Source: Mesorhabditis belari
Lineage: Eukaryota > Nematoda > Chromadorea > Rhabditida > Rhabditidae
DNA: 64,000 nucleotides
Reading direction: 5' to 3'
NCBI GenBank assembly: GCA_958450365.1
Contig: CAUEEP010000731.1
Span: forward strand, 3,224,501-3,288,500
Shown here: positions 1-64,000 of the stretch, piece by piece
How the letters are laid out: each line of letters begins with the position of its first letter
Numbering within the stretch: position 1 is the first letter of the stretch
The notes under the pieces: model-generated
The model's database searches: none
Told to the model about the DNA's origin: nothing
What the model saw: the letters and a program-made list of their open reading frames with translations, nothing else
Position numbers and translations under genes: made by a program

Positions 1-1507
1 CGAAGACGGCTTCAAAGTGTTGTTGGAGGTCGTCGGCTGGGAGGTCACAAAATGGAGATTCGGCTTCGACGACTTCTCGGAAGGCACGTCGACGGTTTGA
101 CCTGTAGAGCTTCTGAATACGAGAGGCAGCAACAGCATCGTATTGTGGTCGTCTTGGTGGTGGTCGTCTTCTCCCATCGGTCCGTCTTGGCGCAGCACCA
201 GTTCTCCCATCTTCCTCGGGTGACTTCTGATGGATCGCTTCGACGAGTTCGTCCAGCACTTGATCCATTTCTTGCGACGTCGTCACGCCATCGATCCTTT
301 GAATCCATTGTTGTTGAATTCGGGTGCCGGTCGGCTGAGCTTGGTTTGGCACTCTTGGGGTGGCAGCTCTTGGCGACGGCGGTGGCGTGGCTCGGTGGAT
401 GTGGTTCGAGGGCGTGGCGTTGAGGTGGATTGGTGATTGTGGTGGGCTGGGTCGTCTTTGCTCGTTTGGTTTTGCAATGGCTTCTCCACGTGTTGGCGAT
501 CCCTCAAAGACAACGATTGCTTCCTGTGTTTCTTGGCTGGTTTCTTGACGCGCTGCACTAGGGTCGGCTTGGCTTGAATCTTTTTGCGGGGTGGGCGGCT
601 CTGTTCTCTTTTCGGAATCGAGTTCCGTGACGTTTCTTTTAGCCGGTCTCCCACACTCTTCCGCGTCACGGAGCCTTGCCTTCCCGGGTGGAGTGGTCGT
701 CTCTAGTGCCTTCTTTTGCTTTTCACACGTCTTCAAATGTGACTTGAAGTCCCTTTTGTGTTTGAATCGCCCTCGACACTTGACACATACAAGGACCAAT
801 TTGGCCAAATGCATCCGTAGGTGTGTCTGGAGGGCTTTCATTTCAGAGTAGATCGTTTCCTTGTTGGGACAAAGTCGACATTTCAAGTCGAGGTTCTCAG
901 CATTTGCCGTCTCGATGCAGTAGTCGTTTGGAGGTGGCTGTTCTTCTTCTTCACATGACCGTTTCTGGTGGGCTTCGGTGGTCTTTTTGTCCTTGAAGAG
1001 CATCTGGCATTCGCGGCATCGGAAGGCGAAGTTTTTGTCAAAATTGTGGCTCTTCTTGAGATGCTTCTTCAGGTCACCATGTCGAATGTAGAGCATCTGA
1101 CACCATTTGCACCTGAAGTGGTCGTCTAGTGGCACATCCAGCACGTACTCTTCTTCCTCTTCATCCAACGCTTTGTCTTGGTCATCGTCAGCGAGTTCTA
1201 GCGGCGATTCCTTCCCTGGCGGCGGCGGCGGCGGCAACACATGCGGCGGCGGCGGCGGCACAGGTCGGGGCGATGTTCCGCTTCTCGAACTGCGTCGACG
1301 GGTCGGCGTTGTGGGTCGAGGTGGCGTGGCGATGTCGTCCTCATCTTGCTCGGCTTCTCCTTCCCTTCTCCTTTCACCTTCTCGTTCACCTTCTCTTTCT
1401 CTTTCACCTTCTCTTTCACTTCCCTCTTCGACGTCGATTTCCGAACCCCTTCCCCTAGAATTTGCCAGGGGAAGAGGCTCGTCCAAAAATGTATGAGAAT
1501 ATGGCAT
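1..1507 (-). CDS. N-terminal part of a non-LTR retrotransposon ORF (R2/NeSL superfamily, Utopia-like), cut by window edge
   Basis: An uninterrupted minus-strand frame of about 502 codons runs from ATG at 1507 off the left edge; an in-frame stop lies just upstream at 1541-1543. Visible in order: an acidic/arginine-rich leader, proline runs (about residues 83-97), then four zinc knuckles: C-x2-C-x12-H-x4-H (about 133-154), C-x2-C-x12-H-x4-C (about 164-185), C-x2-C-x15-H-x3-H (about 210-233) and C-x2-C-x12-H-x3-C (about 241-261). A low-complexity linker follows, ending in an IQKLYRSNRRRAFREVV block at about 3-100. Blocks of this kind precede the reverse transcriptase in R2/R4/NeSL-type elements, where N-terminal zinc fingers help bind the target DNA. 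The reverse transcriptase and restriction-like endonuclease should lie left of the window. No stop or frameshift was seen, so the copy may be recent. The U2 flanks (1548-1567) suggest the target. Family assignment is inference. Confidence 0.72.
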   Translation of the reverse strand, partial: MPYSHTFLDEPLPLANSRGRGSEIDVEEGSEREGEREREGEREGERRREGEAEQDEDDIATPPRPTTPTRRRSSRSGTSPRPVPPPPPHVLPPPPPPGKESPLELADDDQDKALDEEEEEYVLDVPLDDHFRCKWCQMLYIRHGDLKKHLKKSHNFDKNFAFRCRECQMLFKDKKTTEAHQKRSCEEEEQPPPNDYCIETANAENLDLKCRLCPNKETIYSEMKALQTHLRMHLAKLVLVCVKCRGRFKHKRDFKSHLKTCEKQKKALETTTPPGKARLRDAEECGRPAKRNVTELDSEKRTEPPTPQKDSSQADPSAARQETSQETQEAIVVFEGSPTRGEAIAKPNEQRRPSPPQSPIHLNATPSNHIHRATPPPSPRAATPRVPNQAQPTGTRIQQQWIQRIDGVTTSQEMDQVLDELVEAIHQKSPEEDGRTGAAPRRTDGRRRPPPRRPQYDAVAASRIQKLYRSNRRRAFREVVEAESPFCDLPADDLQQHFEAVF

Positions 1508-1547
1508 TGTGCCTCGACCAACGTTCTTTCTCTGCTCAAATCAACGT
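1508..1547 (-). mobile_element. 5' leader of the full-length retrotransposon copy
   Basis: Only about 40 bp separate the upstream U2 fragment from the start codon at 1507. The leader includes GTTGATTTGAGCAGAGAAAG (1528-1547 region, minus strand). It closely resembles GTTGATTGAGCAGAGAGAAG at the end of the ORF remnant in the neighbouring truncated copy. Confidence 0.55.
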
Positions 1548-1567
1548 ATTAAGCCGATAAGAACAGA
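1548..1567 (-). pseudogene. U2 snRNA gene fragment, internal 20 bp
   Basis: On the minus strand this reads TCTGTTCTTATCGGCTTAAT, identical to the same stretch of the complete U2 gene at 3571-3758. It lies between the 3' end of one retrotransposon copy and the 5' end of the next. It is best read as the target-site duplication made by the second insertion. Confidence 0.85.
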
Positions 1568-1940
1568 GGAAGTTTTATTCAGTGAATGTTTGTAAAATTT
1601 CAAATAATATTTGATGCCCGATGGCAATGGAATTGATGAATACAAATACAAATAGAAGTACTTGCATGGAATGAAGCGATAAGGTCAATAAATCACAATA
1701 GAATATATAGAAAATTGTTTTAAGATACAACAATTTTTGAGGAAAATGACTAATTCAAATAATAATGAATGTAGGACAATAAGTAAGAACTTCTCTCTGC
1801 TCAATCAACATATTGTTTGTTTCCGGTGAGGTGCTCGACGTAGATATCGCGAGACCATTTGATCGCATCCGAGACCATCAGTTTCTTCATGAGTTGACCA
1901 TATCGCAGTGAGACGCCGAGTTTCCTAAGTATAACATCAT
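1568..1940 (-). mobile_element. 5'-truncated U2-inserted retrotransposon (ORF tail and 3' UTR)
   Basis: This 373-bp insert separates two parts of a U2 gene. Its 5' end (1940 downwards) is open for about 42 codons and ends in a TGA near 1812-1814; these may be the last residues of a retrotransposon ORF. The rest is AT-rich and looks like a 3' UTR ending AAAACTTCC directly against TCTGTTC of U2. 5' truncation with a precise 3' junction is the usual product of target-primed reverse transcription. Confidence 0.65.
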
Positions 1941-1974
1941 CTACACATTGATCTTAGCCAGAGGCCAGAAGCGA
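1941..1974 (-). pseudogene. U2 snRNA gene fragment, 5' end
   Basis: The 34 bp on the minus strand match the first part of the complete U2 gene at 3571-3758, from the second base through GTGTAG. Upstream (plus 1975 onward) is a purine tract instead of a snRNA promoter, so this copy is dead. The retrotransposon interrupts it within GTAGTA, the branch-point recognition element. Confidence 0.88.
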
Positions 1975-2175
1975 GAAGAAGAAGAAGAAGAAGAAGAAGA
2001 AGAAGAAGAAGAAGAAGAAGAAGGAGAAGAAGGAGAAGAAGGGGAAGAAGGGAGAAGAAGGAGAAGAAGGAGAAGAAGAAGAAGAAGGAGAAGAAGGAGA
2101 AGACGGAGAAGGAGAAGAAGAAGAAGAAGAAGAAGGAGAAGAAGAAGAAGAAGAAGGAGAAGAAGAAATAAATAA
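1975..2175. repeat. GAA/GGA purine tract
   Basis: About 200 bp of GAAGAAGAAG and GGAGAA repeats, pure purine on the plus strand. Long open frames here are composition artefacts. It abuts the broken U2 5' end. Confidence 0.95.
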
Positions 2176-2369
2176 ATAAATACAAATATATACCTTTATA
2201 TACAAATACCGTTTGCCAAATAATTTACTTTAAAAGGCAAAATTTTTAAAGCATTTCTTTATTTTACACCTGTTGCAAAATGATGGGACCACTACGTTTC
2301 TTTTCGATTTTCTACCTGTAATAACCATGTTTTTTGCTTACTTTTTAATCATTTTTATTTTTTAGGAAG

Positions 2370-2605
2370 ATGGGGCGTGGAATATCGCTTTCGAGGATCG
2401 AACAGATGAAAATTTTGATTTTGAAAGGAAGAAAGTTGTCGAATCGGAAGACCGCAAAAAAAATGAAGCGCTCGCACCAAGTTGTCAGAAATTTCTTGAA
2501 GGATCCTTTCAAGTATGGCAAGAAAAAGTCTCCGGGGCGCCATCGAAAGCTCACGGTCCGCACTGAACGGCATATGGGACGTCTGTTGTCGAAGTTAAAC
2601 CAAGG
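2370..2605 (+). pseudogene. Tc3-like transposase, N-terminal DNA-binding fragment
   Basis: The frame opens MGRGISLSRIEQMKILILKG and contains a helix-turn-helix region followed by KDPFKYGKKKSPGRHRKLTV, matching the layout of Tc3A (MGRG start, then a LKDP..YG linker). The frame dissolves after about 80 residues. The next recognisable transposase sequence begins at 4673, so the middle is missing or displaced. Confidence 0.82.
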
Positions 2606-2823
2606 TATTCTCAAAAACTGGTTATTGTTGTTTATCTAAGGTAAATTTTTCTCAAATCAAAGTTGTAGCTCTTACGTTAAAAGATCTTCAGAATGTTTTG
2701 TTGAAAGTAAAAATTTCTAGAAAGACTACCATAATTATTTCAATAAAAAAAGCCTTAAATTCCTTGAAATCGGGACTTTTCCGAACTTCTTTTAAGTTAG
2801 AATTCGAGATTTTAGTCCAAATA
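2606..2823. other. AT-rich spacer inside the Tc3-like element
   Basis: No gene, repeat or RNA was recognised between the N-terminal transposase fragment and the SINE. Confidence 0.5.
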
Positions 2824-3188
2824 GAGCACGTGTGGCTGACTGGTTAAGTGTCTTTTATCTTAATCGGAAGGTCGAGGGTTCGAACCCCACATGCGACATG
2901 GTCACCCCCTTCGGATTTCCTTTCCCTTCGGGTTGAGAGGCTTTCTGGAGGGCAGTCTGGTGGTTGTGGCCCCAGTTCTTTAAAGTGACAAGCCACTCCT
3001 TCATCGTCATCTTCCCTTCACCACCAAAAAAGCTATTTAGTTCCCCATTGAGCTTAGGGTTAGGGAGCCGTCTGTCATGACGTGGGTTAAGTTAAGATAT
3101 AGCCTAGTATTGTGTGTGTCGTTGTATTGTGATTCATATATTTCGTGTATGCGATAAATTCACCACTGGTAGCCCCAGTCGGTATTTT
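2824..3188 (+). repeat. tRNA-derived SINE (copy 1)
   Basis: It starts with a tRNA-like head with a good A box (TGGCTGACTGG, 2832-2842) and B box (GGTTCGAACC, 2877-2886). The arms do not fold into a proper cloverleaf. A unique body of about 250 bp follows, with the tail ATAAATTCACCACTGGTAGC then CCCAGTCGG. Another copy with the same tail ends near 14790. A pol III promoter head plus a shared non-tRNA tail is the definition of a SINE. Confidence 0.75.
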
Positions 3189-3570
3189 TTTTAAATAGAA
3201 GTATTTTAGTCCTGTCAGCAAAATTGGAAACGTATTCAAAAAAAATTCATAAGAGGCCCCAGAGGGATTTTTTTTTTTCTGGGAGATTCTTTATGGATCC
3301 GGAATCATTTCTATGAGAATAGTTTCACTTTTAAACCTCTTTTTTTGGTACGTTTTAAACAAAACTCTATCGTTTTGAATAGTTTTTAACAATCCTCAAA
3401 AATTTTGATTCATCTACGGGACCCTTACCTACTTTTTTAATCGACTGATTTTGAGGGATCGAAAAATAGAAGATCTGCGTCTTCTATTGGAATATTTCCA
3501 GTATACATGATTTCCAATCCAACAGAACTTTCCTATTCTCTTCTTTCTTTCATTTTGTTCCCCTTGTGGG
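3189..3570. other. AT-rich spacer 3' of the U2 gene
   Basis: Low-complexity AT-rich DNA with no recognisable gene. It is downstream of U2 on the minus strand, so any snRNA 3'-end box would lie near 3555-3570; none was identified with confidence. Confidence 0.4.
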
Positions 3571-3758
3571 GGTTGTGCGCCGATCCCGCCGGTAAGTGCA
3601 ATAGCGGGCCGACGCTGTATGGCGAGAAGCAAGCTTCTACAAACCATACCAGTTCCAAAAATTGATTAATCTCGATGAGTTCAATAGAACTCGTACCGGA
3701 GATTAAGCCGATAAGAACAGATACTACACATTGATCTTAGCCAGAGGCCAGAAGCGAT
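3571..3758 (-). ncRNA. U2 spliceosomal snRNA
   Basis: The minus strand begins ATCGCTTCTGGCCTCTGGCT, then AAGATCAATG and the branch-point recognition segment GTGTAGTATCTGTTCTTATC. An Sm-type site (CAATTTTTGGAAC) follows near the middle. Loop IV shows AAGCTTGCTTC and TATTGCACTTACC, corresponding to the conserved TTGCTCC and TATTGCAGTACC of metazoan U2, and the 3' end is GGCGCACAACCCC. About 188 nt is the normal length. U2 pairs with the intron branch point in the spliceosome. All key elements look intact, so this copy is probably functional. The 3' end is uncertain by a few bases. Confidence 0.95.
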
Positions 3759-3809
3759 ACTAGAATGGGAAAATGGGAAACATATCTGTGTGGAGAATGT
3801 GCGAGAAAG

Positions 3810-3830
3810 TGGGCGATTGGTCGGAGAAAG
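3810..3830 (-). promoter_or_regulatory. Candidate snRNA proximal sequence element
   Basis: The minus strand has TTTCTCCGACCAATCG about 55-72 bp upstream of the U2 5' end. That is where nematode snRNA genes carry their proximal sequence element. The call rests on position only; I cannot verify the motif against a consensus. Confidence 0.3.
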
Positions 3831-3839
3831 AAAGAACGC

Positions 3840-4672
3840 GCAAAGAACCTCTAAAAAGGCGAATGAGTTGTTTGCTCTGTGTTCTCTCAAGATTGCACAC
3901 TATTTTCCACAACTTCTTTCTCCTCTATGTCTCCCCGATGTCTCTGTTTCCCGTCCCCACTCCAATATTCTCAGTCTCCCACTCCCCTGTGTGCTCTCTT
4001 GTTCATTCTGTGCGCCTGTAATCCAGTATAATGGCTCCTTTGAGCGTTCTTTGTGCGCGCACGTAATCGCTCTCTTTCTGGCATACTCCTTTTCCTTTAA
4101 CCGCTTCCTTTCCTACCTTTCGTATCTCTGGTTCGTCTGCATTTGACCGAGAAAATCTTTCGCCTTTTACTAAAGATTTCCGTGCAGACGGACAATTATG
4201 AGTATATGTCAATTTTTGGAAGTCCCCTTGAGAAAGCGGGACAAAACAAGGACAACGGAAGGTTAACACTCCACAAAGCATCAGTTGAGTGAAACCCACC
4301 TAATGCAAAAAGCGATCAACGCAGCAAAGGTCATCTTCAGCGTCTTTAATATTTAGAAAAATATTAAAGACGTCATCAAGAAATCGACGGAGTCAAGTAT
4401 CTGTTTGACAAAAAGTGTATAAAAGTGTTTCTTGAAAGAATAGTTGAAGGAGATGCCAAGTGTTTCTTGAAGGAATAGTTGAAGGAGATGCCAAGTGTTT
4501 CCGTTGCCTCAAGGTGGTGAGGGGCTAGTTTCACAGGCATTGAAAAAGAGAAAAAGAGGTTCATGCGGAAAAAGCTTTTGGTCTTTTTAAGGAAGGGATA
4601 CCCGGCGGATCCGTGGAGGAGAAAAAGGAAAAACTTTTTGCCTTGATTTGTTAACTATTTTTTTCTTTATAG
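3840..4672. other. Spacer inside the Tc3-like element with short duplications
   Basis: Contains a perfect hairpin AATATTTAGAAAAATATT (about 4349-4366), a direct repeat of about 35 bp around AAGTGTTTCTTGAAGGAATA (4423-4500), and a second copy of GGTCATCTTCAGCG (4329) that also begins the downstream transposase piece at 4672. This suggests duplication during an insertion event. No gene was seen. Confidence 0.5.
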
Positions 4673-5181
4673 GTCATCTTCAGCGATCAGAAAAAATTTA
4701 ATTTGGATGGTCCCGACGGCAACAAGTACTATTGGCACGAGTTGAGAAAAGATCCAATGCTTTGTGGGTGTCGAAACCTGGAGGAGGATCACTGATGATA
4801 TGGGGCGCTTTCAATGTGGATGACGTTTTTGATTTAGAATTTGTGACTTGTCGCATGAATTCGAACGATTACCAAAACGTCCTTGCGGATCAACTACTTC
4901 CTTTCCTAGCACAAAATCAAGGGAAACACTTTATTTTTCAACAGGATAATGCTTCAATTTATGTCAGCCAATCCACTAAAGCTTTTCTGGAACGTCACAA
5001 CATCGATTTTCTCGAATGACCTGCCTGCTCACCGGACTTAAACCCAATGGAAAACTTCTGGGGCATTCTCGTGAGGGATATTTATGCTAATGGAAAGACT
5101 TACGGCACGATTTCGCAATTCAAAAAAGCGATTTTGCAAGCTTGGAAGTCAATTCCACCAAAAACGCTTCAAAACTTGTGA
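4673..5181 (+). pseudogene. Tc3-like transposase, catalytic domain remnant
   Basis: After a good acceptor (TTTTTCTTTATAG) the sequence encodes VIFSDQKKFNLDGPDG, then FQQDNASIYVS, then [15 protein letters not shown], the three blocks holding the DDE-type catalytic acids of Tc3A-like transposases. The first block has Q where E normally follows the D. A frameshift lies near 4740-4790, and a TGA at 5017-5019 replaces the tryptophan that usually precedes PA.SPDLNP. The protein cannot be made, so the copy is inactive. Confidence 0.9.
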
Positions 5182-5267
5182 ACTTCAAAAAAGAAATGAA
5201 CTCGATGAAAAGTCGACTACTTGATCTTGATCTTGATCACTTGATCGTCATCGAGAAAAAGGGAGTA

Positions 5268-5719
5268 TCTATTGATTATTAATGATCTATTGATTATTAA
5301 TGATCTATTGATTATTAATGATCTATTGATTATTAATGATCTATTGATTATTAATGATCTATTGATTATTAATGATCTATTGATTATTAATCATCTATTG
5401 ATTATTAATGATCTATTGATTATTAATCATCTATTGATTATTAATCATCTATTGATTATTAATCATCTATTGATTATTAATCATCTATTGCTTATTAATC
5501 ATCTATTGCTTATTAATGATCTATTGCTTATTAACGATCTATTGATTATTAATCATCTATTGATTATTAATCATCTATTGATTATTAATCATCTATTGAT
5601 TATTAATCATCTATTGATTATTAATCATCTATTGATTATTAATCATCTATTGATTATTAATCATCTATTGATTATTAATCATCTATTGATTATTAATCAT
5701 CTATTGATTATTAACTTTT
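5268..5719 (+). repeat. 18-bp minisatellite
   Basis: About 25 copies of ATCTATTGATTATTAATS, with variants at the final base and CTTATTAAT versions in the middle. The unit is a multiple of three without stops in one frame, giving a spurious IINDLL-type ORF. Confidence 0.97.
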
Positions 5720-6183
5720 CATTCGTTTTTCTTTTGCTTATTCTCAAATTTATCGTTATTTTTTATGTGCTCCTATCATTTTGCCTCAGATGTTAAATAA
5801 AGAAATTGTTATAATTTTGTTGCAATTTGTTCCATAGTAACCATAAGGATTTCTAAATTATTTGCGATTTGAGAAGTGTTTTGTTTTTACGTTAAAAATG
5901 GTATATATGCCTATTTTTGTATATATTTCTAGGATTTAAAAGCTATTTCGTGTTATTAAATTTCATAGCCAAAAAAATGTAAAATTTAGGGGTGGTCCTA
6001 TCATTTTGCAACGCACCTTATCATTAAATAAAGAACAAGTCAGGCTATGAGTTTCTCCAAATAAGTAGTATCATTTTGCATCTGTCCATCAGATTGTTAT
6101 CAAAATCCGATTTTCCGAACCTGGATTAGACTGAACTGGACGATTTTCTGGACCTGATCCTGACGCTGACGTTGGCTTTGGGC

Positions 6184-6315
6184 TTCACTGATGGATTCAC
6201 TGATGGATTCACTGATGGATTCACTGATGGATTCACTGATGGATTCACTGATGGATTCACTGATGGATTCACTGATGGATTCACTGATGGATTCACTGAT
6301 GGATTCACTGATTCA
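6184..6315 (+). repeat. 12-bp minisatellite
   Basis: Eleven nearly perfect copies of TGGATTCACTGA, just outside the right end of the Tc3-like element. Confidence 0.97.
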
Positions 6316-6819
6316 TTGATCCGCAAAGTACCTGAATCACAGCCTGAATCACAGACTTGACTTAGGACTTCCCTTGTTGAGATTTAAGTCAAACAGTTGA
6401 AGTATCCTGGTGACCATGTTTTCAAGTTTGCCCCAAGAACCACCTCAAGAACAAATCCGGTTATGAGTTTCTTCAATTTGTCACCATTTCCCCAGCACAT
6501 GTGTGCATTTTGAAGTGAACAAAACGGTAAATCAAAGCCGATCTCTGTATTTCACTTTCTTTCTCTTTCACTTTCTCTTTCTTTTTTTTTGCTCCCTGTC
6601 CACTAAATGATTTGTTTCTACTAGATTTACTCGATTTCTTTACCATTTTGTACCCTTTTTCTTTGACTTTATACCAATGAAAGTTTTTTGGTGGGAAAAT
6701 GGTGGGAAATTAGGGTTTTATGCCAGAAAAATTTGGTAGTCATGATTTGAAAATTGAGAGAGAAAAAAAACTCAAGAGAGTTTTGTTAGTTAATTATTAG
6801 ATAGTTGAGGAAATTTTGT
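6316..6819. other. Gene-free spacer
   Basis: AT-rich with short pyrimidine runs; nothing recognised. Confidence 0.4.
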
Positions 6820-7023
6820 CTATAATCTTGTTTATAAACTTGTTTAAACTTGTTTATAATCTTGTTTATAAACTTGTTTATAACCTTGTTTATAATCTTG
6901 TTTATAATCTTGTTTATAATCTTGTTTATAATCTTGTTTAAACTTGTTTATAATCTTGTTTATAATCTTGTTTATAATCTTGTTTATAATCTTGTTTATA
7001 ATCTTGTTTAAACTTGTTTATAC
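6820..7023 (+). repeat. 12-bp minisatellite
   Basis: Copies of TTTATAATCTTG mixed with shortened TTTAAACTTG units. Confidence 0.95.
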
Positions 7024-7605
7024 AGTGGAATCGAAAGTAAAACTTTGAGCCTCAAAAATGAAAGCTTCTATACCAAAGCCCTATGTCAGATGGAGAGCGA
7101 GAACACCTCTTTACAAAGCGATTGTCTGCTTTTCCTTTTTCGAAAAAGAAGCTATTCAACTATGAATTTGTCCCGCGGATTTTCAGGATCGTTGAGCCGA
7201 CTGGAGTCATTCATTTCACCAGATAAGCTAGTGAATTTCTTCCAAAAACCGCTCTCCACTTGTTCCCTGTAAACATAGTGTCGGCTTTTGCCAACACCAT
7301 TGACCATCACCGTTTGCCGTATCACCATTGTGAGTCTCCTGTAAGCATAGTGTAAGCTTTTGCCGTATCACCCATTCACCCATTCCACCTAGCCATTCGA
7401 AAGTTTTACAGTAAAGCTCTCCGAAAAGTGACAAGTTCTTCTTTCCTTTCAGTGCGGATACCTTTCCCCGATTTTTCTTCAAAAGAGAATGGATTAATTG
7501 CGTCTCTTTTCTTGTCGGCCTAAGGGTCACCAGACGGTCGATTCCTTTTCTTTTTGTCACTAACAAGTTATTGAGCCTCATTCATTTGGGTTTATTGCAG
7601 CCTTA
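7024..7605. other. Gene-free spacer
   Basis: Contains two copies of a CCTGTAAACATAGTGT..GCTTTTGCC segment (about 7266 and 7340). Short open frames on both strands show no recognisable domain. Confidence 0.4.
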
Positions 7606-8057
7606 TGAGATTAGAAGTTAGAAGTTGTTAGAGTTAGAAGTTGATAGGGTTAGAAGTTGATAGGGTTAGAAGTTGTTAGAGTTAGAAGTTGTTAGAGTTA
7701 GAAGTTGATAGGGTTAGAAGTTGATAGGGTTAGAAGTTGATAGGGTTAGAAGTTGATAGGGTTAGAAGTTGTTAGAGTTAGAAGTTGTTAGAGTTAGAAG
7801 TTGATAGGGTTAGAAGTTGATAGGGTTAGAAGTTGATAGGGTTAGAAGTTGATAGGGTTAGAAGTTGATAGGGTTAGAAGTTGTTAGAGTTAGAAGTTGT
7901 TAGAGTTAGAAGTTGTTAGAGTTAGAAGTTGTTAGAGTTAGAAGTTGTTAGAGTTAGAAGTTGTTAGGGTTAGAAGATGTTAGGGTTAGAAGATGTTAGA
8001 GTTAGAAGTTGTTAGGGTTAGAAGTTGTTAGGGTTAGAAGATGTTAGAGTTAGAAGT
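7606..8057 (+). repeat. 16-bp minisatellite
   Basis: About 28 copies of two interleaved variants, TTAGAAGTTGATAGGG and TTAGAAGTTGTTAGAG. Confidence 0.97.
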
Positions 8058-8722
8058 TGAAGCCTTAGATTAAGCTTTGACTTGAAAACATTCCCGACGA
8101 CAGCATTTTAAGCGTACAATCGCGTAGTCGTTAGCTTTTTCATTGATAATTTAGTGAAAATACAAATCGAATGAATTGCATGGTCGTGAGTGTGTTTAAA
8201 AGAAAGCTAAAAATTGGCTAAAAAGACTTGAATCCGAATCAGAGTCCGACCTGTAACAGTGTTGGATCAGGCAGAATATTTATTTAAAGCACCGAAGGGT
8301 TTAAATACCAAAAGGTTGAGGGGGAAATGTTTTAGAAATGTCTATATTTTGGCTAGGAAAATCGTGGGAAGATTTTGGAGAAAAAAGGAGAATTAAAAGG
8401 GAACATTGATCGATAGAGAAATAAACTTTATCGGAAGAATTTCCGAACAAACAGCTACTTTTCCACTGTGGATACTTTGCTGCTCTCGAACCTGTAAACA
8501 CAAACTTTCTGGCTTGATTCAATGACAAACTTGATTAAATTTCAATCAATTTTCCTACAAAACTAGGATTAGAAAAGTGAAAAAGATGCAAAACTTTTGA
8601 AAATTTTAAAATTAAAAAACTTTGATGCACTTTGGATATTTTGGAAAAAAAAAGATATTTTACTTTAAGCTCGACAAATGTAAAAAGGTAAACTTCTAAA
8701 TCTAAAGATTATCTTTTCATAG

Positions 8723-8941
8723 GAATCTTTTGATCAAAGAAAGTCAACCGCCATCCCATTTCTCCACGTAAACAACGAGCTCGAATTGCACAAGGAAAAG
8801 AGAAAGAGATCGGGTTACGGTAGCGGCTTTTTCTCAGCAACTCATCGATCGAAGAGCTATTTTTCGAGATCAATTCGAGAGTTTACCGTGTTAAAAACCA
8901 AGGAAAAACCTTTTCTTGTGAAAAATAAATTCTTAAAATGA
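8723..8941 (+). CDS. Possible orphan coding exon (uncharacterised)
   Basis: A good acceptor (TCTTTTCATAG) is followed by a 72-codon open frame starting ESFDQRKSTAIPFLHVNNEL and including KEKRKRSGYGSGFF, ending at TGA 8939-8941. The composition is richer in charged and mixed codons than the surrounding AT-rich DNA, which suggests coding history. There is no start codon in frame and no upstream exon was found. A donor at about 8880 (GAGA|GTTTACC) is possible. I do not recognise the sequence. It could be an upstream exon of hlh-1, a separate small gene or chance. Confidence 0.25.
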   Translation, partial: ESFDQRKSTAIPFLHVNNELELHKEKRKRSGYGSGFFSATHRSKSYFSRSIREFTVLKTKEKPFLVKNKFLK

Positions 8942-9129
8942 TTTTTCACAAACTCATCTCAAGAATACAGTTAAACTCATGAAAATTGTTTTAAGGCTAG
9001 TTTTTTCTGGGCACTGGCTCCTTTAAACTAGGCTAGGGTCAGATTTTGGCCTTGCCTAGTCTAACCTGACTTTTGGGTTGAGCTCTAGCCTGACTGAAGT
9101 ACTAGAAGAGCTGGCTTTTGGCTTACCCA

Positions 9130-9395
9130 TCTCAATCTCCCAAGTCTCAAGTCCCAAGTCCCAAGATCCCAAGTCTCAAGATGCCAAGTCTCAAGTCCCA
9201 AGATCCCAAGTCCCAAGTCTCAAGTCCCAAGTCAACGTTTAATCTAAAAGCCTTATAACCGAGCTAGATCTCCTCCACAGCTTACCCTGCACATCTCAAT
9301 CTCCCAAGTCTCAAGATCCCAAGTCCCAAGTCTCAAGATCCCAAGTCTCAAGTCTCAATCTCCCAAGTCCCAAGATCCCAACGTTTAATCTGAAA
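9130..9395 (+). repeat. 7-8-bp repeats (AAGTCTC / AAGTCCC / AAGATCCC)
   Basis: Two blocks of short repeats separated by a segment (AAAGCCTTATAACCGAGCTA) that is itself duplicated at about 9247 and 9394. Confidence 0.9.
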
Positions 9396-9399
9396 GCCT

Positions 9400-10378
9400 T
9401 ATAACCGAGCTAGATCTCCTCCCTGCCTTTTACATTCCCTCTAGGTCGTATTACACCCTTTTTCCTCTTGGCTGCTCACCAAATTTCTCTCTTAGCTCTC
9501 TCAATTGATGGAATGAGAATGGGGAAAGGAAATCCTCTTTTCCTCTTTTACCTTTAAACATTCTTAGAGCTTTTTAAGACCATCTCTACTACGGTAAAAC
9601 TGATCAACTCTTTCTCGCTTAGAGCTGATCAGTTGATCGCTTTTTGTTTTGCTTTTCACATTGAGTAAAACATGGATTCATAAAGATTTATTGTTTCTTT
9701 TTATGTAAAAAAATCAGTATGTGAAGAGTGAATCAAAGAACAAGAAAGCTCTCTTTTGATAGCTCTAACATTTTACTTTTTAGCTGTAACATTTTACAAT
9801 GAAATAATCGTTGAATTGCAATGAAATGCAAATGAAATCATCAAAAGAGCTTTGGAAAAACGGAGAATGAATTATACAAGAATTGTACAATTATACAAGA
9901 CTTGTATAAATAAGTTATAAATTATATTATTATTTAAATTATACAAGTTCTTTGAGAATCAATGTGATAAGTGCGATTTAAGAGCTGTTTCTGTAAAAGC
10001 AATGAGTTGTCAAAGCAATGAGTTTTTTTTAAATGAAATTGTTTACAATGCTTCACTTTAACTAATCTAACTACTAAACTAACTTTAACTAATCGATTAA
10101 GCTTGACTTTCAGAAATCGAAGAATTTAGAGGTACTCAATGTGATCTAGAGACTCGAAGCTTTACCATAAAAATCTAGAGCTTCAAACAGAAGAGCTTCT
10201 AGAGACATTCTCGGCTCTCGCTGGGTGAAACTAGTTTCTGTATCTGGTGGCTTTCAAGATCTAAATGTACATTTAGATCTTATCCTAAAGAATCTAAAGA
10301 ATCTAAAGCTACAAGGCATTCCAGATCCAACTGCCCATGCTTAGTCTAGTAGTACGGCCTTTCGATCTAAGGGATCTA
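9400..10378. other. AT-rich spacer upstream of hlh-1
   Basis: No gene recognised. It contains short direct repeats (for example ATTATACAAG near 9892-9950) and is probably intergenic 5' DNA of hlh-1. Confidence 0.4.
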
Positions 10379-10452
10379 AAGGATCTAGAGATCTAAAGAT
10401 CTAAAGATCTAAAGATCTAAAGATCTAAAGATCTAAAGCTCTAAAGATCTAA
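10379..10452 (+). repeat. AGATCTAA short tandem repeat
   Basis: About nine copies of AGATCTAA with slight variation. Confidence 0.9.
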
Positions 10453-10621
10453 AGGTGCCCCTTGGGTCCAGCAATCCACACCTAGAAGCCTTGGATCTAA
10501 AGAACTAAGACTCCTAAGAATCCTAAGAACCCTAAGGATCCTAAGGATCCCCCAGGTCCTCCTCTATGTGTCTAAAGCCGATCCTCATCCATATCCCATA
10601 TCTCCGTTTAGTGGGTGGAGA

Positions 10622-10795
10622 CAGTTGTCGGTGTGGCTAAGGATCCCCTCGATTCCCCTCATTCGAGTCAACTGTCGCACCAACTGCTCCCCTTTACTTT
10701 ATCCAATCAAAAAGAACTTTTCCTCTTTTTTTTTTCTTGCCTCAATTTCTTATGATAACGTGAAGAAGTTGGAATTCTTAAGACCGAGACAACTG
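10622..10795 (+). promoter_or_regulatory. E-box cluster upstream of hlh-1
   Basis: CAGTTG at 10622-10627 and CAACTG at 10669-10674, 10681-10686 and 10790-10795: four E-boxes within 175 bp, in a more GC-balanced patch than its surroundings, about 1 kb before the hlh-1 start codon. MyoD-type factors bind CANNTG as E/bHLH dimers and often regulate their own gene, so an autoregulatory enhancer is plausible. The sites are seen; the function is inferred. Confidence 0.45.
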
Positions 10796-10984
10796 TTTCC
10801 ATTTGAATGCCTGTTCTGCCGTGTCTGCTGTTCGTTTCTGTTTTCGGCAGAGACTTTTGAAATCTTGAACTTGTTAGTAAAAGTTGTGAAAAACAAAGTC
10901 AAATATCTAAATGTTAACGTTAAGAAAGAAAATGTTTGGAAAGAAGATTTTTGGAAGATTTTTGGGTAGAGTTTAAAAGACACG

Positions 10985-11066
10985 ATAAAGTATAATAAAC
11001 GATAAACTATAATAAACGATAAACTATAATAAACGATAAACTATAATAAACGATAAACTATAATAA
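10985..11066 (+). repeat. 17-bp repeat
   Basis: About five copies of TATAATAAACGATAAAC. Confidence 0.93.
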
Positions 11067-11237
11067 ACTATCGTACTCTAAACGGCAGCTTCATTTGGGG
11101 AACATTTCCTGAGAATTGTGTGGTATAGAATTTGCTCAAAATTTGGTTAAATTGACTATGAAAACTTGGGGATTACGGTAATTTGTCTAGAATATCTTTT
11201 AGAAAATGATATAGCTGGAAAGAACTTTACTTTCTGA

Positions 11238-11660
11238 CCTTACTTACTTGCTTACTTACTTGCTTACTTACTTACTTGCTTGCTTACTTACTTACTTACC
11301 TTACTTTCTTATCTCACTTTTAGTGAGCTAAAGCATTGAGCTATTGAAAAGCTATTTAACTTAGAAGCTATTGAGCTATAAAAGCTATTTAGCTACTTAG
11401 AAGCTATTTAACTTAAAAGCTATCCAACTTAAAAGCTATTTAGCCCTTAAAAGCTATTCAACTATTTTAAAGCCTTTCTTTCTACTCAAGAATCAATAGC
11501 TTTTTAACATACTGTAGTGGAAAAGAGTCCTTTAAAGAATCTTAAAGAGTCCTTTAAAGACTCTTAAAGACTCTTAAAGACTTTTAAAGACTTTTAAAGA
11601 CTCTTTAATAGAGTCCTTTAAATGATGAGCAATTTTGGAATCAATCAAAGCATTTATTTG
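11238..11660 (+). repeat. Mixed short tandem repeats
   Basis: ACTTACTTGCTT repeats (11238-11305), AAAGCTATTTAGCTA-type repeats (11340-11470), then CTTAAAGACTCTTTTAAAGA repeats (11525-11620). The AGCTATT type recurs in hlh-1 intron 2 at 14865-15150. Confidence 0.88.
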
Positions 11661-11724
11661 ATATTTGTTAAAGCTCTCATTCTTTATCAATTTTTCTAAA
11701 CAATGATTTTCAAAAGTTTTCCAG

Positions 11725-14700
11725 ATGAACGAGCAACAACCCAGCTACGACTACATCACATCGATTGGAGCCTATGGGAACAATCCGAGAGTTAGCGTCA
11801 ACACGACTGGTTTGTGTTTTTATAAAAAGAAACAATTGATAGTAAATGAATCTTTTAGATATCACTACATTGACTCCATTCCAGTCGAGTCACTCGACGG
11901 CTAGCTACGATCAATCAGCACCAAATATCTACGAACCGTATCGGTGAGTGTTTTCAAAAAGAAAATGAATTATAGAAATAGTCAGAATAGTCAGAATAGT
12001 CAAAATAGTCAAAATAAAACCCGATTTAAGCTATAGAATAGAAAATGTCGAAAATTTTCTTTAGAATTCTATAGAATATCGAAATAGTTCGACAAAAATT
12101 CACCAAAATCTATAGAAATATACTAGTAGAATAGGGTTTTCAGTTTTTCATTTGTTAAAGCGAAACTCTCAGCTCATTCTTCAGCTTATAAATCAGCTTA
12201 TAAATCAGCTTATAATATAAATCAGCTTATCAATCATCTTATCAATCAGCTTATCAATCAGCTTATAAGTCAGCTTATAAATCAGCTTATAAGTCAGCTT
12301 ATAAGTCAGCTTATAAGTCAGCTTATAATATAAATCAGCTTATCAATCATCTTATCAATCATCTTATCAATCATCTTATCAATCAGCTTATCAATCAGCT
12401 TATAAATCAGCTTATAAATCAGCTTATAAATCAGCTTATAATATAAATCAGCTTATCAATCATCTTATCAATCAGCTTATCAATCAGCTTATAAGTCAGC
12501 TTATAAGTCAGCTTATAAATCAGCTTATAAATCAACTTATCAATCAACTTATCAATCAACTTATCAATCAACTTATCAATCAACTTATCAATCAGCTTAT
12601 AAATCAGCTTATAAGTCAGCTTATAATATAAATCAGCTTATCAATCATCTTATCAATCATCTTATCAATCAGCTTATCAATCAGCTTATAAGTCAGCTTA
12701 TAAGTCAGCTTATAAGTCAGCTTATAAATCAGCTTATAAGTCAGCTTATAATATAAATCAACTTATCAATCAACTTATCAATCAACTTATCAATCAACTT
12801 ATCAATCAACTTATCAATCAACTTATAAATCAGCTTATAAATCAGCTTATAATATAAATCAGCTTATAAATCAGCTTATCAATCTCATTTTAAAGTGCAA
12901 AATACTGAATCAGTGTACAGAAAAGGCTTTCGCAAGTCAAAGTGCTAATTTCGTAACTCCGAATAAAGGTTGAGAGTGAGGATTTCTGCAAGAATGACTG
13001 TCCCCTTCCCCCACTTCTCTGATACATCCGATCAGGTGTGCCCTTGTGTGGCCTAGAAAAGATGGCAAATGTGCACCAATTGTTGAACAACTGTGACTGA
13101 CTGGCTGACTTCCTTGGCCGTTGACTCCTTCCCGGGGATGGCTGTCCCTTTCCTTTCAGTTTTTTTTCTTCATTTCCACACACTTCCGAACGTCAGTTGT
13201 GTTTAGACATATGCTTCAGAAAGATCAAAGAAATGACAGAAAAAGGAAACTTGCAAGAGTTAGACTTATTCAAATTCCTTGAGATCCGTTCAATCACTTC
13301 AGAGTCAATTAGTAGCACTAGTAGCACTTCAGGGCTGTTGATCAACAACTTCAGAGTCAATTAGTAGCACTTCAGAGCTGTTGATCAACAACTTCAGAGT
13401 CAATTAGTAGCACTTCAGAGCTGTTGATCAACAACTTCAGAGTCAATTAGTAGCACTTCAGAGCTGTTGATCAACAACTTCAGAGTCAATTAGTAGCACT
13501 TCAGGGCTGTTGATCAACAACTTCAGAGTCAATTAGTAGCACTTCAGAGCTGTTGATCAACAACTTTAGAGTCAATCAATGCATTTCAGAGCTGTTGATT
13601 AACAACTTCAGAGTCAATCAATGCATTTCAGAGCTGTTGATCAACCCCTGTTCACCTATATGAGCTGAAATTTCACAATATTCACTTTTTAGCCTAGTCG
13701 ACTAGTTGATTAAGCTGATTAAGCTGATTGGACTGACTCGACTAACCTCTTTCTGATCACAATCCATCCAGAGTTGCTCCAGAGAGCTTGCGTTTATGCA
13801 AAGCTGCAATGACATGCAATAGTTTAAGGACCCCAGTAGCTTACTATGGTAGACAAAATAATAAGATAAATAACAAGTGTGACTGAAGGATTCTGGCTTT
13901 ATACAGAAGAAAATCTTCTCTTTTTTTTTCAATAATTTCAACGTTTACTAATGTTAAATCGTATTCGCGTAAATAGAGACTTACGAGGGAATTTCACACT
14001 GAATTTGCTGACTAAATGACATGAGCTATGACTATCCGACGAAGAATTTAACGCTGATTCCGAATCTGTTTTCCGTTTCTGATATGGAGCGCTCTGTAAA
14101 AAGTTATAAGCCTGTAAAGTTTTGTATAGGATTTCAAAAATCACACAGAGTTTATAAGCAGATTTCCCAGGGCTTTTAACAGGCATTGGTCGCAGAGTGG
14201 CAGTAAACTAGAATACAAGGCAAAACCTCTCTAGTTCGAGTCCGGTATTCTAGCTTTTCGTTTCCTTTTTCTCGCCACAGCTATGGCCTCGCCACAGCCT
14301 CGCCACAGCTATGGCCTCGCCACAGCTACGGCCTTGCCACAGCTATGGCCTCGCCACAGCTACGGCCTTGCCACAGCTATGGCCTTGCCACAGCTATGGC
14401 CTTGCCACAGCTATGGCCTTGCCACAGCTATGGCCTCGCCACGTTGAAACACAGAAGATATCCCTTCAGATTTGCCAAGTTAAGCAACATTGGACTCGGT
14501 TAGTCTCTGGTTCGAATCCAGCAGATGAGTCGGGGATATCTTCCCTGAATCGAGTGCTGTAGATAACCGCACCCTGAACTGGTTGCTAAAATCGGTCCCC
14601 CTAGGCCCCTTCCCCTTGGGATTGGGATAAACAGGGATCCAAATGGGTAGACTTGTCTAAAGCGCAAGCTCATATAAAGCGGGTAGCCTTCTCCTACATC

Positions 14701-17700
14701 GTCTCATCCTCACAAACGATATTCCCTAGATTTTCATGTGTAAATTGTGGTTATGTGTGTGCAAAATAAATCACCGGTAACCCCAGTATACATTCTTAAT
14801 ATATATATAAATGTCGTAACCGTTTACGAAATTCATCCGCTAACGAATCATTCGTAAACGTCATTGAGCTATTGAAAAGCTATTGAGCTATTGAAAAGCT
14901 ATTTAACTACTTAAAAGCTATTGAGCTACTTAAAAGCTATTGAGCTATTGAGCTATTGAAAAGCTATTGAGCTATTGAAAAGCTATTGAGTTACTTAAAA
15001 GCTATTGAGCTATTGAAAAGCTATTTAGCTATTGAAAAGCTATTTAGCTATTGAAAAGCTATTTAGCTACTTAAAAGCTATTGAGCTATTGACCTATTGA
15101 AAAGCTATTTAGCTATTGAAAAGCTATTTAACTACTTAAAAGCTATTTAAGCTATGTAAGCTAGCCGTTAACGAATGAGGTTTTTTCACTAGATTTGTAC
15201 GAAATCTTTGTAATCGACTTCTGCGAACATGACTACCGTATTTGTTCGAATAGAAGACCGGGTCAAAGAGTATCATCGCGTACTCCTGCGTAGCAGCCCT
15301 TTTTAAAATTTCTTTTCTGCATAAAAGCTTTCCATCAAGTGCTATAGAGCTGGAAAATGACTCAAAAATACGACATGAGCTAACAGATTTTTGAGTCATT
15401 TTCCAGCTCTATAGCACTTGATTGAAAGCTTTTATGCAGAAAAGAAATTTTAAAAAGGGCTGCTACGCAGGAGTACGCGATGCTACTCTTTGACCCGGTC
15501 TTCCATTCGAAGAAATACGGTAGATTTAAATGAATTTACCATGTTTGCGGCTGAATTTCGGCAGAATTAAACGGCAAAATCTAGTAGACGTAAAAACAAA
15601 ACACTTCTCAAATCGCAAATAAGAAATCCTTATCGTTACTATTTAGGAATCCTTATGGCTACTATGGGTACAACTCGCAAAGTGTTCCGTCCGCTTTCTA
15701 CCCACCAGGTAGAAATTGTAAACATGGTAACATGGTAACATGGTAACATGGTAAACATGGTAAACATGGTATCATCCAAGAGTTCACTAGTTAAAGCTCA
15801 ATGAATTGAGGGAACAGGAATATCGTTGATCTTTCAAATATTGGATCATTTGATAGTTGCAGAGTGATATCAAAAGCATTTTGTAGTTGTTGATTCATCA
15901 TTCGGTGCAACGACGACTCTTTCAAATACCGTTTTTCCACAATCTTCAATTCAATCGATTCAATCAACTTGTCCCCCACAAATCGAGCACAAAGAAGTGC
16001 CGAAGTTGAAGAGTAACGATGTGAAACGGGAAAATGGTTTGTTTTGGGACTTTTAAACTCTATTTATTCATTCTATTAGGTTGATGCAAAAGTCTTTTTC
16101 ATTTTTTTCGTACTTCTTTTGAAAAATAAAAAAGTCATCAATTAACCTATGGTTTGCTCTAAATGAAAAGTGTTTTATTGTTGAATTTCCCATCTTTTTA
16201 AGTCAATTTTGGGTTCACTTTCAAGCAAATTCGAGAGTGAAAAACGGGTTTTTCATAAAAATCTATAAAAACCTCTATAAAGAAATTGGCTGAATCAATT
16301 TCTCTGAAAATCTGAAAAAAGATATCTAACTTTTTGTGCTCTATCTTTTATTTATGAACATCAAGATTGGTTTCCTTAGCTAAAGCGTCTAAAATGCATC
16401 ATCGAGCCGTCGCCTTTTTTGACTACCCGACTTCAGGCTCTCAAAAAAAAATCTAGACATAAGACATTTTAAACTCGTTTTAATGTCATTTTGCAGAAAA
16501 ATGATTGGCCTTTCGAATGCAATAAACCGTTGTTCAATTGGTGCATTTGTTACTTTTTAACGGAAGTACGAAAAAAATGAAAAAAACTTTTGCATCAACC
16601 TAATATTTATTATGAATATCGTAGTTCCCCGTACAGTAATCTTTGACAAATGGCACTGTTCATTAGACAGTTTTTTGGTTATCTACCGTATTTCCTCTAA
16701 TAAACGCCCCCCCCCCTTGACCAACTTTGGACGCTTCGTTCTCAGCCCCATTTTGAGGTATTTTTATGTTTAATATATCAAAAGATAGCCCTTAATGTCT
16801 TCTATCTTTTGATATATTAAACATAAAAATATCTCCAAATGGAGCTGAGAACGAAGCGTCCAAAGTTGGTCAAGGGGGGGGGGCGTTTATTAGAGGAAAT
16901 ACGGTAGCTACCGTAAACCGTAGATAAAGTAATCTCTATAATGCTACAATCTCTACAGTAGCTCTTACAGTAACCCTTGCAGTAAACTACCGTAATTCTT
17001 AGGTCAAGCATCTTTAGAATGCTACAATCTAATATCTACAGTAACCCTTACAATAGACTGCGGTAATCCTTAGCTAAAGTAATCTTTATAATGCTACAAT
17101 CTCTACAGTAACCCTTACAGTAACCCTTGCAATAGACTACCGTAATCCTTAGATCAAGCATCTTTATAATACTACAAGGTTACTGTAGATATTAGATTGT
17201 AGCAATCTAATATCTACAGTAACCCTTACAATAGACTGCCGTAATCCTTCCATATACAGCAATTCTATTTCCTTTTAAAAGCCTTCAAGCAAACATGCGC
17301 GTACTTTATGTTATCTGTAAAAAGAACCCTTCTGGCTAATCATTTCTTGAAAATAAAGGTAGTGTTCACAAAGTTAGAGACCAAAATGTACACCGGAGAG
17401 TTCACCACGTAAACTCGTGCCATCTGGTGCACTTGGTGAACTAGAGTTTAATGATATTAGAGCAAAAAATTGCCTGATTCACTTACTCAATCGAACCATT
17501 GAAATGCTAGTCGCCGACCTTCACCTTCCGCCACCCAGTCAACCCCAACAATCTCAACAATCCGACGATCCGCCACAAGAAGAAACAATCCCAGCACCGA
17601 GAAAAAGTAAGCAAACCTTGTTGACAGAGATTATTTTTCTTGTAGAAAAGAGCAAAAATTCAGTTGATCGCCGAAAAGCGGCTACGATGAGAGAAAGGAG

Positions 17701-18564
17701 GCGACTCAGGAAAGTGAATGAAGCGTTTGAAGTGGTTAAACTAAGGACTTGTCCAAATCCGAATCAACGATTGCCGAAGGTGAGTCTTGAATTTCTGCCG
17801 AGTACACCAATTTCAGCGATATTCTGAACGGCTTTCTGTTTCTAGTTAGTCTAGGGAAAACCCTCTAAACTAGTCAAATCTTGTACATTTTTGTAACTTG
17901 TAAGGCCTAGTTTGGATTTGAAGCCAAGCCAGGCCAGTCAAGCAGTAGACTACCGTAATCCCAGACAAGGCCAGCCAAGCAATAGACTACCGTAATCTAC
18001 CTTGTCTGGACAAGGCCGGCCAAGCAATAGACTACCGTAATCCCAGCCAGGCCAGCCAAGCAGTAGACTACCGTAATCCCAGCCAGGCCAGCCAGTCAAT
18101 GATCTAGAATCTACGATTGTTCAAGTTCAAGTTGACCAAGGGAATTTGATTCGATTAGGATGCTCAGAGAATTTCTTTCAACAAGAATTCTAGGTAGAAA
18201 TCCTCCGCGCTGCCATCGAGTACATCAACAAATTGGAATCGATGCTGGCCGAACAGGGGAAAATGACAAAACTAATGCAACAGAATCAAGCGATGGCACA
18301 AGCGAGTGGGATTCCCGATTATATGGTGAGACGAGTTTCATCATGATTCTTGTGTTTTAGATCTTTTTCGTGTTAATCAGATTTATCAAATCTTTTAGTC
18401 AGCCTCGTCGTCGAGTTATTTCCCGAATGTGGACTCATCGCGTTTCGACGATGATGATCAGGATATGAGTGTTGATGGAAGTGCTGATGATAGTGCAGAT
18501 GATGGTGCGTTAACACTTCTATGGATAGCTTTCATAAAAAGACATACAGACAGACAGACAGACA

Positions 18565-18613
<49 letters not shown>

Positions 18614-19319
18614 ACAGACCAGAGTCCGTATGTTACACTCCGGAAAAAGTTCCCGTGGCGTCTCACTGCTATCTTTTATCTTTCCAGCGGTACCTTTTAT
18701 CTTTCCAGTAAAACGTCCATAGTTTTTCTGTGGATCTGACTTTTCTCTGAAAGTTTTGGTGGAAAATTTTGTGCCGGAAACTTTCTGGAAAAAAATTATG
18801 GGAAAATTTCTGGGAAAACTATGGACGTTTTATTGGAAAGATTAAGGGTACCGCTGTAAAGATTAGAGACTCCGCGAGAACTTTTCCCCAAAGCATAGAA
18901 TACGAGCTGAGATTCAGGTCAAGAACCAGCACTTGTTATTGCCTAAACTGAATCAGATTGACTACGGATTTGGACTGAAAAAAACTGAATCCTAGGATCT
19001 GCTAGCTAGAAAATAGCATACCAGAAGTCAGATTCAGAACTGACACTTGGTAAACTAGCACTTTTGTGAAGCAGTCCAAATCAGCCTGAGGTTGAATGAT
19101 TCGTCAAAAGAAAAAATATTTAGATCCCCCAATGCCCCTACCACATTCAGTACCCACTCAACATTCGCGAATAAAACGAAATTCTTTGGAGAGTCTCACG
19201 AATATTGTCGCCAAAATACGTGAGTTCAGAAAAGTACAAACTTTTACAAATACTAAATCCTACATAAATCTTAGAACTCTTTCTTTCTTTCTTTCTTCTC
19301 CTTCTTCCTTTCTCTCTTC

Positions 19320-19350
<31 letters not shown>

Positions 19351-20732
19351 GCTTCTCCTTTATCTTTCCTTCTTTCTCTATAGCTTAATGGTTGTCCGGA
19401 AAGTAAAAGGTCAGGGGTTGAAGTCTCTCTCCAGAAATCTAGCTTGTCAATTCTCACTTCTGGATACAATAGTGAACAGGGTTAATCTCTAGAGCATAAT
19501 CTATGTTCAAAATTCTCTAGAGCCAAATTCTAGAGTCAAATTCTAAAACTCTTCGATTCACTAGAGCCTTTAGAGTCAGAATTCAAAGACCAACGTCAAG
19601 CCAATCTATTGGGTTGGGGAGAATGAGTCGGCGACGAAAATCAAAAAAAAATGTCTAAAACTTCAATTCGACTTCGTCAAATAATATGCGTTTGATATGA
19701 GTAGAATGGTTAACTAATTCTCTACAAAATGACATTTAAAAGAAAATTCAAACAGCGCCTCCGCTCAAGAAAAAGCCATTTTTTCACAAAAACTACAAAC
19801 TGTGATCTAGAAAAAACCATTGGTGGGATCTTCCTGCAAATTTGGCAACTTAAGTAATTGAATGTGCTCTATCTTTTTTATATAAACACCAAAGAAGGTT
19901 TATGTGAAAGAAACTGTTCAAATGATGAGTCGGACTCTTTGCCATTTTAACCAGCTGCGTTTGGAAGTTCATAAACTCCACGAAAGAAAAGCTTTGTGGA
20001 ATCTCTCAAAAGTCATTTTGTAGAGAAATAGTGGATCCTTTTGATGAAACCAAACGTATGTTTAAAGAAGGCTTTATGTGTGCAAAAAGTCCCTTTAAAG
20101 TTCGGCGCCGACTCATTCTCCCCAACCCAATAATTGTAAGTCAAAGGTAGATTTTAGCCTAGATTTAGATTTAGATTTTAGCTTTTCATACTCTATTTCT
20201 TTCTTTCTTTCTTCTCCTTCTTTCTCTCTTCTTCTTCTTTCTTTCTCTCTTCTTCTTCTTTCTTTCTCTCTTCTCTTTCTTTCTTTCTGCTTCCCCTTTA
20301 TCTTTCCTTCTTTCTCTATAGCTTAATAGTTGTCCGGAAAGTGGCCGGAAGGATTATAAGTTCCGATAACTTAAGTTCCAATTTCTAGACACACTTAACA
20401 TTGCCCCACAAACGTTCATAGGTATCCAAAGTACACGTGTACTTTTCAATTTCAATTTTTATCAAATTATTGAATTTACATCATTTTCAATGTGATTTTT
20501 TATCGATTCACATAAATCAAATGAAAATTTAAATCTAAATTTATAGAAAAAAATAGCTTTACACACTTATCGACTTAAAGAAATGTGTCCAGATCCCGAT
20601 GAAGCCACATCGATGAGCCAAGAGGTCATTGGTCAAGGGGAAATCGTTTCCCAACAACAACAACAACAACAACAACATCCCGCTCAACTCGCGCCAAGTA
20701 TCACCGAACACTCTGATATCACACAGTTGTGA
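11725..20732 (+). CDS. hlh-1: MyoD-family bHLH transcription factor HLH-1
   Basis: Eleven exons: 11725-11809, 11859-11943, 15647-15708, 15887-16036, 17363-17408, 17461-17606, 17646-17779, 18194-18325, 18399-18504, 19124-19219, 20593-20732. All phases agree and give 393 residues. The bHLH domain spans about residues 199-252: [13 protein letters not shown] basic region, then [23 protein letters not shown] and [10 protein letters not shown], nearly identical to C. elegans HLH-1. The early DITTLTPF and late [15 protein letters not shown] also match HLH-1 landmarks (DITTLTSF and RRNSLDRLSRIVASI). HLH-1 is the nuclear factor that commits cells to body-wall muscle. TTTTCCAG directly precedes the ATG, as expected for an SL trans-splice site. 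Introns 2, 4, 7, 9 and 10 are swollen by minisatellites and MITEs. Exons 4 and 5 are the least certain. A second 3' end may use the exon at 22354-22499. Confidence 0.94.
12180..12886 (+). repeat. 12-bp minisatellite in hlh-1 intron 2
   Basis: Nearly 60 copies of a TCAGCTTATAAA unit with TCATCTTATCAA, TCAACTTATCAA and TATAA-extended variants arranged in higher-order blocks. Confidence 0.97.
13290..13655 (+). repeat. 43-bp minisatellite in hlh-1 intron 2
   Basis: About eight copies of a unit containing CTTCAGAGTCAATTAGTAGC and ACTTCAGAGCTGTTGATCAA. The last two copies diverge (AATCAATGCATTTCAG). Confidence 0.95.
14278..14442 (+). repeat. 17-bp minisatellite
   Basis: About ten copies of CTATGGCCTCGCCACAG and its CTACGGCCTTGCCACAG variant, immediately before a SINE head. 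Confidence 0.95.
14443..14792 (+). repeat. tRNA-derived SINE (copy 2), in hlh-1 intron 2
   Basis: A B box GGTTCGAATCC (14509-14519) with a degenerate A box upstream, a unique body, and the tail AAATAAATCACCGGTAACCC then CAGT. The tail matches the SINE ending near 3186. Another tRNA-like stretch with TAGTTCGAGTCC lies at 14180-14250. Confidence 0.7.
14860..15155 (+). repeat. AGCTATTGAAAAGCT repeat
   Basis: About 18 imperfect 15-16-bp copies of TTGAAAAGCTATTGAGCTA with ACTTAAAAGC variants, the same family as 11340-11470. Confidence 0.93.
15233..15523. mobile_element. Foldback MITE in hlh-1 intron 2
   Basis: A near-perfect palindrome of about 290 bp. The ends read CTACCGTATTTGTTCGAATA and the inverse AAATACGGTAG; arms of about 130 bp flank a short centre near 15375. 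The ends resemble other foldbacks in this window (TACCGTATTT..). Confidence 0.88.
16076..16603. mobile_element. Mariner-type MITE, copy A (hlh-1 intron 4)
   Basis: A 528-bp element flanked by TA, with terminal inverted repeats starting TTAGGTTGATGCAAAAG, the classic mariner terminus. No transposase frame survives. A near-identical copy is at 35956-36479. Confidence 0.92.
16683..16907. mobile_element. Foldback MITE in hlh-1 intron 4
   Basis: A 225-bp palindrome with ends CTACCGTATTTCCTCTAATA and a matching inverse end. The arms include a run of C (right arm, G) and CAACTTTGGACGCTTCGTTC. The terminus matches the TACCGTATTTTCTCTAATA family found elsewhere in the window. Confidence 0.88.
16908..17250 (+). 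repeat. Imperfect CTACAGTAACCCTTACAGTA repeats
   Basis: Degenerate repeats built on TACCGTAATCC, CTACAGTAACCC and TATAATGCTACAATCT. Similar TACCGTAATCC-rich DNA recurs at 17930-18110 and 47440-48040. Confidence 0.8.
17930..18100 (+). repeat. GGCCAGCCAAGCAGTAGACT repeats in hlh-1 intron 7
   Basis: Four to five copies of a unit with GGCCAGCCAAGCAGTAGACT followed by ACCGTAATCCC. The reverse complement is repeated at 22803-22895. Confidence 0.9.
18540..18620 (+). repeat. CAGA/CAGG microsatellite in hlh-1 intron 9
   Basis: Tetranucleotide repeat shifting from CAGA to CAGG and back. Confidence 0.97.
18625..18893. mobile_element. Foldback repeat in hlh-1 intron 9
   Basis: Inverted arms: CTTTCCAGTAAAACGTCCAT (18701 region) against ATGGACGTTTTATTGGAAAG (18821 region), extending out through GGTACC and GGAAAAAGTTC. 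About 270 bp in total. Confidence 0.75.
19270..19450 (+). repeat. Pyrimidine tract followed by a tRNA-like segment
   Basis: CTTT/CTTCTT tract (19270-19378) followed by an A box-like TAGCTTAATGG and B box-like GGGTTGAAGTC. The same combination (tract, then TATAGCTTAATAGTTGTCCG) recurs at 20200-20345, on the other side of the MITE. Confidence 0.6.
19609..20130. mobile_element. Mariner-like MITE family B, copy 1 (hlh-1 intron 10)
   Basis: A 522-bp TA-flanked element with terminal inverted repeats TTGGGTTGGGGAGAATGAGT then CGGCG. A second copy lies at 31748-32302 in the opposite orientation. Confidence 0.9.
20200..20345 (+). repeat. CTTT/CTTCTT pyrimidine tract
   Basis: CTTTCTTTCTCTCTTCTTCT repeats ending in the TATAGCTTAATAGTTGTCCG tRNA-like sequence. 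Confidence 0.9.
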
Positions 20733-20739
20733 AAATATG

Positions 20740-20905
20740 ACAATGTTAAAGTTAAAGTTAAAGTTAAACTCTTTTCTAAAAGAGCTCTTTTTTAGAAAGA
20801 ACTCTTTTCTAGAAAGAACTCTTTTCTAGAAAGAACTCTTTTCTAGAAAGAACTCTCTTCTAGAAAGAACTCTTTTCTAAAAGAACTCTTTTCTTTTCTT
20901 TAGAA
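20740..20905 (+). repeat. 17-bp minisatellite in the hlh-1 3' region
   Basis: AAAGTT triplets, then copies of AGAAAGAACTCTTTTCT beginning only a few bases after the hlh-1 stop. Confidence 0.93.
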
Positions 20906-21454
20906 AAGCTTGAAAACCAACTTGCTTCGAAGCTTGAAAACCAGCTTGCTTCCAGCTTGCTCAAGTTGATCTTTCTAACGAAACACCTTTACCAAATCAA
21001 AATCCTCCCATTACTTTCTCAAAATTACTTCAATCAAAATCTCCCATTACTTTCTAACTTATTACCGTAGCTTTGATGTCTTTAAAGAGAAATTTTAGCT
21101 TATTTTATGAATATTTTGAATATTTTTGTCCATTTAAACCTGAAATGATTGCTCAAATCGTGTATAGAAGGCTTTTATGAATATTTTTTTTGATTTCTTT
21201 TTTGCTTTTTTCTATATCTTTCCTTTCAAAAATCTTTTCAAATATGGTGCTCAATAAAGAATAAAAATAAAGAATACTCAAAAAACGATAACAAAACAGA
21301 TTAGCTAACTGATGAAGAGCTTGGGGCTAGTCTTGACATATCAGCAGCAACCCTACAAACTACATCAAAGCTTTGATTAACTAAATTTGATTCATCCAAA
21401 GCTCACATTCTGATCATTGATTAAGCTTGGATTTTCTGTGGAAAAGTTTAATTA
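20906..21454. other. hlh-1 3' flank
   Basis: AT-rich. AATAAA signals cluster at 21250-21275 (CAATAAAGAATAAAAATAAA) and could end the shorter hlh-1 transcript. No gene seen. Confidence 0.5.
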
Positions 21455-21802
21455 GATTTGGCTATAGATCTGGCTATAGATCTGGCTATAGATCTGGCTA
21501 TAGATTTGGCTATAGATCTGGCTATAGATCTGGCTATAGATCTGGCTATAGATTTGGCTATAGATCTGGCGATAGGTCTGGCTATAGTAGTCCGAGTAGT
21601 CATTAGATTTGGCTATAGATCTGGCTATAGTAGTCTGAGAACAAGATTTAAACGAGGCTTTAACAGATCTATCTAACAGATCAGATAACAGATCAGATAA
21701 CAGATCAGATAACAGATCAGATAACAGATCAGATAACAGATCAGATAACAGATCAGATAACAGATCAGATAACAGATCAGATAACAGATCAGATAACAGA
21801 TC
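21455..21802. repeat. Paired 12-bp minisatellites
   Basis: First GATCTGGCTATA (about ten copies, 21455-21580), a short unique bridge, then CAGATCAGATAA (about eleven copies, 21665-21800). Both give long spurious frames. Confidence 0.96.
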
Positions 21803-22080
21803 TACAGGGTGACCAACAATTACCGCAACACAGATCTGGCTTTTAACCAAAGATACAACCAAATAGACAACCAAATATACAACCAAATAGACAACCAATC
21901 TCGAAAAGTTAACTTAAATATCTTTATTCAACATATAACAGTAACAAATTAACAATTAAAACAATTAAATTCAAATTTGCCTCCATCCGCATTCAGACAG
22001 GCCTGCAAACGTGAAATGGGAATTGTTTAATTCTCATAACATAATACGACGTTGTTGCCGTAATTCTTGGTCACCCTGTA
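21803..22080. mobile_element. MITE with TACAGGGTGACCAA termini
   Basis: Inverted ends: TACAGGGTGACCAACAATTA at 21803 and TAATTCTTGGTCACCCTGTA ending 22080, extending to CCGCAACA on both sides. About 278 bp, with no coding potential. It follows a minisatellite directly. Confidence 0.85.
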
Positions 22081-22174
22081 CTGTGGCTTGAGAGTTGTTT
22101 TCTAACAACGGAAAATGCAACAATGGAATGTTAGACAAGCTATAGATCGTTGGAAATTCCTCTCCAAACTTTTG

Positions 22175-22275
22175 ACCTTATGGTGCAGTGGATAAAACGC
22201 TTGCATACAAAACGATCTTTTGCAAAACGATCGCAGCAATCTTTTGCTCGAGTTCGATTCCTTTTTGACAAAACT
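22175..22275 (+). pseudogene. tRNA-like sequence with an internal duplication
   Basis: A box TGGTGCAGTGG and B box AGTTCGATTCC are about 60 bp apart instead of about 35, because AAAACGATCTTTTGCAAAAC is partly duplicated between them. It will not fold as a tRNA. It could be a SINE head. Confidence 0.55.
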
Positions 22276-22353
22276 TTTGTTTTTGTTGGGGCTATAATTT
22301 GTTTCAAGTAAAAAGTAAAAGGCGTTTTTTTTTTTGCTACAGTACTTTTTCAG

Positions 22354-22499
22354 GACTCTCTGACGAACCGGGTTGTGCTGGAGTTGTAGGTAATCAAGGG
22401 GAACCTGTAGATCTTGGAGCTCTGACCGAGGGAGATTGGGAAATGATTGAGAAATTGTGGATCGAGGGGAAGATCCGGACAAACGGGTATTTGTATTGA
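22354..22499 (+). CDS. Candidate terminal exon (possible alternative hlh-1 3' exon)
   Basis: After a strong acceptor (TACTTTTTCAG) there are 48 codons containing GCAGVVGNQGEPVDLGAL, EGDWEMIEKLWIEGKI and RTNGYLY, ending at TGA 22497-22499. Two AATAAA signals follow at 22582 and 22611. It starts in phase 1. That fits either hlh-1 exon 10 (ends 19219) or a cryptic donor in exon 11 (GCGCCAA|GTATC, 20697), the latter giving 430 residues. I do not recognise the peptide. With no other plus-strand exons between 20732 and 22354, hlh-1 is the only visible partner, but an unrelated gene fragment is possible. Confidence 0.45.
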
Positions 22500-22581
22500 T
22501 TACTGTATTGATTCTTCTATTCATGTATTATTGTATTACATTGATTCCTGTATCGGAAGTTTATCAAAAGAGTGCTTGTGG

Positions 22582-22616
22582 AATAAATCAATTTTCATTG
22601 TGAATTGTGAAATAAA
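22582..22616 (+). terminator. Polyadenylation signals
   Basis: AATAAA at 22582-22587 and 22611-22616, 83 and 112 bp after the TGA of the candidate terminal exon, embedded in two copies of AATAAATCAATTTTCATT. Confidence 0.5.
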
Positions 22617-22799
22617 TCAATTTTCATTTAAAAATGAGCAAAAGTGTCACAAAGTATGGTCATTTTTTGGTTTTAGGTGGCACATTTTGACTTGTAAAAC
22701 TCATTTCGCATATCATTATTATCAAAGCATCTTTGCAAGTTTGATGTATTTATTTGTGGAATTCCCGGCAATTCACGAGATATCCCTTTATGGATTTGA

Positions 22800-22900
22800 T
22801 CGTGGGATTACGGTAGTCTACTGCTTGGCTGGCCTGGCTAGGGTTACGGTAGTCTACTGCTTGGCTGGCCTGGCTGGGATTACGGTAGTCTACTGCGTGT
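22800..22900 (-). repeat. CAGTAGACTACCGTAATCCC repeats
   Basis: Three copies of GATTACGGTAGTCTACTGCT followed by TGGCTGGCCTGGC, the inverse of the hlh-1 intron 7 repeat at 17930-18100. Confidence 0.9.
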
Positions 22901-23229
22901 ATTTGTGGATCGGCGGGAAACACAGGTGAGCCGGGCCAAACCGGGGCAAACAAAGACAAAGTCCGTCCGGTCTTTCTATTCAACCAGGTACTCGATTTTA
23001 TCGTAAATCTTAAAATTTTAAGCTACTTTTTTAAAAACATAGCTCAATTCTTATCTTTAATTTGTTAGTCAATTTTGGCTCTTTTTTGAAAAGAAGCAGC
23101 TGAAATTAGTGAAACGGCGATCAACAGGTGCAAATCGGCAAAACGAATATGAAGTTTTGAGAATCGAAACCTGACAAAAAATAATTATTTTTAAGGTTAT
23201 GACGATCAAGGTGAGGATTTTGTTATTTT

Positions 23230-23385
23230 GGTTTAATAAGTAAATAACTGGACTACGGTAGCTGTTATCTTCAGCTGGATTACGGTAGCTCTTTCCTTCA
23301 GCTGGATTACGGTAGCTCTTTCCTTCAGCTGGATTACGGTAGCTCTTTTCTTCAGCTGGACTACGGTAGCTCAAAATAAACTTAA
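23230..23385 (+). repeat. 30-bp repeat
   Basis: About five copies of CTTCAGCTGGATTACGGTAG followed by CTCTTTC. Confidence 0.92.
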
Positions 23386-23489
23386 TCAAGTAGCCTATAG
23401 TGCAGACTAATGTAGCCAAATCCGCACTATCGCTACTCCAATGCAAAATACCCGATTCCTAAGGTTACTGTAACAAGCCAAGCACAGGG

Positions 23490-23697
23490 CTTGGGTTCAG
23501 GCCTGACTAAAGGCCTGAACCCAACCCTGACTAAAGGCCTGAACCCAACCCTGACTAAAGGCCTGAACCCAGGCCTGACTAAATGCCTGAACCCAACCCA
23601 ACCCAACCCAACCCAACCCAACCCAACCCAACCCAACCCAACCCAACCCAAACCCAACCCAACCCAAACCCAACCCAAACCCAACCCAAACCCAGGC
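23490..23697 (+). repeat. CTGAACCCAACCCTGACTAA and ACCCA repeats
   Basis: Four copies of a 24-bp unit, then an AACCC pentamer array. The AACCC motif in the minisatellite unit looks like the seed of the pentamer array. Confidence 0.95.
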
Positions 23698-23989
23698 CTT
23701 CTTTTCCCTTCCTTCTTTTACTCAAAAAAATTTGAATTATTCTTTTTTTTGAAATTAAGAAACGTTTAAAAATGAGTTTTTTCGTTATAATTTGAATTAT
23801 AAAAAAGAAAAATAAAAGCTAATTTTTCATTCTTTAATTCAATTAACAGTTACAGTAATCATATTTTTATAATGATTACAAAAAAAGCACCTGCTTTTTT
23901 TTCACCTCAGAAAATATTTTTCTATCAAAATTTCTTCTTACAAAAATTATCGATTTTAATTTTTTGTTAGAAATTTTGATTTTAAATTT
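23698..23989. other. AT-rich spacer
   Basis: No gene recognised. Confidence 0.4.
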
Positions 23990-24380
23990 TCTCTTCTTTC
24001 TTCTCCACTTCCTCTTCGTTCTTCTTCTCCTCTTCCTCTTCCTTTTCTCTTCTTTCTCTTCCTTCTTCATCTCCTCTTCCTTTCGCTTTACTTCTTCCTC
24101 TTCTTTCTTCTTCTCCTCTTCCTCTTCCTTTTCTCTTCTTTCTCTTCCTTCTTCATCTCCTCTTCCTTTCCCTTTACTTCTTCCTGTTCGTTCTTCTTCT
24201 TCTCCTCTTCCTCTTCCTTTCCCTTTACTTCTTCCTCTTCGTTCTTCTTCTCCTCTTCCTCTTCCTTTCCCTTTACTTCTTCCTCTTCGTTCTTCTTCTT
24301 CTCCTCTTCCTCTTCCTTTCCCTTTACTTCTTCCGCTTCGTTCTTCTTCTCGTTGTTTCTCTTCTCCTTCTCTCCCCTCC
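23990..24380 (+). repeat. Higher-order pyrimidine minisatellite
   Basis: CTTCCTCTTCGTTCTTCTTC then TCCTCTTCCTCTTCC and TTTCCCTTTACTT units in a period near 60 bp, all pyrimidine except for single G bases. The long frames on both strands are artefacts. Confidence 0.93.
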
Positions 24381-24644
24381 TCAACTCTAATGAACGCTCA
24401 TGTTCTTCCTAAAATGTTAATCAAGAACTTGAAAGCTTTTTATTTTAAAATTTTCATGAAAAAGCAAGCCGTCTAGTGCATGAGATTCTTTCCTTTTCAA
24501 GTGATTTCATTCATTCAAATCATTTCATTCATTCATTTCCTTTTTCTTTATCGTTCTTTTTGTGAGATTCATTCAAAACTATTGTTTTTACCGTAATCTT
24601 TTTCTTAAATTATTTTACAGTAATCCTTTCGAAAGACGAAAAAG
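24381..24644. other. Upstream region of the chemoreceptor gene
   Basis: AT-rich. TATTTTACAG at 24611-24620 could be the trans-splice acceptor, 24 bp before the start codon. Confidence 0.4.
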
Positions 24645-27233
24645 ATGAGCAATTGTGGATCGCAAGAGAAAATCGTGATCACATTTGACACCGATCCGCA
24701 GTACTATTTAAAGGTTCAGAGTTTTTTTTGATTTCTTTCAAACATTTAAAGGATTTTATTGATTATTTTTAAAAGATTCAATAGAAAACTACGGTAAATA
24801 CAATTTAGAATTGTTGACACAGCTTTCTGAGACAGCAAAAGCTTAGCAAAAGCTCAGCGAAAGCTCAGCAAGTCCGTAGCCAGCTTTGAAACAGAGCTGA
24901 GCTTTGATCTAAATTGTTTTATTGACATTTGACAATATTCTTAATCGATATTAAAACTAAAATTATCAAATGTTCTCGATTTTCAGTCACTTACCTATGC
25001 GGGAATCATTGGTTTATTCGTGAACTCTTTCGGCGCTTATGTCATCCTTTTCCGATCACCCGCTCATTTCAAAACCTATCGCTGGCATTTATTGAACTAT
25101 CAGGTAAATGAAAGAAAGCAAGAAGCAAGCAAAAGATTGATCGACTCTTGAATACTTTTCATTTCATAGATCTGCTCAATGGGGTGCGATGCTGTGATGA
25201 CTCTTTGCGCGGCTCCGGTTTTCTTCTTGCCGATTCCCGTATGCATGCCGATGGGACTATTCAATGCAATGGGGATGAACCCTGGATTGCAGATGGTAAT
25301 TCCTGAATTCAACACTGAGACGCCAGGCTGAGAGGCCAGACTGAGAGGCAAATTCAACACTGAGACGACGCCGGGATTCGAACCCCGCGTCACTCGCCTA
25401 TCGCGAACACTCTACCAATGAGCTCTACCGTCCGCTCTACCATTATCAATTAATTCAAATATTATTTAGATCATCTACTCAACATTCATTCATTTAATCT
25501 TTGCCGCCACAATGCAAATGTTTTTCTATAAATGGCAAATGATCGTTCCAACCGGGAGTATGCTTAAATTCTCGAGAAGGGTTAAAGTGGGTCCAGTTTT
25601 TAGCTAGTTTTAGTTTAAGTTTAGTAGTCTTACGGTGGAATAAATCTTGCCATAATCTTTAGCTTTTGTAATCCTTTAGCTTACAAAGTTTACAGTAGCC
25701 TTTAGCTTACAAAGTTTACAGTAACCTTTAGCTTTTAAAGTTTACTGTAACCTTTACCCTTTAAAGTTTAGTTTACAGTAACCTTTACCTTTTAAAGTTT
25801 ACTGTAACCTTTAGCTTTTAAAAGTTACTGTAACCTTTTGCCTTTTGAAATCTTACCTTAACCAAACGGTTACTCTCAAAGCAAAATGATTTTTGGTGTC
25901 TTGAGATTGTAAAGGCAAAATCAATTAAAGATGAAGAACTTGGGTGCACCAGAAAGGGTGCGTTTATAAGAAAGCATCTCACCGTTCAGGCAATTATCCT
26001 CTCCTTTACTTATTTCATCTTTCTCACTCCGCATTTCATCTTTCTCCCAGCCACTTTCGAGAATCAAGCCGCGAAAAAGGTGCAATTGTTGGCGGTAAGT
26101 GTTCCCCATTCGATGGCTCGTATGCTATAATCGTATGCTATAATTGTATGCTCTAATGTTTAGCATAAAATTCATAGGATCATTCAGTTTATCAAGAGAT
26201 CCAGATCATCCAGTTTATCATCCAGTTTTCCATAAAATTCCAGGATCATCCAGTTTATCAAGAGGTTTGGGCAGGAAATGTTTCAAAGATCGATGAAAAA
26301 GTGATCATCTTTTATATGAATGGAGACAATTCTCTTGCCAAGTATATCATTGCCGAGACAGTGCTTGGATCGGTGAGATTTAAGCTTATCAGATACTTGT
26401 CAGATGATTCTAAAGTCTGTCCAGATTACCATAAGATTACCGTAAGATTACCGTAAGATTACCATAAGATTTTTAGCTTCATAGCTCTTTTTATCAAAGT
26501 CGATCTTTCTCTTGTAGATCTTTCTCTTGTAGATTCTAATAGAAAGAATCTACAAGAGAAAGATCTACTTTAGCTAGCTTTGTAGCAAAGTTATGTGAAT
26601 GGTTTACGGTAGGAAAACGAGATTTAGAAATCTTTTCTTTACTAGATTCTCGGCTTCACAATGAGCTGGTTTTGGATGCACACTGTGTACATTTTTCGAC
26701 AAAAGGGCAAATACTCGAATGCAACAAAACAGCTACAGTACAAGAAGTACTTGGTGAATCTCAGCTCACAGGTAACTCAGATCTTTACAGAGATCTTTAC
26801 AGAGAACTTTACAGAGATCTTTACAGAGATCTTTACAGGAATATTTACAGAGATCTTTACAGGGATCTTTACAGAGATTTGCATGCTTAGAAATTCGTTC
26901 TACTTCTCTTAAACCCCCCTTTTCTTTTTAGATGACTGTTCCAATGATGACCATGATGTATCCAGGCTCACTTCTCGGTTTAGTCATCATCTTTCAAGTG
27001 TGGAATGTTCAAGGTTTAAACCCCTCCCCTTAAACTTTTATTACAGAAAATTCTTTACAGAAATTGTTCAAATTGCAATCTTTTTGTTTTCTTGTCACGG
27101 GATTGTTGGAACGATATCGATTCTTTTAATGAATGAACATTACAGGAATTATTTGAGTGAACGCTTTTTTAGTGAGTTGAAAAAACAGAGATCATTTGTT
27201 ATTATTTTCTCTAATAGTAGTGCAAACTGTTGA
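24645..27233 (+). CDS. Serpentine 7TM chemoreceptor, class H (srh)-like
   Basis: Nine exons: 24645-24713, 24987-25103, 25170-25295, 25470-25586, 25990-26094, 26244-26372, 26646-26771, 26932-27013, 27061-27233; 347 residues, normal for the family. Srh landmarks: TYAGIIGLFVNSFGAYVILF in TM1, TYRWHLLNYQ before TM2, the LQYKKYLVNLSSQ loop before TM6, and CHGIVGTISILLMNEHYRNY in TM7, matching the family's HG..ST...L...PYR end. Such receptors sit in sensory-neuron cilia and signal through G proteins; no ligand can be inferred. Introns carry a tRNA-like SINE (25310-25440) and short repeats. The last codons lie in a foldback element starting near 27204, so the C-terminus after ELKKQRSF and the stop codon are transposon-derived. 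Sri is the nearest alternative family. Confidence 0.85.
25310..25440 (-). pseudogene. tRNA-like SINE remnant in a chemoreceptor intron
   Basis: Minus strand: A box-like TAGAGCTCATTGGTAGAG and B box GGTTCGAATCCC. The acceptor stem is only partly paired (GACGGTA against CGTCGTC, with wobbles and one mismatch). A short ATTCAACACTGAGACG direct repeat lies at its 3' side (25308 and 25350). Confidence 0.6.
25640..25870 (+). repeat. TTTACAGTAACCTTTAGCTT repeats
   Basis: Degenerate repeats of about 30 bp within intron 4 of the chemoreceptor gene. Confidence 0.85.
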
Positions 27234-28469
27234 GCCGAGTTGGTGACTGATTTTACAGTTTCCAAGCTTTCCCAGAAGCTCAACACTTAAATCCCCCACT
27301 AGATCTCATCGCTAGCTACATACTATTAGAGATCAAGCGGTGTTCTTGCGGCGCTCTCTGTGCACACGCACAATCGCGCACTTTCTGGCATAGGGGGTTT
27401 ACACATAGCAAGCCGGGGGTCGTGTGTCCATCAGATTTCTTGGGGTCTTGTCCAAGGCTTAGGCGCTCAAGGCTTAGGCGCTCAAGGCGCTCAAGGCTTA
27501 GGCGCTCAAGGCGCTCAAGGCTTAGGCGCTCAAGGCGCTCAAGGCGCTCAAGGCTTAGGCGCTCAAGGCGCTCAAGGCGCTCAAGGCTTAGGCGCTCAAG
27601 GCGCTCAAGGCGCTCAAGGCTTAGGCGCTCAAGGCGCTCAAGGCTTAGGCGCTCAAGGCGCTCAAGGCTTAGGCGCTCAAGGCGCTCAAGGCTTAGGCGC
27701 TCAAGGCGCTCAAGGCGCTCAAGGCTTAGGCGCTCAAGGCGCTCAAGGCGCTCAAGGCTTAGGCGCTCAAGGCGCTCAAGGCGCTCAAGGCTTAGGCGCT
27801 CAAGGCGCTCAAGGCTTAGGCGCTCAAGGCGCTCAAGGCTTAGGCGCTCAAGGCGCTCAAGGCTTAGGCGCTCAAGGCGCTCAAGGCGCTCAAGGCTTAG
27901 GCGCTCAAGGCGCTCAAGGCGCTCAAGGCTTAGGCGCTCAAGGCGCTCAAGGCTTAGGCGCTCAAGGCGCTCAAGGCTTAGGCGCTCAAGGCGCTCAAGG
28001 CTTAGGCGCTCAAGGCGCTCAAGGCTTAGGCGCTCAAGGCGCTCAAGGCTTAGGCGCTCAAGGCGCTCAAGGCTTAGGCGCTCAAGGCGCTCAAGGCGCT
28101 CAAGGCTTAGGCGCTCAAGGCGCTCAAGGCGCTCAAGGCGCTCAAGGCGCTCAAGGCTTAGGCGCTCAAGGCGCTCAAGGCGCTCAAGGCTTAGGCGCTC
28201 AAGGCGCTCAAGGCTTAGGCGCTCAAGGCGCTCAAGGCGCTCAAGGCTTAGGCGCTCAAGGCGCTCAAGGCGCTCAAGGCTTAGGCGCTCAAGGCTTAGG
28301 CGCTCAAGGCGCTCAAGGCTTAGGCGCTCAAGGCGCTCAAGGCGCTCAAGGCTTAGGCGCTCAAGGCGCTCAAGGCGCTCAAGGCTTAGGCGCTCAAGGC
28401 TTAGGCGCTCAAGGCGCTCAAGGCTTAGGCGCTCAAGGCGCTCAAGGCGCACTACTATTAGAGAAAATA
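27204..28469. mobile_element. Foldback MITE with an expanded internal minisatellite
   Basis: The left end ATTTTCTCTAATAGTAGTGC (27204 region) and right end GCACTACTATTAGAGAAAAT (28449 region) are inverse. Internal landmarks (GAGCCGAGTTGGTGACT, CAAGCGGTGTTCTTGCGGCG, CACAATCGCGCACTTTCTGG) are shared with the elements at 34532-34932 and 39477-39997. Here the centre is replaced by 1 kb of 9/15-bp repeats. Confidence 0.9.
27449..28449 (+). repeat. GGCGCTCAA / GGCTTAGGCGCTCAA minisatellite
   Basis: One kilobase of 9-bp and 15-bp units in irregular order. Because both unit lengths are multiples of three and contain no stop in three frames, it yields three open frames above 350 codons (GAQGLGAQ, RRSRLRRS, and LERLSLER on the minus strand). 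These are not genes. The unit resembles TCAAGATT..AGGAATTTAGG CG of the host MITE. Confidence 0.97.
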
Positions 28470-29329
28470 CGATATTATTTATGTTAATATAATAAAAATA
28501 AAGAATAGAGATAGAAAAAAAGAAATGAGAAATGTTTTAGACACAGTGAGTGGTGAAGAGCGAACGCAAGCGATTTCATTGAATGCTGTCTTGCAAAGTT
28601 CAAAGAAAAACTCGACTCGACCATCAACTGCTCAACCGGCAATCATTATGGGATAAAATCAATGAAATCTTTAACGGTTAACGGATAAACAAAGCCGAAC
28701 TTTCAATGAATTTCAATTTTGCATCAACTTTCAATTCAAATCGTTTTTATCGAGTTTTCTATTTAGAAATTTTCATAAAACAAATGATTTTTGAAAGTTG
28801 AAATTGAAAAGTTATTTAAATCTTCTTAAATCTTAAAATTTTCTCATCTCATAAGTTTAAGATGCTTTAAAATAAGCTTAAAAGTTGATGTTGTTGATCG
28901 TAAAGATTTCAATGATTTCTAAATAGCTGTGTACTCGAATGTAAACAAACTTTTTGGCTGACTTACTGTATTCATTTCTCCTTCCTCCTTCCTCCTTCTT
29001 CCTTTAAAATAAGCTTAAAGTTGATGCTGTTGATCGTAAAGATTTCATTGATTTGTAAATAGTTTCTCTATCGACTACTAAACGATAGAGAGACTATTTG
29101 CAAAAGTCTCTCTATCGACTACTTCACTACTCTCTATCGACTACTAAAACGAGCGTTCTAGTAGTCGATCGAGAGTAGACATGTTTTAAAATAAAAGCTT
29201 TTCTCATAACAATAAGTTTAGCAACTCCGAAACTTATATCCGAATATCCGTTTATATCCGAACAACCTAATAGCTGCATATTCAAATGTAAACAAACTTT
29301 TTGGCTGGCTTACTGTATTCATTTTTCAT
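28470..29329. repeat. Duplicated spacer
   Basis: Two to three diverged copies of a segment with AAGCTTAAAAGTTGATG, TGTTGATCGTAAAGATTTC and AATGTAAACAAACTTTTTGG, ending in a TCTCCTTCCTC tract (28860-28995, 29000-29060, 29270-29340). A hairpin of TCTCTATCGACTACT repeats lies at 29065-29180. No gene seen. Confidence 0.7.
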
Positions 29330-29545
29330 TTCTCCTTCCTCTTTCCTCTTTCCTCCTTCCTCCTTCCCCCTTCCTCCTTCCCCCTTCCTCCTTCCCCCTT
29401 CCCCCTTCCTCCTTCCTCCTTCCCCCCTTCCTCCTTCCCCCTTCCCCCTTCCTCCTTCCTCCTTCCCCCTTCCTCCTTCCCCCTTCCCCCTTCCTCCTTC
29501 CTCCTTCCCCCTTCCCCCTTCCCCCTTCCTCCTTCCTCCTTTTTC
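29330..29545 (+). repeat. CTTCCCC/CTTCCTC pyrimidine tract
   Basis: Near-pure C/T tract of 6-7-bp units downstream of the cysteine-synthase-like stop codon. Confidence 0.95.
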
Positions 29546-29750
29546 TTTGATTTTATGAAAAAGTAAAGAATTCAATGCACGAGAAAATGTTTGTTTCGAA
29601 ATTTCTGAAAGGTTTTTTATAATCATTTTTATAATCATTTTTATAATCATTTTTATAATCATTTTATCATCATTTTTATTCAAATCATCTTGAAAAATCG
29701 AAATTTCTATGCAAAAATAAAGCGAAATCCTCTCGCTTATTCCCTCTCGC

Positions 29751-32700
29751 TCATTCCCTCAACCATTTCTCGATATTTTTCAAATCTTCATCAATACTCG
29801 TTTCACCCATTTTTTGCGCCTCCACTTGAATATCTTGATACAAAGCCGTTGATCTGAAAATTTTACAAAATAAACAATTCCATGAAATTCTCCACATCGA
29901 AAAACCAAAGTTACTAAAATTTACAGCAAAATTACTCAAATTTAGATGATTCTAGAAGCTTTTCTAGGTTTCTTGGGTAATTAAACCGAGCGGTATTTTT
30001 TGGGTACCGTTCAAGCAGTGTGCCAGAGGGCTCGCGTTTACGGGAGCGCACTGAGAACGAGGATCGCTTGCGCAGTGTTGGGGTGACGTTCGAGCAGTGT
30101 GCCAGAGGGCACGTGTTTACGGAAGCGTACAGACGTACAGACGTACAACGAGGGTCACTTGAGTGGTGCTGGGGTTCAAGCAATGTGCGAGCAGTGTGCC
30201 AGAGGGCATGCGTTTACGGAAGCGCACTGAGAACGCGGTTTAAGCAATTTTTAACGGCTCACTTAACTCCCAGTGCGGGAGATTTAGTGCGTTGTGGTGT
30301 AGTGGTTGGCACAGTTGCCCGGTAAGCAAAAGGTTGCGGGTTCGAGCCCCAGCGGCCCGAAACTTTTGATCTGTCCTAGTTCCAATTGCTTTCCACATAT
30401 GAAAAAGGTTTAAATTGTCATATGTGCTGTTTTTAACCGTATTTTCTTCTAGCTTACTGTAGCGTTGACTTATTTAGCGAATTCCCAAAGAAACTTACAA
30501 ATATCTCTCGCCAAAGCTGTTCACGGCGGTCACAATCAATTTCCCTTTGTTTTCCGGTCGTTGAGCTAACTGAAATGAGAAGATTTTTGAATAAAATAGT
30601 TTTTATGTATTGGCTTTTCTGGAGTTTACGGTATTTTTCGTATCTTTATCTTAATTCTGTGTTCTGATTCTGAAATGAAAATTATGTGGTCTGATTAGCT
30701 GAAGCTAGCTGATTAGCTGATTAGCTGAAGCTAGCTGCTTAGCTGAAGCTAGCTGCTTAGCTGAAGCTAGCTGCTTAGCTGAAGCTAGCTGCTTAGCTGA
30801 AGCTAGCTGCTTAGCTGAAGCTAGCTGCTTAGCTGAAGCTAGCTGCTTAGCTGAAGCTAGCTGCTTAGCTGAAGCTAGCTGCTTAGCTGAAGCTAGCTGA
30901 TTAGCTGAAGCTAGCTGATTAGCTGATTAGCTGAAGCTAGCTGATTAGCTGAAGCTAGCTGCTTAGCTGAAGCTAGCTGCTTAGCTGAAGCTAGCTGATT
31001 AGCTGAAGCTAGCTGATTAGCTGAAGCTAATCAGAACACAGAATCAGAACACAGAATTTTCATTTCGAAAAGCCTAGATTAACTTTTCTCTTTTTTCAAG
31101 CATTCAATAATAAAATTTGAAAGAAAAACTATTAGTTTTCAAAGAAAACGAGAAACAAACCCGAATAGCAGCGACAAGATTTGCTCCAGACGAGATGCCA
31201 CCAAGAATGCCTTCCTCTTTCGCTAAACGTTTAGCCATCGCGATTGCATCATCTAGAATAAAAAAAAGACTATATTTGCTATCAATTGTAAACAATTTCA
31301 ACCGAATTTCCTTAAAGATTACGGTAGTTTTTTGATTGATTTATATTACAATTTTTATGAAATCAATAAAATGTTTACTCAGTGATGGACACAATTCAAT
31401 TCGTGATGATTTCGATTAGATGATTATAAGATGGTTATTAGATGGTTATTAGATGGTTATTAGATGGTTATTAGATGGTTATTAGATGGTTATTAGATGG
31501 TGATTTGATGGTTATTAGATGGTTATTAGGTTATTAGATGATTATAAGATGGTTATTAGGTTATAAGATGATTATAAGATGGTTATTAGGTTATAAGATG
31601 GTTATTAGATGGTTATTAGGTTATTAGATGATTATAAGATGGTTATTAGGTTATAAGATGGTTATTAGATGGTTATTTGATGGTGATTTGATGGTGATTT
31701 GATGGTGAATGGTTATTAGGATGATTCATACATCATCTAATAACCTATTGGGTTGGGGAGAATGAGTGAGTCGGCGCCGAAATTTAAAGAAACTTTTTGC
31801 ACCCATAAAACCTTCTTTAAATACACGTTTTGTTTCATCAAAATGGTCCACTATTTCTTTAGAAAATGGCTTTTTGAGAGATTCCACAAAGCTTTTCTTT
31901 TTTAGGTTTTTATGGATTCCCAAACACAGCTAATCAAAATGACCAAAAAGTGCGACTCATTGCTTGAACAGTTTCTTCCACATAAACCTCCTTTGGTGTT
32001 TAGATAAAAAAGATAGAGCACACTCAATTACATAAGTTACCAAAGTTTCAGGAAGATCCCTCCAACCGTTTACTCTAGATGATAGTTTATCGATTTTGTG
32101 AAAAAAAAAATGATCCTTTGTTGATCCTTTGTTGTTCCTTTGTTGAGTTGAGGCGCTGTTTGAGTTCTCTTTTAAATATTATTTTTTGTAGAGATATTAG
32201 CCACCCTTCTACGGATATCAAACGCATATCATTTGACAAAGTCTGCTATAAGTTTTAGAAATTTCTTTGATTTTCGGCGCCGACTCATTCTCCCCAACCC
32301 AATAGGTTATTAGATGATGTATGAATCATCCTAATAACCATTCACCATCAAATCATCATCAAATCACCATCTAATAACCATCTAATAACCTAATAACCAT
32401 CTTATAATCATCTAATAACCTAATAACCATCAAATCACCATCAAATCACCATCTAATAACCATCAAATCACCATCTAATAACCTAATAACCATCTAATAA
32501 CCTAATAACCATCTTATAATAATAATAATACTTTATTCAAACGATAAAGTGAAAGAAATGATAGAGAAATGCACAGTGATACTTAATCATACAATACATA
32601 CTGAAATCAATAAGCCAATTACTTACGGCAAAGAGCCACTAGATCTAAAGCATCGATACGTTTCTTGAATATGAAAAGCCACTGAATTTCTCGTATGTCG

Positions 32701-35700
32701 TTTGGGAGCAAGTTCCATAATCTAGCGGCTCTAACGGGAAATGAATTTGATAAAGAGGCATTGGAAGCAAAGGGAATTTGCAAAAGGAATGAGCCACTTC
32801 TGGGCCCTGACCGCGGTTTAAATTTGAAAAAGTCTATAAACAAAGGGCTAATCTGTTTACAACGGAGGATTTTGAAAGTTTCGACTAAATCAATGACAAA
32901 GCGACGATGCTGTAAAGTTTTTAGTTCAAAAAAAAGCAAGTCTCTCCTCATAAGTAAAGCTAGAATATTTAGAATAGTCAATTTTCCATAAAGCGACTTT
33001 TGTGAACCTCCCCTGAATTTTCTCCAAGCGTTCAATAAAGACTTGTGCGCGGGGAGACCAAACAATAGAAGCATATTCTAAGATGGGCCGGATATAAGTC
33101 GTCAAGGATTTGCGGTAAGAGTTTAGGTTAGGATGAACAAATTGATTTGAGAATAATCATCTAATAACCTAATAATCTAATAACCTAATGAAATGATAGA
33201 GTTTAAGTGAATTAATACTCTTGTTTAATGAATAGATTACTTAGATTAGTTTATAGCAGATTCTAAAAGATCATAAAAGTATATTAAAGTTGGTTTTAAG
33301 TTGAGAAAAATGAGAATTTTCTGTTACTTAAGTGATTTGGATATATTTTTAGATAAATATTAAATATTACAATATTTCTAAGAGTATTGTAAGCTTTTAG
33401 TAGCCTTAGTTATCTTTGCTTTCCTTCTTTCCTTTCTTCTTTCCTTTCTTCTTTCCTTCCTTCTTCCTTCCTTCTTCCTTCCTTCTTCCTTCCTTCTTCC
33501 TTCTTTCTTCCTTATCTTTCCTTGAGGAAGGTGCAATGGTAGAGGATCAAGTTTGGTAAGCGAAAAGTGAATAGTTCAATTCCCAAATAGTCATTCTTTA
33601 CTTTATTAATTAAAGACTATTATTTACTTATACAGAAAACGAAACAATATTATTTATTTATTTAATTGTTAAGTTTAAAATCTTGTTTTTACTTACCAGA
33701 GTGCACTCGAAGTGCCTCAGTGAAAAGGCTTTGATCAAGATTGTCAGGAATAAAAGCGACACCGATTCCTAGAAAATTTTCATATAATCTAAACGTCAAT
33801 CAATCTATTTATAGAGTTGAAAAGGAAAGAACTTACTGTAAATACTGTAATAGTACCCCTGCGCCCATAATGACGGTGCGGAGTGTTGCGTCGTCTAGCT
33901 TTGAACCTTTGAACGAGTTTTTCTCGATACTGGTTTATGCTACAATGCGGGCTTAGATATCAAAAAATAGCTGAAATTCAGGGCTATTTTTTGATATATA
34001 AGCCCGCATTGTAGCTTAAACCATGGTCGAGAAAAACTCGTTCAAAGCTACGCTCAAAGCTACGTTCAAAGCTCAAAGCTCGTTCAAAGCTACGTTCAAA
34101 GCTCAAAGCTCGTTCAAAGCTACGCAACACTCCGCACCGTTATTATGGGGAGCTGGGGTACTATTACTGTATTTACGGTATAAACGAAATTCTCTCTTCA
34201 AACGATCACCTTGAATCTTGTGTGGAGTGTGCTGGAAGCCGTTGATCACCGATGATTCGTATGGTTCAACTGGGTACATCTAGAAAAGCTCTTTTATTAT
34301 CCTTTGATTATTCTTTGATTATTCTTTGATTATTCTTTTTCAATTGCAAACATTTTTTTAATGTTCTAAGAATAATAAAGCCCAATTCTCTCACTTGTAT
34401 ATTCGGGTTTTTCTCTTTCAAAAAGCGACCAACTCCCGTGAATGTTCCAGCTGATCCGACGCCGAAAATTCCGATATCCACCTGAAATAGATCTAAATTG
34501 TAGATCTAAATATAAAAACGAATAAAAAAGATACTGTATTTTCTCTAATATTAGTGCACCAAGAGCGTCGCCTAAATTCCTCGAAATCTCGAGAAACGCT
34601 TATTAGAACCTATCGAACACTCGAATTACCCCTATAACCCCTCGGCTTGCTATGTGTAAACCCCTTATGCCAGAAAGTGCGCGATTGTGGGTGTGCACAG
34701 AGAACGCCGCAAGAACACCGCTTGATCTCTAATAGTAGTGCAGCGTCTCCTAAATTCCTCGAAATCTTGAGAACCGCTTATCAGAACCTATTGATGTGAG
34801 GTCGGAAAATGTAGCTAACGATGAGATCTAGTGGGGGATTAGAGGATTGAGCTTCTGGGAAAGCTTGGAAACTGTAAAATAGTCACCAACTCGGCTCAAC
34901 AGGGTACACTACTATTAGAGAAAATCCGGTATTAGCGATTTTGATACAGTTATCATTTTTGAACACTTTTGAACACTTGAACACTAACTTTTCCTTCGGT
35001 TTGTGCCCAGATCTCTGGTCCAGTTGTTTGGTAGTGAGCGAGTGGGTTGGATGGATTTGAGTACTGAAAAACAAGAGAAAATCAGAGAAAATCACATGAG
35101 TAGTTTTAGATATGTTTAAGTGTTTAGCTTTTTTCTAGATTTTAAAATTATCTAGAAATTACCTGGTTGAGCATATGTGCGTTAGGGATTTGTTGAATCA
35201 ACTCCGAGGCTCGTTCGACGGCAGCTTTCACAGCTGTGGCTGGGTTTGTCAAAACGCAAAGTGCACCGTAAGCCTGGAAATCGGAAATCAAATTCTATTA
35301 GATGTTAGATTGATATGTATATGTTGTGTCCGATTTAGATTTCCGTCCAATTTAGATTGAGCTTATCGCGAACGTCCGATTTAGATTACAGTCTATATCG
35401 GACGACCGATTTAGATTCAATCTAAATCTTATATATGTCGTGGCCGATTATGAATGAGTGGGTCTAGGAGTGTCCAATCATCAAGTATTTAGTATCATTC
35501 AACGCAGAATCATTGATAATTATGTTAAATTTTTTAAATTAGAAAGATTGGATAAAAATAAAAAAATTATGGGGCCTCAAAGTTTCCTCTTGAACAAACA
35601 GTTTTTTTTTTGCTCTAATTTTTTTTCTTTTTATCCAATCTTTCTAATTTAAAAAATTTAACATAATTATTAGTGATTCTGCGTTGAATGATACTAAATA

Positions 35701-38700
35701 CTTGATGGTTGGACGCTCCTAGACCCCACTCATTCATAATCGGCTGAAATTCATCATCGGCTACGGGCGTTCCGCCGATTTTGAATGAAACGTTGTAGTG
35801 CCGGCAATTTTTAACCTAAACTCACAAATTTGGTACCAATCGACGCAGAATTGAACTCGCTACAAGATGATATAATATTGTCCTCATACATTAAAGGGTT
35901 GCTCTACTAGAAAGATTTGCCAAAAAATTTCATTCATAATCGGCTACGACATATATTAGGTTGATGCAAAAGTCTTTTTCATTTTTTTCGTACTTCTTTT
36001 GAAAAATAAAAAAGTCATCAATTAACCTATGGTTTGCTCTAAATGAAAAGTGTTTTATTGTTGAATTTCCCATCTTTTTAAGTCAATTTGGGTTCACTTT
36101 CAAGCAAATTCGAGAGTGAAAAACGGGTTTTTCATAAAAATCTATAAAAACCTCTATAAAGAAATTGGCTGAATCAATTTCTCTGAAAATCTGAAAAGAT
36201 ATCTAACTTTTTGTGCTCTATCTTTTATTTATTAACATCAAGATTGGTTTCCTTAGCTAAAGCGTCTAAAATGCATCATCGAGCCGTCGCCTTTTTTGAC
36301 TACCCGACTTCAGGCTCTCAAAAAAAATCTAGACATAAGACATTTTAAACTCGTTTTAATGTCATTTTGCAGAAAAATAATTGGCCTTTCGAATGCAATA
36401 AACCGTTGTTCAATTGGTGCATTTGTTACTTTTTAACGGAAGTACGAAAAAAATGAAAAAGACTTTTGCATCAACCTAATAGATTGAAGAATAATATAAA
36501 CATGCTTAATATATGTTCTTAAGCGTTTTCTGTAGTTTTCTGCATTTTTCAAAGGTCTTTTATTGATTACAGTCTAAATCGGACGTCCGATATAGACTGT
36601 AATCTAAATCGAACGGAAATCGAAATCGGACACAACATATACATAAATACGATTCTAGGTTTTTATAGAAGCATAGTAGCAAAGCTTTGACTATGATCTA
36701 CAATCCTTTAAAACAACAAGGATTACGGTAGAAGGATCTTTAGAGGAAGCTTTACAGGAAGCTTTAGAGGAAGCTTGAGAGGATCTATCTGTTAATAGCT
36801 GTGGTAGTGCTAAGTGTACTAAAGAGGATCAAAGCTATGCTAAGAATAAATGTTAGAGTAGATGTTTAGGCTTTAGATTTTAGAGTTTAGAGTTTAGACT
36901 AGAGACTTTGGATTCTAGACTTTAGATTCTAGATTCTAGACTTTGGATTCTAGACTTTAGATTCTAGACTTTAGACTTTAGAGTTTAGATTGTAGACTTT
37001 AGACTCTTGATTTGAGATTCTAGACTTTAGAGTTTAGACTTTAGAATTTGAACTTTAGACGTTAGATTTTAGACTTTAGATTCTAGATTTCAGACTGAAG
37101 ACTTTAGATTGTAGACTTTGAATTGTAGACTTGGGATTCTAGACTTTGGATTGTAGACTTTGGATTCTAGATCTTGGACTCCAGACTTTAGATTCTAGAC
37201 TTTGGATTGTAAACTTTAGATTCTAGTCTTTAGATTCTAGACTTTAGATTCTAGACTTTGGATTCTAGACTTTAGATTCTAGACTTTAGACTTTAGATTC
37301 CTATAGACTCACTTTCATCAGCGCTCTCCTCTCAACGGACATCGACGAGGGCATTGTGAGGATCAATTTGTATCTAAAAAATTGACTAATAAACGTTAAT
37401 TCATCTTTAAATAGATAAACAAAAACTAATAAAGTCTAATGAAGAAATGAAGAAGAAAAGAAATCACTTTTCAATTTAAACTTAAAGTAAATGAAATGAA
37501 TGAAATGAATGAAATAAATGAAGTAAATGAAGTAAATGAATGAATGAAATGCTAGATTGTAGACAATTCAATTCAATTCAATTCAATTCAATTCAATATC
37601 TATTCAATATCTATTCAATATCAATTCAATTCAATTCAATTCAATTCAATTCAATTCAATTCAATTCAATTCAATTCAATTCAATTCAATTCAATTCAAT
37701 TCAATTCAATTCAATTCAATTCAATTCAATTCAATTCAATTCAATTCAATTCAATTCAATTCCAATTCAATTCAATTCAATTCAATTCAATTCAATTCAA
37801 TTCAATTCAATTCAATTCAATTCAATTCAATTCAATTCAATTCAATTCAATCCAATTCAATTCAATTCAATTCAATTCAATTCAATTCAATTCAATTCAA
37901 ATTCAATTCAATTCAATTCAATTCAATTCAATTCAATTCAATTCAATTCAATTCAATTCAATTCAATTCAATTCAATTCAATTCAATTCAATTCAATTCA
38001 ATTCAATTCAATTCAATTCAATTCAATTCAATTCAATTCAATTCAATTCAATTCAATTCAATTCAATTCAATTCAATTCAATTCAATTCAATTCAATTCA
38101 ATTCAATTCAATTCAATTCAATTCAATTCAATTCAATTCAATTCAATTCAATTCAATTCAATTCAATTCAATTCAATTCAATTCAATTCAATTCAATTCA
38201 ATTCAATTCAATTCAATTCAATTCAATTCAATTCAATTCAATTCAATTCAATTCAATTCAATTCAATTCAATTCAATTCAATTCAATTCAATTCAATTCA
38301 ATTCAATATCAATTCAATATCAATTCAATATCTATTCAATATCTATTCAATATCTATTCAATATCTAAATTCAGATTTCGTTAAAGCTTTTTTTTTAAAA
38401 GCCTAATCCTTAAGGAAAGCCAGGAAAGAAGTGAGTAAAGTGAAAGAAAAAAACTTTTGCTTTTGTGAGGTGAATCAGAAAGAGCTCAAGAGAATTAGTG
38501 GAAGGGAAGTGGAAGGGATTTCAAAATTCGAAACTCACCCCCTCGCCGCGCAAAGCATCGACAACGCGATTCCCATATTTCCCGATGTTGGCTCAACGAG
38601 CACGGTTTTCCCCGGTTTAATTAAACCTTTCTTTTCAGCATCCTAAAAAGAAAAGAAGTCTAGCTATTCAATTAAGAGATTAAATAAGAATTTCTGAGTT

Positions 38701-40137
38701 TAGCTTTATTTATCCATAAAATTTTCTATCACTTTTTCTTACCTCAATCATCGCCAATGCGATTCGATCTTTCACCGAGCATGCCGGATTCATATACTCC
38801 ATTTTAACAGCTAGAAATTTGAAATTAACTTTATAGATTTATAAATAGATATTTATTTATTTAAAAGCAGATATTTATTTATTTAAAAATAGATATTTAT
38901 TTATTTAAAAATAGATTTAAAAATTAAATCCCCATAATAAAAGGAAGATTTTTTTTAGATAAAAAAAGAGAAAAAATTTTGATTTTCTTTTTTTTATCTA
39001 ACTTTTTTAAAGTTTAAATATAATTTTAAAAAGAATTCGCAATTAAATAAAATGAATAAAATAAATGAATTAAGTAAATGAATTAAATTAAATGAATTAA
39101 ATAAAATGAATTAAATAAATGAATTAAATTAAATGAATAAAATAAAATGAATTAAATAAATGAATTAAGTAAAATGAATTAAATAAAATGAATTAAATTA
39201 AATGAATTAAATTAAATGAATTAAGTAAATGAATTAAATAAATGAATTAAATTAATCCCTCTAATCCCCTACATTAAATGAATTAAATAAATGAATTAAA
39301 TTAAATGAATATCTTTATCTTGTTATTCATTTCACAAACCAATCATCGCCTCAAGTCCTTTCGTGATCTTTTTCAACTTTAATAACGGTGTATTCCCGAC
39401 GAGATCCAATGTTGATTCTTGAATTTTTCTTCGATTATCGTTTCGTGTCGAGAGAAACTAAAGAATAGAAATTAAATACCGCTTTTCTCTAATAGTTGTA
39501 CACAGCCGAGTTAATGACTATTTTACGATTTTTAAGTTTACTGTCCGGGCAACTCTAACCTCTAACCATTGAGCTCTAATAGTGCACCCAGCCGAGTCGA
39601 GTTGATCACTGACTTTACAGTTCCCAAGCTTTCACAGAAGCTCAATCCTCTAATCCCCCACAAGATCTCATCGTCAGCTACATTTTCCGACCTCACATCA
39701 ATAGATTCTGATAAGCGGTTCTCAAGATTTCGAGGAATTTAGGAGACGCTGCACAACTATTAGAGATCAAGCGGTGTTCTTGCGGCGTTCTCTGTGCACA
39801 CGCACAATCGCGCACTTTCTGGCATAGGGGATTTACACATAGCAAGCCGAGGGGGTCTAGGGGTAAGTCGTGTGTCCATCAGATTTTTCATCGACATTTC
39901 CCGACCTAACATCGATAGGTTCTGATAAGCGGTTCTCAAGATTTTAAGGAATTTAGGCGACGATCGGAATGCACTACTATTAGAGAGAATCCGGTATTAA
40001 AGAAATATTCTAAAGATATTTTAATCTAATTCTTTTCTTAATCTAATCTAATTTCTATTAGAAATCGAAATAAAATCTCAAAAAAAACTGACCCGAAAAT
40101 TATTTCCGAAAGATTTCGAAATGAGTTTCAGTGACAT
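29751..40137 (-). CDS. Cysteine synthase / CBS-family PLP enzyme (CYSL-like), probably mitochondrial
   Basis: Thirteen exons, 5' to 3' on the minus strand: 40093-40137, 39340-39457, 38743-38810, 38539-38642, 37313-37373, 35163-35273, 34989-35063, 34395-34481, 34210-34279, 33697-33768, 31161-31252, 30499-30569, 29751-29853; 358 residues with consistent phase. Fold-type II PLP motifs are present: NPACSVKDR (K68 is the predicted Schiff-base lysine), PTSGNMGIA (96-103) and GGISSGAN (288-295). The phosphate-binding loop reads GSAGT (203-207) where most cysteine synthases have GTGGT. Such enzymes exchange O-acetylserine, cysteine, sulfide or cyanide. The N-terminus, [20 protein letters not shown], looks like a mitochondrial presequence. 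There is no CBS regulatory or heme domain. Introns contain a LINE fragment, MITEs and arrays. Exact substrate unknown. Confidence 0.93.
30005..30240 (+). repeat. Three diverged copies of a 75-95-bp unit
   Basis: Copies of AGCAGTGTGCCAGAGGGC, then CGTTTACGGGAGCGCACTGA and GAACG. The unit resembles the dispersed GTGCACTAGAAGGGTGCGTT motif seen elsewhere in the window. Confidence 0.8.
30292..30362 (+). pseudogene. tRNA-like sequence
   Basis: A box-like TAGTGGTTGGC and B box GGTTCGAGCCC about 30 bp apart. Acceptor strands do not pair and position 33 is not T, so a functional tRNA is unlikely. Confidence 0.5.
30695..31027 (+). repeat. 18-bp minisatellite in a CYSL-like intron
   Basis: About 18 copies of AGCTGAAGCTAGCTGCTT/ATT. 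The unit is partly self-complementary (AGCTNNAGCTAGCT). Confidence 0.97.
31424..31747 (+). repeat. GATGGTTATTA minisatellite, left arm
   Basis: GATGGTTATTA and TAGGTTATAAGATGATTAT units. Its inverse lies at 32303-32526, so the array and the MITE between them form one large palindrome. Confidence 0.93.
31748..32302. mobile_element. Mariner-like MITE family B, copy 2
   Basis: A 555-bp TA-flanked copy with TTGGGTTGGGGAGAATGAGT termini. Interior blocks (AAAGCTTT, TTTCATCAAA, AGATAGAGCACA) match copy 1 at 19609-20130 in inverse orientation. Confidence 0.9.
32303..32526 (-). repeat. TAATAACCATC minisatellite, right arm
   Basis: Inverse of the left-arm array. It begins with GATGATGTATGAATCATCCT, the mirror image of the sequence just left of the MITE. 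More units continue past the LINE fragment at 33155-33190. Confidence 0.93.
32527..33135 (-). mobile_element. LINE 3' fragment (CR1/jockey-type reverse transcriptase tail)
   Basis: A minus-strand frame (33074 to 32619) carries [29 protein letters not shown] and [18 protein letters not shown] then FIFKKRID, the familiar R.F..R....WN.LP..I.....FK..L end of jockey/CR1-type ORF2. Further 5' (plus 33055-33135) another frame gives [19 protein letters not shown] and ERLEKIQ, the preceding conserved block, so there is at least one frameshift. The 3' end terminates in an ATT array (32519-32530). Severely 5'-truncated and dead. Confidence 0.88.
33415..33600 (+). repeat. CTTTCTTC pyrimidine tract and tRNA-like remnant
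   Basis: CTTTCCTTCTTCC repeats (33415-33522) followed by an A box-like TGCAATGGTAGAGG and B box-like AGTTCAATTCC. This is the same tract-plus-tRNA-like arrangement as at 19270-19450. Confidence 0.55.
33834..34180. mobile_element. Foldback MITE in a CYSL-like intron
   Basis: Ends TACTGTAAATACTGTAATAG and inverse CTATTACTGTATTTACGGTA. The arms share GCGGAGTGTTGCG, CTCGAT/GTCGAGAAAAACTCG and GCCCGCATTGTAGC. The right arm contains an AAAGCTCGTTCAAAGCTACG duplication absent from the left. Confidence 0.88.
34532..34932. mobile_element. TACCGTATTTTCTCTAATA-family MITE in a CYSL-like intron
   Basis: Ends TACTGTATTTTCTCTAATAT and inverse ACTATTAGAGAAAATCCGGT. It shares the CAAGCGGTGTTCTTGCGGCG and GATAAGCGGTTCTCAAGATT blocks (inverted) with 27204-28469 and 39477-39997. 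Confidence 0.88.
35317..36643. mobile_element. Three-level transposon nest in a CYSL-like intron
   Basis: The outer pair TATATGTTGTGTCCGATTTA (35320) and its inverse near 36642 enclose a second foldback, 35431-35955 (ATATATGTCGTGGCCGATTA and inverse; arms with CTTTCTAATTTAAAAAATTT), and the mariner MITE copy at 35956-36479. No coding sequence. Confidence 0.82.
35956..36479. mobile_element. Mariner-type MITE, copy B
   Basis: TA-flanked and 524 bp, nearly identical to 16076-16603 apart from a few single-base changes and small deletions. Same TTAGGTTGATGCAAAAG termini. Confidence 0.92.
36870..37300 (+). repeat. GATTCTAGACTTTA 14-bp minisatellite
   Basis: About 30 imperfect copies with TTTGGATTCTAGACT and GTAGACTTTAG variants. 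Confidence 0.95.
37500..38365 (+). repeat. AATTC pentanucleotide array
   Basis: About 750 bp of (AATTC)n interrupted by three single-base slips, bordered by ATCTATTCAAT variants and preceded by GAAATGAAT repeats. An ORF of 288 codons (FNSIQ repeats) over it is an artefact. Confidence 0.98.
38840..39310 (+). repeat. ATATTTATTTATTTAAAA and AATGAATTAAATA repeats
   Basis: Two AT-only minisatellites in the intron between exons 2 and 3 of the CYSL-like gene. Confidence 0.92.
39477..39997. mobile_element. TACCGTATTTTCTCTAATA-family MITE in CYSL-like intron 1
   Basis: Begins TACCGCTTTTCTCTAATAGT and ends CTATTAGAGAGAATCCGGTA. Contains an internal second copy of the GAGCTCTAATAGTGCACCCA end and the CAAGCGGTGTTCTTGCGGCG block, so it is a composite of at least two elements. 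Confidence 0.87.
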
Positions 40138-40705
40138 TTAGATAGATTTTAAAGAATAGTTTTGAAGAAATATGAAATAATTTCGATGTTAATAGTATAG
40201 TAGATTGATTCAAAGCGGAATTCATTTCAAAGGCTCTTTATATAGCGCTCAAAAAACGTGGGAACACGGAAGGAGCTGACCCTGTACCAGACGACTCCTC
40301 CCCTCCCTTGCCATCGAGTTCATCGCACTCCAAAAAGCAAAAATATTTCCGAAAACAGCTCCTATAGTCTATGCTCTGTTCGTTCAACCTTTCTTTTCTC
40401 TCTTTTCCCCCAAAAACCATGGGAATCTGATTGAAGTTTCTTGATCTCTCTTGATCTTTCTCAATCTTTCTCAATCTCTCTCAATCTTTCTCAATCTTTC
40501 TCAATCTCTCTTGATCTCTTTCCCCTTTCTCTCGATTTCCAATCGCAGACTCTATCCTTTCTTCCCGATTTGCCCACCCATTTCTCCCTTTTCTGCTTTA
40601 AATTTGTGCTTTTTAGAGCTCGACTACACAAAACATAATCGAGATTTGAAAGAATAGATAAAACAGAGATTTCTATCTTCTCTCTTGTTTTTTAAAATGA
40701 ATTTG
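40138..40705. other. Upstream region of the CYSL-like gene
   Basis: Contains TTGATCTCTCTCAATCTTTC repeats (40438-40520). No coding exon recognised. Probably promoter-side DNA of the minus-strand gene. Confidence 0.5.
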
Positions 40706-41168
40706 CAGCTAATGTAAAAACAGCTAATGTAGAAATAGATAATGTAGAAACAGATAATGTAGAAATAGATAATGTAGAAACAGCTAATGTAGAAATAGAT
40801 AATGTAGAAACAGATAATGTAGAAATAGATAATGTAGAAACAGATAATGTAGAAACAGATAATGTAGAAATAGATAATGTAGAAACAGCTAATGTAAAAA
40901 TAGATAATGTAGAAACAGATAATGTAGAAACAGATAATGTAGAAACAGATAATGTAGAAACAGATAATGTAGAAACAGATAATGTAGAAACAGATAATGT
41001 AGAAACAGATAATGTAGAAACAGATAATGTAGAAACAGATAATGTAGAAACAGATAATGTAGAAACAGATAATGTAGAAACAGATAATGTAGAAACAGAT
41101 AATGTAGAAACAGATAATGTAGAAACAGATAATGTAAAAACAGCTAATGTAGAAATAGATAATGTAAA
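40706..41168 (+). repeat. 15-bp minisatellite
   Basis: About 30 copies of AATGTAGAAACAGAT with ATAGAT and CAGCT variants enriched at both ends. Confidence 0.97.
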
Positions 41169-41204
41169 AAATTCAATACAAAAACAACTCTTTTAATTAT
41201 CTAA

Positions 41205-42330
41205 TCGATAGAAGCTCACAAACATTTCAAAGAAGCTCTCAAAGTTAGATTTAGCCTGGCGCTTGACCAGTTTTGGAGTTTTTGAAGTGACATTGAAAGG
41301 TGATTGGGAAATTTTTACACGAAATTTATTAGAAACATGTTTTACAACCGTCGATCATCGGAAAATCTCATAGAAAATGAACAAAATCGAGCTTATTTAT
41401 GATTATTTATGATTTTCGTCATGTAAATCGAGATTTAATTGTATTTAGAAAGTTGAAAAAGAAAAGGAAACTGATTATTTTGTTCATTTTTAGTTTTTAT
41501 AATTCATATGTGAAGATTTTTGTTTTGAAAACTAATAAAACAAAAAAAACTTAGCTTCTCTCATTAAGCAACTCGTTTTATTCAAAAAACCTCAAAACCA
41601 GATAGCGTTCAACTTTTTAAACACCTCTCGGCTTGGATTTACATGACGAAAAGCATAAATAATCATAAATAAGCTCGATTTTGTTCATTTTCTATGAGAT
41701 TTTCCGATGATCGACGGTTGTAAAACATGTTTCTAATAAATTTCGTGTAAAAATTTCCCAATCACCTTTCAATGTCACTTCAAAAACTCCAAAACTGGTC
41801 AAGCGCCAGGCTAAATACGAGTCTAAACTTTGAGAGCTTCTTTGAAAAGTTTATGAGCTTCTTATCGGTTAGAAAATCGGCATCTCTACAGGAGACCCAC
41901 TCAACATTTATCTGTGAAATCATAAATAAGCTCGATTCTGTTCATTTTCTATGAGATTTTCCGCGTAAACGATGACTGAAAGTTGTAAAGCATCTTTCTA
42001 ATAAATTCTAATAAAAATTTCCCAATCAGCTTTCAATGTCACTTCAAAAACCCGAAAACTAAGTCAAACGCCAGGCTAAATGCGAGTCTAAATTTTGAGG
42101 GCTTCTTTGAAAAGTATTTTGGTAATTTTTAGCCTTTAAAATTCGTATTTGAACGCTATTCATTGAAAACGAATAAAAACTTTGCTTCTCTCAGCTCGTT
42201 TTATTCAAAAAACCCCAGAACTAGATCACGCGCTAGGCTAAATGCGACTCTAAACTTTGTGAGCTTCTTTGAAAAGTTTATGAGCTTTTTATCGGTTAGA
42301 AAATTGGCATCGCTATAGGAGACCTACTCA
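41205..42330. mobile_element. Large foldback element plus diverged half-copies
   Basis: Arms at 41205-41428 and 41640-41870 are inverse (AAGCTCACAAA.., TTGACCAGTTTTGGAGTTTT, GAAAATGAACAAAATCGAGC). Two further copies of the right arm, in direct orientation and more diverged, follow at 41925-42110 and 42170-42330. No transposase frame seen. Confidence 0.82.
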
Positions 42331-42830
42331 ACATTTGTCTGTGAAGTTTTTATGGGAATCGGTTATCTTTTGATCGAGTTACACCCCTCGAGAGTGAGTA
42401 ATGGGTAATTCTGACGTACCCTGTACTAGTGAATTGATCCACTCTAAATGAAATGCTTGTCATTTCTTTGTGAAAACTTTTATGATCATCAAAAAAGATC
42501 GATTTATTCGGCACTTTGTCAGCACAGTAAAGTAAAAGAATAAAATAGGGAATTAAGTGAAAATGAGCAAGAAAAATAGAAAAAAAAAATGGTGAAAGAG
42601 CTGATGGAAATACGAAAAAAAAAAGCTTTAATACATAATTTCAATTTTTAAAACAATTAGCCGAGCTTTGAATGCTCACAAATTTGCTTAGTGACTGGGT
42701 TATCGTTAACTTTTCTTTATCTATTTTAAATGAATGATTAAATAGAGTTCGATTTGATGAATGAAGATTTTGAGAGAATCGAGAGACACAATGCTAAAGT
42801 CAGGCTCTAGTAGATTAGAGCTTTCTAGTA
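42331..42830. other. AT-rich spacer
   Basis: No gene recognised; GACGTACCCTGTACTAG near 42413 resembles a MITE end. Confidence 0.4.
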
Positions 42831-42837
42831 GTTTGTG

Positions 42838-43040
42838 TTTCGGTTGAACCGGAAGGGTTCTTTTTCGGTTTGGTTTCGGTTTTGGTTTCGGTTAACCGAA
42901 CCGAACCGAGAAAATCATCTTTTCGGTTAATCTGAATCGAGAAAATCATCTTTTCGGTTAATCTGAACCGAGAAAATCATCTTTTCGGTTAATCTGAACC
43001 GAACCGAAAGATTTCGCTTGACTTCGGCTAAACCAAAACC
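42838..43040 (+). repeat. 31-bp repeat (TTTTCGGTTAATCTGAACCG)
   Basis: Three to four copies of GAAAATCATCTTTTCGGTTA followed by ATCTGAACCGA, flanked by self-complementary CGGTT/AACCG clusters. Confidence 0.9.
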
Positions 43041-43434
43041 GAAGCGAACTGAAAAGAGCCAAAGCCAATGGCAAATGTTTGTACGATGATTAGGCACAAT
43101 GTTACAAGGGTTTAAAGTGGGGTCACTTTTTCGAGATAATTTTGTTTGGGGTATTGTTCGTTTTTTTTTTGTTTAAGCTTCTAGTCTTTGTTGATTTAGT
43201 TGTTAAAATGATTATGGTGGAGTGGAATTTACGTAAAATCGAATTCAAAAACCTTTATAGCACATGCTTGCACGATGACTAGACACTAGAGCTTGAATTG
43301 AGCACAATGCACAATGCACAATGACACAATGACACAATGTCACTCGATTCTCGTTTGTAGTAGGCTATAGCGTAGCAATGAGACGACAGTAAGCTACAGG
43401 AATCAATCTACAGTATGTCAGAGCACAGAAATAA

Positions 43435-43625
43435 GTCTAAAGTAAGCTATAGTAAGAATAGCTATCGTTATAGCAGTAAGGGTAGCTATCATTATAGCAG
43501 TAAGGGTAGCTATCGTTATAGCAGTAAGGGTAGCTATCGTTATAGCAGTAAGGGTAGCTATCGTTATAGCAGTAAGGGTAGCTATCGTTATAGCAGTAAG
43601 AATAGCTATCGTTATAGCACAGTAA
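43435..43625 (+). repeat. 24-bp minisatellite
   Basis: Seven copies of AGCAGTAAGGGTAGCTATCG followed by TTAT. It is in frame on both strands and so produces spurious SYRYSSKG-type ORFs. Confidence 0.96.
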
Positions 43626-43787
43626 TGCCATAACAAAGGTGAAATGCAAAGGAAAATAGGTTGAAAGTAAAAATGTCACTCGATTCTCTCAGAATTCATT
43701 CATCAAATCAGAAAATTCTCAAAATAAGAACGCTTTTATGGTGTTTATGATGTTTGTTTTTAGCTAAATGGCTAAATTTTTAAGGCT

Positions 43788-43895
43788 TTAGGCTAAATCT
43801 CCAGGTTTTAGCCCAATCAAGACACAAATCGCAACCGCCAACCCGACAGCGCAAACGATGTAGAGCAGAAGAATGGCCAATTGGAGACGCTGGAT
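43788..43895 (-). CDS. Alternative terminal exon of the DOMON/b561 gene (extra TM helix)
   Basis: Acceptor CTTTTCTAG, then LQLAILLLYIVCAVGLAVAI and a short GLKPGDLA tail before TAA at 43788-43790. The exon is open in phase 0. It can follow 45599 (AAA|GTACAA), two codons before the TAA of the preceding exon. It would add a C-terminal helix. Proteins of the FRRS1 type often have an extra C-terminal hydrophobic segment. Confidence 0.65.
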   Translation of the reverse strand: MQRLQLAILLLYIVCAVGLAVAICVLIGLKPGDLA

Positions 43896-46800
43896 CTAGA
43901 AAAGATCTCTTCTTTTGCACTTTATGCCTATTGGAAACGCGTTTGATCTAATGTGAAAGCCAGTGCAATAGATGAAGTGTGTTTTGCACGGAGCACAGCT
44001 TTTTGCAAAAGAAGAGAGGAAAGGTCAGCTTTTGCTGTGTACTTTGAGTTGAGAAACACTCTCTTCTAGTGCACGTCTAGTTGTTGCTTTTAAAAGTGTA
44101 CTTTGAGTTGAGAACCATCAACCCAAAAAAAAACACACCCTTCTGGCGCACTGAGTTCTTCGGATTCGGATTTGCATGATGTAGAAGGAAAATGTAGAAG
44201 TCAGTGCACTAGAAGTGCCCTCTACGTCCAAGATCCAAGAATTCAGTGCGCCAGAAGGGTGTGTTTCTCAACTCAAAAGTACTCAAAGTACACTCGCAAA
44301 AGCAACAACTGGCGCACTGATTTCTTCGTGACATTTACATGACATAAACGAAGAATTCTAAGTGCGCTAGGAGAGGTGTTTACAAGCATTTACAAGCTTC
44401 GTCGCATTCTAACAGCAAACTTTGAGCTTGTCATAAATTGACACAAACATTTTGCACTAAAAATGAAGAATTGAGTGCTCTTAAAATGAGCTCAAAGTTC
44501 ACTATAGCAAAAGATTTAAAGTGTTTGAAGAAGAAGCATTGATAAATCGATTTTCGGAAAAAGACATCTTTTCTAGGCATTTTATGCTAGTCATCAGTTT
44601 TCAGCTTTTGGCTGTTTTTTGGCAGTTTTTAGCCTTTCAGCTTCAGATTTTGGTCACATTTTATGTAAGGATCTAAAGCTTTATTCAATTTGACTAAAAT
44701 TGAGGGCTGATCAAATGGAAATTGATGTCAGGTTATGGTAGCTTTTCTAGAATTGATGTCTTTTGGAAAACAGCTTTTTCGGTGCTGAGAAATTTGTGAT
44801 ATTTTGCTTTTTTCGGGCAGAGATCCGGGTGATGCTCGAGAGGAAAACAGGGACAAAGCCCAGTTTTGAGATTATTAAGGAAAAGAAGAAAGGAAGGAAG
44901 AAAGGAAGAAAGGAAGAAAGGAAGAAAGGAGAGAAGGAAGAAAGGAAGGAAGAAAGGAAGGAAGAAAGAAAGGAAGGAAGAAAGGAAGGAAGAAAGAAAG
45001 GAAGGAAGAAAGAAAGGAAGAAAGAAAGAAAGGAAGAAAGAAAGGAAGAAAGGAAGAAAGGAAGAAAGGAAGAAAGGAAGAAAGGAAGGAGGAAGGGAAG
45101 GAGGAAGGGAAGAAAGGAAGAAAGGAAGGAGGAAGGGAAGAAAGGAAGGAATGAAGGCAGGAAGGAAGGAAGAAAGAAAGAAAGAAAGAAAGAAGGAAGG
45201 GAAGAAAGGAAGAAAAAGACACACATAGAACAGTATACAAGATATACTGTAGAATGAAAAAGTAAAAGCTTTAGCAGTACTTTGTGCTTGAATCTTGTAA
45301 ACACAAGCTTTCTCGTGCACTGATTTTTTCAGGCTTTCAGAAAACTGAAGAATTCAGTGCACTAGAAGCTGCATGTTTAGAGCACAAAGTACATCACCTT
45401 GACGAGCTTTGTACTTTGATTTCGTCAACTGGAAACGGCTTCAATCTAGCGCACAGAAATCTGTTTTCGAAAAGAAAAAAAACCCAAGAATTCAAAGATT
45501 CAGTGCACCAGAGAGAAAGCGAAAGCTTTAGATTTGAGCACAGAAAAGTAAAAAAAAAGAAGAAGCTAAGAATCTGAACTACAACTTTAATGTTGTACTT
45601 TAATGAGTTGTTCAGGGACGAGCATCACCCGTCCACTGCCTTGTGCCCCGGCACCCACTCGAACCATCTCGATCTCATTTCCGACACCTCGACGCGAAAC
45701 AAAGAAATCTGAAAAGATATTATTGAAAAGTAGCTCGAAAACAGCTCAAAAAGAGCTCAAAATGATATGAAAATCTTCTAAAATTGATCTATTTATCGAA
45801 AGCTACCGTAATCCAGCTGGCATTTCCCACTTATCATACATTCATTTACACTTTAGATCTAAGCTTTATCTTCTTCAGAATATTATTGACTTCAGATTTC
45901 TATTTCACTTCCCTACTTCCCCTACTTCCCTACAGCTTTCTATGTCACTTCCCTACTTCCCCTACTTCCCTACAGATTTCTATGTCACTTCCCTACTTCC
46001 CCTACTTCCCTACAGATTTCTATGTCACTTCCCTACTTCCCCTACTTCCCTACAGATTTCTATGTCACTTCCCTACTTCCCCTACTTCCCTACAGATTTC
46101 TATTTCACTTCCCTACTTCCCCTACACTCCCCCAAAAATCTTTTAGAGTTATCGACAGAGTTTAAAAGAAAGATTTCTACATTGTTGTCTAGACTCTTGT
46201 CTAGATTCTTGCCTACATTCTTGCCTAGATTCTGTCTAGATTCTTGCCTAGATTCTGTCTAGATTCTTGCCTAGATTCTGTCTAGATTCTTGCCTAGATT
46301 CTGTCTAGATTCTTGCCTAGATTCTGTCTAGACTCTTGCCTAGATTCTGTCTAGATTCTTGCCTAGATTCTGTCTAGATTCTTGCCTAGATTCTGTCTAG
46401 ACTCTTGCCTAGATTCTGTCTAGATTCTTGCCTAGACGCTTGTCTAGATTCTTGTCTAGATTCTGTCTAGATTCTTGCCTCCATTCTTGTCTAGACTCTT
46501 TTTCTCTTACTTCGAATAAAGATCAACTCGAGCACGATCAACGTCAACCCAGCCACCGCAATATAAGCAATATAAAGGCCAAGAGCCGCGTCACGATTCG
46601 AGAACATCCCGTTGAAGTGAACGACTGCGATCATTGTCGCCGCCGCTGAAAGTTTGTTGGATTAGTCGAGATTTTCATCTAAATCAATTTAGTATTTGAA
46701 TAAAAGAAAGAATAAAAGAAAGAATAAAAGAATTATAAAAGAATTATACAAATTATAAAAGTAAATACTAGATATTCTTTTATTCTAGTAAATACTGGAA

Positions 46801-49800
46801 TAAAAGAATTTATCTAATATCTACTGTAGTCAACTAATAGTTTTTTTTTTTTTGCTAGTAAAGTCTCATTGAAAAAGCTTCATTCAAAAAGCAATCTACC
46901 AGCCATCAGCCAAGCACTAAAGCCGAAAAATCGATGGATCATGTTGAAGATTGGACGAGCCTAGAAGTTTTTATTTCTTTCAAATAATCCAATTCTTTAC
47001 AATTCTTTACAATAGAGCCTTTTTCCTACCTTTGACTCCGGATTGCACCTAAAAACAGCGTTCAACGGTTGAGCCCAAGCGATCACACAAGCCAGCAGAC
47101 CGAGAATCGAATGGATTGAGCTCCAGGCTTGATTCTAAAAAAAGAATTCATAAAGATTCGATGATTTCTCTGATTTGATTTCTCTTTGAGTCTAAAATTG
47201 ATGATTTTCTTGCTTAAAGAACTCGATTTTTGATTCGATTAATTCGATTACTTCAGCCGTTGACGCGTTGGCTTTTGGTCCACTCCATTGCCAACCATTT
47301 GCGACGAAAATCAAAACAAACGCAGCAATCGTCATCCCGACACCGATCATGTTGATCGTTCGATGAAACTGTAAATGATTCATCTTCTAAAATGTCCCCA
47401 AAGGCTTGTAGCCTTCTAAAAGCCGAGTTTCTCATTGTCAGACTACTGTGATCCTACCGTCTTCCTACCGTAATCCAACCGTAATCTTACCGTAATCCTG
47501 CCGTAATCTTACCGTAATCTTATCGTAATCTTATCGTAATCCAATCATAAGAAAGCGGGGATGTTTACGGTCAAATTATGGTAGGATTACCATAAAAGTA
47601 TGCTAACCCTACAGTAGACCTATCGTAGCCCTACCGTAACCCCATCATGATCCCACAATCCTACGGCTTACTTATGGCAATCCTACCGTAATCTTACCGT
47701 AAGCCTACAGTAGACCTTTCATAATCCTACCGTAACCTTACCGTAAGCCTACAGTCGACCTGTCGTAACCTTACCGTAACCCTACTGTAACCCTACAGTA
47801 GACCTGTCGTAATCCTACGTAAATCAATCATAATTCTACCGTAACCCTACAGTAAACTTGTCGCAACCCTACCCAAACCCAATCATAACCCTACCGTAAC
47901 CTTACAGTAAACCTGTCGTAACCCTATCGTGACCCCCACAATCCTACGGTACTCTTGTGGCAATCCTATCGTAATCTCATCGTAAACCCTACCGTAAATC
48001 TACCGCTTTCTATCTACAGTAATCCTTTAAGCCTACCGTAGCCCTTATAAAACCCCAACCAAAACCCACATTAAACCACATTTTCACGCCGAGCATCGTC
48101 GTGTTCGGCCAATGACCGCGGAAATGTCGAGCGAAGAGAATACCCGTGAAAATGAACACCGACCACGCCAAAACCATCAGAATCCCTGAAACAGTGCTCC
48201 AGATAGGGTGCGTTTAGGAAACTCGAGCACAAAGTGCACTTTGAGCCAGCTTTTAGCGGTCTGAATTCCGTATTGAAGTCAAAAAGGAAGTCCGCCAGAA
48301 GGCGGGGTGTTTTTGAGAGATTTGAATGCACTCACCATGAGCAATCTTCAGCTTATCGTTCGTGCTGTGCTGGGTGCCCGATGTGGCACCCTGACTGCCT
48401 GGATCGTCTCCTAAAATTTCTTTAAAATATTTAATTAACAGGGTTTACTTGTTTTATCACTTTTCTCCAATAAAACCAAATAAAATTAAAATAATAATCA
48501 GAGAAAACTTGAAGATAAGTAGATTTAAGTGCTAGGTATTTAACAGAAAAATTCCTGATGGTTAAGTAAAATTGTTAGAGAGGAGAAGTTGAAGCAAAAA
48601 ACATGTGATTCTTGTTAGTAAAGGTGATCAAAACCCTCACCCGACCCACTCTGAATCGTTTGACCGAAAGCATTTGTGCCGTATCTCCCGATATCCGTCC
48701 TTGGCAAAACCCAACGATTATTCGAGTGATACGTGGGAACTAAAACATTTTTGAAGGAATTGATTTAAAGATCATTTACATCCTAACAAGTTGGGTACAG
48801 TAATTGTCTAGTACTATTGCCGTTAGTACTACAGTACTCTTGCCGAGTACTATTGCCTAGTACTCTTGCTTAGTAGTCTTGCTTAGTGCTATTGTCTAGT
48901 ACTATTGTCTAGTACTATTGTCTAGTACTATTGTCTAGTACTCTTGTCTAGTACTCTTGTCTAGTACTCTTGTCTAGTACTATTGCCTAGTACTCCTATC
49001 TAGTACTATTGTCTAGTACTCTTGTCTAGTACTCCTGTCTAGTACTATTGCCTAGTACTCCTGTCTAGTACTCCTGTCTAGTACTCTTGTCTAGTACTAT
49101 TGTCTAGTACTATTGTCTAGTACTATTGCCTAGTACTCCTATCTAGTACTATTGCCTAGTACTCCTATCTAGTACTCTTGTCTAGTACTATTGTCTAGTA
49201 CTATTACCTAGTACTCCTGTCTAGTACTCTTGTCTAGTACTATTGTCTAGTACTATTGCTTAGTACCATTGTCTAGTACTCTTGTCTAGTACCATTGTCT
49301 AGTACTATTGGGTTAAGTGGCTACTAGATATTGATTTGCTCGGTCGATCTTTGAAAATGAAAGTGAAATTAGGTTTGAATTTGGAAACGATTTGGATTTT
49401 TCTGTTTGATAACACACTTCCATTATCCAGCGGTCCATCAGCCATCAGCACATAATAGGTTCCATTTAGGTCGAAAATCTAAATGTTATTGAACAGATTT
49501 TAAGGATTCTGAAAAAGAAGAAAGACTACGCGACAATACAGGAACGATACGCGACACTACTTTTGGTATTCCAGGTTTTACTGAAAATTTGTTTTGTGAC
49601 CGAAAAACCCCCTAACCCCGCGTTTTTGGTCTCATCGTTTTGAGGAGATTTTTTTGTCGACGAGTGGCGCAGTCGGCAGCACGTCATGCTGCAGCCCACA
49701 CGATCCGGGTTCTAGTCCCGAGTGTCACTCTCGGGTCTGGTTTTTTGAATTTTTTTGAAACAGCACAACTACAATAGATTCTAAGGTTTTCTAGGGGAAA

Positions 49801-52800
49801 CCTGTGCATCGCCAGTGTTCCCTAATTGTCTCCTCAGCACACAGTAGACATTTCCATTTGTGGCGCTCGCTTGAATGGTCGTTTGAACAGGCGAATTCTA
49901 GAAATGTTTAGATATTTCGTTATAGAAAAAGCTACCGTATTTAGATGTAATTTAGATAGATATTTGTTGATTTATTACAATTTTAGACCTTGACAGTGAT
50001 CGATTTCGCTGGCGTGTACGCGAGAAGTCCTGTCGTTTGACCGTTATTCGAAACGCATGCGCTCACTGAGTCGTCTCCCTGTAACGAAATTTAAGCTCAA
50101 ATAGAAACGTCAACTTTCTAGTGCACTGAAGTGCATTATTTGATAACTTGATTACATTGATTGATAACGTTACAATGCTTGACGATCGTTTGAAGAGTCT
50201 GCAGAGCTTTGTCGCTTTTAAACATCAATTAGCAATTTTCACAGAATAAGAAAGAACTCATTGTACTTGAAATGCTTTTAGAAGCTTTTAGAAGCTTTTA
50301 GAAGCTTTTAGAAGCTTTTAGAAGCTTTTAGAAGTCTTTTGGAAGCTTTTATGAGGTTTTAGAAGCTTTTAGAAGCTTTTAGAAGCTTTTAGAAGCTTTT
50401 AGAAGCTTTTAGAAGCTTTTACAAGTTTTGAGAAGCCTTTTGGAAGCTTTTATGAGGTTTTAGAAGCTTTTATATGCTTTTATAAGCTTTTATAAGCTTT
50501 TAGAAGCTTTTAGAAGCTTCTATGAGATTTTAGAAGATTTTAGAAGATTTTAGAAGCTTTTATATGCTTTTACAAGCTTTTATATGCTTTTATAAGCTTT
50601 TAGAAGCTTTTATAAGCTTTTACAAATTTTGAGAAGCTTTTAGAAGCTTTTAGAAGATTTTAGAAGATTTTAGAAGTTTTTATAACCTTTTATAACCTTT
50701 TATAACCTTTTATAAAGCACTCACTCACCATTGAATTATCTTTCGAGAACCCTACAGCCACAAAGCCAGCTTGAGGATTCGGTGGTTGACCAGAGATCTC
50801 CATTTGAAGGGTTTGACCGTTTTGAACCTAAATAAATGACTTTAGATCAATTTTCTTATCTTACAGTTATCTTATTTATTCTTTTTTTATAAAATCAATG
50901 AAAATCTCTTTTTGAAAGAAAAGATTACTAAATGATTAAATGAAAAGATTACTAAAGTGATCACAAAAGATCACTTCTCAAGAAAAGCATCACTAAGTCT
51001 ACTTGAAAGAGAAACGAATTTGAAAAAAAATGATTTCAAAATTGAGCAAACAATTGACTGGAAATGAGCGGAAAATTGTTAGAATAAAATAAAAAAAATA
51101 AATAATGATTTGATCTGTCTTCGCACTTAGCGCAGATCACAACCCGCTTCCACATTTACTGAGGCAGAAGTGTAGTTGTCGTAGCCGATGATACTCCGAT
51201 GGCCGGGCTGGGGCGCTCGGAGGGGAGCCCATGGGAGTCGAACCCACGACTAACCCGCGCCGACGATTGTTAGAATTGAAGAATTAAATTGAATTGAAAT
51301 TGAAGAATTAAATTGAATTGAAATTGAATCAATCAAATTGATTTGAAATTGAACAATCAAATTGAATTGAAATTGAAGAATCAAATTGAATTGAAATTGA
51401 AGAATTAAATTGAATTGAAATTGAATCAATCAAATTGATTTGAAATTGAACAATCAAATTGAATTGAAATTGAACAATCAAATTGAATTGAAATTGAAGA
51501 ATTAAATTGAATTGAAATTGAAGAATCAAATTGAATTGAAATTGAACAATCAAATTGAATTGAAATTGAAGAATTAAATTGATTTGAAATTGAAGAATCA
51601 AATTAAATTGAAATTGAAGAATCAAATTGAATTGAAATTGAAGAATCAAATTGATTTGAAATTGAAGAATCGATCCTCTTTAGTCAACTATGAAAAGCAC
51701 CTTTAAACAAAGCGTTCACTATCGAGTTTTGATTAACGTATTCTCTCGAATAGTAGTGCCGAGTTGATGCCTATTTTACGGTTTCTAAGCTTTCACAGAA
51801 GCTCAATCCTCTAATCTCCCACTAGATCAACCCAACAACAACAAGAACGTCACCTAGATTTTCCGAGACCTCAAATCGATAGGTTCTGATAAGCGGTTCT
51901 CGAGATTTCGAGGAATTTAGGTGACGAAGGCAAATTTTGATTTTAAAGATCTAAAAACAAAAGGAAAAGCCATAAAAGTTTTTGCAAAAAAAAGAAAGTT
52001 TTTCGCAGGTTGATCTGAACGAAAATGGTCGAGTGAGATTATGAACCAGCTATCACGTACCAATCCCACTATCTGGCTATGCTTGAAGTGAGGGGGAAAA
52101 GATGCTATATAGCCCCGAGCTTTGATTTTTCGTCTAGATGCCGAAACTTTGCACGCTTCATTTCTCGAAAACCAGGAAGCCTCAGCAAAAAACGAAAAGC
52201 GCCATCGTGATCCCCATTCTCGACTTGTGTTTGCGTATTTTTTAAGAGTTAAAATATCAACATCACTTTTAATTATTCCCCTTGTGAGTTGATTTAGTAA
52301 TTACCGTATTTTTTTTCTAATAGTAGTGCACCCTGAGCGTCACCTAAATTGCTTCAAAACTTGAGAACCACTTATCAGAACCTATCGATTATCAGAACCT
52401 ATCGATGTAGGGTCGGAAAATGTCGGTGACGATGAGATCTTGCTGGGGGATTTGAGGGTTGAGCTTCTGCGATGGCTTGGAAACCGTAAAATAGTAAAAT
52501 AGTCAGTTTTTAAAGTCAAAACATGACCATTCCCTTGTCAGAGGGATTTTTTTTTAAAAAAACACTATTGAGGTGTTCACTAACGAGATTCGACTGTATA
52601 AGATTGAAAACAATCAATAAAACGATGAGTTGTTGAAAGTTTAAGCTTTTGCTAATACAGAACAAAACTATTAATGATTTTTTTTTTTTACCTGATAACT
52701 GAAAGATATTCGACAATCCTGTGAAGGCACACAACCAGTTGGAGCAAAGAGACATCCTTTCGTTTGACCGCACGTTGACGGGTCAAAAGTCCCTTGTGCG

Positions 52801-53755
52801 AGGGAGGTCTGGAAAGAAAGGATGAAAATATTCTTCTAGAAGCACACTGGCTAGAGGCACGACTGATCAGGCAATGGAAAGTCCCCTGCACTAGCTAGAA
52901 ATCAAATCAGAGTCTAGCTCTAGCTCTGACCTAGAAGACCTGAAGAACTGTGGACCCAATTGTTACTATAACAGCGGCAAACGCTCACTTTGTTCGCGTT
53001 TTCTGCTGGGGAGGCAGGAAACCCAATTTTGATGTTAGGCTTGCCCCCTTTTTAAAAACGAACCTAAAAGTCAGATTCCCGATAGCTGAAAAACCCCGGG
53101 GGCAAAATATCGCGCGCAAAACCTGAATACTTTACCTTTTAACCGATAGAGCAAACGTAATAACGGAGCGTCGCGTTTGCGCACAGATGGACGGACAGAC
53201 AAACGGACAGACGGCCGGACGGACGGACGGACCGGCGGCTGGACAGACAGACAGACGGGCGGATGAACAGACAGACAGACGGACAGACAAACGGACGGAC
53301 AGCTGGACAGACAGACGGACAGACGGACGGACGGACGGACGGACAGACGGACGGACGGACGGACGGACAGGCGGCTGGACAGACGGCTGGACAGACGGAC
53401 AGACAGACGGACGGACGGACAGACGGACGGACAGACGGACGGACAGACGGCTGGACAGACGGCTGGACAGACGGCTGGACAGACGGACAGACGGACGGAC
53501 GGACAGACGGACGGACAGACGGACGGACAGACGGCTGGACAGACGGCTGGACAGACGGACAGACAAACGAACAGACAAACGAACAGAAAAACGGACAGAA
53601 AAACGGACAGGCGGGCGGACAGACGGACGGACCTCTGTTCTGATTTATATCTAGTAGATTCTCGTATCTCCATCTTACTGTACCCATGTTACTGCCTACA
53701 ATTTGAGCGAACTTACCTGAATGAACAGGAAACCGGTGAGCAATCGGAGAATCAT
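43788..53755 (-). CDS. DOMON plus cytochrome b561 membrane protein (FRRS1-type)
   Basis: Exons, 5' to 3' on the minus strand: 53717-53755, 52692-52808, 50729-50827, 49989-50078, 49802-49897, 49418-49478, 48641-48739, 48336-48410, 48070-48185, 47252-47368, 47030-47134, 46900-46960, 46511-46645, 45587-45708. These give 443 residues; an alternative donor at 45599 joins 43788-43895 for 475. A signal peptide (MILRLLTGFLFIQTSLAQ) leads into a DOMON domain with GFVAVGFSKDNSMGDDSVSA, YYVLMADGPLDNG and TYHSNNRW. Five b561 helices follow, each of the first four with a heme-type histidine: AHGILMVLAW (H225), WFNFHRTINM (H266), SSIHSILGLL (H311), MIHRFFGFSAW (H347). The family moves electrons across membranes, for example ferric reduction. 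An A-rich ATG context after TTTTTTCAG suggests trans-splicing. Introns are filled with minisatellites. Confidence 0.93.
43900..44400. repeat. Cluster of the GTGCACT..GTGCGTT dispersed motif
   Basis: Multiple inverted and direct copies of AGTGCACTAGAAG, GAAGGGTGTGTTTCTCAACT and CAAAGTACACTC with AAGAATTCAGTGCGCCAG. See the findings for the window-wide family. Confidence 0.75.
44876..45222 (+). repeat. GAAGGAAGAAAG purine tract
   Basis: A 350-bp purine array in the last intron of the DOMON/b561 gene. ORFs up to 195 codons over it are artefacts. Confidence 0.97.
45895..46132 (+). repeat. 40-bp minisatellite
   Basis: Five and a half copies of a unit with CACTTCCCTACTTCCCCTAC then TTCCCTACAGATTTCTATGT. 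Confidence 0.96.
46185..46500 (+). repeat. 27-bp minisatellite
   Basis: TCTAGATTCTTGCCTAGATT then CTG repeats, about ten copies. TCTAGA sites occur every copy. Confidence 0.95.
47440..48045 (-). repeat. TACGGTAGGATTACGG-type degenerate repeats
   Basis: About 600 bp of CCTACCGTAATCTTACCGTA and CCCTACAGTAGACCTGTCGT variants in the intron between exons 9 and 10 of the DOMON/b561 gene. Confidence 0.88.
48825..49312 (+). repeat. 13-bp minisatellite
   Basis: About 38 copies of TCTAGTACTATTG with CTCTTG and CTCCTG variants. Confidence 0.97.
49658..49742 (+). pseudogene. tRNA-like sequence in a DOMON/b561 intron
   Basis: A box TGGCGCAGTCGG and B box GGTTCTAGTCC, with GAGTG/CACTC pairing at the ends but a wrong geometry for a cloverleaf. 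Likely a SINE head or dead tRNA. Confidence 0.55.
50270..50715 (+). repeat. 10-bp minisatellite
   Basis: About 40 copies of AAGCTTTTAG with TATGAGGTTTT and TATAAGCTTT variants. Contains many AAGCTT sites. Confidence 0.96.
51115..51266 (-). repeat. SINE-like fragment with a tRNA B box
   Basis: Minus strand: GTGGGTTCGACTCCCATGGG then a GC-rich body (CCGAGCGCCCCAGCCCGGCC) that stands out from the AT-rich intron and ends at an AT-rich tail near 51100. No A box remains, so the 5' end is missing. Confidence 0.55.
51270..51672 (-). repeat. 22-24-bp minisatellite
   Basis: About 17 copies of GAATTGAAATTGAAGAATCA then AATT. Minus-strand frames over it are artefacts. Confidence 0.96.
51733..52040. mobile_element. 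TACCGTATTTTCTCTAATA-family MITE, degenerate
   Basis: AACGTATTCTCTCGAATAGT start, AAGCTTTCACAGAAGCTCAA and GATAAGCGGTTCTCGAGATT inside, no clear right end. AAGTTTTTCGCAGGTTGATC follows and recurs beside the copy at 57203-57440. Confidence 0.78.
52302..52505. mobile_element. TACCGTATTTTCTCTAATA-family MITE, half copy
   Basis: Begins TACCGTATTTTTTTTCTAAT then AGTAGTGCACCC; ends at CCGTAAAATAGTAAAATAGT without an inverse terminus. Confidence 0.78.
53160..53640 (+). repeat. GGACAGAC/GGACGGAC tetranucleotide-type array
   Basis: 480 bp of GACA/GACG tetranucleotides with GGCTGGACAGAC blocks, in intron 1 of the DOMON/b561 gene. Open in five frames, including a 243-codon Cys-Pro-Ser repeat; none is credible as a gene. 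Confidence 0.97.
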
Positions 53756-53919
53756 TCTGAAAAAAAGAGCTATTTGTATCAATTGAACATTGAATAGATG
53801 AAAAATTCAGAAAGACTAATAAATAATGAAAGATATATGCGTTTAAAAATACATTCAAAAGAATTTTCAATCGGGAAAAGAGTGAATAACTAACTGAACT
53901 AACTGAAAAAGCAGTTTAC

Positions 53920-54155
53920 TAACTGGTTTTTCATTTAGTTCAGTTAGTTCAGTTAGTTCAGTTAGTTCAGTTAGTTCAGTTAGTTCAGTTAGTTTATTTA
54001 GTTCAGTTAGTTCATTTAGTTCAGTTAGTTCAGTTAGTTCAGTTAGTTCAGTTAGTTCAGTTAGTTCATTTAGTTCATTTAGTTCATTTAGTTCATTTAG
54101 TTCATTTAGTTCAGTTAGTTCAGTTAGTTAACTAACTTCAGTTTACTAACTGAAA
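53920..54155 (+). repeat. 9-bp minisatellite (AGTTCAGTT)
   Basis: About 22 copies of TTAGTTCAG/TTAGTTCAT with flanking inverse AACTAACTGAACT units, making a weak palindrome. Confidence 0.95.
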
Positions 54156-54499
54156 AACCTCGAAATTTCGTGTCTTTTGTAGGAAAATCGTTCAAAATCG
54201 ACTTTTATTTTAAAAATTATCGAAAATTATCGAAATTTTTTGAAACTAAACTCTTGTTTAATTCGAAAAAAGTTGCAAAGAAAAGATTTTCGCATTTTTG
54301 ATTTGAAATTCGGTTCGAAATTCGAAATTTGAAATTCTCTTAAATCTTCAAAAGATTTTGATCAAAATAAAGCTAACTTTTGACTGAACAAATTCGATTT
54401 AGTCAACAAAATCGTTAACTTTTCAACTTTCTTTTTTTTTTTCTATTTTCTATTTTCTATCGCTTAAAATCCTGACAAAATTCTAGAAGAGAGAGCACA

Positions 54500-54720
54500 G
54501 AAAGAGAGCAATTATTTACCTGCAGAAAAGAAAAGCTAAAAGAAAAGCTAAAAGAAAAGCTAAAAGAAAAAAAAGGGAAAGCAAATTTTTTGGCCAGCTT
54601 TTTATGTTTGATTTTGAGTCAAGAGAGAAAAGGAAAGTGGGGAGGAGTGGAGGAAGAGGGGTGCTTGGAAGAGGTGAGAGAAGGCGGCAAATCCAATGGA
54701 CTCACCTTTTGATTAGTTCA
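54500..54720 (-). other. Upstream region of the DOMON/b561 gene
   Basis: Contains a donor-like AAAAG|GTGAGTCC (minus, 54711) that could end a non-coding first exon, and AGAAAAGCTAA repeats (54528-54565). Uncertain. Confidence 0.3.
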
Positions 54721-54784
54721 GGATTTTAAGAGTTTAAATATTTAACGAAAAAAAAAGGAAAAATTGAGTAACCCAGAAGCAGTC

Positions 54785-55065
54785 TTGGAAACGGTTGTTT
54801 TTCGCTTGGCATTGGCTTGGTACTCGCTTGGCATTGGCTTGGTACTCGCTTGGCATTGGCTTGGTACTCGCTTGGCATTTGTTTGGCATTTGTTTGGCAT
54901 TCGTTTGGCACTCGTTTGGCACTCGCTTGGAATTCCCTTGGAATTCGCTTGGCACTCGCTTGGAATACGCTTGGCATTCGTTTGGCACTCGTTTGGCATG
55001 GTTTGGCATTCCCTTGGAATTCCCTTGGCACTCGCTTGGCATTCTCTTGGCATTCATTTGATGTG
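54785..55065 (+). repeat. 11-bp minisatellite (CACTCGCTTGG)
   Basis: About 25 copies of TTGGCATTCG, TTGGCACTCG and TTGGTACTCG variants; open in all six frames. Confidence 0.96.
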
Positions 55066-55599
55066 ATTCCTTTTGGCGCATTGGATTCTCCAGAATCTTG
55101 GTGATTTATTGTTTAAGATGGTGAAATTTTCGTGCCAGATCAGAGCCAAGCGATCTTTCCAAAAAAAAAAGCTGCTTGCGTAATGGGTGATCGCCAGATC
55201 TCATTAAGGATTTAATCAAAAAGTTTAGATCTCGTAAACACAAATGATCTAACGCACAAATAAGGATCTTTTCAGTGCGCCAGAAGGAGTGCATTTGTGT
55301 AAAAAAATTTAAAAAAAAATGATTTAAATAGTAGAAAAACGAAAATGAGATTCTCTGAAAGACTGGAATGAAAAGATTTGAGGTAAAAATTGAGCGAACT
55401 AGTAGAATTTGCGGGGGAATACAATGGACTCTAAGCTTTCGTAAAAACGGAAAAGAAAGGGGAAAGCAAACGAACAAACAATTCAAACTTTTCTCTTTTT
55501 CTTTTTCATAGAGACAGGTAAATATTCGTCAAAAGCTCACCATTTTGCCTTGTGAAATTGCAATTTTTTTTTTTGATTAGAAATGAGTCAGTTTTCTTT
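55066..55599. other. Spacer with one copy of the dispersed motif
   Basis: GTAAACACAAATGATCTAAC (55225) and GTGCGCCAGAAGGAGTGCAT (55276) belong to the dispersed GTGCACT family. No gene recognised. Confidence 0.45.
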
Positions 55600-56232
55600 G
55601 ATTATATGTACTTTGTGCACTCTAGTAAACGCATCCCTTCTAGTGCACTGGTAAAAAATGAGTTCACCGACGTGTACTTTGTGCTCCCTAGTAAACGCGT
55701 CCCTTCTGGTGCACTGGTATGAAATGAGTTCACCAAAGTGTACTTTGTGCTCTCTAGTAAACGCGTCCCTTCTAGTGCACTGGTACAAAATGAGCTCAAG
55801 AAAAGTGTACTTTGTGCTCTCTAGTAAACGCTTGACTTCTAGTGCATTGGCAAAATATGAGTTCACCAAAGTGTACTTTGTGCTCTCTAGTAAATGCGTC
55901 CCTTCTAGTGCACTGGTATGAAATGAGTTCACCAAAGTGTACTTTGTGCTCTCTAGTAAACGCGTCCCTTCTAGTGCACTGGTATGAAATTAGTTCACCA
56001 AAGTGTACTTTGTGCTCTCTAGTAAACGCATCCCTTCTAGTGTACTCGTACAAAATGAGTTCAAGAAAAGTGTACTTTGTGCTCTCTAGTAAACGCTTGT
56101 CCTCTAGTGCACTCGAGTTCAGCAACGTGTACTTTATGCTCTCTAGTAAACGCACCCCTTCTAGTGTACTCGTACGAGTTCACCAACGTGTACTTTGTGC
56201 TCAAACGCATCCTTTCTGGCGCACTAGATACA
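55600..56232 (+). repeat. 62-65-bp tandem repeat of the dispersed motif
   Basis: Nine to ten copies of a unit with GTGTACTTTGTGCTCTCTAG, TAAACGCGTCCCTTCTAGTG and CACTGGTATGAAATGAGTTC. Single copies or pieces occur in at least eight other places in the window. Confidence 0.96.
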
Positions 56233-56620
56233 AGAAATCGTTTTCGAAACAGGAAAAATAAAGAAAATTTCTTAAAAATCGTGAAAAAGCGAACAGAAAA
56301 CTGTCAAATGAGCGTAATCAAAGAAATTTCAATTTCAACTCGAATTACTATATACTTTTTCCCACAAAATACTTTTTCAAACACATTGTCCACTAATCGA
56401 TTCCCCTAAAACGAGTCTCTTTCCTTTTTCTACCGTAATCTGTCTCTAGGAAAGAGTACAGTAATCCTCAAGACCGTTCCCTAAAACGAGTTCCCTTTCA
56501 TTTTCTACCGTAATCTGGCTTTATTTTTTTTTTTCATTGAATTTCATTTGTATCTTTGTGAATTAAAGACAAAAAAAGGGATCGATTGAAATAAAAATTG
56601 AGACCGATTTTAATTGAAAA
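56233..56620. other. AT-rich spacer
   Basis: Two copies of TTTTCTACCGTAATCTG (about 56427, 56503). No gene recognised. Confidence 0.4.
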
Positions 56621-56639
56621 AGAAAGAAAGTGGACACGT

Positions 56640-56900
56640 TTTAGGAAATGGAGTTTTGAAGGACGGCTTTGAAGGGCATCCGAAATTCGATTTGTCTCGG
56701 GAATTTGAGAAAGTTCTGGTAAACGCACGATCTTTGGCACACCAAATTTGTGAAGAAACGGACGATCTTTGGTACACCAAATTTGTGAAGAACATTGTGA
56801 AGAAACACACGATCTTTGGCACACCAAATTTGTGAAGAACGGCTTCGAAGGCCATCCGAAATTCGATTTGTCTAGGGAATTTGAGAATTTTGAAACCGAT
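56640..56900 (+). repeat. Duplicated CACGATCTTTGGCACACCAA segments
   Basis: Three copies of ATCTTTGGCACACCAAATTT and two copies of CATCCGAAATTCGATTTGTC with GGGAATTTGAGA. A related CACGATCTTTGGCGCACCAA recurs near 62552. Confidence 0.88.
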
Positions 56901-57202
56901 AAGGTAAAGTAAGGATAAAAAGTTGTGTCGATCAAACGCGTTTTTGGCGGTGGGATGGCGCTGAATTGAAAGAGGGGATTAGGGGATTGCCTCTTTCATT
57001 CTATGCATAAATGGAATGTTTGAAATAAAACCGGGGGAAATGTCGATGTCGTTTATGGGAAATGATATGTATGATGGATGAATAAATCGGAGAAATTTGT
57101 TTTATTATTTGTAGAAGAGAGTTGTCGAGATTGAGCAGCCGTAATGGCCAGCTATAGTAAGCGATTTGAGTCTCCTAAAAGTTGTCTGCCTTTTACCGTA
57201 AT
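56901..57202. other. Gene-free spacer
   Basis: Nothing recognised. Confidence 0.4.
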
Positions 57203-57440
57203 CTACGGGATTTTCTCTAATAGTAGTGCGCCGGAAGCGTCGCCTAAATTGCTTGAAATCTCGAGAAGAGATTGAGAACCTGTCGATCTAGGAAAATGCA
57301 CGTGTTGATAAGATCTTGTGAGGGATTTGAGTGTCGAGTTTCTGTGAAAACTTCTCTAAAAGTCTAAAAGTTTTCAGCGTCGAGCAAAAGAAAGTCAAGA
57401 GTTTTTCGCAGGTGGATCCGAAGCTGCGGTCGAAAATGCT
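57203..57440. mobile_element. TACCGTATTTTCTCTAATA-family MITE, degenerate
   Basis: Begins CTACGGGATTTTCTCTAATA then GTAGTGCGCC, with GCGTCGCCTAAATTGCTTGA; followed by AGTTTTTCGCAGGTGGATCC, the same flank as at 51990-52020. The right end is missing. Confidence 0.75.
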
Positions 57441-57714
57441 GGAGTGAGATCAAGAACTCGCGCACTTCCCACTTCCCACAAGAAGAGGAAACTCTCCACA
57501 CAAATCAATTTTGGTTCAGTCCACAAAAAACTTACATAAACTTTGAATCTATCTCTAAATCGCTTTTTGACTAGAGATCAAATCGTTTTCCGGGATTCAA
57601 CAATTTAAAATCGTTCAATTTTTCTTAAACAAAAACTGTGCCGAATATTCGAAACGAAATTCAAATTTGAGATCTAAACATTTGCAATGATCGAATGATC
57701 GGATTGAAATGAAA

Positions 57715-58078
57715 TCATCGATCTCTTTCTAAAGCGATCTCTCTCTAAAACGATCTCTTTCTAAAACGATCTCTTTCTAAAGTGATCTCTTTCTAAAGCG
57801 ACTTCTCCCCAAAATGATCTCTTCCCAAAACGATCTCTTCCCAAAACAATCTCTCCCCAAAACGATCTCTTTCTAAAGCGACCTCCCCCCAAAACGATCT
57901 CTCCCCAAAACGATCTCTTTCTAAAGTGATCTCTTTCTAAAACGATCTCTTTCTAAAGCGACCTCTCCCCAAAAAGATCTCTCCCCAAAACGATCTCTCC
58001 CCAAAACGATCTCTTTCTAAAGCGACCTCTCCCCAAAACAATCTCTTCCCAAAACGATCTCTCCCCAAAACGATCTGT
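57715..58078 (+). repeat. 16-17-bp minisatellite (CGATCTCTTTCTAAAG)
   Basis: About 22 copies of CGATCTCTTTCTAAAG and CGATCTCTCCCCAAAA. Confidence 0.96.
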
Positions 58079-58840
58079 TCCTTCTTTTCCTAAATCGATC
58101 ATTGCAATCTTAAATCTTCAATTAAAACGGAAAATCTATCAAAAAGAAACTAAAAAGAATTGAAAAATTTCTCTGAATTAATAGAAAATAAAAGCATTAA
58201 ACTAAAGTGTTCAAGAAGCACTGAAAAAAGGAAATTTTTCTTTAATTTCACGTTTTCTGTAGTTGATTTAACCAAAAGAACTCGAGGGAATTCGAGAAAT
58301 TTTTTTGGAAAATCTTTGGAAAATCTTTTGAGAATCTTTTGAAAATCTTTTGAGAATTCTTTTGAGAATTCTTTTGCATAAGAGACAATTGAATGCAATG
58401 AAAATTTGAAGAAATTACGTGAATTTTATGTTTTTTTTTTGATTTATTTGTGCCGGTTTACTTGGAAAGATACAAAAAAATGAAAAAAATGAATTAAAAA
58501 AAGCCGCCAAAAAGTACCAGGCTATTAAGTAGATCGAATTGTGAAATGAGAGCTTTCTAGACGAAGCTTTGTCACTTTATTTTGGTCACCATTCAGGCAA
58601 GAAAATGAATTACAAGAGTTAAATGACGTTTCCAATTGTCGGCAAGTAAAGCGCGTTCCCTGGCAAGAGTAAAAGGCTTTTCTAAAGAGGAAATAATTTC
58701 GAAAATTACCATAATCTCTCATTTTATTAAAAAAAAAATACTTTAAATCTCTTGAAATCATTCGAAATTTATCGAAATTGATAAATTGAATAGAATCGAT
58801 TAAAGTTGAATAGAAAATAAAAGATTTAATTGCTAAAGTA
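58079..58840. other. AT-rich spacer
   Basis: Short ATCTTTTGAGA repeats at 58310-58375. No gene recognised. Confidence 0.4.
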
Positions 58841-58844
58841 GAAA

Positions 58845-59095
58845 TAAGTTAAAGTAGAAGAGTTAAAGTTGAAGAGTTAAAATAGAAGAGTTAAAGTTGA
58901 AGAGTTAAAATAGAAGAGTTAAAGTTGAAGAGTTAAAATAGAAGAGTTAAAGTTGAAGAGTTAAAATAGAAGAGTTAAAGTTGAAGAGTTAAAGTTGTTA
59001 GTTGTTAACGATAACGACAATCTAATAATAACGATAATCTAATAATAATGATAATCTAATAATAATAAACAATAATAATAATAATAATAATAACC
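58845..59095 (+). repeat. GAGTTAAAGTTGAA repeats and AATAAT microsatellite
   Basis: AGAGTTAAAGTTGA/AGAGTTAAAATAGA units (58845-58995) then ATAATAATAACGATAATCTA (59010-59090). Confidence 0.94.
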
Positions 59096-59840
59096 TAAAT
59101 CTCGATTTTCTTTTGCGAAATCTTACATAACCTTTCATGTAACTAGTGTTTGTTATTACAAAGACTAGTTACATGAAAACATTGACAAGGAATGTATATT
59201 GGCATTCCCCGACAAATATTTTGCATCTTTTTCGTGAAAGAAATTTGATCGTCAACCCAAAGATGGAAAAGAAAAACAAATAAAAGAAAAAGTGGGGGGA
59301 AATAGATATCTTTTTGGAATGGATTTGTTCAAATTGGAAGCTGATTATAGGAGAATTTTCGATGATCTATACGAATTGGAGATTTGATTTGGATTGATTT
59401 GGAAAGGGTAAAGTACTCGTGCAATCGACAAACGTATAAGTGTCGTTTACAAGAAATTCCTCAAATTCTCTTTTACTAGACGAATAGATTTCAAAAGAAG
59501 CGAATTAACGGATGAAAATTGACAATGTTTAGCTGTAAATAGGTTTTCGAAAAGGAAATCCTAGTTTTCTTTTGTTTTCTTTTGATTCAATTTGTCTTTA
59601 AAACATTTAATAGGGTAAAATTCACGGTGAAACTCTGCATTCTACCCTTATTTTATTAAGAGTTTAAAATATCAAAGAAAAATTACAAAAAAGGAACAAT
59701 AAACTTCAAAACTAGAGACTAGAGAAACTAGAAAAAAAAGGAAATAGAAAGTTTATTTTTTTAAAAAAAAGCTATTAAAAGATGAAAAAAGAAATTTTCG
59801 GTTGCTATGGGTTAAAAAAGAAAAAATTCTGAATTGAAAT
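59096..59840. other. AT-rich spacer
   Basis: A short hairpin of AGTTACATG / CATGTAACTAG at 59136-59175. No gene recognised. Confidence 0.4.
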
Positions 59841-60010
59841 AGTAAATGACAATGAAATAGAAATAATAAATGAAATAGTAAATAAAATAGAAAACGAAAT
59901 AGAAAATGAAATAGAAAACTAAATAGAAAATGAAATAGAAAACTAAATAGTAAATGAAATAGTAAACGAAATAGTAAATGAAATAGAAAATGAAATAGAA
60001 AATGGAACTT
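59841..60010 (+). repeat. AAATAGAAAATG 12-bp repeat
   Basis: About 13 copies with GTAAAT and AACT variants. Confidence 0.93.
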
Positions 60011-60312
60011 AAAACTCGAAAAATTTCTATTACAACAACAGATTTTCTATTACTAACAATAAATCACAATTCCATTCTAGTTCATTTAAAAAGAATGTTC
60101 TGTTGCTATGGGTTAAAAGAAGGAAAGTTTCTAATTTTCTAAACAAATCCTTTTTGTTGTAATTACTTTGATTAACCGAATGGAAAATAAAAAAACAAAA
60201 CATTGTAATCCTTATTCTATCAAGTGCATTTTATGCTTTCAACTCTTTAAATGCAAAGATTTCATGGGAAATTGATTGCTTGATAAACATACATTAGAAA
60301 GAGAGTTAATAA

Positions 60313-60722
60313 GGGGGTCGGACAAATGCGACCTTTTTTTGCGCACCTGGACATTTGCGCACCTTTTTTTTTTGCTGGAAAAGGCCTTAGGAAAAGTCGT
60401 AGAGCTTCGAAAATGTTTTCATAGAAGGGAATCGTATGCGTAGATTCCGAATTTCGACAAATCAGACCTCGCTGACACGTCAAATTTGGGCTAAAAGGCA
60501 AAAGCTGCGGAAAAGCGTTAAGTGGCGTAGTTTTTGCCTTTTAGCCCAAATTTGACGTGTCAGCGAGGTCTGATTTGTCAAAATTCGGAATCTACGCATA
60601 CGATTCCCTTCTATGAAAACGTTTTTGAAGCTCTACGACTTTTCCTAAGGCCTTTTCCAGCAAAAAAAAAAGGTGCGCAAATGTCCAGGTGCGCAAAAAA
60701 AGGCCGCATTTGTCCCACCCCC
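60313..60722. mobile_element. Foldback MITE with 8-bp target duplication (hAT-like)
   Basis: A 410-bp near-palindrome. Ends are GGGGGTCGGACAAATGCG and inverse CGCATTTGTCCCACCCCC. Both sides carry the duplicated GTTAATAA (60305-60312 and 60723-60730). Arms of about 190 bp include GCGCACCTGGACATTTGCGC and CAGACCTCGCTGACACGTCA. An 8-bp duplication fits the hAT superfamily. Confidence 0.9.
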
Positions 60723-60814
60723 GTTAATAAAGTTTTAAATAAAGTCTTTAACAAAGCATCAAAATACTCAATACGGTAGGTAAAAAAAGAGACATGTTTT
60801 TAGGAAATGAATTG

Positions 60815-60972
60815 AAGTACTGAAGTGCTGAAGTGCTGGAGTGCTGAAGTGCTGAAGTGCTGAAGTGCTGAAGTGCTGAAGTGCTGAAGTGCTGAACTAC
60901 TAAAGTACTAAAGTACAGAAGTACTAAAGTACAGAAGTACTAAAGTACTGAAGTACTCAAGTACTCAATAAA
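60815..60972 (+). repeat. GAAGTGCT / AAGTACT 8-bp repeat
   Basis: CTGAAGTG array shifting into AAGTACTA and AAGTACTC variants. Confidence 0.95.
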
Positions 60973-61484
60973 TACTGAAGCTTAAGCTTAAGGATTTCAA
61001 ACGTTTATTGTTTACTTTGTGTACTTGTGTGCTCTCTTTTGCAAACGCATCCTTTCTCGTATACTTTATCTTTATCACTTATCTTTTTTCGTTAAACTTT
61101 TCCAAAAAATGCTAGAAAAGAGCTATTGTTACTTTTGGCTTTAGTTTCAACAAGAAAAAAAAAAAGCAACAGCATCTCGTAAATCGATGTAAGATAACAA
61201 AATGTAAAGAAAAATGAAAACCCTTTAGCTTAAGCACTTTCACAAATCAAAGTTCTCATCTTGTTTTTGCGATAGTTGGACCAAATTTCACGAGACAAAA
61301 ATTTAAACGAAAAAAGTGATGTCTCTAGGGAATTTTGCACGTATAAATGCTTTCAAAATTTCAATCTTTTTTTTTTTTTTCTTTTTTTACGAAGAGTTCA
61401 CTCATATAATTGAGATCATAAATTGAGATTTAAAGTTGATCAGATAAATCATACTATAAACAAGTCATAAACTACGCACAGAAT
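60973..61484. other. AT-rich spacer
   Basis: One copy of the dispersed motif (GTGTACTTGTGTGCTCTCTT then GCAAACGCATCCTTTCTCGT, 61016-61060). No gene recognised. Confidence 0.4.
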
Positions 61485-62115
61485 ACAGCGTTGACCAGCT
61501 TCTGCAGATTAGCCTGTCAAATCCGACGCTCGTTTTCTCGGTGTTCTTACAGGTGAGTACCACAAACAAAGTATACTTTTCTATAGCCAAATTTGATGAG
61601 AATTCTTTTAAAATCAACCATTAGTCGATCCGAGGTTTCTACCTCGAGATATGAGTCGTTAAAGTTGACCAGCTTCTGCGGGATAGCCGGTCAACTCCGA
61701 CGCTCGTTTTCTCGGTGTTCTTACAGGTGAGTACCACAAACAAAGTATGCTTTTCTATCGCCAAACTTGATGAGGATTCTAATGAAACTTATAGAAAGTC
61801 GATCCGAGGCCTAGAAGTCGAGATCTGAGTCGTTAAAGTTGACCAGCTTCTGCAGATTAGCCTGTCAAATCCGACGCTCGTTTTCTCGGTGTTCTTACAG
61901 GTGAGTACCACAAACAAAGTATACTTTTCTATCGCCAAACTTGATGAGGATTCTTTTAAAACCAACCATTAGTCGATCCGAGGTTTCTACCTCGAGATAT
62001 GAGTCGTTAAAGTTGACCGGCTTCTGTATGTTGGCGGTCAGCTTCGACGCTCGTTTTCTCGGTGTTCTTACAGGTGAGTACCACAAACAAAGTATACTTT
62101 TCTATAGCCAAACTT
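61485..62115 (+). repeat. 174-bp tandem repeat containing abutting splice-like sites
   Basis: Nearly four copies with period 174, 174 and 173 bp. Each has GTTGACCAGCTTCTGCAGAT, CGACGCTCGTTTTCTCGGTG and TTCTTACAG|GTGAGTACC, where a full acceptor is immediately followed by a full donor (junctions at 61552/61553, 61726/61727, 61900/61901, 62073/62074). Interiors diverge more than the splice-like core. Confidence 0.93.
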
Positions 62116-63091
62116 GATGATTAAAAACTGTAGATTATAAAGAAAAGGAAAAAGAAAAAGAAAGAAACTCTAGATTTCTGGGGGGGGGGGAAATTTTAAA
62201 AATTACGCAAAAACGAAATATTTTAACGCGTCATAGTAGGCTTTCAAGAAGATTCTGAAAAGAAAAAAATGAAAATTTTAAGGCCAAAACGAGGCCATTC
62301 TTTTTTCCCAATATTTGAGCAACTGTTGAAGAATTATTGTGAAAAAAAAAATTCCGACAAAAAATAGACTGACCTACTTATTTTATTTGCTCATTTTTAA
62401 ACTCAATAAGCATTGAGTGAGTCATTTTTTTTTCTTTTTCCTTTTTGAATAAATAGAGAATTGGGGAAAGAATTGAAAAGCGCTGAAAATTGTTCAATTT
62501 TGGCAAAAACTTCAAAGAAATTCGTGTACTTTGTGCTTGCTCTGATAAACGCACGATCTTTGGCGCACCAAATTCAGCTCGTACACTTTGTGTTTTCAAA
62601 GAAACGCATCCTTTCTGGCGCACTTATGGTTTTCTTTGAAAACATTCGGTATGAGGTACAAAGAGATCACTGTAGCCCGTTATCCAACATTCACGCGGTC
62701 TGCCGATTACTATGGGTCCTATTAGTAGCACAAAAATAACTTTGTGGTCCATACTTTGCTGAATTTACATGTCCAAGTAAGATAATAAGTTTTTTAAACT
62801 TAGCCAAATTTCAGCTTGACTCAAAAACTGAAGTTATATAGCAAGATCATAAGTAAAATTGAAAATCCTGCTTTGTCCCAAATTTGTGCATTTTGTAATA
62901 ACAGAAAAAAGATTCATTACCAAAAAGGTAAATAAAAGTAGCAATAACGAATTAGCAACACATACATAAAAGAACTGTTTGAAAAACCAACAACAGATAA
63001 AGTAAACAAAGACAAATTTAAAGAAACAAAGAAATCGTAATAATCTAAACTTTTCGGCGCAATACCCATTTGAAATTTTCGCGCGCCGCGC
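62116..63091. other. Spacer downstream of the SANT-domain gene
   Basis: AT-rich with a poly-G run (62181-62190) and copies of the dispersed motif (62525-62630: GTGTACTTTGTGCTTGCTCT, AAACGCATCCTTTCTGGCGC). No gene recognised. Confidence 0.45.
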
Positions 63092-64000
63092 TCAGTCCAG
63101 CACCACGACATCGTCATCGTCATCTCGTGACAGCTCAAATTGAAAAACTTTTAGTCATTTTAGATTTCTTATCGATTATTCAAGTTAAACCCCTTAAAAA
63201 TCCTTATTCAAGTAACTTGTGGATATCAAGTTTGAAAAAATTCCACTAACCTCATCATCAATGTTCATCTTCTTGGCTATGTTCTCCTCTTCAGTCTCAA
63301 TGGTGAACAGGTACTGAAAGACAAATATTAGCTTGGATACTGGAAATATAGTAGTAAAATAGTATCTATTTGAAAAATTAGTTTAATACTAGGATTTTTT
63401 CAAAATTTTAATAGTCATTTGTTTAAAAGACAGTGCGAAAGCCCAACTTTGCAAAGAAACCTATTCAAAACTGATTAGTTGCAAGTTTCATGTACTAGGA
63501 CTTAAAATCTATCTAGCTATTCTTCGCCATAAATCTAAACTTTCGAATCACTCACCTTCTGGATGGTCTCCTCATTCTCCTTGATGAACGCTTTCACTTG
63601 GTCGACATTTTTCGTCTGCAAGATATGCGCCACCGTGCTCAAGCCCTCGAGACCATAGCGAGCGATCACTAAAGTTGGAAATTAACAAGGATAAAAGTTG
63701 CTATAAATTCTAAATATTACGGCATTAAGTCATTCTAAACGCTGAGTTCCAAAAACTTACAATGGAATGCCATTTTCTTCTCATTTTCAGTCCATTTGTA
63801 ATCGAAGCGTTGCCTAAAGAAAAATGTAAAGAAAAATGATAGGATGATCAAAATTTCATTGAACAGTTGACAACTATATCATCTTGTTTGAATTTTACAA
63901 TTCTTTGCTGAGATCATGCTTAAAATGACCAAAACTTGGCAAACTTATTGATATTTCAAATTTTTCACTAACCAATCCAATCCAATAATTTACCTTCGAC
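63092..64000 (-). CDS. SANT/Myb-type domain protein, C-terminal part, cut by window edge
   Basis: Exons, 5' to 3' on the minus strand: 63994-64000 (partial), 63761-63813, 63556-63668, 63251-63313, 63092-63133; phases agree. The visible protein holds RFDYKWTENEKKMAFHLIAR then YGLEGLSTVAHIL and TKNVDQVKAFIKENEETIQK. That is a SANT-like three-helix pattern (W.E.EK....I..YG......A..L.TK...QV..F) closest in feel to the second SANT domain of CoREST-type corepressors. A charged segment (ETEEENIAKKMNIDDE) and an acidic tail, SRDDDDDVVVLD, end the protein. SANT domains bind histone tails or DNA in chromatin complexes. Most of the gene lies right of the window, so the exact family is open. Acceptor quality at 63133 is modest. 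Confidence 0.78.

Follow-up and report, generated by a model that had tools for sequence, protein, structure and literature searches.

To our knowledge, the transcription of target-specific elements outside rDNA has been little studied. Among the closest described systems are Utopia elements, which in the sections of their description consulted here (PMC4640811) target U2 snRNA genes with a 3′ junction before TCTGTTCTT, encode N-terminal zinc fingers, a reverse transcriptase (RT), a C-terminal CCHC motif and a restriction-like rather than AP-type endonuclease, occur as several families per genome with interrupted beside intact U2 genes, and form tandem copies in Nasonia and 20-bp duplications in reptiles. 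The same sections place NeSL, a nematode element of the spliced-leader exon, in the same clade as Utopia, and state that it is not well understood how several Utopia families are maintained by few U2 genes. Keno likewise targets U2 and carries an AP-like endonuclease. R2 targets 28S rDNA and is co-transcribed with its target gene; PMC3774820 suggests that 28S sequence left on the first-strand cDNA pairs with the target, so that junctions come out uniform, and PMC3414825 describes short non-autonomous elements (R2 SIDEs) at the same site. In C. elegans, SL1 and 5S genes lie together in tandem (PMC1657053, consulted in part).

We analyzed a 64,000-nt stretch of the Mesorhabditis belari genome (the window; C544:3224501-3288500) and searched the full assembly of 207.6 Mb in 714 contigs. 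As a sequence-only reading of the window had proposed, a U2 gene on the minus strand is interrupted by foreign DNA, which directly follows U2 nt 2–35, and comparison with an intact U2 gene shows that two bases, TA (nt 36–37), are lost at the break (Table 1). That reading had called for one inserted retrotransposon with U2 resuming at 1567-1548; U2 sequence is indeed present there, but it lasts 20 bp only, and the final resumption is at window -2833. A single insertion is rejected, as the two copies differ in family and 3′ end, and the window U2 gene is instead the host of two stacked elements: copy A, of which the tail alone is left (family 4), and copy B (family 1). Copy A comprises the end of an endonuclease ORF and a 3′ UTR with AATAAA close to its end, and aligns with one family-4 copy over 373/373 bp at 99.5% identity. 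Copy B is ~4.38 kb long and has its 3′ end outside the window at -2832 (C544:3221668), past which the 20-mer and the remaining U2 3′ sequence follow. The 502-codon ORF noted earlier is real and starts a reading frame that extends to window -2437, 1,326 codons in length and 1,315 when counted from its ATG, with RT, CCHC motif and restriction-like endonuclease all left of base 1, but the stretch 1940-1568 that had been assigned with it is not of its element. Upstream, the U2 fragment directly abuts a (CTT)n repeat and the U2 promoter is absent; this break is ambiguous by ~2 nt because repeat and U2 have letters in common. The intact U2 gene has a U5 snRNA gene (window 4123-4243, plus strand) as its divergent neighbor at a distance of ~365 bp.

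Table 1. Features of the window and upstream partners of fused U2 5′ junctions elsewhere in the assembly
Feature	Position or locus	Strand	Basis
U2 snRNA 5′ fragment, nt 2–35 (TCGCTTCTGG...GTGTAG)	1941..1974	-	sequence match, Rfam
Copy A, 5′-truncated 3′ tail of a family-4 element	1568..1940	-	alignment with family-4 copy
20-bp U2 segment, nt 38–57, TCTGTTCTTATCGGCTTAAT, target duplication separating copies A and B	1548..1567	-	exact match
Copy B, 5′ part of full-length family-1 element	1..1547	-	head begins ACGTTGATTTGAG at 1547
Copy B ORF from ATG, 502 codons inside window, 1,315 total	1..1507	-	translation
C2H2 zinc finger 1, copy B	1046..1111	-	Pfam score under curated cut-off
C2HC-like zinc finger 2, copy B	953..1018	-	pattern match
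C2HC-like zinc finger 3, copy B	725..787	-	pattern match
Uninterrupted U2 snRNA gene (empty-site control)	3570..3758	-	Rfam, 143.6 bits
Fusion partner: array-unit DNA, promoter lost	L042, L064		
Fusion partner: array-unit DNA, SL1 exon cut after 16 nt	L062 = L081		
Fusion partner: array-unit DNA, beyond 5S gene	L073 = L074		
Fusion partner: window-type spacer	first junction of L091		
Fusion partner: 868-bp element	L069, L072		
Fusion partner: ORF regions of elements	second junctions of L071 and L091; L079		

Extending the contig leftward and translating it revealed an R2-type RT and a restriction-like endonuclease, in agreement with the R2/NeSL-style protein foreseen from the N-terminal ORF and placing the RT among R2-like enzymes rather than outside that group. 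The family-1 protein matches Pfam RVT_1 at E 1.6e-28, with zinc fingers under curated cut-offs, and solved R2 chains align with its RT and endonuclease regions at a best E of 1e-67; Pfam returned no AP endonuclease domain in family 1 at E up to 0.1 and, in the same family only, no match to an N-terminal Ulp1-like protease such as that of NeSL. A pattern check of 12 ORFs from 12 loci, one of them with an incomplete N-terminus (L046), found the AYADD, CCHC-knuckle and R/K-PD...DVT (restriction-like endonuclease) motifs in all 12. Among the best 120 of 483 relatives in a protein search, those near the top include proteins of Globodera pallida (54%), Plectus sambesii and Panagrolaimus, scorpion and turtle proteins come next, and a match labelled Dendroctonus (51%) places among the nematode rows of an RT tree. 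This tree, composed of the genome's own copies, labelled proteins, 35 unlabelled rows (some Centruroides) and two R2 rows, and free of NeSL, R4 and named Utopia sequences, places these copies beside proteins from Globodera, Panagrolaimus and Plectus, with support of 0.57-1.00 at the joining nodes; neighbors include hosts from the published Utopia host list, and the two R2 rows stand apart. This grouping, together with an SL1 exon in the U2 arrays, bears out the nematode origin that had been suggested. At least four ORF families have the U2 site in common and are frequently stacked, with 52-81% amino acid identity between families (eight pairs compared). Of 13 pairs for which dN/dS was estimated, 12 give 0.13-0.44 and one is saturated, and 32 of 35 scored copies are stop-free in the matched part. 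These 35 were scored from 1,189 first-look candidates of a protein search of the genome, and all 35 lie on U2-bearing contigs; the predominance of copies away from U2 genes that would have told against the reading was not seen in this set, and further copies may lie elsewhere. The elements fit Utopia-type non-LTR retrotransposons with a restriction-like endonuclease, as had been proposed; the accompanying expectation that a nematode member would extend the known picture carries less weight, because the consulted sections of PMC4640811 already include Trichinella and Pristionchus, and host novelty is therefore small.

Across the assembly, the 20-mer TCTGTTCTTATCGGCTTAAT occurs 261 times and its reversed control 0 times, and chance is therefore excluded. 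The genome-wide scoring of U2 sites that had been recommended gave 141 sites with the U2 3′ side, 79 uninterrupted and hence 62 interrupted, as exact-match assembly counts that are inflated because contigs C286 and C598 have stretches in common at 99.1-100% identity (six pairs compared). The proposed specificity for U2 holds at the 3′ end: all 36 scored family-4 tails that reach the 3′ end enter U2 from nt 38 (40 matches listed, four ending short), as do 40/40 scored family-1-like tails (41 rows, one being U2 alone), both counts including the window's own copies. Many U2 genes belong to tandem units of ~1.5 kb that also contain 5S rRNA and SL1 RNA genes, as at L043 (C521:1-10000) and L042, where the unit holds U2, SL1, and 5S on the opposite strand. 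The 5S gene of the array was identified by Rfam; the SL1 exon is identical to GGTTTAATTACCCAAGTTTGAG, its Rfam SL1 match of 32.7 bits being below the cut-off of 75, and SL1 occurs 430 times, so that some copies lie outside U2 units. The window's own U2 gene has a spacer that differs from the array-unit spacer. In the literature searched, by titles and abstract openings, we found no prior description of U2 within a 5S/SL1 unit.

Stacking is extensive in these arrays. The 92 20-mers on C286 comprise 17 at uninterrupted sites, 24 at U2 3′ sides, 15 at U2 5′ sides and 36 between elements, and one gene (C286:39781-56660) contains seven segments separated by 20-mers, two of them a 217-bp composite head. 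The fetched loci contain 24 distinct 25-mers preceding 20-mers: three are U2-type, and the other 21, all of them element ends, carry AATAAA without exception. U2 5′ fragments in L097-L099, L105 and L106 were considered as insertions and rejected as U2-derived satellite. The satellite consists of repeats of U2 nt 1-36 (ATCGCTTCTGGCC...GTGTAGTGTGGG) on the same contigs as the U2 arrays, at L097 (C598:89900-94100), L098-L099 and L105-L106 (C521:105-118 kb).

The U2 site also harbors ORF-less elements of ~0.87 kb (~866-868 bp) and ~1.05 kb (1045 bp), whose longest frame in samples of 868 and 1045 bp is at most 143 codons. With the autonomous families they have mainly the 3′ tail in common, ~60 nt in most comparisons, and no coding part. 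At L014, L026 and L028 (C286), ORF-less elements contain internal GCCGCCGCTTTATGCC-like repeats. A 217-bp spacer separating 20-mers was rejected as a small element in its own right, its last 34 nt being U2-like (91%) and preceding a ~866-bp element, and is better seen, from its sequence, as the probable head of a composite; the mutated, older U2 piece within it begins at ~U2 nt 4 rather than at nt 1 or 2.

To collect 5′ junctions we searched for U2 nt 24-57 with A or T as the next base, which gave 38 U2-flanked 5′ sites, all of them read; breaks further down than nt 24 are invisible because the pattern begins there, and the 5′ sides are covered in part only, since the 62 interrupted 3′ sides exceed the 5′ places read. 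The U2 promoter end is present at 25 junctions, one (L090) is unclear, and 12 are fused at U2 nt 1 or 2 to other DNA. A 0.8 identity threshold had given 22 with and 16 without promoter, after which four were reclassed by hand: the promoter class gained L057 and L076, each with a one-base indel and matching at 14 and 17 bases respectively, as well as L083 (eight promoter bases, then a C-run), and L090, with two U2 changes and a different upstream sequence, was set to unclear; L083 could be another kind of break. The 12 fused junctions represent 10 distinct upstream partners drawn from array-unit DNA, window-type spacer and other elements (Table 1). At L073 = L074 (C521), the element head extends only 12 nt after the fused U2 piece before U2 sequence appears again, a return that marks a further rearrangement. 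Three further distinct fusions (the window, L100 = L103, and L101), drawn from 100 of 181 listed U2 5′ fragment places with the remainder-class places fetched in part, have a truncated copy separating the U2 piece from the next 20-mer, which bears an ACGTTG head. This brings the distinct fusions to at least 13, six at nt 1 and seven at nt 2, and they are present with all three main head types, among them that of ORF-less elements.

No fusion at nt 1 was found among the 79 uninterrupted U2 sites: in 73, nt 1 is preceded by CTGT, the four bases with which the usual U2 promoter ends, five have another promoter, and one (L096) is a U2-U2 recombinant. Reading 30 bases further up in 24 of the uninterrupted genes, which come from fetched, overlapping loci, identified the usual promoter in 18 (>=0.8), the promoter with an indel in one and other promoters in five. 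The difference between 12/38 and 0/79 gives p = 3.5e-7 by Fisher's test on rows that are not independent, and 3.4e-6 after removal of duplicate fused rows. Every element head with upstream sequence directly follows the U2 20-mer, that is, nt 57 (99/99, in fetched loci that overlap). At L091 and L071, element 5′ stumps of ~140-300 bp are followed by a second U2-headed element, a structure suggesting that most of an earlier element was lost when later ones inserted. Rfam searches of four 5′ regions, two of them of ACGTTG type, one from family 4 and one from an ORF-less element, detected no HDV-like ribozyme at E values up to 5, a possible difference from R2, which carries such a ribozyme at its 5′ end.

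On this sequence evidence we consider it probable that these Utopia-type elements were retrotransposed from an RNA begun at the U2 cap site, with the U2 end guiding the 5′ junction. By homology with R2, the element protein would nick U2 before nt 38 and prime reverse transcription there. The template would be a co-transcript from the U2 cap site comprising U2 nt 1-57, the element and an AATAAA-bearing tail, and because we infer that it starts at the cap site, full-length cDNA would end in U2 nt 1-2. Pairing of this cDNA end with target U2 nt 1-37 would create a seamless junction in which promoter and target site are kept and 20 bp are duplicated; where pairing fails, the end at U2 nt 1 or 2 would be joined to leftover upstream DNA and the promoter lost. 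The same gene would be open to repeat hits, and thus to stacks, because the U2 5′ part and the 20 bp stay upstream of a full-length copy, and the youngest copy would be expected nearest the U2 promoter. Some observations weigh the other way, among them the start at ~nt 4 of the mutated U2 piece in the 217-bp composite head. Copies deep in a stack do not adjoin the U2 promoter, and in C. elegans, Integrator loss yields U2-headed read-through chimeric RNAs that are made and not translated (PMC6390993, consulted in part), which by analogy would count against the same RNA being used as message and as template and means that the protein may need another RNA form.

The fusions might instead reflect DNA-level breakage at the U2 transcription start, at a paused polymerase or R-loop during integration, with the nt 1 end rejoined and upstream DNA lost, the 20 bp arising from a staggered cut and the element having its own promoter. 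Promoter loss with variable upstream partners does resemble end joining, and 20-bp duplications with a shifted top-strand cut have been inferred for reptile Utopia elements in the consulted sections of PMC4640811. However, such an end is absent from all 79 uninterrupted sites, and 13/13 distinct fusions are accompanied by a full-type head, adjoining in 10 (12 nt only at L073 = L074) or past a truncated copy in three, a pattern expected if a cDNA end makes the fusions; we judge breakage unlikely. Unequal exchange in the tandem arrays, or misassembly, could likewise yield fusions and stacks, given the repetitive arrays, the overlap of C286 and C598, and individual irregular loci (the recombinant L096, the odd C-run upstream at L083 and the rearranged L073 = L074). 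Yet recombination has no reason to favor the edge at which thirteen distinct partners join U2, nt 1 or 2, and one fusion is on the window's 3.3-Mb contig, making an artefact of this kind quite improbable. A template jump, in which the RT reaches the element 5′ end and switches onto free U2 snRNA, has a precedent in R2 jumps onto U12 snRNA and tRNA (reported in the consulted portion of PMC3414825), but landing on the U2 3′ end would put the whole of U2 before the element. Because the element heads follow U2 nt 57, as seen in the 99 heads of the fetched loci (the 38-junction set is uninformative here, as its pattern itself stops at nt 57), we give this explanation hardly any weight.

With transcription from the U2 cap site as the favored reading, the elements can be set against known systems. 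Utopia, whose 3′ junction corresponds to nt 38 here, is already known to target U2 with this type of endonuclease, to occur as multiple families and in tandem copies, and to show 20-bp duplications (PMC4640811, consulted sections); relative to those sections, the M. belari elements differ in the placement of U2 in a 5S/SL1 tandem unit, stacks of up to seven segments, the sharing of the site with ORF-less elements of ~1 kb and 5′ fusions at the U2 start. They resemble R2 in the alignment of RT and endonuclease, in co-transcription with the target gene as inferred here, and in target sequence at the cDNA end as the likely guide of the 5′ junction (suggested for R2 in PMC3774820); in contrast to R2, the target is an snRNA gene, which the scored 3′ ends enter, and the RNA 5′ end would lie at the U2 cap site, 57 nt before the element begins. 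Like R2 SIDEs, short elements occupy the site, here with mainly a 3′ tail in common with the autonomous families. NeSL differs in its target and, at the level of Pfam, family 1 differs from it in having no protease match; the restriction-like motif without an AP domain in family 1 sets the elements apart from Keno. Searches of mostly titles and abstracts turned up no report of Utopia transcription from the U2 promoter, and within the literature so covered three features are new: element fusions at the U2 start, the compound target array of U2, 5S and SL1 genes, and U2-site elements that lack an ORF.

The presence of U2, 5S and SL1 in one tandem unit suggests a route by which a U2 element could have reached the neighboring SL1, the kind of target used by NeSL. 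More broadly, we lean, by a modest degree, towards Utopia elements being transcriptional riders of the U2 promoter, with a mobile RNA begun at the U2 cap site as a chimera whose 57-nt U2 head would allow the cDNA to re-seal the target and would bring along the duplicated 20 bp. Every precise insertion would then keep the U2 promoter and renew the landing site, which would explain the coexistence of many families in few U2 genes. The U2-start junctions provide a genomic answer on element transcription that is open to direct RNA work; if the reading is true, the promoter of a splicing RNA produces the genomic RNA of a transposon, and the stretch of target gene carried along in this transcript leaves the site available to a following insertion.
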